51,308 bases of DNA from Candidatus Gastranaerophilales bacterium. GTDB taxonomy: Bacteria > Cyanobacteriota > Vampirovibrionia > Gastranaerophilales > Gastranaerophilaceae. Position numbers and translations under genes: made by a program. Below, piece after piece: positions 1-51,308 of this stretch. Numbering within the stretch: position 1 is the stretch's first letter; the number at the start of each line of letters is the position of its first letter. Location of the stretch: positions 1 through 51,308 of the forward strand of contig CALUWJ010000014.1 of the NCBI GenBank assembly GCA_944324455.1. The letters are read 5' to 3'. A model generated the notes under the pieces. The model was not told the origin of the DNA and ran no database searches. It saw nothing but the letters and a program-made list of their open reading frames with translations.

Positions 1-360
1 AATTTGAAACGTCGCTTTAAAAATGTTCCAGTGGCTTGCTCAACGCAAGCCACTTGGGAACACCCGCTTGCGCTTTCTTCCGGCTGTGGGTATTTCGGCT
101 CTGTTTGGCTAAGGTCGCCAAACAGCCTCAATTATCCTACGCCGGTTTCGTACGGTTACAACAAAAGCAAGTTCAACACTTGCTTTTGTTTTCACACACG
201 GCTCACGCTTTTAAGTTCGCTCGTTTATTTGGGTACGGTATCCGCTCTGTCCGCCAGTCCTCAACGGACTGCCGTCACGAGCTGCACACACCACTGCCCC
301 AAACTTCGCTCACTAAGTTTGCCCTGCAAACTAAAGTTCGCTCGTTTGGGGTGATTTTCA
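1..360. repeat. Repeat block R1 (modular palindromes, cut by window edge)
   Basis: This stretch is clearly GC-richer than its surroundings and I read it as non-coding. It holds hairpins at 30-54 (10-bp stem, loop TCAAC), 161-189 (12-bp stem, loop TCAAC), 255-271 (CAGTCC/GGACTG, loop TCAAC) and a nested palindrome at about 295-352 bounded by CCCCAAAC and GTTTGGGG. Read on the minus strand the loops are GTTGA and the flanks (CGTGACGG, GCGGACAGAGCG, GCGACGT) match block R3 at 37690-38970. Bases 1-15 are the start of another module (GCGACGTTTCAAATT on the minus strand) whose rest lies outside the window. Long open frames across it are by-products of the GC-rich repeat. Confidence 0.85.
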
Positions 361-363
361 TGG

Positions 364-369
364 TAGAAT
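364..369 (+). promoter_or_regulatory. -10 box of a probable leaderless mtaB transcript
   Basis: TAGAAT ends exactly 6 bases before the mtaB ATG at 376 and no Shine-Dalgarno is present. Transcription would start at or next to the ATG. The region upstream of the box lies in repeat block R1, so the repeat would supply any -35 contact. Confidence 0.5.
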
Positions 370-375
370 TTTTGT

Positions 376-1647
376 ATGAAAACCTTTTATCTTAAATCTC
401 TTGGCTGCAAGCAAAATCAACTTGAAGGTCAAATAATAACAAATGAGCTTTTATCTTTAGGCTATATTATTGCCCCCGATATTGAAAATGCCGATATCTA
501 TATTCTTAATTCCTGCTCTGTAACTTCGCATACTGATTCACAAGTTTCTTATCTTTTAAATCAAGCAAAAAGAATAAACCCTAAAATTAAAACAATTTTA
601 ACTGGTTGTGTAGCGCAAACCTATAAACAGCATAACTCTTTTGATTATTCCAGTATCGATTTAATCTTAGGAAATAGCGAAAAAATGAACATTAAATCAT
701 ATATTGAAAAACTTTTTTCAAATGATAATAATTTTTTTGTTCAAGATATTTTTACCGTTAAAAATTTTGAAAATAAATTTTTATTTAATCCAACCTCAAC
801 AAGAGTAAGCATAAAAATCCAAGATGGCTGCAATAATCGCTGTTCATATTGCATTATCCCTTATGCTAGAGGAAATTCCCGCTCAAACACAATTGAAAAC
901 ATAATCAAACAAATTGAATTAGTATCAAATAAAGGTATAAAAGAAATTGTCTTAACAGGTATACACATCGGTCAATGGGGGCTTGAATTTAATCAAACAC
1001 TATTAGATTTATTAAAAGAAATTGAAAAAACTTCAATTCCTCGCTATCGTCTGGGGTCATTGTATATTAATGAAATAGATAATGAAATGATTGATTTTTT
1101 ATCTAAATCAAAAAAATTCTGTCCGCATTTTCATTTATCCTTGCAATCCTTGTGCGACAAAACTCTTAGAGCCATGAACAGAAAATATACAGCAAACGAA
1201 GCTCTTTTAACAATTGAAAAATTACACAAAAATTTCAATCTTCCCTTTTTGGGGTGCGATATTATAGTAGGTTTTCCAAATGAAGATGATAAAGATTTTA
1301 TTGAAACTTATGAAAATCTAAAAAAGGCAAAAATGTCTCAAATTCATTGTTTTCCTTATTCAAAAAGAGAAAAAACCCCTGCTTACTACATGGAAAATCA
1401 AATTCAAGATTCAATCAAAACAAAAAGATGTCATCTTATAATGGATTTATCGAACAAGCTCCATCAAGAATTTTTAGAAAAAAATAAAAACACTCTAGCT
1501 GAAATCTTAATTGAAAGAAAATCAAAAAAAACAGGCTTATATTGCGCAACTACAAGAAACTACATCAAAATTCATTTCAAAGACGACAACGATAATTTAA
1601 GGCATAGCCTCAAAACAGTTAATCTTGCAGATTATGAGCTTATGTAA
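376..1647 (+). CDS. mtaB: tRNA (t6A37) methylthiotransferase MtaB
   Basis: A 423-aa radical-SAM methylthiotransferase of the family that converts t6A to ms2t6A at position 37 of ANN-decoding tRNAs. The N-terminal UPF0004 domain carries the three cluster cysteines C11 (SLGCKQNQ), C47 (NSCSVT) and C78 (TGCVAQ). The radical-SAM cluster motif CNNRCSYC follows at 152-159, then the TIM-barrel segments (LTGIHIGQWG, CDIIVGFPNE) and a short TRAM-like tail. Length is normal for MtaB. The start is the ATG at 376, without a Shine-Dalgarno but with a TAGAAT box 6 bases upstream. It stands alone between repeat block R1 and a small ORF. MiaB is less likely because the family-specific SLGCK and HFHLSLQS wording fits MtaB better. 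Confidence 0.93.
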   Translation: MKTFYLKSLGCKQNQLEGQIITNELLSLGYIIAPDIENADIYILNSCSVTSHTDSQVSYLLNQAKRINPKIKTILTGCVAQTYKQHNSFDYSSIDLILGNSEKMNIKSYIEKLFSNDNNFFVQDIFTVKNFENKFLFNPTSTRVSIKIQDGCNNRCSYCIIPYARGNSRSNTIENIIKQIELVSNKGIKEIVLTGIHIGQWGLEFNQTLLDLLKEIEKTSIPRYRLGSLYINEIDNEMIDFLSKSKKFCPHFHLSLQSLCDKTLRAMNRKYTANEALLTIEKLHKNFNLPFLGCDIIVGFPNEDDKDFIETYENLKKAKMSQIHCFPYSKREKTPAYYMENQIQDSIKTKRCHLIMDLSNKLHQEFLEKNKNTLAEILIERKSKKTGLYCATTRNYIKIHFKDDNDNLRHSLKTVNLADYELM

Positions 1648-1741
1648 ACAAATGTAAAAAAAATATATACTTTTGATATATTATCCTTTAAAAAGTTTTT
1701 ATTAATATATAAGACATTTGATTTATAAGGATATAAAAGCT

Positions 1742-1960
1742 ATGACAACTTATGCAGATAGCAGAACCGCTTCAATATTAATAAATTTAAATTTAGATGT
1801 AAATTCTAAATTAATTGCAAATAAATACGTTTCATCAAAAGCTGATATAGAGCAAACACAAAAAGGCGTAAATAAAAAAACATATAAAAATCTTCGCTCA
1901 ACCCTAAGAGAGTGCTATCTTACAGGCTCTTTGAGATATGGCAACAATTTTGTAATGTAG
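1742..1960 (+). CDS. Small hypothetical protein
   Basis: A 72-aa basic, Ser/Thr/Asn-rich protein starting MTTYADSRTAS. I chose the ATG at 1742 because AAGGA (1727-1731) lies 10 bases upstream and a TATATT-like -10 lies near 1675; an in-frame ATG at 1718 lacks a ribosome site. No domain is recognised and there is no signal peptide or membrane segment. Its 3' end overlaps the convergent exonuclease gene by 41 bases, which weakens the case that it is real. Confidence 0.45.
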   Translation: MTTYADSRTASILINLNLDVNSKLIANKYVSSKADIEQTQKGVNKKTYKNLRSTLRECYLTGSLRYGNNFVM

Positions 1961-2549
1961 GCATTTTTATTTTCATATCTTTTATAACTTGATATGTCAT
2001 ATAGCAATCTTTTAGCGCCCTGTGGGCATTTGCTGTATCTATATTTAAATATTTTGCAATATTAGTGAGCTTGTGCGAATTAAGTTCTTTATAAGTTTTT
2101 CTTGCAAAAATTAAAGTATCTGAAAAATCGTTGGGTAAAATTTTATTGTATAAATTATCTAATTTTTTATTTAAAAAAGATAAATCAAATTTAATATTAT
2201 GCCCTACAATCGGGTTAGTTTGAATAAATTCGCAAAAATTATTCAAAACCGTTTTTAATTCAGGCGCATTTTGTGTCATTTCCATGGTTATACCTGTTAG
2301 GTTTGTAATGTATGAAGAAATTTTTTTATCCGGTTTTATTAAAGAAGAAAATTCATCAACCACTTTATTTTCAACAACTTTTAGAGCACAAATTTCAATA
2401 ATTGAATCATTTTGAGCACTAAAACCCGTTGTTTCTATATCAACAATAACACAATCATCAGGCAAAAAATCAAGCATTATGGGCTTTTTATTGCTCAATA
2501 AAATTTTAGGAATTTCATTTTTAATATTCAAATCTAAACTCAATTGCAT
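1920..2549 (-). CDS. DEDDh 3'-5' exonuclease (DNA polymerase III epsilon-like)
   Basis: A 209-aa RNase T/DnaQ-type exonuclease. All three Exo motifs are visible: Exo I DIETTG (D37, E39), Exo II VGHNIKFD (D122), Exo III HRALKD with H176 and D181, the DEDDh arrangement for two-metal hydrolysis of single-stranded 3' ends. There is no helicase or GIY-YIG fusion, so it is a stand-alone proofreading or repair nuclease and need not be the replicative epsilon subunit. The start is the ATG at 2547-2549; a TATTAT box 5 bases upstream suggests a leaderless message. Confidence 0.85.
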   Translation of the reverse strand: MQLSLDLNIKNEIPKILLSNKKPIMLDFLPDDCVIVDIETTGFSAQNDSIIEICALKVVENKVVDEFSSLIKPDKKISSYITNLTGITMEMTQNAPELKTVLNNFCEFIQTNPIVGHNIKFDLSFLNKKLDNLYNKILPNDFSDTLIFARKTYKELNSHKLTNIAKYLNIDTANAHRALKDCYMTYQVIKDMKIKMPTLQNCCHISKSL

Positions 2550-2588
2550 GGTTTATAATATTTACCTTATCTTATAATAAAACCTGAT

Positions 2589-2610
2589 AAGTTTTGCTTT
2601 AGCAAAACTT
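2589..2610. repeat. Solo palindrome AAGTTTTGCT-TT-AGCAAAACTT
   Basis: A perfect 10-bp inverted repeat with a 2-base loop in the gap between the exonuclease and the CMP-sugar synthetase gene. The same core (GTTTTGCT/AGCAAAAC) fills a module slot in repeat block R2 at 8563-8584. On the minus strand it is followed by TCAGGTTTT, so it may also act as a terminator for the synthetase transcript. Confidence 0.6.
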
Positions 2611-2631
2611 CTATAACTCTTTAAAAATTAT

Positions 2632-3321
2632 TTACCTATTTCTAATTATTTCTTCTACCCTTTCAAAATCTTCAATAGTATCTATATCAATAACTTTAGG
2701 AGTAATATAAGCTATTGGATTATAACCGATAAAATCTTTTGTTTTTTTCATTGTGTCCCATTGAAGTGCATAAAATGCACCATTTTCGGTTATCATTTTA
2801 TAGTGTTGTTCTATTTCTTGACGCCTTGGACGAGTTCTAAAATCATAAAGTGCTTCTAATTTATCATCGTGCAAAATGCGCCATTTAGCGTGTGTATAAC
2901 CTGAGCTAAAAGCACTAAAACAGCTGTCATATCCTTTTTTTTGAGCTTCAAAATAATATTCAAAAGCGCTATCTATATATTCTTCATCTCTTAGTGGACA
3001 AGTTGGCTGCAATAATACAATATAATCCGCCTTATAGCCCTGATTTTCAAGCTTATCTATAACATCCAACATAACAGGAGCAGTTTTTGTTGTATCTTGC
3101 GCTAATTCTTGCGGTCTTTTTAAAATTTCTGCACCATACTTTTTAGAAACCTCTAAAATTTCTTCATCCTCTGATGAAACAATTGTTCTTGTGATATATT
3201 TTGATTTTAAGGAAGCTTCAATAGTATATGCCACAAGGGGTTTATCTAAAATAGGTTTTAGATTTTTTCTTTTAATTCCTTTTGAACCGCCGCGAGCGGG
3301 AATTATAGCTAATATTTCCAT
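2632..3321 (-). CDS. CMP-nonulosonate (sialic/pseudaminic/legionaminic acid) cytidylyltransferase
   Basis: A 229-aa NeuA/PseF-type nucleotidyltransferase that would activate a nonulosonic acid with CTP for surface glycans. The nucleotide-binding start IPARGGSKGIKRKN (residues 7-20), the LLQPTCPLR motif, ENGAFYAL and IDIDTIEDF near the end are family hallmarks, and the length is normal. The exact sugar cannot be read from sequence. The gene starts 13 bases inside the end of the upstream PurD-like gene, so the two are probably translationally coupled. No synthase or glycosyltransferase genes are adjacent. Confidence 0.85.
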   Translation of the reverse strand: MEILAIIPARGGSKGIKRKNLKPILDKPLVAYTIEASLKSKYITRTIVSSEDEEILEVSKKYGAEILKRPQELAQDTTKTAPVMLDVIDKLENQGYKADYIVLLQPTCPLRDEEYIDSAFEYYFEAQKKGYDSCFSAFSSGYTHAKWRILHDDKLEALYDFRTRPRRQEIEQHYKMITENGAFYALQWDTMKKTKDFIGYNPIAYITPKVIDIDTIEDFERVEEIIRNR

Positions 3322-4355
3322 CTTTTTAAAGCTTCCTCTAATTCTACTGTATTAAATTCTAATTCCTTTATATATCTTTCTAAATTAGTTTTTGTTTTGG
3401 CAGATAAAAATTCTATTTTTTCATCTTGTCTTATAGTTATCATATATTCATTTTTGGGTTTAAATTGATATTTTAAAAATACATCTCCAATAATCACACT
3501 ATCAAAAACTTCTGCCCAGTTTATATCATATCCTTTTGCATAAAAATCAACATTTATATCATCAAAAAAACTGTTAAAACCTAATAAAAATAAATCATTA
3601 TCATAAGTTAAAACTATATCAAAACCTAAAATTCCTATATATTCTTCATCTTGGGTTGATAAAGCCCGAATAGTCGGCATAATAATTTCATTATATATTC
3701 TATTTTCTAATTGTTCATCAATGAATTCAGGGTTAAAGTATGCAATATCATTTTGATATTTTGCGCTTTTTCCAATTATTTTTGCGCTATAACCGTCTGA
3801 TAAAACCCATATTGAAATGTTTTTGCCTTCAATATAATCTTCAATTACAATTTTTTTATTTCCGCTGTTAAAAAAATCATTTATAATTTTTTGCGCAGAA
3901 TTAAGTGTCTCGCAAGCCAATGAACACTCTTGATAAGAATGATTATCAGGTTTTATAACTTGTGGAGTATTTGTTTGTTTAAAATATTCAACAGCTACTT
4001 GCGGTTTTTCTGCAATTAAAAATTTGGGAGTTTTTATTTTATTTTTATACATAAATTTTTTAGCAGCAGATTTAGAAGCGCAAATCCCTATTGCTTCAAT
4101 AGACGGAGAAAAAGCACTAATATTTTTTGAGCTTAGAATTTCTTGTAATCCTAAATTTATATATTCTTCATCAATAATTAAAACCAAATTAATTTCATTA
4201 GCTTCACAAAATTCAACTATATCTTTTGTTTCTCTAAAATCAACACAAAAATCTTTATTTGTTAAAGTTGAAAAAACTATATTATTTTTATCTTTCTTAA
4301 ACAAATTATAAAAAATTTTTGCGCTGTAATTTGTACCTAAAATTAATATTCTCAT
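3309..4355 (-). CDS. Degenerate PurD-like ATP-grasp protein
   Basis: A 348-aa protein following the PurD (GAR synthetase) plan: N-terminal Rossmann-like domain (MRILILGTNYSAK), the segment AFSPSIEAIGICASKSAAKKFM (split: AFSPSIEAIG then ICASKSAAKKFM, residues 81-102), then an ATP-grasp core (QVIKPDNHSYQEC at 132-144, IEDYIEGKNISIWVLSDG at 171-188). Family motifs look eroded: the glycine-rich ATP loop after the lysine is NHSYQEC, the GPNTGGMGAYSP segment shrinks to NDIAYFNPEF, and the metal-binding EFN near residue 259 reads GFN. True PurD is about 420 aa. I infer a pseudoenzyme or an ATP-grasp ligase of changed specificity, working with the overlapping CMP-sugar synthetase. A TATAAT box lies 7 bases before the ATG. 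Confidence 0.65.
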   Translation of the reverse strand: MRILILGTNYSAKIFYNLFKKDKNNIVFSTLTNKDFCVDFRETKDIVEFCEANEINLVLIIDEEYINLGLQEILSSKNISAFSPSIEAIGICASKSAAKKFMYKNKIKTPKFLIAEKPQVAVEYFKQTNTPQVIKPDNHSYQECSLACETLNSAQKIINDFFNSGNKKIVIEDYIEGKNISIWVLSDGYSAKIIGKSAKYQNDIAYFNPEFIDEQLENRIYNEIIMPTIRALSTQDEEYIGILGFDIVLTYDNDLFLLGFNSFFDDINVDFYAKGYDINWAEVFDSVIIGDVFLKYQFKPKNEYMITIRQDEKIEFLSAKTKTNLERYIKELEFNTVELEEALKRWKY

Positions 4356-4362
4356 GGGTTTT

Positions 4363-4368
4363 ATTATA
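4363..4368 (-). promoter_or_regulatory. -10 box of a probable leaderless transcript (PurD-like gene)
   Basis: TATAAT on the minus strand, with 7 bases between it and the ATG at 4353-4355 and no Shine-Dalgarno. Confidence 0.5.
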
Positions 4369-4404
4369 TCATAATTTTGAGTTATTCATTTTATAAATTA
4401 ACAT

Positions 4405-4434
4405 GCTATAATCTAAAAATATTGTTTCAAGGAG
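4405..4434 (+). promoter_or_regulatory. Extended -10 promoter and Shine-Dalgarno that set a TTG start
   Basis: TGCTATAAT (4404-4412) is an extended -10. AAGGAG at 4429-4434 lies 8 bases before a TTG at 4443. The promoter falls inside the longer ATG-initiated frame (4377), which argues against that upstream start. Confidence 0.6.
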
Positions 4435-4442
4435 CTCTCAAG

Positions 4443-5102
4443 TTGGAAGAAAATAAAAATATACCTAATATTGAAGAAGAACAAAAAGATTTCAAAGACT
4501 TCGATGAAGAAAATATGGATAATATTAAAGAAGAACTGGAGCAAATGCAAAAAGAAACCTCTAAAGATACAGATGAAACTTCATCAGAAGAAAATTTAAA
4601 AGAATCACAAACACAAGAAGAACCAAAATCAATAGAAGAAATTGAAGAAGCCATTGAAGAATTGGAAGAAGAAGCAGAAAACAAACCCGATGAAGATATT
4701 TCAAAATGGGAAGAATTAAACTCCAATAATGATGTTGTAAAAAAATATATTGTATATATTTCAAAAGATTTTGTTCCATATATTGACAGCTTAACTGTTG
4801 ATGAAAGAAGCGCTTATATTAATGATGCAATACAAACAAAGCTTGATTTAGAAGACATTAAAAAGCAAAAACAAAAAAAGATAAAATTAACAATACATCT
4901 TATAATTACAATAATAACTATTTGTTTTATGACCCCAATAGCTCTTTTGGGGGTTCATAAGGCAATTATGATAACTTTTGAGAATTACAAATATTCGCAA
5001 GAAAATTTTGAAAAATTATACAAACAAAGATTTGAAAAAGATAAAGCTTACATGCGTTCTGTTCAATATAATAAAGAAATGGAAAAGAAAAATAAAAAAT
5101 AA
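4443..5102 (+). CDS. Acidic single-pass membrane protein, unknown function
   Basis: A 219-aa protein. The first ~90 residues are almost entirely Glu/Asp/Ser/Lys (low complexity, probably disordered), followed by a short mixed segment, a basic stretch KKQKQKKIK, one hydrophobic segment (LTIHLIITIITICFM...) and a charged 40-residue tail. It starts at TTG 4443, supported by AAGGAG and an extended -10 just upstream. No family is recognised. It stands alone and is followed by a bidirectional terminator shared with convergent dnaK. Confidence 0.7.
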   Translation: MEENKNIPNIEEEQKDFKDFDEENMDNIKEELEQMQKETSKDTDETSSEENLKESQTQEEPKSIEEIEEAIEELEEEAENKPDEDISKWEELNSNNDVVKKYIVYISKDFVPYIDSLTVDERSAYINDAIQTKLDLEDIKKQKQKKIKLTIHLIITIITICFMTPIALLGVHKAIMITFENYKYSQENFEKLYKQRFEKDKAYMRSVQYNKEMEKKNKK

Positions 5103-5103
5103 A

Positions 5104-5132
5104 AAAAGACCGAGATTAATCTCGGTCTTTTA
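5104..5132. terminator. Bidirectional Rho-independent terminator
   Basis: AAAAGACCGAGATT/AATCTCGGTCTTTT forms a stem of about 14 bp with A and T tracts on both sides. It can stop the acidic membrane-protein gene and the convergent dnaK gene. Confidence 0.9.
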
Positions 5133-5150
5133 ATTTATTGTTTAAAACAA

Positions 5151-7013
<1,863 letters not shown>

Positions 7014-7102
7014 TTATTATATTTTTTCTATATAACTAAATTAGCACTGTTTTTCAAAATCATTTAAAAAATAAACAATTTTTTAATATTTTATTTTTTA
7101 GG

Positions 7103-7108
7103 TATAAT
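7103..7108 (+). promoter_or_regulatory. -10 box of a probable leaderless purB transcript
   Basis: A consensus TATAAT with exactly 6 bases to the purB ATG at 7115 and no Shine-Dalgarno between them. I see no clear -35. Confidence 0.6.
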
Positions 7109-7114
7109 TTTTTT

Positions 7115-8386
7115 ATGATTGAAAGATATTCAAGAGAAGAAATTTCTCAAATTTGGGAATTGGATAAAAAATTTTCATATTATTTAGAAGTTGAACTTGC
7201 TGTTATTAAAGCGCAAGTTGAATTAGGTAATTTTAGCTCTGAAATATATGAAAACATTAAAAACACAGCAAAATTTGACGTTAAAAGAATTGATGAAATA
7301 GAAAAGATAACTCGTCATGATGTTATTGCTTTTTTAGAAAATGTTAATGAAAATGTTGATAGAAAATTTTCACCATATATTCATAAAGGCTTAACCAGTT
7401 CTGATGTTATTGATACTGCTTTTGCGCTTCAAATTAAAGATTCATCTAAAATTATCAACAAAGATTTAGATGAATTAATTGAAGTAGTGAAAAATCTTGC
7501 TTTTAAACATAAACATACGGTTTGCTTAGGAAGAAGCCATGGGATTGGGGCTGAAGTTATAACCTTTGGGTTTAAATTACTAAATTTATTAGATATGCTA
7601 AAAAGAGCAAAAGATAGATTTAACTATGCTCTTAATGATATTTTAGTAGGGCAGATTTCAGGGCCTTGCGGAACATATTCAAATATTGACCCAGAGGTTG
7701 AAGAAAAAACTTGTAAAATTTTAGGTTTAAAACCTGCTAAAATTTCAACCCAAGTTATAGCTAGAGATAGACATGCTGCTTATATTCAAGCGATTTCATT
7801 AATAGGGGCAGTAATTGAGAGTTTTTCTATTGAAATAAGACACTTACAACGCTTTGAAGTGGTTGAAGTTGAAGAAGGTTTTTCAAACGGACAAAAAGGC
7901 TCATCTGCTATGCCTCATAAGAAAAACCCAATTGCAAGCGAAAATCTTTCAGGTTTAGCAAGAGTTTTAAGAAGTAACACAATTTCAGCTATGGAAAATA
8001 TCGCCCTTTGGCATGAAAGAGATATTTCTCATTCATCAGTTGAGAGGATTATTTTCCCTGATAGCACCATTTTAATTGATTATATGCTTCATAGGTTTAA
8101 AGGAGTATTGGAAAATCTTGTTATAAAAGAAAAAAATATGATAAATAACATAGACAGATACGGCGGAATTATTTATTCTCAAAGCTGTTTATTAAAACTT
8201 TTAGATTATAATATGACCCGAGAAGAAGCCTATAAAATCGTTCAAAAAGAAGCTCTTGAAGCATTTAATAATAACGGCAGCTTTAAAGAAGCTATGAAAA
8301 AACATTTATCAGATGCTGACATTAATGAATGTTTTAATCAAGAAAAATATCTAAAAAATATTGATAAAATTTTTGACAGATTTTAA
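7115..8386 (+). CDS. purB: Adenylosuccinate lyase
   Basis: A 423-aa fumarase/aspartase-superfamily lyase that releases fumarate from SAICAR and adenylosuccinate in purine synthesis. The family signature SSAMPHKKNPI sits near residue 265; TSSDVIDTAFALQ and GRSHGIGAE carry the other active-site segments; the order and length match PurB. It is transcribed alone from a leaderless-type promoter. The downstream gap is repeat block R2. purH is also in the window (20066), but purB is not linked to it. Confidence 0.96.
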   Translation: MIERYSREEISQIWELDKKFSYYLEVELAVIKAQVELGNFSSEIYENIKNTAKFDVKRIDEIEKITRHDVIAFLENVNENVDRKFSPYIHKGLTSSDVIDTAFALQIKDSSKIINKDLDELIEVVKNLAFKHKHTVCLGRSHGIGAEVITFGFKLLNLLDMLKRAKDRFNYALNDILVGQISGPCGTYSNIDPEVEEKTCKILGLKPAKISTQVIARDRHAAYIQAISLIGAVIESFSIEIRHLQRFEVVEVEEGFSNGQKGSSAMPHKKNPIASENLSGLARVLRSNTISAMENIALWHERDISHSSVERIIFPDSTILIDYMLHRFKGVLENLVIKEKNMINNIDRYGGIIYSQSCLLKLLDYNMTREEAYKIVQKEALEAFNNNGSFKEAMKKHLSDADINECFNQEKYLKNIDKIFDRF

Positions 8387-8418
8387 ATTATCAAATTTAT
8401 TTTTTAAGTTCTAAAAGG

Positions 8419-9110
8419 TTTTTGCTCCTGTGGAAATCAAAGATTTCCACGTCGCTCATCAACAGTTTCAGCCTAAAAATGACAATGCTCCACGCATTGT
8501 CATTTTTTTAACGGCTTTCACTCTGGCTTACGCTTTTAAGCTTCAAAAGGTTTGCTCCTGAGGAGTTTTGCTAAAGCAAAACTCTTACGTCGCCGTAGTA
8601 CGGTATTCGCACTTGGCACGAGCTCCACGCTCCTGCCTGCGTGCTCCACACACTTCTGCCTTTTTCGCTTTCGCTAAGTCGAGTTTGGCTATCGCTTTTT
8701 TCTGGCTGTGGGTATCTCGACTCTGTTCGGCTAAAGACGCCTTACAGTCTCGATATCCTACGCACCCCAAGGGTGTTTCCAATCTCTAAGCTCACAAGTT
8801 CGCTAAGAGATTGTGGGCACCAGCTATCAATAGTTACGACCAAAATTCAACATTTTGGTCTTCACTCTGGCTTACGCTTTTTTGCTCCTGTGGAAATCAA
8901 AGATTTCCACGTCGCTCATCAACAGTTTCAGCCTAAAAATGACAATGCTCCACGCATTGTCATTTTTTTAACGGCTTTCACTCTGGCTTACGCTTTTAAG
9001 CTTCAAAAGGAGTACGGTATTCGCACTTGGCACGAGCTCCACGCTCCTGCCTGCGTGCTCCACACACTTCTGCCTTTTTCGCTTTCGCTAAGTCCGTCGG
9101 ACTATAGCTC
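8419..9110. repeat. Repeat block R2 (modular palindromes with long direct repeats)
   Basis: A GC-richer non-coding block filling the purB-lyase gap. A 130-bp segment occurs identically at 8421-8550 and 8881-9010, and an 84-bp segment at 8597-8680 and 9011-9094. Hairpins include 8430-8450 (GTGGAAATC/GATTTCCAC, loop AAA), 8475-8507 (14-bp stem, loop TCCAC; copy at 8935-8967), 8563-8584 (GAGTTTTGCT/AGCAAAACTC), 8620-8632 (GAGC/GCTC, loop TCCAC) and 8838-8860 (GACCAAAAT/ATTTTGGTC, loop TCAAC). A framework hairpin at 8781-8812 (AATCTCT/AGAGATT) matches one in R3 with different paired bases. Read on the minus strand the flanks match R1 and R3. Open frames crossing it are not supported as genes. Confidence 0.88.
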
Positions 9111-10361
9111 AAGCTTCAAAAGGTTTTCTACTACGCCCTTTAGGGCAATTTTAACATGAAAATAGCTCAATCCGCCTTGCATATATATTGCCCAAGGCTC
9201 TCTTGTGGGGCCGTCTGCTGATAGTTCAATAGTTGAACCTTCGATAAAACTTCCCCCTGCCATTAAAAGATTACAATCATACCCCGGAACCGTATCAGGG
9301 ATTGGTGTTAAATAACTTTCAACAGGTGAATACCTTTGCACCATAGCGCAAAATGCTTGTTGTTCTTTTTCGTTATTAAATTGAATAGTTTGGATGATAT
9401 CCGTTCTTTTTGTATTTGAAGATGGAAAAGTGATAAATCCCATATCTTCAAAGACTTTTGCCGCTAAAATTGCGCCTTTATGAGCATTTGAAGTAATAGA
9501 AGGCGCCATAAAAAACCCTTGAAGCATTATTCTTGTTTGATTATGCATAGCGCCGCCCTCAGCACCTATCCCAGGGGCAGTCAGTCTTCTTGCTGCCATA
9601 TCAACATATTTTTTCTTACCTGCAATATAACCGCCTGCCTCAACAATACCGCCGCCGGGGTTTTTAATTAAACTTCCTGCAATTAAATCAGCACCAACTT
9701 CAGTTGGTTCTTGTTTTTCTATAAATTCGCCATAGCAATTATCGACAAAACAGCATATTTCAGGATTTTTATTTTTGACAATTTTAATTATTTTCTCAAT
9801 ATCTGCTATACTCAAAGGTTTTCTTAAAGAATATCCTCTTGAGCGTTGAATTAAAACCATTTTTGTATCAGGCAAAAGATATTTTTCAATATTTTCATAA
9901 TCAACATCAAGCCCATCTTTTAAAGGAACTTCAGAATATTTTACCCCATGACCCATTAGGCTTGTGTCAAAATCATCGCAATTTTCTCTACATCCGATAA
10001 TTTGCTGCATTGTGTCATAAGGTTCACCTGCAATAGAAACAAGCCTATCACCGTGTCTTAAAACTCCAAAAAGAGCGCAAGCTATCGTGTGAGAGCCTGA
10101 AACAAAATGAGGTCTAACTATTGCAGCTTCTGTTTTAAAAGTATCAGCAAAAACTTTATCTAGGGCTTCTCTACCTATATCATCGTGCCCGTAACCGGTT
10201 ACTGTGTAGAAATGTTCTTCACCGATTTTATTATTATAAAATGCGTCTAAAACCTTTTTTTGATTGTATTCTGTTATTTCATCAATATATTCAAATATAT
10301 CTTTAATTGAATTGTGTGCTTTATCTACTATTTCATTTGCTTTTAATTTTAAATCTTCCAT
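9102..10361 (-). CDS. Methionine gamma-lyase family (YnbB-like, PLP-dependent) protein
   Basis: A 419-aa fold-type I PLP enzyme of the family also labelled 'aluminium resistance protein' and found in Firmicutes and Cyanobacteria. Family segments visible are VTGYGHDDIGREALDK, RPHFVSGSHTIACALFG, GEPYDTMQQIIG, CFVDNCYGEF with the PLP aspartate, and GSLIKNPGGG with the probable Schiff-base lysine. The substrate is probably a sulfur amino acid; this is family knowledge, not proven here. AAGGAA precedes the ATG and an extended -10 TGCTAGAAT (minus strand, 10387-10394) lies upstream. The last codons (LLKLEL, stop) are written in the AAGCTTCAAAAGG segment shared with repeat block R2. Confidence 0.88.
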   Translation of the reverse strand: MEDLKLKANEIVDKAHNSIKDIFEYIDEITEYNQKKVLDAFYNNKIGEEHFYTVTGYGHDDIGREALDKVFADTFKTEAAIVRPHFVSGSHTIACALFGVLRHGDRLVSIAGEPYDTMQQIIGCRENCDDFDTSLMGHGVKYSEVPLKDGLDVDYENIEKYLLPDTKMVLIQRSRGYSLRKPLSIADIEKIIKIVKNKNPEICCFVDNCYGEFIEKQEPTEVGADLIAGSLIKNPGGGIVEAGGYIAGKKKYVDMAARRLTAPGIGAEGGAMHNQTRIMLQGFFMAPSITSNAHKGAILAAKVFEDMGFITFPSSNTKRTDIIQTIQFNNEKEQQAFCAMVQRYSPVESYLTPIPDTVPGYDCNLLMAGGSFIEGSTIELSADGPTREPWAIYMQGGLSYFHVKIALKGVVENLLKLEL

Positions 10362-10483
10362 TGCCTTATTCCTTTTCGATAAGACAATTCTAGCATTAAA
10401 AAATTATTTGTAATGTCAAAATACAAATCGAACTTTTATATATAACTTCTGTTCTTGGCGAATGTTTGAAAAGTTAATTATAA

Positions 10484-11635
10484 CTAAATTTTAGGTCCGC
10501 CAAGCGCATTATAAATATTCATTACTTTTTCGCTATACTGTTTTCCGTCCATTAAACCTGCAAAAACTTCTGCAATAAATTCATTACCCATACAGAATTT
10601 ATCACCTGTCATCGCGTAATAACCAACTTCTTGTGCTAATTGGAATTCAAGTCCATCATCTACAACTTTTTTCCATATCTTATAAGCTTCTTCAGGGCTT
10701 ATTTTTGTATCTTCATGCAAAAAATGTCCGATTTCATGATATATGATACTTTCAGGTGTGTCTGTTGCATTGTATTTTATACCAGGAAGAAAGCATTTAT
10801 TAACTTTTTTTTCTATGGCTAAATCTTTGCTAAAAATAATAGGGGTTTGAAAACGAGTTTCCTTTGTTGAAAAAGGCCTATAACCTAGTATCCCTTTTTT
10901 ATTAGGAACCATCAACATTACTTCATTGGGCATAGAAATACCTTTTTCGAACAAGTTTTCATAAGCTCTTACAATTATCTTGGCAGTTTCTAAATTATCT
11001 GCAAAATTTGCTTTATAACCCATTTGTCTCATTTTTTCTTCTAACTGTATTACTTCAGGGTTCTTTGAAACGGCCGTAAGAATTTCTTTTTCTATTCTAT
11101 TATTAACCTTCCCAGAAACATTTACATTTGTAACTATATTTTTCGAATTTAAGTCAACACCTTTAAGAGTATTGTTGACGCTTTCATCTGGGACTTTCGA
11201 AAACGCTGAATTAAATCCTTTTGGTGAATTGAAAACAGAAACAATATCTGATGTCCAAATATCTTCTCCAGCATCTAACCTGTCTAGCATTTTATTTATT
11301 TTTTCAACATTTTCTTCATTTGAAGCGCAATCCATTATCATTTCAATTCCTTCTTCACCAAATCTTTGATCACAATGTGTGCATTCATTTAATTTTAAAT
11401 TAAGAATTCTTAATCTTGCTTCAAGTTTTTGTTTCATTTTTTCAAATTGATTTAATGAATTTTGCAAACCAATTGTTGCTTTTGCGTTACAAGCTGTTGC
11501 TTCAAGCGAATTGATTATTTCTTGTGCACCATTATCAACTATCATTTGTGAATGTTTTTTAAGCATTTGAGGTTTAGAACTAAATATTTTACCCGCTTTA
11601 GAAAACAAACTCTTAGTTACATTATGAATTGACAA
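10484..11635 (-). CDS. Zincin-like metallopeptidase-domain protein, unknown function
   Basis: A 383-aa protein. The C-terminal third has HEIGHFLHE (HExxH zinc motif, about residues 300-308) and, some 50 residues on, NEFIAEVFAG, whose Glu could be the third zinc ligand, a gluzincin pattern. The N-terminal half is helical and partly coiled coil (NQFEKMKQKLEARLRILNLKL), with a CTHC pair. No signal peptide or membrane segment is clear. I favour the TTG at 11635, which has GGAG 6 bases upstream; a GTG at 11659 would add eight residues. Substrate and family are not recognised; prophage or toxin-type zincins have similar ends. Confidence 0.6.
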   Translation of the reverse strand: MSIHNVTKSLFSKAGKIFSSKPQMLKKHSQMIVDNGAQEIINSLEATACNAKATIGLQNSLNQFEKMKQKLEARLRILNLKLNECTHCDQRFGEEGIEMIMDCASNEENVEKINKMLDRLDAGEDIWTSDIVSVFNSPKGFNSAFSKVPDESVNNTLKGVDLNSKNIVTNVNVSGKVNNRIEKEILTAVSKNPEVIQLEEKMRQMGYKANFADNLETAKIIVRAYENLFEKGISMPNEVMLMVPNKKGILGYRPFSTKETRFQTPIIFSKDLAIEKKVNKCFLPGIKYNATDTPESIIYHEIGHFLHEDTKISPEEAYKIWKKVVDDGLEFQLAQEVGYYAMTGDKFCMGNEFIAEVFAGLMDGKQYSEKVMNIYNALGGPKI

Positions 11636-11764
11636 AATAAACTCCAAAAATTTTACCACATGTTAATAAAAACAAATCAAAAAATAAAATTGCTATTTTT
11701 TTGAGAATTTTGAGAATATAAAAAAATTTTAAAACACAAGGTAGTTTTATTCGCCAAATTTACT

Positions 11765-12568
11765 TCAAGATTTAACATAATAAATCAAATTATTTTTAGC
11801 AAATTCGCTTTGTGCTAATTTATTCAGTGCACGTTTTTCAATTTGTCTTATACATTCTTTGGTTACGCCATAAGAATTTCCTATTTCTTCAAGGGTTTTT
11901 TTGTTTTTATCTTCAAGACCGAATCTTAAAACTATGACATTTTTTTCTTTTTCTTTTAAGTTTTCAAGAGCTTTTTTAATATCTTTTTTAAGCTCATTAT
12001 CTATAACTTCACGTTCAACATTTTGTTTTTCATCTTCTATTATTTCATTTAAAGTTAATTCCTTATTATCAGTTAAACTTACGCCTGATTCAATAGAAAG
12101 CGCTCTTGTATAAACATTTAAAAATGTATCAATTTTTTCTTCCGTTAAATTCATTTTCTTTGCTACTTCTTTCTTTGCTACCTCTTTATTTTCTTGTTGC
12201 TCCATTTGTTGTTTTAATTTTTTATAACGAGAAAGCGTTTCTTGAATATAAACAGGGATATTATAAGCATAGGTTTGTTCTGAAATTGCTTTAAACATTG
12301 CTTGTTTAATCCACCAAGTCGCATAAGTTGCAAATTTAAAACCTAATGACGGGTTGAATTTTTCAATTGCAACAACAAGCCCGAAAATTCCCTCTTGAAC
12401 TAAATCTGAATTTGATAAAGAGGTTGATTGAATTGATTTTTGGGCAATTTTTTGAATAAGAGGAACATTTTTTTCAATCAATTGATTTCTTGCCCAAACT
12501 TCACCTTGTTTTGCTTTTAAAATTAATTCAATTTCAGTAAATTCATAATTATTTTTAAAATTTTGCAT
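11765..12568 (-). CDS. RNA polymerase sigma-70 family factor (group 2-like)
   Basis: A 267-aa sigma factor. Region 2 (DLVQEGIFGLVVAIEKFNP then FKFATYATWWIKQAM) keeps the RpoD-type -10 recognition and melting residues; a region 3 linker follows; region 4 ends TLEEIGNSYGVTKECIRQIEKRALNKL (helix-turn-helix, split here after SYGVTK). Region 1.1 is absent, so it resembles an alternative primary-like (group 2) sigma. The start is the ATG at 12568 with AAAGGGG upstream; an in-frame extension to 12649 has no ribosome site. It lies next to a 500-base regulatory gap. Confidence 0.88.
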   Translation of the reverse strand: MQNFKNNYEFTEIELILKAKQGEVWARNQLIEKNVPLIQKIAQKSIQSTSLSNSDLVQEGIFGLVVAIEKFNPSLGFKFATYATWWIKQAMFKAISEQTYAYNIPVYIQETLSRYKKLKQQMEQQENKEVAKKEVAKKMNLTEEKIDTFLNVYTRALSIESGVSLTDNKELTLNEIIEDEKQNVEREVIDNELKKDIKKALENLKEKEKNVIVLRFGLEDKNKKTLEEIGNSYGVTKECIRQIEKRALNKLAQSEFAKNNLIYYVKS

Positions 12569-12880
12569 AATAAATACCCCTTTGCAACACAAAGAAACTA
12601 CACTAATAAATCTTAGTCTAACCATTAAATAAATTTTCTTCGCCGACAAATTTAAAATAAGATATAAACTTTATATACTTAATATATCATTCAAAATCAT
12701 GTTTTTCAAGAGGTTTATTAAGACATGTTAAGTTAAAGTTCATTTTTTAAGGGTGTTCTTAATATTTCTTAATATAGGTAAATACAAGACATTATTTGCT
12801 TTTAAGACAGTCTATTAAGAAATGTAACAAACAATTACGTATTTAGCAATTTTATATTATGTATATACTTTATATATATA

Positions 12881-12960
12881 AGAGAGAAAGTAAAACCAAA
12901 ACCCGAGGAAAACCAACAATAAAATCTCCCCTTTCAGGAACTGAAAGGGTTTTTTATTGT
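12881..12960 (+). ncRNA. Candidate small RNA or attenuated leader
   Basis: A TATACT/TATATA promoter-like cluster (12864-12880) is followed about 45 bases later by a strong terminator. The short transcript implied (about 70-80 bases) would begin AGAGAGAAAG and contain a purine-rich CCCGAGGAAAA loop, with no ORF of useful length. It could be an independent small RNA or the terminated leader of the OFOR operon starting 110 bases downstream. No known RNA family is recognised. Confidence 0.4.
12916..12960 (+). terminator. Rho-independent terminator upstream of OFOR operon
   Basis: CCCTTTCAG (12929-12937), loop GAA, CTGAAAGGG (12941-12949) and then TTTTTT. Outer ACAATAAAA and TTTTATTGT also pair, giving a long interrupted stem. 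Confidence 0.85.
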
Positions 12961-13070
12961 CTAAAACTTAATATATACTTACCAAAATAAAAAATTTTCT
13001 TGAAGAAACGCAAGCTTTGTAGTATTTTTAAAGTGTATATAGTTTACAAAATAAGGGTTAAGGATTAATT

Positions 13071-14174
13071 ATGGTAAAAAAACTTATCACTCAAGACACC
13101 AGAATGTTCTTGACGGGTAATGAAGTTATTGCTTATGCAGCAAACGCTGCTGAAGCAGAATTTATGTATGGCTACCCAATTACACCTCAAAATGAAATTA
13201 TGCATACATGGTGCAAATTGCTTCCTAAAACAGAAGCAGGTTTTTTACAAACAGAAGATGAAATTTCTGCAGGTTTTTCTACAATCGGCGGTATTTTAGC
13301 AGGTAAACGCGCATTTACTGCAACTGCAGGCCCCGGTAATGTTATTATGCAAGATGCTCAATCAATGGCAGAAATGATGAGAATACCTTTTGTTTGTGCA
13401 GTTATGCAAAGAGGCGGTCCATCTACTGCTACCGTAATTTATGCTCAACAAGAAACTCGTCTTACTTGTTTTGGCGGAAATGGCGAAGGTTTTAGAATTG
13501 TATATTCAACAGCAGGACACCAAGATTTATATGATTATATGATTAAATCATTCAACACTGCTTGGAAATATCGCTTCCCGACATTTATGCTGGCTGACGG
13601 TTATCAAGGAAAAATGAGAGAACCTGTTACATTGTATGACCCTGCTTCTCGCGGTATTACAATGGAACCTACTCCGGCTGCTTTGAGAGCCCCAGGAGTG
13701 ATTGGTGTTGATAGAGAAGCAACCCATTTAAGAAATACATTTAATCTTGAAGAAGAATTAATGGAACAACTTGATAAATATCAAATTGATTACGATAAAA
13801 TGAGTAAAGAAGTTGAAGAATACCTTGAATATAAAGCTGAAGATGCTGAAGTTCTTATTATTGCTCATGGTATAGTTGCTCGCTCTGCTATGACAGCAGT
13901 TGATGAATTAAGAGCTAAAGGCATTAAAGCAGGCTTATTCAGACCAATTACAATTAGACCACTGCCAACTGAACCAATGAGAAAAGCGGTTAAAAGAGCT
14001 AAACAAGTATTGTTCACAGAATCCGCAAACGGACAACTTGCTCAAATGTGCTTAGAAAAATTATACGGCTTAACAACACCATATCAAACATTATTCAAAA
14101 TGGGTGTTGGTGTTACAGGTGACGACATTGTTGCAAAAGTTGAAACAATGGTTCGTGAAATGGCAAACGTGTAA
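13071..14174 (+). CDS. 2-oxoacid:ferredoxin oxidoreductase, alpha subunit (VorB/KorA type)
   Basis: A 367-aa alpha subunit of a four-subunit oxidoreductase that decarboxylates a 2-oxoacid to acyl-CoA and reduces ferredoxin. The N-terminal pyrimidine-binding domain shows FLTGNEVIAYAA, YGYPITPQNE, FLQTEDEISAG and MQRGGPSTAT; the C-terminal transketolase-like domain starts near EDAEVLIIAHG. The YPITPQ wording and the separate small subunits point to branched-chain 2-oxoacids or 2-oxoglutarate rather than single-chain pyruvate enzymes; the substrate cannot be fixed. AAGGA precedes the ATG. It is first in an alpha-beta-gamma-delta operon. Confidence 0.9.
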   Translation: MVKKLITQDTRMFLTGNEVIAYAANAAEAEFMYGYPITPQNEIMHTWCKLLPKTEAGFLQTEDEISAGFSTIGGILAGKRAFTATAGPGNVIMQDAQSMAEMMRIPFVCAVMQRGGPSTATVIYAQQETRLTCFGGNGEGFRIVYSTAGHQDLYDYMIKSFNTAWKYRFPTFMLADGYQGKMREPVTLYDPASRGITMEPTPAALRAPGVIGVDREATHLRNTFNLEEELMEQLDKYQIDYDKMSKEVEEYLEYKAEDAEVLIIAHGIVARSAMTAVDELRAKGIKAGLFRPITIRPLPTEPMRKAVKRAKQVLFTESANGQLAQMCLEKLYGLTTPYQTLFKMGVGVTGDDIVAKVETMVREMANV

Positions 14175-14194
14175 ATAATTAGTGAGGAAATAAA

Positions 14195-14950
14195 ATGATT
14201 ACAACATTGGATGTAAAACCTGATTTAGCTAAAGCGCAAAATGCTGCTGCGGGTGCTTCTAAATTTTGCCCAGGCTGCGGTCATGGTATGATTTTAAAAA
14301 CTTTAGCTAAAACAATAGATGAATTAGAATTAAATGAAAGAGCTGTTTTTGGCTGTGATATCGGTTGTTCATTGTTATCTTGGAATTATATGAATCTTGA
14401 TACTGTTCAAACTCACCACGGCAGAACAACTCCTGTTATATATGGTGTTACAAGAGCTAACCCTGGGACTGTTGGTATTGCATACATGGGCGATGGCGGC
14501 GGTCTTGCAATCGGTGCTCAACACCTTGTTAATGCTGCAACAAGAAGCGAAAATCTTCTTGTAATTGTTGCAAACAATACAAACTATGGTATGACAGGCG
14601 GTCAAATGAGCCCTACAACAATGCCGGGTCAAAAAACAGAAACAACACCATACGGTCGTGATTGCGAAGTAACAGGAAGACCGGCTAAAGCTGCTGAATT
14701 GGTTGCTTCTATTGCTGATCCTAATAAATCTTATGTTGCAAGAGCTTCTGTTTCAAATTTAAGAAAATTAAATTCTGTATTTAAAAAAGCTCTTAAAAAT
14801 GTAGCAGATGGCGGATATTCTTTTGTTGAAGTATTATCTGTTTGTCCTTTGAACTGGAGAACAAACAATGAAGGTACTTGGGAAAGATTAAAAACAATGG
14901 AAGAATGTTTTGAAGTAAAAGAATTTCTTGTTAAAGAAGGATTGGAGTAA
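14195..14950 (+). CDS. 2-oxoacid:ferredoxin oxidoreductase, beta (TPP-binding) subunit
   Basis: A 251-aa thiamine-diphosphate subunit. FCPGCGHG (C25, C28) supplies cluster cysteines, GDGGGLAIG begins the TPP-Mg motif and VANNTNYGMTGGQ ends it. GGQMSPTTMPGQKTETTPYGRD is the substrate-side segment typical of VorA/KorB proteins. AGGAAATAAA precedes the ATG, 20 bases after the alpha-subunit stop, so the two are co-translated from one message. Confidence 0.93.
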   Translation: MITTLDVKPDLAKAQNAAAGASKFCPGCGHGMILKTLAKTIDELELNERAVFGCDIGCSLLSWNYMNLDTVQTHHGRTTPVIYGVTRANPGTVGIAYMGDGGGLAIGAQHLVNAATRSENLLVIVANNTNYGMTGGQMSPTTMPGQKTETTPYGRDCEVTGRPAKAAELVASIADPNKSYVARASVSNLRKLNSVFKKALKNVADGGYSFVEVLSVCPLNWRTNNEGTWERLKTMEECFEVKEFLVKEGLE

Positions 14951-14953
14951 ATT

Positions 14954-15514
14954 ATGGCAAGAACAAAAATAGTTTTAGCAGGCGAAGGCGGACAAGGCGT
15001 TCAATCAGTTGCAAAAATCCTTGTTGAAGCAGGTTATGAAGCAGGAAAAGAAATTCTATATATTCCAAACTTTGGTGTAGAGCAACGTGGCGGCGTTTCA
15101 GTTGCATTTTGTCAAATTGCAGATGAAAAAATCGGCGAACCTCGCTTTGCAAAAGGCGATATTATTATTGCATTATCTGATAGAGCAATTGCAAGATGTG
15201 AAACTTATACATCTCCTGAATCTGTTGTGGTTTATGATTCATCAGTTTGCCACACAAAACCGACTGCAAAGTGTAAGGAAGTAATTGCTGTTGAAGCAAA
15301 TAAAATTGCAAATGAGCAGTTGAGCGCTCGTGTATTTAATATTATGATTTTAGGTGTATTGTTAAAAGCAACAAATGTACTAAAACTTGAAGATATTAAA
15401 AACGCTATGGAAATTGCTCTTGGTAAGAAATTTGACGCTAAACCCGAATTAAGAGAATTAAATTATAAAGCTCTTGAAATGGGTATGGCTATGGTAGAGA
15501 AAGTTGGTGTATAA
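14954..15514 (+). CDS. 2-oxoacid:ferredoxin oxidoreductase, gamma subunit
   Basis: A 186-aa gamma subunit that binds the CoA-side of the complex. The glycine-rich start GEGGQGVQSVAKILVEAG and NFGVEQRGGVSVAF are standard for KorC/VorC/PorG. It starts three bases after the beta stop and ends directly at the delta start, a tight operon. Confidence 0.92.
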   Translation: MARTKIVLAGEGGQGVQSVAKILVEAGYEAGKEILYIPNFGVEQRGGVSVAFCQIADEKIGEPRFAKGDIIIALSDRAIARCETYTSPESVVVYDSSVCHTKPTAKCKEVIAVEANKIANEQLSARVFNIMILGVLLKATNVLKLEDIKNAMEIALGKKFDAKPELRELNYKALEMGMAMVEKVGV

Positions 15515-15772
15515 ATGGCAGAAGAAATTCAATATAAAGGCTATAAAGTAGCTGATGTTGCTAAAGGAAAAGCCGATTGGTATATGTTTACAGACCTTTG
15601 CAAAGGTTGCGGTCTTTGCATGGTTAAATGTCCTAAAAAATGCTTGAAATGGTCAAAAGAAGTTGGTTTATATCAAACTCCTTGCGTTGAACCTGATCCT
15701 GAATTATGCATAGGATGCGGAACATGTGCTTTGGTTTGTCCTGATAGCGCAATTAAAGTAGTTAAAAAATAA
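15515..15772 (+). CDS. 2-oxoacid:ferredoxin oxidoreductase, delta (2x[4Fe-4S]) subunit
   Basis: An 85-aa dicluster ferredoxin that passes electrons from the TPP subunit to free ferredoxin. The two motifs are CKGCGLCMVKCP (C29, C32, C35, C39) and CIGCGTCALVCP (C65, C68, C71, C75), with two extra cysteines between them (C43, C57). The start codon abuts the gamma stop. A strong terminator follows at 15788. Confidence 0.93.
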   Translation: MAEEIQYKGYKVADVAKGKADWYMFTDLCKGCGLCMVKCPKKCLKWSKEVGLYQTPCVEPDPELCIGCGTCALVCPDSAIKVVKK

Positions 15773-15787
15773 GATAAGTAAAATATC

Positions 15788-15815
15788 AAAAAACGCCGAG
15801 CAATCGGCGTTTTTA
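15788..15815 (+). terminator. Rho-independent terminator of the OFOR operon
   Basis: AAAAACGCCGA, loop GCAA, TCGGCGTTTTT: an 11-bp perfect stem with a T tract 20 bases past the delta-subunit stop. Confidence 0.93.
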
Positions 15816-15823
15816 AATTTATT

Positions 15824-16042
15824 ATGAACGAAAAAATAAAACTTTTTAAACTTAGTCAAAACATTCAGCACTATCGAAAATTAAAAAATTTATCTCAAAA
15901 TGAATTAGCTGAAAAATTCTCTATTTCAAGAGAACATTTGGCGAAATTAGAAACTGCCAAAAGGAAAATAAGCTTAGGATTATTATTTAAACTTTGCGAT
16001 GTTTTAGGTATTTCAGAAAAAGATTTGTTTGAATTTAATTAA
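15824..16042 (+). CDS. Small XRE-family (Cro/cI) helix-turn-helix regulator
   Basis: A 72-aa protein that is a single HTH_3 domain: NIQHYRKLKNLSQNELAEKF then SISREHLAKLETAKRKIS, with the recognition helix around residues 33-45. There is no effector domain. The ATG lies directly after the operon terminator and lacks a Shine-Dalgarno. Targets are unknown; the membrane-protein gene 42 bases downstream could be co-transcribed. Confidence 0.82.
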   Translation: MNEKIKLFKLSQNIQHYRKLKNLSQNELAEKFSISREHLAKLETAKRKISLGLLFKLCDVLGISEKDLFEFN

Positions 16043-16084
16043 ATTTAGCAAACTTTTTATTTTATATGTTTTAAATAAAAAGTT

Positions 16085-17506
16085 ATGCGCATTAACAATC
16101 AAAATCAAAATTTTAAAAATATTTCAGCACTGGCTAAACCTCTTAGCGCTTTTTATAATGCGAATGCAACTATTCCGACTTTAGCTATTGAAACAGGCGT
16201 TACTTTAGGTAGAGCTAATGTTGCAAATAAAACATTCAACAAGCAAGAAGCCTTTGACAGATTAATTGAGCAGGGTGTGAGTGCCGTAATATGGATTTAT
16301 GGCGTTCAAATGCTTAAAAAAATCGGAGATTTTATAGGCAAAAATATTTTAAAAATTCCGCAAATTGATTTTGATATTGGTTTTGATTATTTAAGAAATC
16401 CAATTAAAAACAACAAAATAAACATTAAAAATCCTAAAATTTATGGCTTTAAAGCAGCCAATATTTTAACAAGCACAGCCCTGGCAACTTATTTTATCGG
16501 TTTTATTTTGCCTAAAATCAGCTATAAACTAAGCAAAAAAGCCGCAAAAGAAAATAACAAAGAAAATAAAAAAGATACACTTTTAAAAAATTATTCTTTT
16601 GATGATTTCAAAAGAAAGACTAAACCAAAAAATAAAGAAATTAAATTTACATCTTTGGCTGATAATATGGCTTCTGCCGCTCATATTTTAGAAAACAATT
16701 CAACAGCAAGATTGTTTATAACTGATTTTGGCGTAATTTCAGGAAGATGCATAAATGCTAAAACTCCGCAGATGAAAGTGGGCAATCTTTTTAGAGACAT
16801 TATTTCAATGTATTTTTATCTTTGTGCCACAAAACACACTGTTAAATTATTAAATAAAATGCCATTTTTAGCTAAAAACGCTGATATAGACCCAAAAATT
16901 TTAGATTTAATCAATCAAATGTTAATTGAAAATAAAGATAAAATTAATTTTGACGATTTTCTAAAATCAACCGTTGGTGAAATTTCAAAAGAAGATTTAG
17001 AAAAACTGGATGGTTTATTTAAAGATAAAAAAGTTGTTTCATTAGATGAATTTTCAAAAACTTTCCCTTCTAATTTTGAAAAAGCAAAATTAATGACCCA
17101 ACTGCAGCCATTTTTTGAAGAAAATCCGATTTTAGATAAAAATGAAGCAAAAGATGTTTTATCTAATGGACTTATAACAGAACCAAAATTTTTAAAATCA
17201 ATCTTTGAAAAAGCAACCAATGGAGCTTCATCTGACCAATTTAAATATGTTTCAGCTAAAAAATTAGATTCGATAAGACAATCTATTGTTGATTACATAG
17301 CTCAAATTGACTCCAATTTAAAAGGTGAAGAATTTAATAAAGATTTTCTTCAAGAAATAAGCAATACAAACATAAGAACCAATTTTATAAGATATGGAGT
17401 TGGGGTTTTTGTTTCTATTTTAGCACTGGGATATTTAATTCCAAAAGTGCAATATATGATTGTTAAAGCTCTTTCAAACAAAGATAAAACACAAAACAAG
17501 CAATAA
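16085..17506 (+). CDS. Hypothetical membrane-associated protein
   Basis: A 473-aa protein of no recognised family. Hydrophobic segments are visible near residues 60-80, 125-145 (ILTSTALATYFIGFILP), about 235-255 and 440-460 (YGVGVFVSILALGYLIP), separated by Lys/Asn-rich and helical segments. The region around residues 270-390 has two EF-hand-spaced helical repeats with Asp-rich loops (ENKDKINFDDFL, DKKVVSLDEFSK) but no canonical calcium loop. The start ATG at 16085 has no Shine-Dalgarno. It sits between a small HTH gene and an APC permease. Confidence 0.65.
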   Translation: MRINNQNQNFKNISALAKPLSAFYNANATIPTLAIETGVTLGRANVANKTFNKQEAFDRLIEQGVSAVIWIYGVQMLKKIGDFIGKNILKIPQIDFDIGFDYLRNPIKNNKINIKNPKIYGFKAANILTSTALATYFIGFILPKISYKLSKKAAKENNKENKKDTLLKNYSFDDFKRKTKPKNKEIKFTSLADNMASAAHILENNSTARLFITDFGVISGRCINAKTPQMKVGNLFRDIISMYFYLCATKHTVKLLNKMPFLAKNADIDPKILDLINQMLIENKDKINFDDFLKSTVGEISKEDLEKLDGLFKDKKVVSLDEFSKTFPSNFEKAKLMTQLQPFFEENPILDKNEAKDVLSNGLITEPKFLKSIFEKATNGASSDQFKYVSAKKLDSIRQSIVDYIAQIDSNLKGEEFNKDFLQEISNTNIRTNFIRYGVGVFVSILALGYLIPKVQYMIVKALSNKDKTQNKQ

Positions 17507-17521
17507 TAAAGATTTTTATGA

Positions 17522-17527
17522 TATGAT
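17522..17527 (+). promoter_or_regulatory. -10 box of a probable leaderless permease transcript
   Basis: TATGAT with exactly 6 bases to the ATG at 17534, and no Shine-Dalgarno. The box lies just after the stop of the preceding membrane-protein gene. Confidence 0.45.
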
Positions 17528-17533
17528 TTTCAT

Positions 17534-18904
17534 ATGTCTGAACTAAAAAGAGTACTTTCCCTTAAAGATGCAATTTCAATCGTAGCAGGGTCTATGATTG
17601 GAAGCGGGATTTTTATTGTTTCATCGCATATTGCAAAAGAAACAAATTCCGCTATTTTATTAATCATTATTTGGATTTTGGCAGGAATAATTACTCTTTT
17701 AGGTGCGCTAAGCTATGGAGAATTATCCTCAACCATTCCATCAGAAGGCGGTCAATATATCTATTTAAAAAAGATTTTTAATGAAGAAATAGCTTTTTTA
17801 TATGGCTGGACATTATTTTTAGTTATTCAAACAGGAACGCTTGCAGCAGTTAGTATTGCTATGGCAAAGTTTTTTGGGCTTGTTTTTCCTTTTATAAGTT
17901 CAGTTCATAAAATCTTTAGTTTTGGAGGTTTTAGTTTAAATACTCAACAAGTTTTTGCCATTTTAACCGTTCTTTTTATAACTTATATTAACTCTAGAGG
18001 CATAAAAGCAGGAGTTTTCACTCAAAATATATTTACTGTTGCAAAAGTATTTTCAATTTTAGCAATAATTATTTGTGGAATATTTTTTGGTTTTAATTTA
18101 GAAACAACAAAATTAAATTTTGCCCTAGCGAATAACCCCATAAGTTTTGATTTTAATATGATTAAAACAATTGGGATGAGTGTGGTTGGAGCATTATTTG
18201 CCTCAATTACATGGAATAATGTAACTTTTATTTCATCAGAAATTAAAAAGCCTGAAAAAAACATCAAAAAAGCTTTATTTATAGGTACAATGCTTGTTAT
18301 ATCATTGTATTTTCTTTTAAATATGATTTATTTAACAAATTTACCTTTGGAGCTTATAAAAAATGCACCTGAAAATATTGTTGTAGCACAATTAATGAGT
18401 AATATTTTCGGTCAAAAGGCTTTAATTGTAATTGCTCTAATTATTGTTATGTCTGCTTTTGGGTCTGCTAATGGCATGATTTTAACAGGCTCTAGGGTAT
18501 ATTATAAAATGGCAAAAGATAGAATTTTCTTCAGAAAATTAGCTTATATAGATAGAAAAACAAAAGTTCCTCAAAACTCATTATGGCTCCAGTGTTTTTG
18601 GATTTGTGTATTAATTTTGTGGGGAAATTACGCTCAATTATTGGATTATGTTATTTATTCATCTTTAATTTTTTATACTATAACAATTTTTGGCATATTC
18701 AGAATGAGAAAATTATTCCCTCGCCAACGCCATACATATAGAGTACCTGATTTTGTACCTATATTATTTGTTATTTTAGCAAGCTTTATTATAATTACTC
18801 TAACTATATTTAAACCACATTATACAGTTCCGGGGCTATTTGTTACTTTGGTTGGCATACCTGTTTATCATTTTTGGAAAAAGAAAAGAAGAATTGCTAG
18901 ATAA
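17534..18904 (+). CDS. APC-family amino acid permease
   Basis: A 456-aa transporter with about 12 membrane segments. The first helix has the unwound substrate motif GSMIGSGIF (residues 18-26), followed by SYGELSSTIPSEGGQYIYL in TM2-loop, both typical of the APC/LAT group that exchanges or takes up amino acids. The substrate cannot be told. It converges on an MFS gene with an 8-base overlap of the 3' ends. Confidence 0.88.
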   Translation: MSELKRVLSLKDAISIVAGSMIGSGIFIVSSHIAKETNSAILLIIIWILAGIITLLGALSYGELSSTIPSEGGQYIYLKKIFNEEIAFLYGWTLFLVIQTGTLAAVSIAMAKFFGLVFPFISSVHKIFSFGGFSLNTQQVFAILTVLFITYINSRGIKAGVFTQNIFTVAKVFSILAIIICGIFFGFNLETTKLNFALANNPISFDFNMIKTIGMSVVGALFASITWNNVTFISSEIKKPEKNIKKALFIGTMLVISLYFLLNMIYLTNLPLELIKNAPENIVVAQLMSNIFGQKALIVIALIIVMSAFGSANGMILTGSRVYYKMAKDRIFFRKLAYIDRKTKVPQNSLWLQCFWICVLILWGNYAQLLDYVIYSSLIFYTITIFGIFRMRKLFPRQRHTYRVPDFVPILFVILASFIIITLTIFKPHYTVPGLFVTLVGIPVYHFWKKKRRIAR

Positions 18905-20066
18905 GTTCTTTATTTTTGATTGTATATAAACCAACCAAAAAAGCGATTGAGCTCATTAAAATTAAAATTTTATCTATTCCGAAATTTTGACCTAAAAATC
19001 CCAAGGGAGATAAAAATAATGCTCCTAAACCCCAGCTGAACCCTTGCATAACACCGCTTATAACACCAGTATATTTTGGCATAGCTTTTTGAGCATTAAC
19101 TAAAATAACTCCTACTGAAAGTAAAATGAAAAATCCCGTTAGGATAAATAAAGCGCATGCCAGCAATTTATTATAATTAAGAAAATATAAAAACAATAAA
19201 ATTAAGGGTAAAACACTAATAAATGAAACAATTATGACTCCTCTTGTACCTATTTTTCTCTCTAATTTGGAGCTGAATATTGTAGCAAGACCACCTGAAA
19301 TAAAAAACAAAGTAACAATCAACCCTGTTATTTCAAGACTAAAACCTTGATTTTTCAATAAAAAAGGAATATATGTTCCAAAAGAAATACTAAGAGCTGA
19401 TTTAATTACAGAAATAAACATCAAAAACATGCAGACTTTGTTTTTTAGAATTTCTTTCATAATAAAAAAGAAATTTTCTTTATTATAGCAATCACTTGAT
19501 GGTTTTTTAGGCACAAAAAAGTACATAAATATTGCGCTTAAAAGCCCTAGGATTGATGTATATAATAGAGAATTTTCTCCAAAATTATCAACTAAATATG
19601 TTGATAGATATGGCCCTATGGCATAACCTATTGTTCCTAAACCCAAAAATATTCCCATGGCACGAGATAAATCGGGGTTATTTTTATTAAAATCTTTAAC
19701 TAAAGCACTAACTTGCGGGTGGAAAAAGGCATTACCCAACATTCCCAACAAAAGACAAGCTAAAAAGAAATAAACCGTATTTGCTTTTATTGCAAGCGGA
19801 ATAAAAATCGATGTTACAACCAATCCCCAAACCATAAAAACCCTATGACGCAATTTGTCTGAAAAAAAGCCGAATATAGGCTGCATCATAGATGAAACAA
19901 GATGTCCAAAAGCAATAATAGAGCTAATTGAAGCAAGCGTTATTCCAAGGTTTGATGTTATTAAAGGATATAAAGGCACTAATAAAGCCGCATAAAGGTC
20001 AATATTAAAATGACCGAAGCTTAGCCCAAAAATTGCTCTTGATTCTTTTGAAAGCATATTTTTCAT
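18897..20066 (-). CDS. MFS transporter, fosmidomycin-resistance (Fsr)-like
   Basis: A 389-aa, 12-helix major facilitator. GHFNIDLYAALLVPLYP in TM1, the loop FGFFSDKLRHR (motif A) and GNAFFHPQVSALVKD after TM4 are the pattern of the Fsr efflux branch. The start ATG overlaps the purH stop by one base (TAATG), so it is translationally coupled as the last gene of dnaA-thiS-purH-MFS. Substrate unknown; a nucleoside or drug exporter are both possible. Confidence 0.82.
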   Translation of the reverse strand: MKNMLSKESRAIFGLSFGHFNIDLYAALLVPLYPLITSNLGITLASISSIIAFGHLVSSMMQPIFGFFSDKLRHRVFMVWGLVVTSIFIPLAIKANTVYFFLACLLLGMLGNAFFHPQVSALVKDFNKNNPDLSRAMGIFLGLGTIGYAIGPYLSTYLVDNFGENSLLYTSILGLLSAIFMYFFVPKKPSSDCYNKENFFFIMKEILKNKVCMFLMFISVIKSALSISFGTYIPFLLKNQGFSLEITGLIVTLFFISGGLATIFSSKLERKIGTRGVIIVSFISVLPLILLFLYFLNYNKLLACALFILTGFFILLSVGVILVNAQKAMPKYTGVISGVMQGFSWGLGALFLSPLGFLGQNFGIDKILILMSSIAFLVGLYTIKNKELI

Positions 20067-21550
20067 TAGTGTTTAAAATGCCTTATACCTGTTGCTATCA
20101 TAGAAATATTGTATTTATCCGCTGTTTCAATAACATCTTTATCTTTTATGCTGCCTGCGGGTTGAATTATTGCGCTAACTCTATTTTGGGCTGCAACTTG
20201 GATATTATCAACCGCAGGGAAAAATCCGTCGCTTGCTATAACTGTATCTTTTGTTGAATCACAAACTCGATTTAGTGCTATTTCAACGCTTGAAACCCTA
20301 TTTGTTTGCCCTCCGCAAATGCCAAGAGTTCTTAAATCTTTTGCAACAACAATGGCGTTAGATTTAACATGTTTAACCACCTTAAAAGCAAAAATCATAT
20401 CTTCAACTTCTTGTTGAGTCGGTTTTTTTGCTGATATTACTTTAAAAGTTGAAACATCAAGGCTTTTTATATCTTTTTGCTGAATTAATGCGCCAAAAGG
20501 AGTTAATTTTATTTCTTCATCACAAAAATTCAAGATTGTTTCATAAGGTGTATTTATTTTAATAACTCTTAAATTTTTCTTTTTCTTTAATTCTTCAAGA
20601 GCTTCGGTTGAGTATGACGGCGCTAAAATTACTTCTAAAAACATTGAGCTTAGTTTTTTAGCTAAAGATAATGTTACTTCTTTTGTTAGCGCAACAACAC
20701 CGCCAAAAGGGCTAATCGGGTCTGAATCAAGAGCTTTATCCCAAGCTGATTCGATATCTGATGATAGTGCAACAGCACAAGGGTTTGTGTGTTTAACTAT
20801 GACTGCTGCTGCTACATCAAAAAATTCGCTTGCTATTTCTAAAGCGGAAGTTGAATCTAGGATGTTATTATATGACATCATTTTGCCATTTAATAATTCC
20901 CAATCAATTTCTTTATTATAATTAAACAATCCTGCTTTTTGATGAGGATTTTCGCCATATCTTAAATCTTGAATTTTATTGAAATTATAGAGTTTATTAT
21001 TTTCTTCTTGTTTAAATAATTTTGAGAATTTTTTATAAATTAAATAGTCATATTTTGAAGTCTTATTAAAAGCTTTTAGTGCAAGCTCTTGTCTTTTTGT
21101 TTCATCAATTTCATCAAGGTCAATTGTATAATCATCTTTTGATGAAATTACTATAACATTATGATAATTTTTAGCCGCTGCTCTTAATAGGGCAACTCCG
21201 CCTATATCAATGTTATTCAATAAAGTTTCTTCTTCAATATCTTTATCTAAATATTGTTCAAAAGGATATAAATCAACAGCTACTAAATCAAAAGCTTTGA
21301 TTGTTTTATCTGTTCTTTCATCAACATTAGCTAAAATTCCGGAAAAAATTTCAGGATGAAGCGATTTAACTTTTCCCCCTAAAAGCTCATTAAAGCCTGT
21401 AATAGTAGAACTTTCAAGAACTTCAATTCCTTTTTCTTTTAAATAATTAAAAGTATTTCCGGTTGAAATTATTTCCCAGTTTTTATCTTTTAAATTTTTG
21501 GCTAAAATTTCAATATTTTCTTTATTGCTAACACTTATATATGCTCTCAT
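20066..21550 (-). CDS. purH: Bifunctional AICAR formyltransferase/IMP cyclohydrolase PurH
   Basis: A 494-aa enzyme for the last two steps of IMP synthesis. The N-terminal IMP cyclohydrolase domain has ISVSNKENIEILAK, STGNTFNYL and GGKVKSLHPEIFSG; the C-terminal transformylase has RYGENPHQ, the catalytic VKHTNPCAVA and SDGFFPAVDN. I place the start at 21550 with AGAGGG 4 bases upstream; ten more in-frame residues up to 21580 overlap the thiS end and look unlikely. It is the third gene of the dnaA operon. Confidence 0.95.
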   Translation of the reverse strand: MRAYISVSNKENIEILAKNLKDKNWEIISTGNTFNYLKEKGIEVLESSTITGFNELLGGKVKSLHPEIFSGILANVDERTDKTIKAFDLVAVDLYPFEQYLDKDIEEETLLNNIDIGGVALLRAAAKNYHNVIVISSKDDYTIDLDEIDETKRQELALKAFNKTSKYDYLIYKKFSKLFKQEENNKLYNFNKIQDLRYGENPHQKAGLFNYNKEIDWELLNGKMMSYNNILDSTSALEIASEFFDVAAAVIVKHTNPCAVALSSDIESAWDKALDSDPISPFGGVVALTKEVTLSLAKKLSSMFLEVILAPSYSTEALEELKKKKNLRVIKINTPYETILNFCDEEIKLTPFGALIQQKDIKSLDVSTFKVISAKKPTQQEVEDMIFAFKVVKHVKSNAIVVAKDLRTLGICGGQTNRVSSVEIALNRVCDSTKDTVIASDGFFPAVDNIQVAAQNRVSAIIQPAGSIKDKDVIETADKYNISMIATGIRHFKH

Positions 21551-21564
21551 TTTTCCCTCTTTTT

Positions 21565-21765
21565 TTATCCGCCTGCGCAAAAATGAACAATCTCAAGACT
21601 GTCATTTTCTTTTAGCTTAGTGGTTTGATAATCATTTTTATTAATTATTTTTCTATTTAATTCTACAACAAAAACCCTAGGTAAATTTTCTAAACCTTCT
21701 AAAAATTCCTTTAAGGTTATATTGTCATTAATTATTTTTATTTCGCCATTTACTTTTATTTGCAT
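21565..21765 (-). CDS. thiS: Sulfur carrier protein ThiS
   Basis: A 66-aa ubiquitin-fold sulfur carrier for the thiazole of thiamine. It shows the MQIKVNGEIKII beta-hairpin start, VVELNRKIINKNDY, LKENDSLEIVHF and the essential C-terminal Gly-Gly. It sits 3 bases from the dnaA stop and just before purH; ThiF, ThiG and ThiH are not nearby. A role with another sulfur pathway is possible because such carriers look alike. Confidence 0.85.
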   Translation of the reverse strand: MQIKVNGEIKIINDNITLKEFLEGLENLPRVFVVELNRKIINKNDYQTTKLKENDSLEIVHFCAGG

Positions 21766-21768
21766 AAT

Positions 21769-23172
21769 CTATTTTTTAATTAATTCCATAAGCTCATCTG
21801 AAATAATTTGCATAGCTTTATTTGTTTTTATATCATCTTTTAATTTATCATATTGATACATTATTGTTGTGTGATTTTTTCTAAATTCCTTAGCTAAAAT
21901 AGGATAGCTTAAATCCAATAATTCTCTTGATAAATAAATTGCATATTTTCTGGCATTTACTATTTCTTTTGCCCTTGCGGTTGATAAAATATCATCTTTT
22001 TCAACTGAAAAATATTTAGCACAAATATCAAGGATATTTTCAAGAGTTATTTTTTTCTTTTTAGAATTAAAATCAAGATATTCTTTAGCTAATTCAACAT
22101 CAAGCTCAACCCCTTCAATTGAGGCTCTTGCGCTCACTTTATTATAAGCTCCTTCCAATTCTCTTATGTTTGTATTAAATTCTTTAGCTAAAAATATTGC
22201 AACTTCATCTGAAATCGGGTAATTTGATAAAACCGCATGACGCTTTACAATTTCTGTTCTTGTTTCTAAATCAGGAATTTTAATATTAGCTTCAATACCC
22301 CATTCAAAACGACTTCTTAATCTATCGGGAATTAATTCAAAAGCTGATAGGGGTCTATCTGAAGCAAAAACAATTTGTTTTCCTGCATGATACAGTGCAT
22401 CAAAAGTATTAAAAATTTCTTCTTCTGTTCTTTTTTTGCCGTCTATCCATTGAATATCATCAATCAAAAGAACATCGACATTTCTGTGTAAATCTCTAAA
22501 TTTTTTCATCTTTTCATTTAAATCACTTGTGTTTTTACAAGTATTCAAAGATTCAATCAATTTATTTCCAAATTCTTCTGCTTTTGTGTAGCGAATTTTT
22601 AAATTAGGAAAATTCTTTAATATTTTATGCCCTATTGCTTGCATAAGATGAGTTTTACCTAAGCCGACAGTTCCTGAAATAAACAAAGGATTGTATTTTT
22701 GTCCGGGGTTTTCTGCAATAATTTGAGCTATTTTATATGCAAAACGAGAATTTTCCCCCTCCACAAAATTTTCAAAAGTATATTTTAAATTAAGCCCGCA
22801 AAAAGAATGCATTTGAGCTAAATTTTCCATTTTTTGAGCAATTTCTTTATGCTCTTTTTCTTCTTTTGTTTGTTTAGTTTTCTTTTTCGGTTTTATTGTT
22901 TCATCTAAGATAAATCTCGGTATTTTTTTTATGTTTGTTGCTTCAAAAAGAGCTTGTTCCACTTCTTTTAGATGTTTTTGCTGTAAAACCTGAATACCAA
23001 AGCTTTGATTACTTTTTATTAAAAAAATCTCGTTATCATTTTCTTCCAATAAACTGCCGACAGGCTCCAGACAATTAATCCAAGTATGCACCATGGGTGA
23101 TACTTTGCTTTTTAAAATTGTTATAAAATTATCCCAAGTTTCTTTTTCTTTTTTTTCTTGTAAACTAGCCAA
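21769..23172 (-). CDS. dnaA: Chromosomal replication initiator protein DnaA
   Basis: A 467-aa AAA+ initiator. Domain I (WDNFITILKSKVSPMVHTWI) is followed by a short Lys-rich linker, then the AAA+ domain with Walker A GTVGLGKTHL (near residue 165), Walker B VLLIDDIQWI and sensor/arginine-finger segments IPDRLRSRFEWG. Domain IV has the DnaA signature in YAIYLSRELLDLSYPILA and KNHTTIMYQYDKL. The start appears to be TTG at 23172, because an in-frame TGA lies three codons upstream. No dnaN follows; instead thiS and purH do. Confidence 0.95.
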   Translation of the reverse strand: MASLQEKKEKETWDNFITILKSKVSPMVHTWINCLEPVGSLLEENDNEIFLIKSNQSFGIQVLQQKHLKEVEQALFEATNIKKIPRFILDETIKPKKKTKQTKEEKEHKEIAQKMENLAQMHSFCGLNLKYTFENFVEGENSRFAYKIAQIIAENPGQKYNPLFISGTVGLGKTHLMQAIGHKILKNFPNLKIRYTKAEEFGNKLIESLNTCKNTSDLNEKMKKFRDLHRNVDVLLIDDIQWIDGKKRTEEEIFNTFDALYHAGKQIVFASDRPLSAFELIPDRLRSRFEWGIEANIKIPDLETRTEIVKRHAVLSNYPISDEVAIFLAKEFNTNIRELEGAYNKVSARASIEGVELDVELAKEYLDFNSKKKKITLENILDICAKYFSVEKDDILSTARAKEIVNARKYAIYLSRELLDLSYPILAKEFRKNHTTIMYQYDKLKDDIKTNKAMQIISDELMELIKK

Positions 23173-23364
23173 AAAAAGTCACCATTCCTAATAACTTATG
23201 TCTAACCAAAAACAAAAAGCTCATGCTTTTTAGATATATTTTACACTAAACAAAAGCATGAGTAAAATTTAGATAAAAACAGATATAAATTTTTTATAAA
23301 AACTGTGCATTTGAAATAATTTTATTATAAAATTATCATATTATAGGGAGATTTAATAAAAAAA
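23173..23364. promoter_or_regulatory. Divergent promoter region of dnaA and a secreted glycosidase-like gene
   Basis: A 192-base, very AT-rich gap. An 11-bp inverted repeat, CTCATGCTTTT (23220-23230) and AAAAGCATGAG, brackets about 26 bases upstream of dnaA and could form a leader hairpin. GGGAG at 23346-23350 precedes the rightward gene. No convincing cluster of DnaA boxes is seen. Confidence 0.5.
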
Positions 23365-25296
23365 ATGATGTTTAGAAAAAATATATTAGCTTGTTTTTTT
23401 ATTTTATCTTTAATTTTAAATATGCCTTTAGTGTGTATTGGCGCGCAAGAAAATAAAAATATAAATACAGATGATTTATTAAATCCTCCAAAAAAAATAT
23501 TCTACATTGAAAAAGAAGAAAAAAACCTTTACTACATACAAAAATCTCAAGATAAACAAAACGACAAAAAAGTTAGCAATATAAAAATTGATGAAACAAA
23601 AATTGTCAAAAAAAATTGTGATAAAAAAGAAACTAAAAACTATACAACAAAAGCAAATGATAGAATTATCTCCACTTCTCAAAGATTGATTAACGCGATT
23701 TATCCTAATGATGAAGTCAGTTTATCAAACACATACCCCGGATATAGAGGTCCTAACCAGCTTGTTATTTATACAAAAGAATTTGGAAGAACAACAGGAA
23801 CAAATGAATTTGGAAAAGAAGCAGTTGTTGTTGATGGAGTTGTAGATAAATTAACAGGGGCAAATTCTAATATTCCAAGAAACGGTTTTGTAATTTCTGG
23901 CCATGGCACAGCAAAAAAATGGATAAATGATAATTTAAAAATAGGAACAAAAGTTGAAATTGAAAATAGAACAATAACCGCCTATACGACAATAGATAGT
24001 TACAGATATTTTGCCAAATCTAAAATAGATGATGTTGAAGATATCCTTGTTTCAACTAAATCCGATTATGATTCAAGAGATGATAAATATATTTATTATT
24101 ATTTAAAAAGAGCAAAGCAACAATATAAAAAATCCCTAAAAGATAATTCTGATGTTAGTTTGAATTGCGCAAAAGAGGCAATTAAAAATGCTTCAATAGC
24201 TTTTAGATATACTCTGCCATATTTAAAAAATGAAATAAAAGGAGTTTGGATAAGACCAACCGATAACACAATAGCAGGTATTCAAAAAACTCTTGATATT
24301 ATTAAAGACACAGGAATTAACAATGTATTTTTAGAAACTTATTTCCACGGTAGAACAATTTATCCTTCTATTGTTATGAAATCTTACGGTTTTGAAGAAC
24401 AAAACCCCGATTTTAAAGGAATTGACGCTTTAGGGGTTTGGGTTAAAGAAGCACATAAAAGAGGAATAAAAGTCCATACTTGGTTTGAAAGTTTTTATGT
24501 TGGCAACAGATCTCCTCAATTAAACCCTAAATCGATTTTAGCGATTAGACCCGATTGGCAAAACAGAACCAGACAAAAAGCCGACTATGACGGTTATGTA
24601 TCACATCCTCAAGAGCATAACGGATATTTTCTTGACCCTGCTAATCCAGAAGTAACAAGCTTTATTTTAAAATTAATTTCTGAAATTATAACAAGATATA
24701 ATGTAGATGGTGTTAATATAGACTATGTTCGCTATCCTAATTTAACAAAAGATGATTTATCTAATCAATGGGGTTATACGCCTTTTGCAAGAGATGAATT
24801 TAAAAAAGTATATGAAATTGACCCTGTTGAAATAACTCAAAGAGATTCTTTATGGGATAAATGGTGCGAATATCGACAAGACAAAATAACAGATTATGTT
24901 CAAAGAGCCTCTGTTATTGTAAGAAGCAAAAATGTTGTATTTTCAGCAGTAGTTTTTCCTGATTATAAAGTCAGCTTGAGAACTAAACAACAAGACTGGG
25001 TTCGCTGGAGCGAACAAAGATATGTTGATGTTTTAACTCCTTTAATATTAACCTCTGATGATACTTTAGCTAAATCTATGCTTGAAGAAATCAAAAAGAA
25101 AGCTTCTGATGATGTAAAAGTTTACCCCGGGTTATTTGCAGGCTTTATTGAATCAGACCCCGAAGATTTATTAAGACAAATTCATATAATAAGAAAATTA
25201 AAATTGCAAGGTGTAGTATTGTTTGATTGGGCGCATTTAAGCTCAAATTATCTTGAAGTTTTAAAAACAAGCGTTTTTAAACCTCAAACATACTAA
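23365..25296 (+). CDS. Secreted family 10 glycosylhydrolase-like (GHL10/DUF187) protein
   Basis: A 643-aa exported protein with a signal peptide (residues 1-27, ending LVCIGA). A Lys-rich segment leads into a beta-rich domain (about 100-240: RGPNQLVIYTKEFGR, VDGVVDKLTGANSNIP, NGFVISGHG), then a TIM-barrel from IKGVWIRPTDNTIAG to the end. Barrel motifs YFHGRTIYP, GIKVHTWFESFY, GYFLDPANPEV and DGVNIDYVRYP match the GHL10/YngK group; the aspartates of DGVNIDY are candidate catalytic residues. The family is thought to act on polysaccharide or peptidoglycan, but activity is rarely shown. The gene is divergent from dnaA. Confidence 0.85.
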   Translation: MMFRKNILACFFILSLILNMPLVCIGAQENKNINTDDLLNPPKKIFYIEKEEKNLYYIQKSQDKQNDKKVSNIKIDETKIVKKNCDKKETKNYTTKANDRIISTSQRLINAIYPNDEVSLSNTYPGYRGPNQLVIYTKEFGRTTGTNEFGKEAVVVDGVVDKLTGANSNIPRNGFVISGHGTAKKWINDNLKIGTKVEIENRTITAYTTIDSYRYFAKSKIDDVEDILVSTKSDYDSRDDKYIYYYLKRAKQQYKKSLKDNSDVSLNCAKEAIKNASIAFRYTLPYLKNEIKGVWIRPTDNTIAGIQKTLDIIKDTGINNVFLETYFHGRTIYPSIVMKSYGFEEQNPDFKGIDALGVWVKEAHKRGIKVHTWFESFYVGNRSPQLNPKSILAIRPDWQNRTRQKADYDGYVSHPQEHNGYFLDPANPEVTSFILKLISEIITRYNVDGVNIDYVRYPNLTKDDLSNQWGYTPFARDEFKKVYEIDPVEITQRDSLWDKWCEYRQDKITDYVQRASVIVRSKNVVFSAVVFPDYKVSLRTKQQDWVRWSEQRYVDVLTPLILTSDDTLAKSMLEEIKKKASDDVKVYPGLFAGFIESDPEDLLRQIHIIRKLKLQGVVLFDWAHLSSNYLEVLKTSVFKPQTY

Positions 25297-25341
25297 AAAA
25301 AACTTTACAATTAACATTATATCCTGATTTTTTGCTAGAAT

Positions 25342-25347
25342 TATAAT
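25342..25347 (+). promoter_or_regulatory. Promoter of the coiled-coil gene
   Basis: TATAAT, with TTGCTAGAAT just before it, lies 32 bases upstream of the ATG at 25380. AAGGGGA and AAGGAAAA segments follow in the short leader. Confidence 0.5.
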
Positions 25348-25379
25348 ATAAGGGGATATAAGGAAAAAAAATAAAATAT

Positions 25380-28300
25380 ATGGTAGATAGTATAGAAATA
25401 AGATTAGACCAACTAACACAAGCCATAAAAGGTCTGTATGCCAAATCATCAATGTCGCAAGGGGAAATTTATAATGCCCTTACAAGCTTATCTCAAAGAT
25501 ATGAGAATTTAACAAATGTTTCTAATGAAAAAATTGCTCAAGTATTAGTTAATGAATTTAGAAAAACAATAGATTTAAAATATGGTCAAACAAATGACCT
25601 TGTTAAAGAATTGGAAGCTTCAATCAGAAACTTGCAAGCAGCACAAACTAACCAAAATCCTAAAATGCAAGCTGAAATAACAAAGCTTTTAAATGACACA
25701 TCAAATACCTATGCAAAATTAAACGCTCAAGATTTAGCTCTGCAAAAAATATTCAATACTATTGAACTTCAAAGAGGGGAAAACCCCATAGCAGAAATCA
25801 CAAAATTAAGCGAAAATTTTCTTGCTTTTTCAAAAGGTTTTGAAAATATAACAACAACCCTAAATAAAAACTTTGCTGATTTTTTAAGCCAAGTTAAACA
25901 GTTTAATTCAAAAGAAGAATTTAATTATTTAAAAAATGATATTGATACAATATCCGGAAATGTTAATTCCGTTATATCTGCAATTTCTGTAATAGATAAT
26001 AAATATAGAGATTTAACAGGATTAATTGACGCTGTTTCACACAGAGAAAATATTTTTAATGACGCTCTAAAAGAAGTTCGCGCACTAAGCGGACTTATGA
26101 ATTCTATCAAAGAAAACATTAATTCTATTGACACAAGAGTTGAGCTTCAAGCGCTAAGCAATGAAGTAAAAAATCAAATTGAAGCAGTTAAATATGAAAT
26201 ACAAAAAGTTGTTAATACAGCAGGTGATACAGGAGTTAGAACAGAAGTATATAATTTAACTTCTAATATAAATACTGTTTCAAATAATATCCAAAATCTT
26301 GGCGCAAATCTTTCTAATACAAAAGATGAAGTAAAAAATCTTTCTATTACTGTTCAAGGGCTTGGCACCGAATTAAAAAATGTTCATAACTTAATTAACG
26401 ATGAAATTTTATATAAATCTCATCAATATCAAGCTGAATATGAAAGATATTTAAATAGCGCAAAAGAAGATATTAAATCTTTATTAATCGGTTTAACTTC
26501 ATTTAAAAAAGACTTAACTGCAATTAACGAAGGCAACATTAAAGTTCTGCAAGAGCCGATTGAGCGCGCTATGGCAGAATTAAAAAATCAAGATTTAGGC
26601 AGAAACATAAAAGATTTAGCTGATAATTTAAGAGATATTACTTTAGAAATTCAATCATCAATTCAAAATATGCAAGCAAATTTAAATGATATGAATTCTG
26701 TTTCAAGCATGCAAATTTTGACACAAATTTCTGAAGCTATCCCAACCATATCAGATAAATTAGAAATATTTAGAACTCACGTAGTTAGCGAAAACTCTGC
26801 TAATTTAGGTCAAATTAAAACCTCTTTTTCTGAAGTTGTTGCTTCTGTTAAAGAAAATTTGACCAACGCTATTGATAAAATTCAAGATGACACTAAAACA
26901 ATTAATATTGAAACACTGGATACTTTAAAAGTTGACCTGCAAAGGCTTTCAGACCATTTGGTTGATAGCGTTGAAGCAGTAAACGACAGAATACAAAAAG
27001 AATTTGTTAATTTCAAAGTTGATTTTCAAGAATTTCAAATTAAACAACAAGACAGCATTGAAAGAGTAGCTGATAAATTAGCGGGTCTTGAAGTTGGTTT
27101 GGAGAATTTTTCTCAAGACACAATAGATAGATTAAATGACACAATTAATATCAATGCAGCACACAATCAAGATACCCTAAATGAAATCAAAGGCGATATT
27201 TTAGATGGTATCACTACAATAGATAAATCCAATAAAACTTCACTAAATCAATTTGAACTAAAATTGGATAAACTGCTTGATAACTACATAGGTGCTGATT
27301 TAGATAATATTCTTGAAAAAAAATCTTTAAGAGAAACAGTTGTCGATATTGAAACAAAAATTGACAGAACAAATCTTCAACAAATTCATAATGCAAAAGA
27401 ACTTTTAGAAGAAATACAATCAAGCACTCAAAATCTGACAATGAAGATATCAGCCATTGAAGAAAGTAAAAATTTAACTTCTTTAATGAATGCTATTTCA
27501 AAAATTTCTGAAAAACTTCAAGGAATAGAAGAATTTAACATAGATTTAGCAGAAGATCTTGAAAAAACAAAAGAGCAAATTGAACAAAAATTAAAAGATA
27601 ACGTTCAAAAAATTTCTATATTGCTTGATAACGAAAAAGAAACATCAAAAAATGATAACAATAACAATGCCGATATAGATAATTTATCTAATAAGGTTCA
27701 AGAATATCTTTCTAATTTTGAATATTTAAAAAGCAATATTTCTCAAGAAATTAAAGAAAATTTAGCCGGTGAATTTCAAAAGCTTGAAACTGCAATAAAA
27801 CGAATTAGAACGGTTGACGATAATTCTAATTATTCTTATACACTGGAAGATGTTGAGTCTGATTTAGCTAAAATCAGATTGAATATTGAAAAACATGCTT
27901 CAAATAATGAAGATTTCAAAAATTTATTTGAAAAAGTTGTTGAATTAAGAACAGTCGGACTGGAAAACGTTAAAATCAATCGAGATGTAGAATCTGAATT
28001 AAGCCATCTTTCAGGTTGGTTTAAAGATGCAGTTAACAAAATCGATGATTTAGCTGAAAAAGTCGGCGATATTCAAAGTGTTGGTTTTGAAGATATCAGA
28101 ACAAGACTAATTCAAAGTGAAAAATCGAAAACAAACACAATTGAATTTAATGCAAAAATGGAAAATGCACTTAAAATAATGATTAAAAACGCAAAAATGC
28201 AAGAAGAAAAAATAGCGCAGCTTACAAGCAAAATTGATTTAATCGCAAAAAATCAAAATGAAGGCTTTAACCCAAGTCAATTTATAGATATTTTCTATGA

Positions 28301-28409
28301 AAACATGACTCAAACAAAAATGCTTTCAAATAGGGTTGAAATAATTGAAGATAAGATAAATTCAATTCAAAATGCTGTTGAAAAACTTATCAGCTACGTT
28401 GAAACATAA
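25380..28409 (+). CDS. Large coiled-coil protein, unknown function
   Basis: A 1009-aa protein that is almost wholly predicted alpha-helical coiled coil: heptad-like Leu/Ile spacing with Glu/Lys/Asn/Asp between, few aromatics, no cysteine cluster, no signal peptide and no membrane segment. Stretches such as EVKNLSITVQGLGTELKNV and VGDIQSVGFEDIRTRLIQSE recall the coiled-coil parts of methyl-accepting or SMC-like proteins, but no head domain is present. It would form a long cytoplasmic rod or scaffold. It lies 24 bases upstream of the ricT-like gene, but that gene has its own promoter box. Confidence 0.75.
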   Translation: MVDSIEIRLDQLTQAIKGLYAKSSMSQGEIYNALTSLSQRYENLTNVSNEKIAQVLVNEFRKTIDLKYGQTNDLVKELEASIRNLQAAQTNQNPKMQAEITKLLNDTSNTYAKLNAQDLALQKIFNTIELQRGENPIAEITKLSENFLAFSKGFENITTTLNKNFADFLSQVKQFNSKEEFNYLKNDIDTISGNVNSVISAISVIDNKYRDLTGLIDAVSHRENIFNDALKEVRALSGLMNSIKENINSIDTRVELQALSNEVKNQIEAVKYEIQKVVNTAGDTGVRTEVYNLTSNINTVSNNIQNLGANLSNTKDEVKNLSITVQGLGTELKNVHNLINDEILYKSHQYQAEYERYLNSAKEDIKSLLIGLTSFKKDLTAINEGNIKVLQEPIERAMAELKNQDLGRNIKDLADNLRDITLEIQSSIQNMQANLNDMNSVSSMQILTQISEAIPTISDKLEIFRTHVVSENSANLGQIKTSFSEVVASVKENLTNAIDKIQDDTKTINIETLDTLKVDLQRLSDHLVDSVEAVNDRIQKEFVNFKVDFQEFQIKQQDSIERVADKLAGLEVGLENFSQDTIDRLNDTININAAHNQDTLNEIKGDILDGITTIDKSNKTSLNQFELKLDKLLDNYIGADLDNILEKKSLRETVVDIETKIDRTNLQQIHNAKELLEEIQSSTQNLTMKISAIEESKNLTSLMNAISKISEKLQGIEEFNIDLAEDLEKTKEQIEQKLKDNVQKISILLDNEKETSKNDNNNNADIDNLSNKVQEYLSNFEYLKSNISQEIKENLAGEFQKLETAIKRIRTVDDNSNYSYTLEDVESDLAKIRLNIEKHASNNEDFKNLFEKVVELRTVGLENVKINRDVESELSHLSGWFKDAVNKIDDLAEKVGDIQSVGFEDIRTRLIQSEKSKTNTIEFNAKMENALKIMIKNAKMQEEKIAQLTSKIDLIAKNQNEGFNPSQFIDIFYENMTQTKMLSNRVEIIEDKINSIQNAVEKLISYVET

Positions 28410-28420
28410 TATTTTTAAAA

Positions 28421-28426
28421 TATAAT
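28421..28426 (+). promoter_or_regulatory. -10 box of a probable leaderless ricT-rsfS transcript
   Basis: TATAAT with 7 bases to the ATG at 28434 and no Shine-Dalgarno. Confidence 0.5.
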
Positions 28427-28433
28427 TAAAACT

Positions 28434-29348
28434 ATGAAATTTGCAATAAGAATTATAAAAAACCAATTCCACCCTCTAAAGGTTCCGCAAAATGCCAATA
28501 TTAAGCATGGACAGCTTGTTTTGGTCAGAACTGATAAAGGTGAAGAAGTTTTTCAAGTTTTTTTGGTTAATTCATGCATTCAACGTCAATGGGAAAAACA
28601 TCAGCCCGAAGCTCTTTCTATTATCAGAATTTTAAACGATGAAGATTTAAAAACTTATGAAGAACAAAAAGAGCTTGAGGTTAAGGCATTTTATAAATGC
28701 CGTGATTTAGCACAAAAAAGAAATCTTGTTATGAAATTTACTCAAGCAAGATATACTTTCGATAGAAAAAAAATTACTTTTTATTATACAGCACCTGAAA
28801 GGGTTGATTTTAGAGAACTTTTAAAAGATTTAACTCAAGAATTTAAAAGAGTTCGAATAGATTTAAGACATATTGGCGTTAGGGATGAAACCTCCATATT
28901 ACAAGGGCAAGGAATTTGCGGTCAAGATTATTGCTGCTGCAAATTTTTAAAGAAATTTGAACAAGTAAATACAAAATTAGCCAAAGACCAAGGCATTCCA
29001 ATAACCCCAGGGAAAATAACAGGTGCTTGCGGCAGGTTATTATGCTGTTTAAATTATGAATATAAAAACTATATAGACGCAGCTAAAACACTTCCTCCTG
29101 TTGGCTCAGGCGTTATGACTCCTGATGGTATCGGAAAAGTATTTATGGTTAATTTCTTGAAAAAATCAGTTAATGTTAAATTGGAAGACGGAAAAATTAA
29201 AGAATATCAAAAAAATGATATAGAGATGATTGACGGCGAAGTTAACATTGAAATAGATATAAATAATAATCTAAATTATCAAGATGAAGAAATAGTGGAT
29301 ATTAAATCATTGGAAGATGACAAAAATTCTTCCACAGGGAATATTTAA
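28434..29348 (+). CDS. ricT: PSP1-domain protein, RicT/YaaT-like
   Basis: A 304-aa PSP1 protein. LVLVRTDKGEEVFQV starts the domain and ITFYYTAPERVDFRELLKDL is its most conserved stretch. The cysteines expected for the Fe-S clusters of the RicA-RicF-RicT complex are present: GICGQDYCCCKF and ACGRLLCCLNYEY. In Bacillus subtilis RicT joins RicA and RicF to stimulate RNase Y maturation of mRNAs; the same role here is inferred from homology. The Asp/Glu-rich tail is an extension. rsfS starts 2 bases after its stop. Confidence 0.88.
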   Translation: MKFAIRIIKNQFHPLKVPQNANIKHGQLVLVRTDKGEEVFQVFLVNSCIQRQWEKHQPEALSIIRILNDEDLKTYEEQKELEVKAFYKCRDLAQKRNLVMKFTQARYTFDRKKITFYYTAPERVDFRELLKDLTQEFKRVRIDLRHIGVRDETSILQGQGICGQDYCCCKFLKKFEQVNTKLAKDQGIPITPGKITGACGRLLCCLNYEYKNYIDAAKTLPPVGSGVMTPDGIGKVFMVNFLKKSVNVKLEDGKIKEYQKNDIEMIDGEVNIEIDINNNLNYQDEEIVDIKSLEDDKNSSTGNI

Positions 29349-29350
29349 AA

Positions 29351-29746
29351 ATGGAAAACAATATAACAAGTGAAAAATTAGCTTCAATCATGGCAAGAAT
29401 ATTAGACGACAACAAAGCTCAAGATATTGTTGTTTTAAATGTTTCTAATGTTTGTTCTCTATCTGATTATTTTATTATTGCAACAGGAACTTCAACTCCT
29501 CACATTAGAGCTCTGACAGAAGCTGTAAGACAAAAAATTAAAGATATCTTTAAAAGAATTCCTCTAGGAGAAGAAACTCAAAGACAAAGCAAGTGGAATT
29601 TATTGGATTATGGCGAAGTTGTGGTTCATATTATGCATGGAGTTGAAAGAGAAAACTATAAAATAGAAAAATTCTGGTCCCATGCAATGACACTAGAGCG
29701 TGAAGCTTGGGAAGAATTATCAAAAGAGTATTCAAAATATGAATAA
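29351..29746 (+). CDS. rsfS: Ribosomal silencing factor RsfS
   Basis: A 131-aa Iojap-family protein that binds L14 on the 50S subunit and blocks subunit joining in starvation. Family motifs DIVVLNVSNVCSLSDYFIIATG, then QSKWNLLDYGEVVVHIM and REYEKIEKFW-like (RENYKIEKFWSHA) are visible; the first is given in two parts: DIVVLNVSNV and CSLSDYFIIATG. It is coupled to the ricT stop and followed by a bidirectional terminator. Confidence 0.94.
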   Translation: MENNITSEKLASIMARILDDNKAQDIVVLNVSNVCSLSDYFIIATGTSTPHIRALTEAVRQKIKDIFKRIPLGEETQRQSKWNLLDYGEVVVHIMHGVERENYKIEKFWSHAMTLEREAWEELSKEYSKYE

Positions 29747-29749
29747 ATT

Positions 29750-29776
29750 AAAAGCTCCTATTTTAGGAGCTTTTAA
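29750..29776. terminator. Bidirectional Rho-independent terminator (rsfS / yajQ)
   Basis: AAAAGCTCCTA, loop TTT, TAGGAGCTTTT with A/T tracts on both sides, between the convergent rsfS and yajQ genes. Confidence 0.92.
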
Positions 29777-30277
29777 TTATCTGTAATTCGTAAATTGCAA
29801 AGGTGCATCTATTTCATCTTCTTTTGCTTTAATAGCTTTAATAACATCTTGCAAATCATCTCTATTTTTACCTGTAACTCTAACACTATCACCTTGAATT
29901 GAAGCTTGAACTTTTAATTTTGTTTCTTTAACAAAACCTGTAATTTTTTTAGCTAATTCTGTTGATAGACCTTTTTTTAATTTAATTTGTTGTTTAACAT
30001 TACCGCCAAGGGCATTTTCGATTTTTTGAGGATCTAAAATCTTAAGGCTCAAATTTCTTTTAACAAGCTTAGATTGAAGAATATCATAGATATTTTTTAA
30101 TTTCATTTCATCATTAGTTGTGATTAAAATAGCTTTATCTTCTTCTAAACTAATGTCAGAATTTGAATCTTTAAGGTCAAATCTTGTAGTTAATTCTCTT
30201 TTAACTTGGTCAATTGCGTTTGTTAATTCTTGTTTATCAAATTCTGAAACAATATCAAAACTAGCGTCTTTTGCCAT
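29777..30277 (-). CDS. YajQ family cyclic di-GMP/nucleotide-binding protein
   Basis: A 166-aa YajQ (UPF0234) protein. SFDIVSEFDKQELTNAIDQV, TRFDLKDSNSDI, IENALGGNVKQ and QGDSVRVTGKNRDDLQ are the family pattern across its two RRM-like folds. Some relatives bind cyclic di-GMP or nucleic acid; which applies here is unknown. The start is the ATG at 30277, with GGAGG 5 bases upstream; a longer TTG frame would begin inside that ribosome site. Confidence 0.92.
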   Translation of the reverse strand: MAKDASFDIVSEFDKQELTNAIDQVKRELTTRFDLKDSNSDISLEEDKAILITTNDEMKLKNIYDILQSKLVKRNLSLKILDPQKIENALGGNVKQQIKLKKGLSTELAKKITGFVKETKLKVQASIQGDSVRVTGKNRDDLQDVIKAIKAKEDEIDAPLQFTNYR

Positions 30278-30315
30278 ATTTTCCTCCAAACTTTTTAATA
30301 TTGCTCATTATAGCA

Positions 30316-30347
30316 TAAAAAAAGAGTCTTATTAAGACTCTTTTTTT
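30316..30347. terminator. Rho-independent terminator after rpsU
   Basis: AAAAAAAGAGTCTT, loop ATTA, then AAGACTCTTTTTTT, directly downstream of rpsU on the minus strand and upstream of yajQ. Symmetric, so it may work in both directions. Confidence 0.9.
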
Positions 30348-30348
30348 A

Positions 30349-30522
30349 TTAAACTTTTCTTTTTCTTGCAGCTTCAGATTTTCTTTTTCTTTTCACTGAA
30401 GGCTTTTCATATCTTTCTCTACGTTTAATTTCAGATAAAATTCCTGCTTTTTGGATTTTTTTCTTAAATCTTTTAAGAGCTGATTCGATACTTTCATTTT
30501 CACGAACACGAACTTCCGGCAT
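30349..30522 (-). CDS. rpsU: 30S ribosomal protein bS21
   Basis: A 57-aa highly basic protein: [20 protein letters not shown], then the [20 protein letters not shown] tail typical of bS21. The start is ATG 30522, placed by a strong AGGAGGTG site; an upstream in-frame GTG is part of that site. bS21 assists mRNA binding on the 30S platform. It appears monocistronic. Confidence 0.96.
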
Positions 30523-30652
30523 TGTTTTCACCTCCTTTTAGGAACTTTACTACTTTGTATCTATAATGCTAACATGGTAAAAAATTTACGTCAATCAGGC
30601 ACTTATAAATATTTAAAACATGTAACGGAAGTTTTTTGCTCTTTTTTATAAA

Positions 30653-30988
30653 TTATAGCCAAGTAGAAAGACCTATTGAAATTATTGATAACACCAATGC
30701 TCCTAAAAATGCACTCAAGAAATTATCTATTTCAACGCCTTTAACTAAATATGAAACAAACATAAATAATAGTGCGTTAATAAATAATATTGATATTCCA
30801 AGAGTTAAGATATTGATTGGTAGTGCCAAAAACATTAATACAGGTTTAATAAACAGATTTACAAGCACAATTGCAATTGATGCCAAAAATGCGCTCAAAA
30901 AGCTTGAGATGTGTATCCCCGGGATTATCCAGCCTGTAAATAATAATGCAACAGATAAACCAAGTAATTTTAATAAAATAGCAAACAT
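30653..30988 (-). CDS. Phage holin superfamily IV-like (PF04020-type) four-helix membrane protein
   Basis: A 111-aa protein made of four hydrophobic helices, with GWIIPGIHISSFLSAFLASI near the start and the repeated motif DNFLSAFLGALVLSIIS near the end. This matches the widespread four-TM family named for mycobacterial phage holins; most members are chromosomal proteins of unknown role and no phage genes are here. AAAGGA precedes the ATG. Confidence 0.85.
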   Translation of the reverse strand: MFAILLKLLGLSVALLFTGWIIPGIHISSFLSAFLASIAIVLVNLFIKPVLMFLALPINILTLGISILFINALLFMFVSYLVKGVEIDNFLSAFLGALVLSIISIGLSTWL

Positions 30989-31042
30989 AATTTTTTCCTT
31001 TTTTATTTTATATTTACATATTTTATTTTATTTTTAATTGGC

Positions 31043-32233
31043 TTATTGGCTTATTTTATTATTCAATACAAATTCAATATCTTTATCGCCCCTGCCTGAA
31101 AGGTTTACTAGAATTTTCTTATTTTTATTTTCTTTTGCTAATTCAATAGCATAAGCAATTGCATGTGAGCTTTCAAGCGCAGGGATTATCCCTTCTGCTT
31201 TTGATAATTCAAAAAATGCACTAAGTGCTTCTTTGTCATCTATTGTTTTATATTGCGCTCTTTTAATATCATTTAAATAACAATGTTTAGGGCCGACTCC
31301 GGGGTAATCCAAACCGCTTGCAATTGAATAAGCGTCTTTAATATTTCCTTTTTCATCTTGTAAAAGTTTACATTTAAACCCATGGATAATTCCATCTTTT
31401 CCATAAGTTAAACTTGCTGCATTTTGACCTAATTTTTCACCTTTTCCCAAAGGTTCAACACCAATTAATTTAGTATTAACATCATCAATAAAACCGTCAA
31501 AAATACCAATTGAATTAGAACCGCCGCCAACACAAGCTACAACATAATCAGGTAGAGTATTTACTAATTCAAGAAATTGTTTTCTTGCTTCCCTTCCTAC
31601 AACAGATTGAAAATATTCAACAATCATAGGAAAAGGATGTGGTCCAACAACAGACCCTATTGCATAAAGTGCTGTTTTATATTCTTTTTTATAAGCGATA
31701 AAAGCTTCATCCACTGCTTCTTTAAGGGTTTTTTGACCAGATTTAACAGCAATAATATTTGCGCCTAAAATCTTCATTTTATCTACATTGGGTTTTTCTT
31801 TAATAACATCAATTTCACCCATATAAATATCACATTCAAGCCCCATTAAAGCAGCTGCTGTTGCAATTGCAACTCCGTGCTGACCTGCGCCTGTTTCTGC
31901 TATTAATTTTTTCTTTCCAAGCTTTTTAGCTAACAGTGCTTCTCCTATTGAATGATTAATTTTGTGTGCACCTGTATGATTTAAATCTTCTCTTTTTAAA
32001 TAAATCTCTGCCCCATATTTTTCAGATAAATTTTTAGCAAAATAAATAGGAGTTGGTCTTCCTGTATAATGTTTTAAAAGATAATTAAACTCATTAATAA
32101 AATTTTCATCTTTTTTTAATTTATTAAATTCATCTGCAATTTTATTAAACTCTTTTTTTAAATCTTCTTCAACGAATTGACCGCCAAAAGCACCATAAAA
32201 ACCTTGTTCATCGGGTAATTTTATTATATTCAT
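31043..32233 (-). CDS. trpB: Tryptophan synthase beta chain
   Basis: A 396-aa PLP enzyme that joins indole and serine. [10 protein letters not shown] carries the Schiff-base lysine (K91), [11 protein letters not shown] the substrate carboxylate site with the catalytic Glu, and GGGSNSIG the phosphate loop; [11 protein letters not shown] is also family-typical, making this a TrpB1-type protein. trpA and the rest of the trp genes are not adjacent. The start overlaps the trpR end by 26 bases, with AAAGGAAA upstream, so trpR-trpB is one operon. The organism may rescue indole from its surroundings, or trpA may lie elsewhere. Confidence 0.96.
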
Positions 32234-32495
32234 TTTCTATTTCCTTTATCAATCTTAAACTAATCGCATTTTTATTTTTTAAAATTTTAGCTCCTCTTGT
32301 AATTTTACATAAGCTGACATTGAGCTTAGATGCAATATCTCTTTGGCTAAAATTTTGGTTTAACATTTTTAAAATGCGCCATCGATTTGATAAAGTTGAA
32401 ATTTCATTTTCCGTTAAAATTTCAGCTAAAAAAGCATTAATTTCTTCAGCCGATAATTTAGATATTGAATTTGAAATTTCTTTTATTTCGTTCAT
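32208..32495 (-). CDS. trpR: Trp repressor family protein (TrpR-like)
   Basis: A 95-aa TrpR/YerC-superfamily repressor. [19 protein letters not shown] is followed by the helix-turn-helix [20 protein letters not shown] at about 51-70; the ITRG of the recognition helix is a TrpR hallmark. Being joined to trpB, and with two palindromic operators at its own promoter, it is most simply a tryptophan-responsive autorepressor. I start it at 32495, with AAGG upstream; a longer frame to 32534 would read through the promoter and the downstream operator. Confidence 0.88.
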
Positions 32496-32504
32496 TTTTA
32501 CCTT

Positions 32505-32558
32505 GTTTCTATTTATAGAAACACTATAAAACAAACTTTTGTTTCTGTCAATAGAAAC
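32505..32558 (-). promoter_or_regulatory. trpR-trpB promoter with two palindromic operators
   Basis: On the minus strand TTGACA (32546-32551), a 17-base spacer and TATAGT (32523-32528) form a near-consensus sigma-70 promoter. Operator O1 (32541-32558, GTTTCTGT/CAATAGAAAC on the plus strand) covers the -35. O2 (32505-32522, GTTTCTAT-TT-ATAGAAAC, 8-bp perfect arms) covers the predicted start. Their centres are 36 bp apart. AAGG at 32501-32504 is the trpR ribosome site. Confidence 0.85.
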
Positions 32559-32562
32559 ATTA

Positions 32563-33450
32563 CTAAGATAATTTTAATGCTAATTTTATTGCTTCAATCA
32601 TGCTGTTTGGGTTTGCAATATTTTTTCCTGCTATATCATAGGCTGTACCTGATGATGGAGAAGTTCTTATTATATCAAGTCCTATTGTTGTATTTATTGC
32701 TTTATCAAAAGCAATAGCTTTTATAGGGCATAGCCCTTGATCATGATAGCAAGCTAAAATTGCATCATAACTTAATTTTTCTTTTGATAAGTATTCTTTT
32801 GCAACTTTTGCAAAAAGACTATCTGCGCTTTTTGGATAAGTTATATCAATGTTTTCTTTGTTTAATAATTCAACAGCAGGGTTTAAAATTTCTATTTCTT
32901 CCCTTCCTAAAATTCCACCCTCGCCGCAATGAGGATTTAGCGCACACAGGGCAATTTTTGGATTTTTGATATTATATTTTTCAACAAGAAAATTATTTAA
33001 AATTTTAGTTTGAAATATTATCTCATCAATTGATAAATGAACATCTTTTAGAGCGCAATGACGAGTTAAAAGCATAACTTTTAATTCATCAGCTATAAAA
33101 ATCATCTGCGCTTTTTGATTATCGTGTTTTAATAAATTTTCAATAACTTCTGTTTGACCATTAAAATAAAAACCTGATTTATGAAGCTCTAATTTAGAAA
33201 CAGGAGAGGTTACAAGCCCTTTTATTATTCCTTCTTTAGCTAAATTGCAAGCCATTTTTAAGGATTGATAGCAAAAAGCTCCATTTTCTTTTTCATCTAT
33301 TTCTAAAATATCATAATCAACATCAATTTTTTCACCGATTATTAAAACATCATCACGATTTAATTTAAGGCTATCTAAGGCTTTTTTGGTGATTTCTTTT
33401 CCTATTCCTAATTTATCACCTGTTGTTATCGCAATTTTGTATTTTTTCAT
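32563..33450 (-). CDS. PdxA-family 4-phosphate dehydrogenase, probably PdxA2 (acid-sugar pathway)
   Basis: A 295-aa NAD-dependent metal dehydrogenase of the 4-hydroxythreonine-4-phosphate dehydrogenase family. Visible motifs are ITTGDKLGIGKEI, VTSPVSKLEL, LLTRHCALKDV, ALNPHCGEGG and CYHDQGLCPIKA, with the metal histidines in the last three. Its neighbour is a DUF1537 kinase, and this pair is known to break down threonate/erythronate-type four-carbon acids (PdxA2), so I prefer that over vitamin B6 synthesis. AAAGGA precedes the ATG; 15 bases separate it from the kinase gene. Confidence 0.88.
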   Translation of the reverse strand: MKKYKIAITTGDKLGIGKEITKKALDSLKLNRDDVLIIGEKIDVDYDILEIDEKENGAFCYQSLKMACNLAKEGIIKGLVTSPVSKLELHKSGFYFNGQTEVIENLLKHDNQKAQMIFIADELKVMLLTRHCALKDVHLSIDEIIFQTKILNNFLVEKYNIKNPKIALCALNPHCGEGGILGREEIEILNPAVELLNKENIDITYPKSADSLFAKVAKEYLSKEKLSYDAILACYHDQGLCPIKAIAFDKAINTTIGLDIIRTSPSSGTAYDIAGKNIANPNSMIEAIKLALKLS

Positions 33451-33465
33451 TTTAAATCCTTTTGA

Positions 33466-34767
33466 TTATTTTAAATTATTAAAATAGTTTAAAATATCTA
33501 TCAATGTTGAATTTGTGCCAAAATTACCGGATTTTGTGATTATTATTTTACCATGGATATCAATACATAATGGTATTGCAGGCATTATAGCGTCAAGAAT
33601 TTCTAAATAAGTACAATCAATTTTTTTTGCACATTTAAAAGACGTTTCACCGCCTATTGTAATTAAAATAAATTTGCTTTTTAGGTTTATTTCATAAGTT
33701 AATTCAGCCAAAAAATTTGTAATTATGCTTGGAAAATCACATTTTGCAATTCCAGCGTCAATTAATTCATTTTTAGCTTCTTCGCAATTAATTTCATCTT
33801 TTATATCAGAACAATGTACTACAACATCAATTCCTTCATTTAATTTTGAAGAAATTTCATTTATCATATTTTCATCAATTTCTGAAATTACGTCTTTAAT
33901 TTTTAAATCAACAAAAAATATGTCTTTATTTTCTTCTTTTAGTTTTTTAATTTGATTATAGGTTAATTGAGTTGCAGAGCCTGACACAATTAATCTTGAT
34001 AAATTTGGAATATGCTCAATTAAATGTGTGTTTACATTTTCACCAATATTTTTATTAAGTGCGTTGGCTAAACCTGCACTACCGCAAGGCAAAATTTCAT
34101 AATTGCATTTATCTATGGCAAGGGCGATTTGTTCTAAGTCAGTATTTGTTGTTGCATCGAGAACTATTATTTTTTTGCCCTTTTGAATTAATTCATTAAT
34201 TTTTAATGAAATCGGGCCTGCTCCTTTTGTAACAACATTTAGCTCAATTGTATCAATTAAAGAAGCGATTTGAGAATTTAAATCTTTTTTTAAAATATCA
34301 GGAATATATGATTCATAAATAGGGGCTTTAGGATCCAGAGCGCACTGTGTTCTCTCGATTGGTAATCCGTTTAATAATTGATATCCGCCGATTGTGGTTC
34401 TTCCTTCCTCAATATATGCAGGAGCCACAATAACAGCATCTTTTTTTGATACCTCAAGCAATGTAACTATTTCAGCACCTGTATTACCTCTTAGGGTAGA
34501 ATCAATTTTTTTATAAAAGTTTTCAATGTTTAAATTTTTTACTAATTTTTCACTAATATTTGCGACTTTTTCAACAGCTTCAGTTTTATCTATATTTCTG
34601 CTTTCTGTTGACACTGCCCAAATATCAACATTATTTTCTTCATTAAAATCATGCTCGCAATCAATGACTATTCTTGTTGAACAGCCTATTTTAAAATATT
34701 GCAGAGCAGTATCATTAGCACCTGTTAAATCATCTGCAACTATTAAAGTTGAATCAATTATCGCCAT
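33466..34767 (-). CDS. DUF1537 four-carbon acid sugar kinase family protein
   Basis: A 433-aa kinase. The N-terminal domain has IVADDLTGANDTALQYFK and KKIDSTLRGNTGAE, both conserved substrate-side motifs; the C-terminal nucleotide-binding domain has VSGSATQLTYNQI and TIGGETSFKCAK. Studied relatives phosphorylate D-threonate or erythronate, whose product a PdxA2 dehydrogenase then oxidises; the next gene is such a dehydrogenase. The exact substrate is not deducible. AGGAAG lies before the ATG, 2 bases from the ssb stop. Confidence 0.88.
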   Translation of the reverse strand: MAIIDSTLIVADDLTGANDTALQYFKIGCSTRIVIDCEHDFNEENNVDIWAVSTESRNIDKTEAVEKVANISEKLVKNLNIENFYKKIDSTLRGNTGAEIVTLLEVSKKDAVIVAPAYIEEGRTTIGGYQLLNGLPIERTQCALDPKAPIYESYIPDILKKDLNSQIASLIDTIELNVVTKGAGPISLKINELIQKGKKIIVLDATTNTDLEQIALAIDKCNYEILPCGSAGLANALNKNIGENVNTHLIEHIPNLSRLIVSGSATQLTYNQIKKLKEENKDIFFVDLKIKDVISEIDENMINEISSKLNEGIDVVVHCSDIKDEINCEEAKNELIDAGIAKCDFPSIITNFLAELTYEINLKSKFILITIGGETSFKCAKKIDCTYLEILDAIMPAIPLCIDIHGKIIITKSGNFGTNSTLIDILNYFNNLK

Positions 34768-34769
34768 AA

Positions 34770-35108
34770 TTAAGCTTCCTGAGCTTGTGAATCCTTTTTG
34801 CTTCCCACAAAGCCATAATCAGAAGCATTTATAAGATATCTTTCAACCATTTCTCCATCGGGCGCTTGCCATTTTGAAACCATTATTCTGCCTTCAACAG
34901 ATATTAAGGCACCTTTTTTTATCCATTCTGCTGCAGATTCTGCTTTTTTATCCCAAAGTTGAATATTAAACCAATCAGCTTCTCTTTCTTTTGTTTTTGG
35001 ATTCCATCTGTTTACAGCTATTGAAAAAGTTGTTTTACTTTTTCCACTTTCAAAATATTTAATTTCAGGATCTTGTCCTACACGTCCAACTAAAATTGCG
35101 CTATTCAT
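34770..35108 (-). CDS. ssb: Single-stranded DNA-binding protein
   Basis: A 112-aa OB-fold SSB: MNSAILVGRVGQDPEIKYF, FSIAVNRW, WFNIQLWDKKAE and KGALISVEGR are the family signatures. It consists of the DNA-binding domain with only a short tail ending SQAQEA; the acidic DDDIPF-type tip that recruits partner proteins is missing, so this may be a secondary SSB. AAAAGG precedes the ATG. It heads an ssb-DUF1537-pdxA operon, an odd pairing. Confidence 0.92.
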   Translation of the reverse strand: MNSAILVGRVGQDPEIKYFESGKSKTTFSIAVNRWNPKTKEREADWFNIQLWDKKAESAAEWIKKGALISVEGRIMVSKWQAPDGEMVERYLINASDYGFVGSKKDSQAQEA

Positions 35109-35155
35109 AATATTTTACCTTTTCTTGATTTTACCTAAATTATATTATGCAAAAT

Positions 35156-35752
35156 TTAGTTTTGCAAATAAACTTTAGCATAAGCGCATTTTGTATCTGA
35201 AATTGTTGAATATACTATTCTTACTACATCATCTGATACTATATCTACTCTTGAATATGTTATATCGTTTTCGCGTTTTAAAGTATCATTAAATTTTTTT
35301 AATTTTAACATGCCATATTCTTTACTGCCTTGGCTAAATAAAAGCATAGGCTCATTATCTACTATTTTTTCTTGGATTTTATAATTTCCCAATGGGATTA
35401 TATTTCCATCATTACCTACAACAGAAACAACTAATTTAATATAATAGACGCCATTTTTAATATCTTGAATAGCTTTTAATTCTCCGCCATAATCAATTTC
35501 TTTATCTTGACCTTTGGCTTGAGGCTCAACGCCATATTTTCTTCCAAATAAAAACGCTTTTAATTTACCCATGAAACCATCTTCAATAGGCTGGGGGGTT
35601 AATCTGTTTATTGTGTCATCAAATTCTTTATTTGTAACAGGTTTAATCCCATCAAAAGCAGTGTCAATAAAATTATAATCCACATCAAGCATTTCTGCTT
35701 TTATTGGCGATATGGCAATTAACAACATAAAAATAATAAAAAGCTTTTTCAT
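35156..35752 (-). CDS. Small secreted protein, unknown function
   Basis: A 198-aa protein with a clear signal peptide (MKKLFIIFMLLIAISPIKA, cleavage likely after residue 19). The mature part is mixed charged and probably beta-rich in its C-terminal half (GVYYIKLVVSVVGNDGNIIP). No cysteine pair except one near the end (DTKCAYAK) and no recognised family. Its promoter is leaderless-type. It is divergent from the TPR gene. Confidence 0.75.
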   Translation of the reverse strand: MKKLFIIFMLLIAISPIKAEMLDVDYNFIDTAFDGIKPVTNKEFDDTINRLTPQPIEDGFMGKLKAFLFGRKYGVEPQAKGQDKEIDYGGELKAIQDIKNGVYYIKLVVSVVGNDGNIIPLGNYKIQEKIVDNEPMLLFSQGSKEYGMLKLKKFNDTLKRENDITYSRVDIVSDDVVRIVYSTISDTKCAYAKVYLQN

Positions 35753-35758
35753 ACTTAA

Positions 35759-35787
35759 ATTATTAATGTTTTTTTGTTTAATGTAAA
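35759..35787 (-). promoter_or_regulatory. Complete leaderless promoter of the secreted-protein gene
   Basis: On the minus strand TTTACA (35782-35787), a 17-base spacer, AATAAT (35759-35764), then 6 bases to the ATG at 35750-35752. No Shine-Dalgarno is present. Confidence 0.6.
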
Positions 35788-35835
35788 GACAAATTGCTAA
35801 TTTTTCAATATATTTACTATTTTTAGTCGAGATAG

Positions 35836-35841
35836 TATAAT
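35836..35841 (+). promoter_or_regulatory. -10 box of a probable leaderless TPR-gene transcript
   Basis: TATAAT with exactly 6 bases to the ATG at 35848 and no Shine-Dalgarno. Confidence 0.6.
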
Positions 35842-35847
35842 TAAATT

Positions 35848-37689
35848 ATGAATATTCTTCTTATAGTAGGATTAGTATTATTTGCTTGCACAATCACATG
35901 GATATATGTGTTATTTGTTTCAAGCACCATAAATGATAATAAAAAAAAAGAAGTGCCTCAAGAAACACATGTTGATGATGCGCTTGAACGCTGCAAAAAA
36001 CTTTTTAATCAAGGATTGCATGCTGAATTACAAAGATATGCACAACGTGAATTATCTAAAAATTATGGCGATGTTGAATTAAGAAAAATTTTAGCTCAAT
36101 CTTTAATGTTATCAGGCAATGAACAAATGGCAATTATGCACTATGAGGCAATTTTATCCATTGCTCCTTATGATGTCAAAACGCAAGAATTATTAGCGCA
36201 ATATTATTGTGAAAATGGTCCAAAATCAAGAGCAATAGAACTTTATGAGCAAATTTTAATGTATGATGGCGGAAATGTCCACGCTGTTGAAACATTATCA
36301 AAATTATATGAAGAAACTCAAAACTACGAAAAAGCAATAGAAACCTATAAAATGCTTATAGACGCTGAAATTGACGAACAAAGAAAAATAGAACTTGAAT
36401 ATACTTTAGCAGATTTATATATTAAAATTGGCGATAATGAAAATGCATTTAATTCTTATGAAATAATTCATAAAAGCGACCCTGAAAATCTTGAAATAAT
36501 GATTGTTTTAGCTGATTTAGCTTATAAAAACAGCTATTGGCAAGATTGCCTAAAATATTATAAAAAAATTATTTCTATTGTTGGGGATGATTTTGAAATT
36601 TTGGAAAAAATTGCCCAAATTCAAGTTACACTCGAAAATTGGCCCGAGGCAGTAAGCGCATATAAGAAAATTATTTCTCTTGAAGATTCTGATAGCGTTA
36701 ATTATTTGTATCACCAAAATGAATTATGTAATGCTATGCTTAAAAACAAGCAATATGATGAAGCAATTGATTTATTAAAAGATTTATTGGCACAAAATCC
36801 TAAAGAAACATCTTTTGCTTTTACATTAGCTCAAGCATATACTATGATTGGTGAATTTAGGATAGGCGTTCAGTTATATAACAAACTTTTAGAAGATTTA
36901 CCACCTGAACAAAGTGAAATTATTATTAAATATATTTCTAATTTAATATGTGCATGGGCTCAAGATTTATTTAAAAAGGGTGATTACAACCAAGCATTTG
37001 ATAAATTTTTTGAAGCGCTTAAATATAATGAAGAAAATGATGAAGTTTATTTTGAGTTAGGCAGATGCAATTATCACATTAAAAGCTTCCAAGACGCTAT
37101 TGCACATTTTAAAAGAGCCATTGCAATTAAACCTCAAAATTCAATGTATTATTTTGGTTTAGGATGCGCCCAAGATGAACTGGGTAACATAAAAGCAGCA
37201 AAGCAAGCTTTTTATGACGCAATAAATATTGACCCTATGAATATAAAAGCAAGAATTGCTTATGCAATTTCTTTAACAAAAGAACTGGAATATGCTCAAA
37301 GTATAGAGCAATTTTCTGAAGTGTTAAAATATATTCCTGATAATGCAGATACTTTATATAATCTTGCGTTGGCTTATGAGCTTGTTGGAGATATTGAAAG
37401 AGCAATCAAATTCTACAAAAAAGCGATTGATGTTGATAATGAACACAAAGAAGCTAATCATAATATAGAGTTATTATTGGGTGAACCTTATTCACCACAT
37501 AAAAGCATTGAATATATTGATGATACACCCAAAACCGAAGAAAAAGTTGAAGAAAAAACTGAAGAAAAACAAGAAATAATTGATGTTCAAGAAGTGCCGG
37601 AACCTAGTGAAGAAACTATAATTGAAAATACAGAAATTCAACCCGAACAAGATACACAAATTAATCCTCAAGACAGCCTATTTAGCTAA
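35848..37689 (+). CDS. Membrane-anchored tetratricopeptide-repeat protein
   Basis: A 613-aa protein with one N-terminal membrane segment (residues 2-25, ILLIVGLVLFACTITWIYVL) and then about a dozen 34-residue TPR units from residue 45 to 545. Typical units are EVYFELGRCNYHIKSFQDAI and DTLYNLALAYELVGDIERAI. A Glu/Pro/Thr-rich disordered tail ends the protein. TPRs scaffold protein complexes, and the N-in anchor would place them in the cytoplasm or outside depending on topology; the role is unknown. Its stop lies 2-3 bases before repeat block R3. Confidence 0.85.
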   Translation: MNILLIVGLVLFACTITWIYVLFVSSTINDNKKKEVPQETHVDDALERCKKLFNQGLHAELQRYAQRELSKNYGDVELRKILAQSLMLSGNEQMAIMHYEAILSIAPYDVKTQELLAQYYCENGPKSRAIELYEQILMYDGGNVHAVETLSKLYEETQNYEKAIETYKMLIDAEIDEQRKIELEYTLADLYIKIGDNENAFNSYEIIHKSDPENLEIMIVLADLAYKNSYWQDCLKYYKKIISIVGDDFEILEKIAQIQVTLENWPEAVSAYKKIISLEDSDSVNYLYHQNELCNAMLKNKQYDEAIDLLKDLLAQNPKETSFAFTLAQAYTMIGEFRIGVQLYNKLLEDLPPEQSEIIIKYISNLICAWAQDLFKKGDYNQAFDKFFEALKYNEENDEVYFELGRCNYHIKSFQDAIAHFKRAIAIKPQNSMYYFGLGCAQDELGNIKAAKQAFYDAINIDPMNIKARIAYAISLTKELEYAQSIEQFSEVLKYIPDNADTLYNLALAYELVGDIERAIKFYKKAIDVDNEHKEANHNIELLLGEPYSPHKSIEYIDDTPKTEEKVEEKTEEKQEIIDVQEVPEPSEETIIENTEIQPEQDTQINPQDSLFS

Positions 37690-38970
37690 GGAAATGCACT
37701 AAAACCGTAGCGCGACTGCGCTAGGTTTTAGAAATGACCCCATAGGATGTGAGGGCGTGATGTCAAAACGTTGAGTTTTGACAGACAGCCCGACACTGGA
37801 CTCAAGGAAATGAAGTAATTTTCTTACAGCACTTGTGTGCTGTTGAAAATTACGAATGACCCCATGGTGTGTGAGCTCGTGACGGCAGTCCGTTGAGGAC
37901 TGGCGGACAGAGCGAAACCGTACCTTGGCGACGTGGGACGAAGTCCCTCAGGAGCTAAGGAAATGAAGTAAAACCGTAGCGCGACTGCGCTAGGTTTTAG
38001 AAATGACCCCATAGGATGTGAGCAATTGCACAGCAAGCGTGGAGCTTGGTAGGCTATTGCGATGCCCACAATCCGTTAGCGAACTTGTGAGCTTTACGGA
38101 TTGGAAACACCCTTGGGGTGCGCGGGACAAAGTCCCTCAGGAGCAATGGAAATGAAGTAATTTTCTTACAGCACTTGTGTGCTGTTGAAAATTACGAATG
38201 ACCCCATAGGATGTGAGGGCGTGATGTCAAAACGTTGAGTTTTGACAGACAGCCCGACACTGGACTCAAGGAAATGCACTAAAACCGTAGCGCGACTGCG
38301 CTAGGTTTTAGAAATGACCCCATAGGATGTGAGGGCGTGACGGCATTTCAAACATCTTTTGCTTTTAAGTAATTGTTCACTTTTCTTCTTTTTTCTCTCA
38401 AACGGCGAAATGAAAAAGAGGGCGCTAGCCGATGTTCCCAAGTGGCTTGCGTTGAGCAAGACACTGGAACATTACAATAGCGACGTTTCAAATTCTTGCC
38501 GTAAGGCGAATTTGACAGGAGCAAAAGAAAAGTGAACCGAAAAGAAGAAAACTTCCGCCTGCCTCATAATTATTGGGCTTACGCCCAAATTATACATATT
38601 TTCTTTAGTAAAACTTAATAGATAACAAATATTTATAGCACGACTGCGCTAGGTTTTAGAAATGACCCCATAGGATGTGAGCAATTGCACAGCAAGCGTG
38701 GAGCTTGGTGGGCTATTGCGATGCCCACAATCCGTTAGCGAACTTGTGAGCTTTACGGATTGGAAACACCCTTGGGGTGCGCGGGACAAAGTCCCTCAGG
38801 AGCAATGGAAATGAAGTAATTTTCTTACAGCACTTGTGTGCTGTTGAAAATTACGAATGACCCCATAGGATGTGAGGGCGTGATGTCAAAACGTTGAGTT
38901 TTGACAGACAGCCCGACACTGGACTCAAGGAAATGAAGTAATTTTCTTACAGCACTTGTGTGCTGTTGAA
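37690..38970. repeat. Repeat block R3 (array of modular palindromic units)
   Basis: Units begin GGAAATG at 37690, 37806, 37959, 38148, 38270, 38807 and 38929. Each continues with one of two palindromes (CTAAAACC...GGTTTTAG, e.g. 37699-37731; or GTAATTTTC...GAAAATTAC, e.g. 37815-37853), then ACCCCATAGGATGTGAG, then a body of one of three kinds. Bodies hold hairpins with constant loop GTTGA or GTGGA and a GGGAC/GTCCC hairpin ending CTCAGGAGC. A 300-bp stretch (37977-38276) recurs at 38636-38935 with two differences that I can see. The array is interrupted by a different insert at about 38341-38635. GC is higher than in the flanks and I see no supported gene. Confidence 0.9.
38375..38537. mobile_element. 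MITE-like insert inside repeat block R3
   Basis: GTTCACTTTTCT (38375-38386) and its exact complement AGAAAAGTGAAC (38526-38537) bracket about 163 bases. Inside are two framework hairpins: AGTGGCTTGC/GCAAGACACT with loop GTTGA (38441-38465), also found in R1, and CAAATTC...GAATTTG (38489-38514) between GCGACGT and ACAGGAGC. No transposase is encoded and I could not define target-site duplications. Confidence 0.5.
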
Positions 38971-40083
38971 TTTAAAATTCAAAACTTTTTTCGCAATTTC
39001 ATTTAAATTGCAATTTTCATCATAAAAACCCCAATCGGAAAGAATTTGATTTTGTAATTTTTCAGTCTCAAGAGCCAATCTTGGATATTCTGCATTTAAT
39101 TTATCAAAAAGTTTATTTACGTAAGCCATTTTTTTTAAAGTAAAGCCTGTCTTTTTTAAGCTTAAAACTTTTTTAATATGGGGAAAATTCTTTAATATTT
39201 CCGATTTATCTTCCATCTCCTTTATACATTTTGCATACGCAATTTTTCTTGCTGTTAAAGTAATTTGTTGTTTTAATTGATTTTTAATATATTGTTGTCG
39301 GCTTTCACTTATGGTTTGAAAACGCTTATCTCTAGCTTTTTGTGACCGCATATTTTTAACAAGCCTTTCCCTAAATTCCTCATCTTGCCACTTTTCAAGC
39401 ATAACTTTTGAACGTTGCTTCCTAAAATCAGAAACATTCATGCTATTTACAGTTTTTGTTCTATATTCTTCATTTTGCCATATTTCTTTGCGTGCTTTAG
39501 ACATTCTGTTTTTTGTAATTAAAGATTCATAATCATCATTCATAGAAATATTTAAAAATTTAAACATTTTTTTAATAGTTTGATAACTTAAATAAAAATA
39601 ATCTTCATTGCAACCGCTTTTAAGAGGAGTCAATTCACCGATATATTTTTTTAAAAACACTAAAGAAGCATTTTCTTTATTTAAACCCTCTATTTGACCT
39701 TTTGCAATTTGTTTTGGAGCATAAAAACTAATAGAAGATAAATCAACATCTTTTAAATCAACAACATCTCTAAATTCAGGATATAGTTCTTTTGCTTCAT
39801 CTAGAGTTTTACAGTTTAATAAAGAAGCATAATATTCTTTATGTAAATCAATAAGATTATTTTTATCATCAATATAAGATAAAATATATTCTCTTAAACC
39901 ATCTGATAAAAAAGCGTCTTTTTCTAAATCTTTTACTTGTTGAACTAAAGATTTACCGCTAAAAGAAATAGTATCAGATGATAAATTATATTGATATTTA
40001 ATAGGACTAATTGTTTGATTATTTTGATTTTTATTGATATTTTGGGGTTTTAAAAAATTAATTTGTCTAAATTGGAGTTTCAT
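38947..40083 (-). CDS. RWQD-repeat protein, copy 2 (unknown function)
   Basis: A 378-aa basic protein, paralogue of the gene just upstream. The N-terminal ~190 residues (start MKLQFRQINFLKPQNI; NLSSDTISFSGKS; CKTLDEAKELYPEFRDVV) are nearly identical between the two. The middle holds divergent repeats (KEIWQNEEYRTKTVNSMN, LEKWQDEEFRERLVKNMR) resembling the short helical DNA-binding repeats of homing-endonuclease tails (NUMOD-like); no HNH or GIY-YIG catalytic motif is seen. The end has ILSDWGFYDENCN, shared by both. The last six codons (NSTQVL, stop) are inside a palindrome of repeat block R3. The ATG lies 4 bases after the upstream stop. Confidence 0.7.
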   Translation of the reverse strand: MKLQFRQINFLKPQNINKNQNNQTISPIKYQYNLSSDTISFSGKSLVQQVKDLEKDAFLSDGLREYILSYIDDKNNLIDLHKEYYASLLNCKTLDEAKELYPEFRDVVDLKDVDLSSISFYAPKQIAKGQIEGLNKENASLVFLKKYIGELTPLKSGCNEDYFYLSYQTIKKMFKFLNISMNDDYESLITKNRMSKARKEIWQNEEYRTKTVNSMNVSDFRKQRSKVMLEKWQDEEFRERLVKNMRSQKARDKRFQTISESRQQYIKNQLKQQITLTARKIAYAKCIKEMEDKSEILKNFPHIKKVLSLKKTGFTLKKMAYVNKLFDKLNAEYPRLALETEKLQNQILSDWGFYDENCNLNEIAKKVLNFKFNSTQVL

Positions 40084-40087
40084 ATAA

Positions 40088-41347
40088 TTACTTTCTGTTA
40101 TTTTTGTTATCAGGGTCTAATTTTTGAGCTTGCTCTACTAATTTTTCAAAATTAGTATCTTCATCATAAAAACCCCAATCAGATAAAATTTGACTTTGTA
40201 TTTCTTTAACTTTCTGAATTTCTTCCGGATACTTTTGGCTCATTTCTTCAAGACACATATTTACATATCTTATTTTATTATAAGTTAAGCCTAATTTTGT
40301 TTTAGAAATAATATCTTTAAATCGAGAATCTGTTTCTAGAGTTTCTTGATATATTTGTTGAGTTTCAGGACTTTGATTAAAAGCAAGCTTTGTTGCAATT
40401 ATTTTGATATTTTCTTGTATTACCTTAATTCGTTTTTCCGAACTATTTGTAGCATGCTTAGCTTTTGTTTCTGGTGAATTAAGGCTTTTTAGAGTTTTTT
40501 CTCTAAATTCTTTATCCTGCCATCTTGCTTTAATAGCTTCAGATTGTCTTAATCTCATTTCACCATCTTGCCATCTTGCTTTAGCAGCTTCAGATTGTCT
40601 AGCTTTTATTTCAGGTGAATTCATACTATTAATAGTTTTTTCTCTAAATTCCTCATCTTGCCATCTTGCTTTAGCAGCTTCTGACAGCTTAGCTTTTGTT
40701 TCTGGTGAATTAAGGCTTTTTAGAGTTTTTTCTCTAAATTCTTTATCCTGCCATCTTGCTTTAGCAGCTTCAGACTTTCTGTTTTTTGTAATTAAAGATT
40801 CATAATCATCATTCATAGAAATATTTAAAAACTTAAGTATTTTTTTAATAGTAGAATTATTCAAATGAAAATAGTCTTCATTACCTATATTGTTAAGTGG
40901 TATTAATTCTCCAATATATTTTTTTAAAAACACTAAAGAAGCATTTTCTTTATTCAAACCCTCTATTTGACCTTTTGCAATTTGTTTTGGAGCATAAAAA
41001 CTAATAGAAGATAAATCAACATCTTTTAAATCAACAACATCTCTAAATTCAGGATATAGTTCTTTTGCTTCATCTAGAGTTTTACAGTTTAATAAAGAAG
41101 CATAATATTCTTTATGTAAATCAATAAGATTATTTTTATCATCAATATAAGATAAAATATATTCTCTTAAACCATCTGATAAAAAAGCGTCTTTTTCTAA
41201 ATCTTTTACTTGTTGAACTAAAGATTTACCGCTAAAAGAAATAGTATCAGATGATAAATTATATTGATATTTAATAGGGTTAGTTGTTTTAGTGTTTTTA
41301 ATATTTTGAGGTTTTAAAAAATTAATTTGTCTAAATTGGAGTTTCAT
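40088..41347 (-). CDS. RWQD-repeat protein, copy 1 (unknown function)
   Basis: A 419-aa basic protein. After the shared N-terminal domain it carries four tandem ~30-residue repeats beginning SEAAKARWQDKEFREKTLK (about residues 190-295; the third is shortened to 17 residues), then a helical tail ending ILSDWGFYDEDTN. The repeat looks like a NUMOD-type DNA-binding motif, but that is inference, and no nuclease motif is visible. I start it at ATG 41347, with AAAGGT upstream; 12 more in-frame residues reach 41383. Its end also supplies the ribosome site for copy 2. Confidence 0.72.
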   Translation of the reverse strand: MKLQFRQINFLKPQNIKNTKTTNPIKYQYNLSSDTISFSGKSLVQQVKDLEKDAFLSDGLREYILSYIDDKNNLIDLHKEYYASLLNCKTLDEAKELYPEFRDVVDLKDVDLSSISFYAPKQIAKGQIEGLNKENASLVFLKKYIGELIPLNNIGNEDYFHLNNSTIKKILKFLNISMNDDYESLITKNRKSEAAKARWQDKEFREKTLKSLNSPETKAKLSEAAKARWQDEEFREKTINSMNSPEIKARQSEAAKARWQDGEMRLRQSEAIKARWQDKEFREKTLKSLNSPETKAKHATNSSEKRIKVIQENIKIIATKLAFNQSPETQQIYQETLETDSRFKDIISKTKLGLTYNKIRYVNMCLEEMSQKYPEEIQKVKEIQSQILSDWGFYDEDTNFEKLVEQAQKLDPDNKNNRK

Positions 41348-41506
41348 ATAATTACCTTTCATAACTAATTTATTAACACTCATAAAAAAAATAATTTGCC
41401 ATAATTCTTTTAAACAAATTTTACAATAACCAATATTTTAGGCTTTTTTAGTTGATTTTTAAAAATATCTTTTGTTATAATTTCGATATAGAACGATGGA
41501 TTTTAT

Positions 41507-42289
41507 ATGGTTGAGATTAAAAGAAAAATTATTAACTTAATCAAAAAAACAGGTATTTTAAAAAAAATAGAATACCAAAGTTTTATTTCTTATTTTCTTT
41601 TTCAAATGAAAGAAAAACCAAACAAATTTAAAATCACAATCGATACAAAATGCCTTGTTTTATCTCAATACCCCGGAGCAGAAATTAAAGGCTTGGGCGG
41701 TTTAATAGCTCAATATCCTAAAAATTTTGAAATTTTATGTTTCACAAACGGTTCAACCATGTTAAAAGAATTTGACACAATCAAATCTGCAAGCATAAAA
41801 AAACAACAATTTATTGATGCTATGAAAACACTAAGAGTAAAAGGATCTAAAATTTTTGATATTGATTCTAATACCCTTAAAAATCATTATTCAACATTTA
41901 GAAAAATAGATATTTCAGAAGTTGATTATATTTTTATCCCTAATATATATGATAACAACAAGGACACATTAGCACTTTTAGGGCATTTTAAAAATATTTT
42001 AAAAGAAAAGGAATATAAACCAAGCCTTAAAATAATAATGTATGAATCTGATTTTGCTCTTTGTGCACCCAATTATTTAGTTGATATAAGTTCAATTATT
42101 GAAACAAAAAAACGAACTCTGGATATATATTATCCAAAAGAAGAATATCAAAATTATGTTAATAAAATCATTGGTTTAAACGCTTTTAGAGCGCATTTTT
42201 ATAACTATGATTTTTGTGAAACATTTATGGGATTAAGTTATGAGGAATTTATAAAAATTCCTCTTTTGAACCCTACATCCAATCATTAA
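41507..42289 (+). CDS. Degenerate PIG-L/LmbE deacetylase-like protein
   Basis: A 260-aa protein that follows the PIG-L plan: a strand then the metal loop, here LSQYPGAEIKGLGGLIA where active enzymes have HPDDExxGxGG; FEILCFTNGS for the next strand; PNYLVDISSIIETKK (the VDIS...K segment) and FCETFMGL (the AEAF segment) near the end. The zinc-binding His-Pro-Asp-Asp and the later histidine motif are missing, so it is probably not a deacetylase. A TATAAT box sits at 41476-41481. The 3' end overlaps the convergent radical SAM gene by 17 bases. Confidence 0.55.
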   Translation: MVEIKRKIINLIKKTGILKKIEYQSFISYFLFQMKEKPNKFKITIDTKCLVLSQYPGAEIKGLGGLIAQYPKNFEILCFTNGSTMLKEFDTIKSASIKKQQFIDAMKTLRVKGSKIFDIDSNTLKNHYSTFRKIDISEVDYIFIPNIYDNNKDTLALLGHFKNILKEKEYKPSLKIIMYESDFALCAPNYLVDISSIIETKKRTLDIYYPKEEYQNYVNKIIGLNAFRAHFYNYDFCETFMGLSYEEFIKIPLLNPTSNH

Positions 42290-43139
42290 CTTGTGCTTTT
42301 AATCCTGATTTTATGCAAACGCAGCAAGCTTCACAATCTAAATAATTAATCTTAGAACAATCATCTAAAGATGAACCCAATCTTGCTCTATAATCTTGTG
42401 CTAACATAGGACAAGAATATACCCCATTTTGGCTTATTGTTCGTGATGAATAACAATCAAGATTTTTAATATCAATTCTGTCTATATTTTCAATTTGATT
42501 TTGCTCCATTTGTTTATTGTAGAAAGGAATGATTTTTAAATTAATATTTTCTAATTCTATTCCTTTTTTTACAAAATATCTTTGAAATTCATTAAAAATT
42601 TCTTCTCTTGATTTATTTTTATAATTCACTACACTTATTATCGGATTAAATTCATATTTAATTAAACTCATGATGGCGCTTAGAGCTTTTCTAAAACTGC
42701 CTCTATCTCTTAATTCATCATTTTCCAGTTCATTTGTTGAATCAAGACTAATTCGATAAATTGTTTCAAATTGACTTTCGTCATCAATTTTTCTTAAAAA
42801 TCTTGCTTTTTTGTCATTTATCATAACCCCGTTTGATAGAACGGTTGTATTTGAAACTTTTAAACATAATCTTAAAATTTGATTAAAATCAGGGTGCATT
42901 AAAGGCTCTCCCCCTGTTAAATAAATTGAATTTAATTTTTGATTTTTAACATATATAAGAGTTTGCTTGATTTTATCCAAAGATATAAAATCTTGTTCTG
43001 TTTTATACGGATTTTTTTCTATATAACAATATTTACATTTTAAATTACAAGTTTTTGAAGATAATTGAAAAAATAAATTCTTTAATTCAGCTAATTCTAC
43101 TTTAGGCGGTATCATAAACATTGTTTGTTGATTTTGCAT
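42273..43139 (-). CDS. Radical SAM protein with C-terminal cysteine cluster (SPASM-like)
   Basis: A 288-aa radical-SAM enzyme. CNLKCKYC (C31, C35, C38) binds the SAM cluster, YLTGGEPLMHPDF and the TTVLSNGVMIN strand follow. The C-terminal region has CYSSRT, YSCPML and DCSKINYLDCEACCVC, enough cysteines for one or two auxiliary clusters, as in SPASM/twitch maturases. Substrate unknown; no precursor peptide gene is seen nearby. I use ATG 43139, with AAGGAG 9 bases upstream. Confidence 0.85.
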   Translation of the reverse strand: MQNQQTMFMIPPKVELAELKNLFFQLSSKTCNLKCKYCYIEKNPYKTEQDFISLDKIKQTLIYVKNQKLNSIYLTGGEPLMHPDFNQILRLCLKVSNTTVLSNGVMINDKKARFLRKIDDESQFETIYRISLDSTNELENDELRDRGSFRKALSAIMSLIKYEFNPIISVVNYKNKSREEIFNEFQRYFVKKGIELENINLKIIPFYNKQMEQNQIENIDRIDIKNLDCYSSRTISQNGVYSCPMLAQDYRARLGSSLDDCSKINYLDCEACCVCIKSGLKAQVNDWM

Positions 43140-43272
43140 TTCATCTTTCTCCTTAATTTTCAACAATTTTATAAACTAAGAATGTAAATTAAAATTAGCC
43201 AATCGGGTATAATTAAAAATTTTGTGGAATTAAATTCATGCTTATTTACTTTCAAATTTTATAAAAATTTGC

Positions 43273-43278
43273 TATACT
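43273..43278 (+). promoter_or_regulatory. Extended -10 promoter of the RWYD-folE2-GNAT operon
   Basis: TGCTATACT (43270-43278) is an extended -10; AAAGGCGGG follows as ribosome site before the ATG at 43303. Confidence 0.55.
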
Positions 43279-43302
43279 AATTATCAAGAGAAAGGCGGGT
43301 TT

Positions 43303-43635
43303 ATGAGCGAACAAACACCAAATAACCAAAAAAGACGTTGGTATGATAAAGACCCAATCTTAAAAGAAGCGCTGGAACTTTTAAGATTATCAACAGATGA
43401 ACAAAAAGAACAAGCAAAAGATTTCATGCTTAAATTGCAAGAAGACGTTGCTGCTGATGTTATAGAAAGAATTTACCAAATTGTTACACAATATCAAGGA
43501 AAAGGTAACAGATGGTATGATAACGATCCTGTTATGATAAAAGCTGTTGAAATGCTTCGCCAAGCAGACCCAAAAACTCAAAGAGTTGCCGCTCTTAAAT
43601 TATTATTGGCACTTGAAAAAAACAGTTTTGATTAA
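43303..43635 (+). CDS. Small protein with two RWYD repeats, unknown function
   Basis: A 110-aa helical protein made of an internal duplication: RRWYDKDPILKEALELLR (residues 11-28) and NRWYDNDPVMIKAVEMLR (about 66-83), each followed by a Gln/Lys/Ala-rich helix. There are no cysteines, signal peptide or membrane segments. AAAGGCGGG precedes the ATG. folE2 starts one base after its stop, so the two are tightly coupled, suggesting a link to pterin synthesis or only shared expression. Confidence 0.75.
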   Translation: MSEQTPNNQKRRWYDKDPILKEALELLRLSTDEQKEQAKDFMLKLQEDVAADVIERIYQIVTQYQGKGNRWYDNDPVMIKAVEMLRQADPKTQRVAALKLLLALEKNSFD

Positions 43636-43636
43636 T

Positions 43637-44437
43637 ATGATAAAAGATGTTCAAAATCAAAAGGATTTAAGAAATATTCCAATTCAAAAAGTTGGCGTTA
43701 AAGATGTTGAAATTCCGCTAAAAATAGAAAGAAAACCCCAAGATAACAAAAATAATCTTGAGGAAGTTGTTTACGCAAAGGCAAAAATGTCTGTAAGCCT
43801 TCCTTCTGATTACAAAGGAACGCACATGTCAAGATTTTTGGAGGTTTTAAATAAATACAGAACAAAATGCCTTTTAACAACTGATATTGAACATATTTTA
43901 TTTGATATGAAAGCAAAACTTGACGCTAAAAGCGCATATTTAAAATTTGATTTTAAATATTTTATAGAAAAACAAGCACCCAAAAGCAAACTTAAATCCT
44001 TAATGTGCTATGATTGCGCTTTTGAGGGGGAATTAGATGACGAATGTAACTATCATTTTTATTTAATAGTCAAAGTTCCAATCACAACCCTTTGCCCTTG
44101 TTCTAAAGAAATTTCGCAATATGGCGCACACAATCAAAGAGCACTGTTAAAAATAAAGGTTGGATACGATACAAATAGACACATCTGGCTTGAAGATTTA
44201 ATTGAAAACGCAGAAAGTTGTGCCTCATGCCAGATATATTCACTTTTAAAAAGAGAAGATGAAAAATTTGTAACAGAACAGGCATACGAAAACCCTAAAT
44301 TTGTTGAAGATGTTATCAGAGATATTGTTATTAAATTAAATGAAAATGAAAAAATAAACTTCTATGAAGTTGAAATGGAAGCACTTGAATCTATCCATAA
44401 TCATAATGCTTGGGCATATCAAAAGTGTTATAAATAA
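43637..44437 (+). CDS. folE2: GTP cyclohydrolase IB (FolE2/MptA family)
   Basis: A 266-aa GTP cyclohydrolase I type B that makes dihydroneopterin triphosphate (or a queuosine/folate precursor) from GTP without needing zinc specifically. KGTHMSRFLE (near residue 60) and the core TTLCPCSKEIS then YGAHNQR (near 150) with the metal-binding Cys and the catalytic His are diagnostic. The start ATG follows the upstream stop by one base. Confidence 0.94.
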   Translation: MIKDVQNQKDLRNIPIQKVGVKDVEIPLKIERKPQDNKNNLEEVVYAKAKMSVSLPSDYKGTHMSRFLEVLNKYRTKCLLTTDIEHILFDMKAKLDAKSAYLKFDFKYFIEKQAPKSKLKSLMCYDCAFEGELDDECNYHFYLIVKVPITTLCPCSKEISQYGAHNQRALLKIKVGYDTNRHIWLEDLIENAESCASCQIYSLLKREDEKFVTEQAYENPKFVEDVIRDIVIKLNENEKINFYEVEMEALESIHNHNAWAYQKCYK

Positions 44438-44440
44438 AAT

Positions 44441-45337
44441 ATGACTGAAATTAAAAACATAGTTTTCACTGATTGCAAGAAAAACCCTTTAACAAGGTTT
44501 TTTTGTTTTATTAATTATTTGCTGCCCCTAAGATTAAAATATGCAAATGAAAGCTTTGTTGCACTTAATGATAATATTCAACAAGGATTAATAACTCTTG
44601 TAAAAGATACAAAAAGCCACACTCGCTTTAAAATTACAAAATTAATTTTAGAAGAAAATTCCACCTCTATTGCTAATCAACTTGTAAACTATGTTATATC
44701 AAGATATAGAGCCATGGGGGCGCACGCTTTTTATGTTGTAGTTGATGAAAAAAGCGATATTTTATTAAATATTTTTAAAAATGAACTAAATTTCAGAACT
44801 TGCGGCTATGAATATCTTTACAAGATAAACTCAATAAACACAAGCTGTACACTATTTTTAAAACCATTTAAAAAAGAATTAATCAAAAATGTTTGCAATT
44901 TTTATAATGAAAGCATAAATTCATTTAACAGATTTTTATTTTCAAGAGAAACTTATCAATTTTTAAATAAATACGAAAAATTTATTTTCTATAATGACGA
45001 TGAAAATAAAATCCTTGGATATTTCGAAGTTGCAACAAGAAACCATGTTGATTATTATATTAATTTTACAATAGATTTTGCCTATAACATCTATCTTACA
45101 GACGCAATAAAATTTATTTATTCAAAATTAAAACAAAGAAACAAAAACTTTAATCTATATATTAAAATCAAAGATTATTTTATGAATTCAAAAGAATTAC
45201 TTGCAATTTTAAATGAAAATAACATGGAATTTATTTCAAAAAGCAAAATTTTAGCAAAAGATTATTTTAAAGAAATCAAAAACGACAGTCTTTTTAAAAA
45301 TACAAAAATAATTTTTAACGACCCTACAACTGCGTAG
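44441..45337 (+). CDS. GNAT-like N-acetyltransferase, probably tandem
   Basis: A 298-aa protein with a GNAT-type N-terminal half: ITLVKDTKSHTRFKITKLIL (the beta4 strand), then SIANQLVNYVISRYRAMGAH in place of the acetyl-CoA loop helix, and FYVVVDEKSDILLNIF, FRTCGYEYLYKI closing the fold. The canonical Q/RxxGxG/A loop is weak. The second half (HVDYYINFTIDFAYNIYLT...) may be a second, degenerate GNAT fold. It is the third gene after folE2. Role unknown. Its end overlaps the convergent amidase by 14 bases. Confidence 0.55.
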   Translation: MTEIKNIVFTDCKKNPLTRFFCFINYLLPLRLKYANESFVALNDNIQQGLITLVKDTKSHTRFKITKLILEENSTSIANQLVNYVISRYRAMGAHAFYVVVDEKSDILLNIFKNELNFRTCGYEYLYKINSINTSCTLFLKPFKKELIKNVCNFYNESINSFNRFLFSRETYQFLNKYEKFIFYNDDENKILGYFEVATRNHVDYYINFTIDFAYNIYLTDAIKFIYSKLKQRNKNFNLYIKIKDYFMNSKELLAILNENNMEFISKSKILAKDYFKEIKNDSLFKNTKIIFNDPTTA

Positions 45338-46502
45338 GATTAAATGTTTCTTTTAAATATTCCTCACAGCCTTTTGTAATTGCTTTTGCTATAATTTTTT
45401 GAAATTTTTTATTTGCTAATTTAAGCGCTTCTTCTTTTTTAATTATATACCCGCATTCAATTAAAACGCTCGGTTGGGCTGTTGTTCTTGTTAAAACAAA
45501 AGAAGCATAATTAACCTTATCATCTCTAAAATTTGTTGCAGATAAAAGATTATCTTGTATTTTTTTAGCTAAAGGATAAGAAAAATTATTATAATAATAA
45601 ACCCCGACACCATGCTTTTTATCAACATCTTTAGGATTAGGCAAGGAATTTTGATGAATACTTAATAATAAATCGGCTTGTTTTTCTTTTGCAAATTCCA
45701 CTCTTTTATATAAATCTGTTTGTTTATCTTTTGTTCTTGTTAAATAAACCTTAGCACCTTTTTTCTTGAGTTCTTTTTTTAATTTTTTAGATATCTCAAG
45801 ATTTAATTTTTTTTCTTCTAAATTAAATGCGCAAGCCCCTTTTTCACACCCCCCATGCCCCGGGTCAACTACAACAATTTTATGTTTTAGCGGTTTTTTA
45901 TTATTAACAATCGGAGCTTTTTTAATATCTATTAAATACCCTTTTTTACTAAGTGAAACATCATAACCAAAAATCGGTTTATTGTTTTCATATTTAATTT
46001 TAAAATCATTTTCTATTGAATTAGGTAAAATGAATTTTTTATTAACTTTATCAATCTTTATTTCAGTAGGGTCAAATCGATTATCAAAAAGAATAAAATC
46101 AAGATTATTATTGTTTTCCCTAAATTGATAAGCACTTAATAAATTTGTTTCTATTTCAAATTGATATTTTTTCTTATCTTCCTTAAAATTTATTTTTTCA
46201 ATATTTTCAAATCTTTTTTCAGGAATTATCGCTTGAGTTTCAATATATTTTTTATTTACCCAAGCATAATCTTTATTTAGTTCTACTCTATAATATTTAT
46301 CATTTTGCTTATCAGCAAATAAAACACTATCTTTAAAAAGATGAGTTATTCTTTTAGCATTTTCATCAGGTTTTTCTCTTAAGGGAGTATTATTATTTAA
46401 AACTTCTAAAACAGCATATTTTGCAATTCCAACATCTTGTAAATCAGAATTAGCAAACACAGGATTAAACAATAACAAGAATAATAAAAACAATCTTTTC
46501 AT
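45324..46502 (-). CDS. N-acetylmuramoyl-L-alanine amidase (Amidase_3) with SH3-like domain
   Basis: A 392-aa exported peptidoglycan amidase. A signal peptide (KRLFLLFLLLFNPVFA) is followed by a bacterial SH3-like domain (about 28-92: VLEVLNNNTPLREKP, AWVNKKYIE), a beta-rich AMIN-like linker, then the zinc amidase: VVDPGHGGCEKGA, LLSIHQNSL and VLIECGYI carry the metal His/Glu and catalytic Glu. It cuts the bond between MurNAc and L-Ala in wall remodelling or division. I start it at ATG 46502; a TATAAT box lies exactly 6 bases upstream. Confidence 0.9.
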   Translation of the reverse strand: MKRLFLLFLLLFNPVFANSDLQDVGIAKYAVLEVLNNNTPLREKPDENAKRITHLFKDSVLFADKQNDKYYRVELNKDYAWVNKKYIETQAIIPEKRFENIEKINFKEDKKKYQFEIETNLLSAYQFRENNNNLDFILFDNRFDPTEIKIDKVNKKFILPNSIENDFKIKYENNKPIFGYDVSLSKKGYLIDIKKAPIVNNKKPLKHKIVVVDPGHGGCEKGACAFNLEEKKLNLEISKKLKKELKKKGAKVYLTRTKDKQTDLYKRVEFAKEKQADLLLSIHQNSLPNPKDVDKKHGVGVYYYNNFSYPLAKKIQDNLLSATNFRDDKVNYASFVLTRTTAQPSVLIECGYIIKKEEALKLANKKFQKIIAKAITKGCEEYLKETFNPTQL

Positions 46503-46508
46503 ATAAAA

Positions 46509-46514
46509 ATTATA
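46509..46514 (-). promoter_or_regulatory. -10 box of a probable leaderless amidase transcript
   Basis: TATAAT on the minus strand, 6 bases before the ATG at 46500-46502, no Shine-Dalgarno. Confidence 0.55.
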
Positions 46515-46605
46515 ATACACTATTAATTTAGTTCAATTAATTAAGTCTTTATTATCCTATTTTTAAACTAATTCAACAAAACACATCTTTAAAATTAAAA
46601 ACCTT

Positions 46606-46616
46606 TATAATAAAAT
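46606..46616 (+). promoter_or_regulatory. -10 boxes upstream of the SNF2 helicase gene
   Basis: TATAAT (46606-46611) overlaps TAAAAT (46611-46616), which ends 6 bases before the ATG at 46623. No Shine-Dalgarno is visible. Confidence 0.45.
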
Positions 46617-46622
46617 AAACAA

Positions 46623-49508
46623 ATGGACAAAATTTTTAACCTTAGTTTTAAGAAAAATAGCATAGAAAAACTGCTTTTAAACCTTGATCAAAATCCATAC
46701 AGTCAGAAAAACAAGGATTTTAGATATACCCTATCTTTAATTTATGAATTAATTGAAGAAGAATTTGCTGATACTTTTGATACTAAAAATCCAATTTTAA
46801 GACAAACTGAAATATATTTTGATAACGAATTAAATAATGCAAGTATTTTTATTACTCCGCCATATAATTTTGATTATTACTTAAAACAAAAAGGTTCCCT
46901 ATATCGCCTAAGGCCTCAATATAGAGGATCTGATTACGGATATAAAATCAATCTTGATATGTTTTTTGAATATTTTACAGGGGTGGATGAAAATCTTGAT
47001 TTATCGGATTGCTCTGATAACTATAAATTTTATTTTAACCTTGTTCAATTTGTTAAAAAAACTGTTGAAAAATTGCATTTTATTCCTGCAGTTAATTTTA
47101 GAAAAGATACTTTTAATATTGTTTATGAACCATATTTTCAAAATAAAGACTTTTTAAAAGCTTATTCAGCTATTGTTGATAATGAAATTTTAGATAAAGA
47201 TACAACCGAAAAATTAATTAAAAGATACTTAAATTATCTTATTTTTACATTTTTAAATGTTAAACATTATCGTTTTAAAGATTTAAAAGCAGCGCCATAC
47301 TTGGTTAAAAATGCTCTGCAAAAAAGAATATTAAAAGGTAATGATTTAGCTCTTGATATTCAAACTTGGTTTGATGAAATGAGCCTTGGAAGCTATGATA
47401 TCATCCCTGTATTTAATATTGAAAAATTATCCGATGAAAAATTCCTGCTTAGAATTTTAGCAAAAGATAAAACAAAAAATGAAATAATAAATCTTGATGA
47501 TTTATCTGATGAAGATAAAATTGTTATTGAAAAGCAAATAAATTGGGCTACAAAATACATTGAAGACCTTGAAGATGTAACGATGGAGCTTGATTTATCA
47601 GGTGTATATAAATTAATCACTCAAATTACATATTATTTATCTCAAGCAGGCATGGAAGTAAATCTTCCTGAAGGATTAAATAATGTTATTATTCCAAGGG
47701 CTTCAATTAACGCTACTATTAAAGCAAAAAGGATTGAGGATTTAAAAGAACTTTTAGCTAACCCGACAGGCTCAACTATTTCTCTTGATGAAATTATGAA
47801 TTTTAAAGTTGAAATTGCTCTTGGTGATGGTGAAAAAATTTCAGCTGAAGAATTTAAAGAGCTTGCCAAAAATTCTCAAGGTTTAATTAAATATAAAGAC
47901 AGATACATTTTAATTGATAAAGAAGAAACGGATAAACTCCTTGCACGCTTAGAAAAACAACCGAATTTAACTGTTAATAAAATGCAATTATTACACAACG
48001 CTCTATCAGGTAAAATTGATGATTACGATTTTGATTATGATGAAGCATTTGCAAGAGTTATTTCAGATTTCACTAAAGTTGAAGATATTGAACTTCCAAA
48101 ACAATTAAATGGAACCCTAAGAGCATATCAAGAAATTGGTTATCGCTGGTTATATACAAATATCAAAAAAGGTTTTGGCTGCTGCATAGCAGATGATATG
48201 GGTCTTGGTAAAACAATTCAGGTTATCAGTTTAATTTTAAAATTAAAAGAAGAAAACAAACTAAAAAAACCTGCGCTTGTTGTTTGCCCTACAACTCTAA
48301 TGGGAAACTGGAAAAGCGAGTTAAACAATTTTGCACCAACTTTAAAAGTATTAACTTATCATGGGTTTAATCGTGAATTTTCAGTTAATTGCGATGTAAT
48401 TTTAACCACTTATGCAATACTTAGAATTGACCTTGAAAAATTCCAAAAAACAAATTGGGATATTTTAATTATTGATGAAGCTCAAAACATTAAAAACCCA
48501 TCAACAAGCCAAACTCAAGCAATTAAAGCTATTAAAGCTCAAATGAAAGTAGCTATGACAGGTACCCCTGTTGAAAACAGATTATCTGAACTTTGGTCAA
48601 TTTTTGACTTTATAAATAAAGGTTATTTAGGCTCACTTGTTGATTTTGGTAAGAATTATTCAATTCCGATTGAAAGATTTAAAGAATTAACACGTGCGCA
48701 AAAACTCAAAAAAGCAATTAGTCCTTTTATGTTGCGCCGTTTAAAAACAGATAAAACAATTATTTCAGACTTACCTGAAAAAGTTGTACTTGATGATTTT
48801 TGTTATCTTACAAAACCGCAAGTTACACTTTATGAGCGCATTTTAAAAGAATCAATGGATAATATCGCAAAATCCGAATCTAAAATGAATAGACGCGGTG
48901 CAATATTTAAACTAATCACAAACCTAAAACAAGTTTGCAACCACCCTTATCATTATTTAAAACATGGTGATATGTCAGCAAATGCATCAGGTAAAACCCA
49001 AAAATTAATGGATATTTTAAGAAATATTTTAGATAATGATGAAAAAGTTCTTGTTTTCACCCAATACAAAGAAATGGGAACAATTTTAGAAAACATTATC
49101 GCTGAAGAATTTAATCAAACACCATTATTTTTCCATGGCAGTTTAAATGTTAAACAAAGAGAAGAAATTATTCAAAAATTCCAAAATGATATTCAAGATA
49201 AAATTATGATTTTATCTCTAAAAGCAGGAGGCTTAGGGCTTAATTTAACAAGTGCATCTAATGTAATCCATTATGACCTTTGGTGGAACCCTGCTGTTGA
49301 AGACCAAGCAACAGACAGAACTTATCGTATCGGACAAGATAAAAATGTTATGATACATAGATTTATCACTCTTTCAACTTTTGAAGAAAAAATCGATAAG
49401 ATAATCAAAGATAAAAGAGAGCTTGCAAACGCTGCTGTATTTGAGGGCGAAAAAACAATTACAGAGCTTTCTGATGATGAAATTTATGAAATATTCTCAT
49501 TGGCTTAA
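46623..49508 (+). CDS. SNF2-family DEAD/DEAH-box helicase-like ATPase
   Basis: A 961-aa Swi2/Snf2 protein. The N-terminal ~490 residues are not recognised. The motor follows: LRAYQEIGYRWL, Walker A DDMGLGKTIQ (near residue 523), VVCPTTLMGNW, DEAQNIKNP (motif II, near 616), MTGTPVENRLSELWS, then lobe 2 with QVCNHPYHY, VFTQYKEMG, LSLKAGGLGLNLT and DQATDRTYRIGQ (motif VI, near 894). There is no SWIM zinc motif at the N-terminus. It would be a DNA translocase, possibly recycling RNA polymerase or acting in repair. Its 3' end overlaps the convergent XRE gene by 4 bases. Confidence 0.9.
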   Translation: MDKIFNLSFKKNSIEKLLLNLDQNPYSQKNKDFRYTLSLIYELIEEEFADTFDTKNPILRQTEIYFDNELNNASIFITPPYNFDYYLKQKGSLYRLRPQYRGSDYGYKINLDMFFEYFTGVDENLDLSDCSDNYKFYFNLVQFVKKTVEKLHFIPAVNFRKDTFNIVYEPYFQNKDFLKAYSAIVDNEILDKDTTEKLIKRYLNYLIFTFLNVKHYRFKDLKAAPYLVKNALQKRILKGNDLALDIQTWFDEMSLGSYDIIPVFNIEKLSDEKFLLRILAKDKTKNEIINLDDLSDEDKIVIEKQINWATKYIEDLEDVTMELDLSGVYKLITQITYYLSQAGMEVNLPEGLNNVIIPRASINATIKAKRIEDLKELLANPTGSTISLDEIMNFKVEIALGDGEKISAEEFKELAKNSQGLIKYKDRYILIDKEETDKLLARLEKQPNLTVNKMQLLHNALSGKIDDYDFDYDEAFARVISDFTKVEDIELPKQLNGTLRAYQEIGYRWLYTNIKKGFGCCIADDMGLGKTIQVISLILKLKEENKLKKPALVVCPTTLMGNWKSELNNFAPTLKVLTYHGFNREFSVNCDVILTTYAILRIDLEKFQKTNWDILIIDEAQNIKNPSTSQTQAIKAIKAQMKVAMTGTPVENRLSELWSIFDFINKGYLGSLVDFGKNYSIPIERFKELTRAQKLKKAISPFMLRRLKTDKTIISDLPEKVVLDDFCYLTKPQVTLYERILKESMDNIAKSESKMNRRGAIFKLITNLKQVCNHPYHYLKHGDMSANASGKTQKLMDILRNILDNDEKVLVFTQYKEMGTILENIIAEEFNQTPLFFHGSLNVKQREEIIQKFQNDIQDKIMILSLKAGGLGLNLTSASNVIHYDLWWNPAVEDQATDRTYRIGQDKNVMIHRFITLSTFEEKIDKIIKDKRELANAAVFEGEKTITELSDDEIYEIFSLA

Positions 49509-49831
49509 TTTTTTTCAACCATTATATTTAATATTTCAAAAATTGCATTTAGTTCTTTAATGTTTGCTTTTGGCAATTTTGAACTAATCAATTCTATTAA
49601 TTGATTTTTCTTTTTATCTGTTTCAACAATAAAAAAGTTAAACATTTCAACATCTAATGTTTCACTTATTTTTGCAATAGTGGCGATTGATGGGGTTGAA
49701 TTGCCTGTTTCAAGCCTGCTTATATATTTTGGATCAACATTAATCCTCTCAGCTAATTTTGCTTGAGTTAATCCTCGCTTTTTTCTGATTTCTTTTATTT
49801 TATTCCCGATTTGAAAAATTATTTCTTCCAT
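49505..49831 (-). CDS. XRE-family transcriptional regulator
   Basis: A 108-aa regulator: an HTH_3 domain at residues 9-62 (IGNKIKEIRKKRGLTQAKLA, PKYISRLETGNSTPS, IAKISETLDV) and a helical C-terminal part for dimerisation. I use ATG 49831. On the minus strand TATAAT at 49856-49861 is a likely -10. It is divergent from the cysteine-rich prepilin gene across a gap containing CTATCT-type half-sites, which makes control of that gene plausible. Confidence 0.85.
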   Translation of the reverse strand: MEEIIFQIGNKIKEIRKKRGLTQAKLAERINVDPKYISRLETGNSTPSIATIAKISETLDVEMFNFFIVETDKKKNQLIELISSKLPKANIKELNAIFEILNIMVEKN

Positions 49832-49861
49832 TAATACCACTTTAAAAGATTTTTAATTATA

Positions 49862-49935
49862 ATAAACTATCTATATGGTAGAAAATATTTGACATAATCT
49901 AATAAATAGATAGAATATATTATTATAAGATAGTT
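49862..49935. promoter_or_regulatory. Divergent promoter/operator region, XRE gene and prepilin gene
   Basis: Rightward, TTGACA (49889-49894), 16 bases and TAGAAT (49911-49916) form a promoter. CTATCTAT at 49867-49874, ATAGATAG at 49906-49913 and AGATAGTT near 49929-49935 are three copies of one half-site in inverted order, consistent with a dimeric regulator. Binding by the adjacent XRE protein is inference. Confidence 0.55.
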
Positions 49936-49982
49936 TTTTATATAAAAAATATCACTCATTGTGGTATTTTAAGGAATTAATT

Positions 49983-51197
49983 ATGGCAAATATAAATTTT
50001 AAAAAGGGTTTTTCTTTAATTGAATTATTAATCAGCTTAATTGTAATTAGTTGTATCACAGCAGCATTCACTCCGATTATTACAAAGAAGTTTTCAAGTG
50101 GTGTCTTTGGAGGTGGAGGCAGTTCAAACGGTTGGAGTGATGAATGTAAGGATATTTCACCTGATTGCAAGCTTTGTTATAAAGATAATTGCATTATGTG
50201 TTCTATTGAATCATGTCCATCAGGTCAATATAGAAATTTAGCTAAATGTAAATGTATAGATTGTTCTATTGATTATGGGACTGATTGTTTAACATGTGTT
50301 AGTGATGGTTGTTCTAGTTGTAAAGATGGTAAATATCCTAATGGAAATACATGCACTAATTGTGATACAAAATATCCTAATTGTGCTACATGTAATGAAA
50401 CAAAATGTAAGACATGTAAGACTAATTATAAGTTAGATAATGGAGTTTGTGTTCCAGATTGCACTAAATTTTTTAATGAAAATTGTACAACTTGTGATGA
50501 ATTAACTTGTAAAACTTGTAAACCTAATTATGATTTAGTTGGTAATGATTGTATAGCGAATTGTCCAACTAAATTTGGAAGTACTTGTACTAGTTGTACA
50601 GCTAGCGCATGTACAGGATGTATAAGCGGGTATAAATTAAGCGGTTCAACTTGTGTCCCTGATTGTAATGCTTTATTTGGAGCTAATTGTACAAGTTGCA
50701 CAGCTAGTGCATGCACTGCTTGTAAAAGCGGGTATGGTGTGGTTAATGGCGGATGTTATGCGTGTACTAATTTTAATTCACAGTGTAATAAATGCACAAG
50801 TTCAGGTTGTACAGGGTGCAATAGTGGGTATAGTTTAAATGGCGGAAGTTGCGTTTCATGTCCTGATGGTTACACTGTAAGCGGAGGTAGTTGCAAAAGT
50901 TGCGCCAGTTTATATAACTCATATTGCAATTCTTGTAATGCAACCAAGTGTACAGGCTGTAAAAATGGATATTACTTAAATTATGGCACATGTACTAAAT
51001 GCAGTAGTACTTATGGATATTTTTGCACAAGTTGCACGCGATATTCATGTAATTCTTGTAATAGCGAGGCAGTTATTAAAAATGGTGAATGTATTCCTTG
51101 TAGCCAACTTTTTGGTTGGGATTGTTTGCTTTGTTATTCAAGTGGTTGCTGGTGGACAAGAACTGATGAAGAAAACGCTGCAAATCAATGGAATTAA
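49983..51197 (+). CDS. Prepilin-like protein with a long cysteine-rich repeat domain
   Basis: A 404-aa protein. A class III/type IV prepilin signal, KKGFSLIELLISLIVISCIT, is at residues 7-26: the peptidase would cut after G9, giving F1 and E5 of the mature chain. A Gly/Ser linker (GVFGGGGSSNG) leads into about 350 residues of roughly ten repeats of C-x2-C-x4-C-x2-C with a further pair 10-14 residues on, for example NCTSCTASACTACKSGY. About 60 cysteines are present. The pattern recalls furin-like or Giardia VSP-type extracellular repeats; whether this is homology or convergence is unknown. AAGGA at 49971-49975 fixes the start. Confidence 0.85.
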   Translation: MANINFKKGFSLIELLISLIVISCITAAFTPIITKKFSSGVFGGGGSSNGWSDECKDISPDCKLCYKDNCIMCSIESCPSGQYRNLAKCKCIDCSIDYGTDCLTCVSDGCSSCKDGKYPNGNTCTNCDTKYPNCATCNETKCKTCKTNYKLDNGVCVPDCTKFFNENCTTCDELTCKTCKPNYDLVGNDCIANCPTKFGSTCTSCTASACTGCISGYKLSGSTCVPDCNALFGANCTSCTASACTACKSGYGVVNGGCYACTNFNSQCNKCTSSGCTGCNSGYSLNGGSCVSCPDGYTVSGGSCKSCASLYNSYCNSCNATKCTGCKNGYYLNYGTCTKCSSTYGYFCTSCTRYSCNSCNSEAVIKNGECIPCSQLFGWDCLLCYSSGCWWTRTDEENAANQWN

Positions 51198-51230
51198 ATT
51201 TTTTATGTTATTTTTTGTGTTTTGATATCT

Positions 51231-51260
51231 AAGCCTTTTAAATCTAAAAGGCTTTTTCTT
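51231..51260 (+). terminator. Rho-independent terminator after the cysteine-rich prepilin gene
   Basis: AAGCCTTTTA, loop AATC, TAAAAGGCTT and then TTTC TTTT; a 10-bp perfect stem 34 bases past the stop codon. Confidence 0.9.
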
Positions 51261-51308
51261 TTATTAATTAAAATTGGATAAGTATACCTAACCAACATTT
51301 TATTTTGT

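Follow-up and report, generated by a model that had tools for sequence, protein, structure and literature searches.

Conserved joints and interchangeable hairpin stems in a short gene-less repeat unit of Gastranaerophilales

A short repeat unit without genes folds into two or three hairpin arms, and the last of these, arm C, is the slot framed by GCGACGT and CAGGAGC in which many different palindromes occur. The words that stay constant in this unit are its joints, and its stems are free to vary provided that both sides vary. We found the unit in a 51,308-nt contig of a Candidatus Gastranaerophilales bacterium (hereafter the window), and it is probably a lineage-restricted, non-autonomous mosaic repeat of one genus, probably of gut bacteria, in which selection acts on the folding of a single strand and parts are reshuffled from copy to copy, with the joints kept while the stems are swapped.

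Five GCGACGT...CAGGAGC slots were detected in the window, and the palindromes named in an initial annotation of this DNA were all recovered in place. GCGACGT matched 6 times where 0.38 matches were expected and CAGGAGC 11 times where 1.74 were expected, counts that no shuffle reached. The joined pattern GCGACGT-N-CAGGAGC was found at 14 places in the 1.76 Mb genome, and 295 matches of GCGACGT...CAGGAGC were obtained from 26 of 28 congeneric species. The reversed pattern was found neither in this genome nor in any of the 28 species, and this control rules out a chance origin.

Cargo statistics were taken from 131 copies, out of the slot matches, for which the surroundings were fetched. These copies held 77 different cargos in about eight classes, running from GGGAC-GAA-GTCCC to a branched insert of 51–59 nt (AGGATAATCGAGGC..GCCGAGATACCCA), which bears out the original reading of a single slot with many palindromes. 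Amongst the 77 distinct cargos the mean paired fraction was 0.68, compared with 0.28 after shuffling, and 75 folded below -2 kcal/mol. Arm-C stems are between about 5 and more than 11 bp long and most loops have 3–4 nt; several classes are present per genome, and within one cargo class the differences between stems are paired changes. C-GNA-G triloops and GNRA tetraloops are common in arm C. Triloops of this kind are very stable in DNA, and GNRA tetraloops in RNA, so these loops cannot tell DNA from RNA.

The complete unit is about 100 bp long as B+C and 150–190 bp long as A+B+C, with arms A, B and C in fixed order. Arm A begins many units (for example, GGGAATGATGTAA..TTACGAATGACCC and CCTTTTGAAG..GCGAAAAAGG) and is missing or minimal in many others, some of which carry only a mini-hairpin such as GCGTAAGC in its place. 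In arm B the outer and inner stems are separated by the constant GTGA/GACA internal loop, and the inner stem is capped by an apical loop that is likewise constant (C-GNNGA-G), being GTTGA in 71 of the 117 C-G-closed loops; the foot of the arm is a constant joint, GTGTGA../..GAAACCGTAC. About 70 different sequences of arm B were obtained. Within arm C, the joint GCGACGT/CAGGAGC is made up of GC/GC, a tandem G.A motif, C-G, a bulged A and GT/AC. The slot flanks had been described as constant; their words are indeed over-represented, but other copies have CCGCCGT..CAGGCGG, GCCATCGT..CAGATGGC or GCCGTCGT..CAGACGGC in the same position, and the flank covaries, CCGCC/GGCGG standing in place of GCGAC/GGAGC. 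As the joint itself is replaceable, flank and cargo form one structure. The features of the window are listed in the table. Two pairs of repeats in island A are 100% identical, D8 (8419–8550 and 8879–9010) and D10 (8597–8680 and 9011–9094).

Table. Repeat units and related features of the window.
Feature	Position	Strand	Context or evidence
Island A, mosaic of units	8419..9140	-	between convergent purB (7115-8386) and PLP-enzyme-like gene (9102-10361)
Arm B AATGACAATGC-GTGGA-GCATTGTCATT + arm C	8424..8523	-	cmsearch R1 53.2 bits; fold z -6.6
Arm C of the 8424..8523 unit, GTGGAAATC-TTT-GATTTCCAC	slot 8424-8455	-	
Arm B GGCAGGAGC-GTGGA-GCTCGTGCC + arm C	8554..8651	-	cmsearch R1 44.2 bits; fold z -4.1
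Arm C of the 8554..8651 unit, GAGTTTTGCT..AGCAAAACTC	slot 8554-8593	-	
Arm C + short linkers, precise indel	8551..8596	-	absent from otherwise identical copy 8879-9094
Repeat of the 8424-8523 unit, with its slot at 8884-8915	8884..8983	-	repeat; cmsearch R1
Unit close to contig end	198..289	-	cmsearch R1 47.2 bits
Island B, tandem/nested array behind TPR-protein gene (35848-37689)	37688..38970	+	
Arm A, tandem register, GGAAATGCAC-TAAAACC..GGTTTTA-GAAATGACCCC	37688..37765	+	directly after TPR stop; family D6
Unit, arm B GGGC-GTGA-TGTCAAAAC-GTTGA-GTTTTGACA-GACA-GCCC	37747..37830	+	cmsearch R1 66 bits
Complete arm B+C unit, slot 37928-37955, GGGAC-GAA-GTCCC	37869..37955	+	cmsearch R1 100.1 bits; in seed
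Unit, part of arm B	38211..38286	+	cmsearch R1 65.1 bits
Unit GGGCGCTAGCCGATGTTCCC..CAGGAGC, slot 38480-38522, within ~300 bp repeat	38417..38526	+	cmsearch R1; filled/empty pair
Unit, arm B	38870..38953	+	cmsearch R1 66 bits
Hairpin AAGTTTTGCTTTAGCAAAACTT on its own, no slot flanks, not a unit	2589..2610	.	

The exchange of palindromes at one locus, originally put forward as a check between strains, was followed across congeneric species at the 3' end of groEL, a locus common to 26 congeners, and was borne out there. In many of them units lie directly behind the groEL stop codon, and three loci are empty (L249, L250 and L254). The slots hold unrelated palindromes beside near-identical A and B arms, which are ~92–94% identical between neighbouring species. 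To the left of the slot, 111 of 118 aligned positions were identical in one pair (L256/L259) with the cargos GGAAATCTTTGATTTCCT and TTCAAATTCTTGCCGTAGGCGAATTTGA, and 114 of 124 in another (L253/L252) with the cargos GGGACTGAAAGTCCCT and GAAAATCTTTGATTTTCT. Some of these swaps could reflect the loss and gain of whole units at a hot spot; as the A and B arms are shared, an exchange of arm C is favoured over whole-unit turnover. The further proposal, that the cargo is independently mobile in a constant frame, was not supported: frame and cargo are one folded arm, arms A and B vary likewise, the outer flank covaries, and compensating base-pair changes account for much of the diversity inside a class.

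A covariance model was built from a seed of 13 natural units, in which 92% of the cells were paired and the covariation score was 0.50, compared with 0.18 in shuffled alignments. In the alignment of 109 matches from 60 sources, 93% of the cells were paired, a percentage that weighs less than the sliding and shuffle controls given that this alignment was fitted to the model. Cells changed on both sides numbered 583 versus 149 in shuffles of the 109 matches, covariation was found in all of the 22 modelled pairs, including the GC pairs of the slot flank, and the score fell to 0.10 or less when the partner was shifted by 1–3 columns. Mismatches in the arm-B stems were strand-specific, with 85 purine-purine versus 6 pyrimidine-pyrimidine and 21 G.T versus 3 A.C, so that the fold of one particular strand is what counts; RNA and single-stranded DNA both fit. 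The excess of G.T over A.C is suggestive as a test for an RNA strand and hinges on a special position, most of it coming from a single non-canonical position and the counts elsewhere being 5 versus 2, which is not significant.

Units occur in tandem and in nested, truncated arrays, mostly at gene 3' ends. When the five closest species were compared, island B was common only to one (G022), where the unit at ~38417–38526 is missing from the same place (L216 vs L220). This filled/empty pair is defined to about ±10 bp and contains no target duplication beyond 1–2 bp. In 87 of 148 units the sequence before the unit is repeated after CAGGAGC with an identity of at least 12 of 14, versus 14% for mismatched loci, and the match of a unit to its own locus was strictly the best in only 9 of the 148. 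At groEL the flank repeat comprises the tail ATGGGAATGATGTAA and at another locus (L303) about 44 bp of promoter region. Three units (L311, L276 and L014) adjoin a tRNA-Leu gene at its 5' end, and a stretch of about 35 bp that contains the first 9 nt of the tRNA recurs on the far side of the unit. In three further cases (L010, L316 and L318) the repeat takes in part of arm B, as in a tandem array of 1.3–1.8 copies. A target-site duplication of fixed length was not upheld, being absent from the clean filled/empty pair, with flank repeats of very different lengths elsewhere; these repeats could stem either from insertions that duplicated the target or from tandem duplications that came later.

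An order-wide search gave matches in 88 of 241 genomes, with none in the congener G010 and few in G011, and a search of the phylum with a stricter cut-off gave matches in 49 of 386, all from the same order and 48 from the same family. Many other genera had exactly one match each. A weak match in a record labelled Candidatus Melainabacteria (L152) was confirmed by the model and, with the gene content, points to Gastranaerophilales/Vampirovibrionia; the other matches of that scan of genome contigs were mostly judged to be chance, in GC-rich genomes. Among the strongest of these single matches, units lie, according to ARAGORN, at the 3' end of tmRNA in four cases (L353, L354, L356 and L358), a few hundred bases downstream of tmRNA in two (L357 and L369), and at the 3' end of tRNA-Leu in two (L355 and L370). 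In several of them the end of the host gene itself is copied after the unit, as ATCTCCA for tmRNA (L353) and ATGCCCA for tRNA-Leu (L370). The units behind tmRNA or tRNA-Leu in other genera are often single and near-identical, and the near-identity behind ssrA in several genera could reflect constraint, not mobility. The 3' flanks of ssrA also hold further gene-less structured elements of about 90–190 bp, of at least three types and in tandem, many of which close with a copy of the tmRNA 3' end that matches the host (examples are L498, L507, L511, L527, L535, L546, L555 and L572).

In the mechanism that we propose for a mosaic repeat, a trans-acting enzyme or complex would recognise the folded strand, as RNA or as single-stranded DNA, and would copy or insert units at gene ends, for example those of ssrA, tRNA-Leu and groEL. 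Arms would pass between copies through homologous recombination or template switching, compensatory changes would then refine them, and the elements, mainly selfish, would end up within 3' untranslated regions. A more far-reaching version, in which whole helices are exchanged as modules, the heritable identity is the fold, a copy of the 3' end of the target gene (tmRNA, tRNA or groEL) is taken into an arm or boundary and a structure-reading enzyme moves the unit, is conceivable, though we would not expect it to hold. No mobilising enzyme was identified, and this counts against the reading as a mobile repeat. The RAYT/Y1 transposase (PF01797) was rejected as the mobiliser, being present in 1 of 27 congeners and absent from this genome (G000), as was a reverse transcriptase, which was found in 12 of 27 genomes, including one (G010) that has no units.

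The main rival is a function as host RNA, with the units being conserved 3'-UTR structures for protection of the mRNA 3' end, processing or attenuation, selected by the host and dispersed only incidentally. Covariation on one strand, the preference for convergent regions and for upstream genes in the same orientation, and the units immediately after tmRNA, tRNA-Leu and the groEL stop would all agree with this explanation. The upstream gene was co-oriented with the island in 36 of 52 cases (p = 0.008), and because of this preference many islands may be transcribed as 3' ends. However, at any one locus the units are not conserved from species to species, as shown by the empty groEL loci, by the island behind the TPR gene being common only to G022 and by ssrA often being without a unit; the arrays are nested and truncated; and CAGGAGC is not followed by a U-tract of terminator type. 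We therefore regard this explanation as unlikely. Rfam covariance models gave no match at the gathering score in the window, and five loci that were searched by E-value yielded sub-threshold hits only.

An origin as mini-integrative elements, inserted by an ssrA/tRNA-specific recombinase acting in trans, with the copied gene end as attR and accretion producing tandem arrays, would account for the gene-less elements behind ssrA, many of which are followed by the host-matched last 14 nt of tmRNA, and has a parallel in the ssrA islands of Dehalococcoides with their 20-bp direct repeats in tandem (PMC3146451). Against it stand hundreds of copies away from tRNA or ssrA, a flank repeat that varies in length and at times includes part of arm B, and the lack of a core site shared across loci. 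Moreover, no relative of the unit was found in the phages, plasmids and viral contigs searched, and this origin thus seems distinctly improbable. The matches listed in a looser viral scan were judged to be chance.

The arms might instead be immobile, with palindromes arising in place by mutation, through hairpin-templated correction, and recombination acting between neighbouring units only. Stepwise compensations within a class, such as GGGAC/GTCCC, GCGAC/GTCGC and GGAAC/GTTCC, would be expected from such a process, but the classes differ in length and architecture with little intermediate sequence and the same class sequences recur across species and loci, which makes it very improbable. That the units are REP/REPIN elements moved by a resident RAYT transposase is hardly credible despite their being small intergenic hairpins near gene 3' ends whose foot carries a CGTC tag when the complementary strand is read, given the distribution of PF01797, the variable stem sequence and a unit that is not an inverted doublet.

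Among known kinds, REPINs, CGTC-tagged REPs and BOX elements come closest and work in a similar way, but membership in the first two fails on the tested features. The units resemble REP/REPIN elements (PMC3116915) in being short, extragenic, hairpin-forming and non-autonomous and in forming mosaic clusters, and compensatory hairpin changes have been reported for GTAG REPs with RAYT (PMC3116915). They differ in that the joints and not the stems are conserved, in that arms are replaced as wholes, in the lack of RAYT from 26 of the 27 genomes, in having two or three unlike arms whose order is fixed, and in standing head to tail, whereas a REPIN is an inverted pair of conserved REPs around a hairpin spacer. 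With CGTC-tagged REPs (PMC3733652) they share the preference for sites downstream of genes and the lack of a dedicated transposase. The CGTC tag itself follows from the construction of the pattern, GCGACGT being ACGTCGC on the complementary strand, and is only partly unpaired. CGTC REPs have stems of 8–9 bp, loops of 4–5 nt and a family-wide stem consensus (PMC3733652), unlike the wider range of stem lengths, the shorter loops and the eight classes found here.

BOX elements of Streptococcus pneumoniae are built from modules A-B-C, are folded if transcribed and have a middle module that is present or multiplied (PMC3049150). Compared on modular order alone, they share with our units ordered A-B-C modules, clusters and nested insertions; BOX modules, however, keep their sequence where module stems are interchangeable here, and BOX has terminal inverted repeats, none of which were seen by eye in the unit of the filled/empty pair. 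MITEs are likewise bounded by terminal inverted repeats, and they differ by a short target-site duplication of fixed length, which the units do not have. The ssrA islands of Dehalococcoides stand in tandem behind ssrA, and the 3' end of that gene is copied where each island ends (PMC3146451); such a copy at the distal boundary is shared by the ssrA-located units only. Those islands carry an integrase module and many genes, whereas our units are gene-less and shorter than 200 bp, and most copies in the studied genus are located elsewhere than at ssrA.

Small bacterial repeats are usually defined and searched for by conserved sequence, and because joints are conserved and stems interchangeable here, sequence-based repeat finders would miss or split such elements. 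The stem replacements at one locus are natural experiments on what a folded strand requires, and they make copying via RNA or single-stranded DNA testable for palindromic repeats. The gene-less structured elements behind ssrA in this family offer a defined place in which to seek the enzyme.

Several further observations concern the surroundings of the units in the window. The purB and PLP-enzyme genes that flank 8386–9140 are far apart or on separate contigs in related species, so that island A may mark a rearrangement junction. At 37650–37700, where element and TPR gene meet, the protein ends in SLFS, and in relatives without the element it ends in SMFS; the element may have rewritten the end of this gene. 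Two neighbouring reverse-strand ORFs at 38947–41383 have long repeats in common (families D2, D3, D11 and D13) and are apparently paralogous repeat proteins; the first of them had no NCBIfam match.

A dispersed repeat of ~300 bp (..GCCTCATAATTATTGGGC..GCCCAA..) at 38345–38650 interrupts arm B of a unit and recurs at other loci (L329, L330, L591–L594 and L220). The palindrome at 2589–2610 had been noted as occurring alone; there is indeed no slot there, and its 18-nt core recurs in this genome as the terminal hairpin of a ~300 bp dispersed repeat that is distinct from the unit. Other copies of the repeat at 38345–38650 end in the hairpin AGTTTTGCTTTAGCAAAACA, which is the palindrome of one slot class and was seen in this clade only.

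Follow-up and report, generated by a model that had tools for sequence, protein, structure and literature searches.

The repeats described here are probably a family of non-coding, structured, mobile hairpin cassettes (hp0, hp1, hp2 and B), which would nest within one another and be shuffled by recombination, like the palindromic elements of organelles. The hairpins occupying one slot at the 3' end of groEL were confirmed to be truly interchangeable, hp0, hp1 and hp2 combine freely, and a constraint of the fold on one strand is supported. The host of the repeats is a Candidatus Gastranaerophilales gut bacterium represented by a 1.76-Mb MAG (G000), and the window, meaning the whole stretch of DNA analysed, is its contig C14, 51,308 bp long with 29.6% GC.

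A sequence-only reading of the window had proposed that the same framework segments recur in three gaps. These three repeat gaps are real and far beyond chance; 10 of the 10 hp1 units detected in the window by covariance model R1 fall inside them, the best with an E-value of about 1e-16. A hairpin unit is indeed common to the three, but the six literal strings that had been listed are not all present in each: GCGACGT is common to the three gaps, CAGGAGC is shared by the main block and 8419-9160, CGTGACGG and GCGGACAGAGCG occur in the main block and also in block 1-360 on the minus strand, while GGAAATG (seven copies) and ACCCCATAGGATGTGAG (six), among the three blocks, are found in the main block only. 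The limits of the gaps were corrected to 37689-38977, 8419-9160 and 1-360, the last of which begins at the contig end. The slot between GGAAATG and ACCCCAT holds either the K1 or the K2 palindrome, just as had been read. The features of the window are as follows.

37689..38977, + strand: main repeat block between two convergent genes; its start coincides with the stop codon of a TPR gene (35848-37689)
1..360, - strand: repeat block at the contig start, with hp1 units at 232-292 and 149-200
8419..9160, - strand: repeat block between the convergent purB-like (7115-8386) and Met_gamma_lyase (9102-10361) genes
Inside 8419..9160, - strand: hp1 at 8597-8654 and 9011-9068; hp2 at 8424-8455, 8554-8593 and 8884-8915; B-like sequence at 8761-8819
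37700..37730, + strand: K1 palindrome (hp0 slot), TAAAACC..GGTTTTA; also 37969-37999 and 38280-38310, truncated at 38635-38658
37816..37852, + strand: K2 palindrome (hp0 slot), TAATTTTC..GAAAATTA; also 38158-38194 and 38817-38853, truncated at 38939-38975
37744..37802, + strand: hp1 unit, AGGATGTGAG..GTTGA loop..CTGGACT (R1, 70.1 bits)
37866..37924, + strand: hp1 unit, GGTGTGTGAG..GTTGA..CCGTACC (R1, 76.2 bits)
38013..38072, + strand: hp1 unit of CAAT type, partly overlapping the start of B (R1, 24.9 bits)
38208..38266, + strand: hp1 unit (R1, 70.1 bits)
38672..38731, + strand: hp1 unit of CAAT type (R1, 28.8 bits)
38867..38925, + strand: hp1 unit (R1, 70.1 bits)
38063..38120, + strand: B module, a 58-nt double hairpin after GCGA within an A unit; second copy at 38722-38779
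37928..37955, + strand: A unit, GCGACGT-(hp2 GGGACGAAGTCCC)-CAGGAGC; more hp2 at 38118-38144, 38480-38522 and 38777-38803
38374..38537, + strand: nested element bounded by 13-nt terminal inverted repeats GTTCACTTTTCTT/AAGAAAAGTGAAC, which splits an hp1 unit and contains an A unit of its own, as read from the sequence
37977..38276, + strand: 300-bp segment, with a direct duplicate at 38636-38935 (99% identity)

On the + strand of the main block, the order of a unit is hp0, then hp1, then A. The hp0 slot is filled by K1, K2 or other stems, in which GA/GA internal loops are frequent by eye. The hp1 module starts with A or G followed by GTGTGTGA, or with AGGATGTGAG, and proceeds through a stem and an apical hairpin with the loop GTTGA, GTGGA or GATGA to CCGTAC(T/C) or CTGGACT. 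A consists of GCGACGT-hp2-CAGGAGC, in which the hp2 stems measure 5 to about 12 bp, with loops of mostly 3 nt and flanks of GCGACG and AGGAGC; 45 distinct hp2 contents were found in 75 contexts. B, the double hairpin TGCCCACAATCC..GGGGTG, is able to sit within A, and a larger unit of 177 nt spans TACTTTT to TCTCCA. Sequence resembling the nested element 38374-38537 was found in loci L003, L033 and L059. Part of the copy number of the main block is due to the recent 300-bp direct duplication. Beside the main block, on the minus strand, 38947-40083 and 40088-41383 encode tandem paralogous proteins (78% identity over 255 aa) with no Pfam match, and the first of these genes ends, final codons and stop included, within a truncated K2 palindrome.

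Interchange of hairpins is seen most directly at the groEL 3' end. Among 12 species, six carry K1 and six a K2-type palindrome there, the same palindromes as in the window, between identical flanks (GGGAATGATG and CGAATGACC), and the slot has changed at least four times on the tree of these species. Furthermore, with types assigned by hand-made patterns, the four-combination test was positive in 48 of 441 type comparisons of hp0 with hp1 and in 42 of 441 of hp1 with hp2. The sequence-only reading had named one fixed sequence without slot variation, or a match to a described repeat family, as findings that would count against it; slot content was found to vary both genome-wide and genus-wide, and no described family matched by Rfam or by the literature definitions. 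Its view of a cassette system, a nested-hairpin mobile element or a structured RNA gains support from the slot swaps, the clean insertion of B and the one-strand fold constraint. The hairpins do swap, but to call them "cargo" is too strong, because the framework itself is made of covarying hairpins and hairpins are swapped between hairpins.

The fold is maintained in spite of the variation of the stems. Across 50 distinct copies of hp1, both sides had changed in 14 of the 19 pairs, with a covariation score of 0.446 vs 0.181 for shuffled and at most 0.144 for slid partners, and the A or G at the first position pairs with the T or C at the last (GC 27, AU 22, other 1). In the absence of a strand preference, GU and AC wobbles are expected to be equal in number. 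The GU and AC counts, which represent non-independent events, were 18 and 0 in the hp1 apical stems, 5 and 0 in hp2, and 19 and 10 over the whole ungapped hp1 stem. The MFE was lower on the + strand than on the complement for 116 of 121 hp1, 22 of 22 hp2, 97 of 137 hp0 (38 higher) and 14 of 19 B sequences. The hp1 loop is of the GNNGA type and at times a GNRA tetraloop (GGGA, GAGA), and therefore points toward RNA; the triloops of hp2 would be just as suitable for single-stranded DNA. Selection probably acts on the folding of one strand, most likely that of an RNA, or else of single-stranded DNA while it is being transferred.

In its own genome the family numbers no fewer than 45 hp1 units, spread over about 22 places (44 units in the examined loci plus one on contig C17), and the query 37960-38160 matched 25 places. 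A covariance search of 192 genomes of the order, all of them MAGs in which repeats break contigs and could cause mis-joins, gave matches in 44. Genus g31 (16-22) and the genus of the host (up to at least 28 scored matches) have high copy numbers; elsewhere in the family the distribution is patchy, with single or few copies in many genera, and one marginal match lies outside the family. The lone copies of low-copy genera are often located at the tmRNA end. A BLAST-type search was positive for 23 of 24 own-genus genomes and for 0 of 15 from other families. The repeats are thus present throughout the genus, patchy in the family and essentially absent outside it. The named records with matching repeats are only Candidatus Gastranaerophilales MAGs or MAGs of an "uncultured bacterium". 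Rfam gave no match at the gathering score and none at E<=3 over the block, phages and plasmids gave no match, and viral contigs gave none to two exact patterns, a search in which divergent copies could be missed.

Insertion polymorphism was observed at corresponding places of related genomes. The rpsH-rplF gap of the ribosomal operon is empty (65-89 bp) in 14 species, filled in 11 and intermediate in 2, and the filled gaps, one of the 11 being cut by a contig end, hold different mosaics. Bootstrap trees of ribosomal proteins, with few branches well supported, place 3-4 changes of the filled state. The tRNA-Lys 3' end is empty in G017, G019 and G022 and filled in G000; an element near-identical to that of G000 follows tRNA-Ala in G020, beside the same flanking gene. 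The flanking genes of G020 and G000 are 80% identical whereas the two element-holding stretches are 95-100% identical, and the sole large difference between the elements is the lack of B in G020 (TACG^TCGCC vs TACG-B-TCGCC). In this pair, the one filled/empty pair between two species, B shows no target duplication. It follows GCGA in 26 of 35 distinct contexts (site GCGA^CG), the contexts being A units and hp0 loops of the form GCGCGA^CGCGC. The left junctions of the 177-nt unit lie directly after the CCA of tmRNA, tRNA-Ala or tRNA-Lys, or else after the CTCCA end of a related element or its own right end. Copies are also found at the 3' ends of groEL, tRNAs, tmRNA and RNase P as well as within the ribosomal operon. 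Of 133 copies overall, 85 have the same and 48 the opposite orientation to the 5' gene. As this bias is only mild, a purely mRNA-borne role is not favoured, and an obligate mRNA-sense regulator was rejected.

As to duplications and REARRANGEMENT, direct repeats of at least 18 nt were found at 71 of 135 hp1 copies vs 4 of at most 400 random window points, and these repeats are 18-123 nt long. Some of them are host sequence, such as the region upstream of tRNA-Leu in G021 or, around a related element, the species' own tmRNA end. Two of the blocks have flanking genes whose pairing differs in relatives. The gene-order junctions, which may include MAG mis-joins, coincide with elements in G000 and G017, and the junction in G022 has no element.

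Further elements were noticed in the neighbourhood of such genes. Those at the 5' ends of tRNA-Phe (L012, about 1170-1360, on contig C20 of G000) and tRNA-Leu (L320, about 440-830, in G021) contain inverted copies of the tRNA start (ACCAACTGAGCTAA; TTCCGCCACATC), with the host upstream sequence duplicated two to three times; the inverted copies hint at fold-back copying. A different element, GAACCCGCACAAGG..CGGGTTCGAGCGGGAGCGAGCTGAGG..CAAGAC, resides at the tmRNA 3' end (L023:150-280 on contig C4 of G000, and G044, G045, G069, G078 and G046), where 13-16 nt of the tmRNA end of the host itself are duplicated, the duplicated sequence varying with the host. At tRNA-Gly (L020 on contig C11 of G000; L073 in G020), copies of the 3' end of the tRNA together with a terminator alternate with the element GACTCGGCTTCGCC..CCTAGGACTAAGCAT, and the terminator variant is species-specific and common to both copies. 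In G213 (L245) the tmRNA is immediately followed by a sequence that reads like the C-terminal portion of a tyrosine integrase, which suggests the tmRNA end as a possible attachment site in the family. Another dispersed palindrome, TGTCATCCTGAACTTGTTTCAGGGTCT with its variants, is common in the same genomes (L050, L023, L052).

A search for a resident enzyme was conducted. RVT_1 is absent from 8 of 11 genus genomes, including the high-copy G041 and G021, and mobility through a resident reverse transcriptase (retroelement- or SINE-like) is thus not supported. Y1_Tnp (PF01797), present in 61 of the 192 genomes of the order, is absent from 11 of 11 genus genomes sampled, so that Y1/RAYT mobility is not supported; nor is an expanded integrase set, since tyrosine recombinases show no excess in high-copy genomes and general Phage_integrase domains number 2-6 each (2 in G176, 3 in G000). 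A CRISPR-like array was set aside, the spacers being hairpins and the repeats structured. A group II/III intron, suggested by a GUGYG-like start and twintron-like nesting, was dropped as well: Rfam detected no intron core, and at the sites examined the coding genes are uninterrupted.

In the most likely sequence of steps, whole units would insert at CCA ends and B at GCGACG, and exchange would follow. Copies may spread by a copy-and-insert step acting in trans. Hairpins would be swapped mainly by recombination over the conserved framework segments as short homologies, the long P-Q-P direct repeats could result from insertion or recombination duplicating a target hairpin, and the blocks may promote genome rearrangement; the repeats are likely to drive gene-order change in the family. 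It is possible, though put forward only tentatively, that this is a gene-free bacterial mobile element, a modular structured RNA or folded single-stranded DNA, which inserts behind the CCA of tRNA-like genes, nests at specific sites and replaces its helices through hairpin swaps, using host functions or an unknown recombinase and not RT, Y1 or a dedicated integrase.

Some of the same evidence would be accounted for without any mobile element proper, if local palindromes were duplicated, inverted and shuffled through replication template switching and unequal recombination at hairpins, and were then spread by natural transformation or recombination. Long direct duplications around units, inverted host tRNA copies in neighbouring elements (L320, L012), gene-order breakpoints at blocks and the lack of RT, Y1 or dedicated integrase all agree with such a process, but it is rather unlikely, as the 177-nt unit is found repeatedly, its ends unchanged, behind the CCA of several tRNA/tmRNA genes and in several genera, the target of B is precise, and base pairing on one strand is under purifying pressure. 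The exact position after CCA, the TCTCCA right end at which tandem units are joined, and the fixed site and orientation of B speak for site-specific recombination cassettes. In that case the gene of a tyrosine recombinase, be it Xer or the integrase of a phage or plasmid, would lie elsewhere, and the enzyme would recognise folded hairpins or a CCA core and integrate excised circles at tRNA/tmRNA ends and into each other, as integron integrases do with attC. The integrase sequence at the G213 tmRNA 3' end is in line with this, as is the finding that structure counts for more here than stem sequence, just as it does in attC sites (PMC2727003). That explanation is nonetheless unlikely in view of the few tyrosine recombinases in high-copy genomes (G176: 2, G000: 3) and of the groEL and rpsH sites and 15-123 nt duplications, which are unlike one att core.

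A functional structured RNA, for example a stabiliser or processing signal in a 3' UTR or trailer, could also be kept in many copies for the benefit of the host, with movement being incidental. This is hard to reconcile with sites empty in half of the congeners, with 48 of 133 copies antisense to the 5' gene and with content at one site that turns over between sister species, and it is judged improbable, even though the RNA-like fold with its GNRA-type loop and the positions at the 3' ends of groEL, tRNAs, tmRNA and RNase P and in the ribosomal operon would be expected of such an RNA. Elements of the IS200/IS605 type insert 3' of a tetranucleotide without target duplication. B inserts in this way, as judged from one pair, and the hairpins are strand-specific, both of which recall REPIN/IS200-like elements whose Y1 transposase has been lost or has diverged beyond the reach of the Pfam model. 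Such an origin is very doubtful, given Y1_Tnp in none of 11 genus genomes against 61 of 192 in the order, and given the 177-nt unit and long duplications, which do not fit it. The mobile hairpin cassettes remain the best explanation, and when they are set beside the known bacterial systems, each likeness is partial. Insertion 3' of a fixed tetranucleotide, in one orientation and without duplication (from the one pair), as in IS200/IS605 elements, was found for B only, and no Y1 transposase is encoded in the genome. MITEs are defined by terminal inverted repeats and a short target duplication; the 177-nt unit and B, by a reading of their ends, have no terminal inverted repeat, whereas the separate nested element 38374-38537 does have 13-nt ones. 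REPIN/RAYT elements (PMC3116915) and BIMEs are likewise dispersed intergenic palindromes arranged in mosaics, with strand-specific hairpins and non-autonomous, but a REPIN contains a conserved palindrome of 20-40 nt with an unpaired GTAG. Here, the genus has no Y1 transposase, the palindrome sequence is not conserved, stems vary freely, the GTAG of K1 is inside a paired stem, and no GTAG-tagged doublet of short palindromes is present. The Neisserial dRS3/CGTC REPs, defined by CGTC at one end, a stem of 8-9 bp, a loop of 4-5 nt and a CCA tail (PMC3733652), also form clusters with constant short repeats and have no dedicated transposase known. The stems, loops and flanks of hp2 depart from that definition in the order of tag and stem, in stem and loop lengths and in the CCA tail, and here the linkers are constant while the palindromes vary. 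Integron attC sites (PMC2727003) share conserved ends around a variable palindromic middle, recognition by fold and on one strand, and cassette exchange, but unlike them the present units have no gene cargo, three successive hairpins and insertion at tRNA ends. No description of such elements for this bacterial order or for other bacteria was found in the open literature searched, and an earlier report elsewhere is possible.

To our knowledge, palindromes that nest and shuffle have posed a puzzle in organelles, their enzyme and level of action, RNA or DNA, being unknown there. Nesting and shuffling of short palindromes and insertion polymorphism, by which organellar palindromes and GC clusters are recognised, were all found here. 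The GC clusters of yeast mitochondria merge and shuffle (PMC4478555), and the repeats resemble them in being palindromic, mobile and merging or shuffling recombination hotspots with fixed ends and many different neighbours; the clusters are reported to have flanking repeats of 2-3 nt (AG or ACT), whereas those here are 18-123 nt long, with none for B in the pair checked. The palindromes in the organelles of Volvox carteri are inserted into one another and can look tRNA-like (PMC2670323), and together with the fungal double-hairpin elements they share hairpins of about 50 nt nested into mosaics, intergenic spread, some tRNA-like folds and no gene of their own. Unlike in either, the elements here are located in a bacterial chromosome, their stems covary about a GNNGA loop that stays constant, their linkers are conserved, the CCA ends of tRNA/tmRNA genes are used for insertion, and hp0, hp1 and hp2 follow one another in an ordered layout. 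The organellar likeness is an analogy and not membership. A structural motif family outside Rfam is characteristic of an entire bacterial family. Its dozens of related species, its filled as well as empty sites, its defined ends and a measurable strand constraint make the mechanism testable. In conclusion, behaviour like that of organellar palindromes is now seen in a bacterium of the cyanobacterial sister group.
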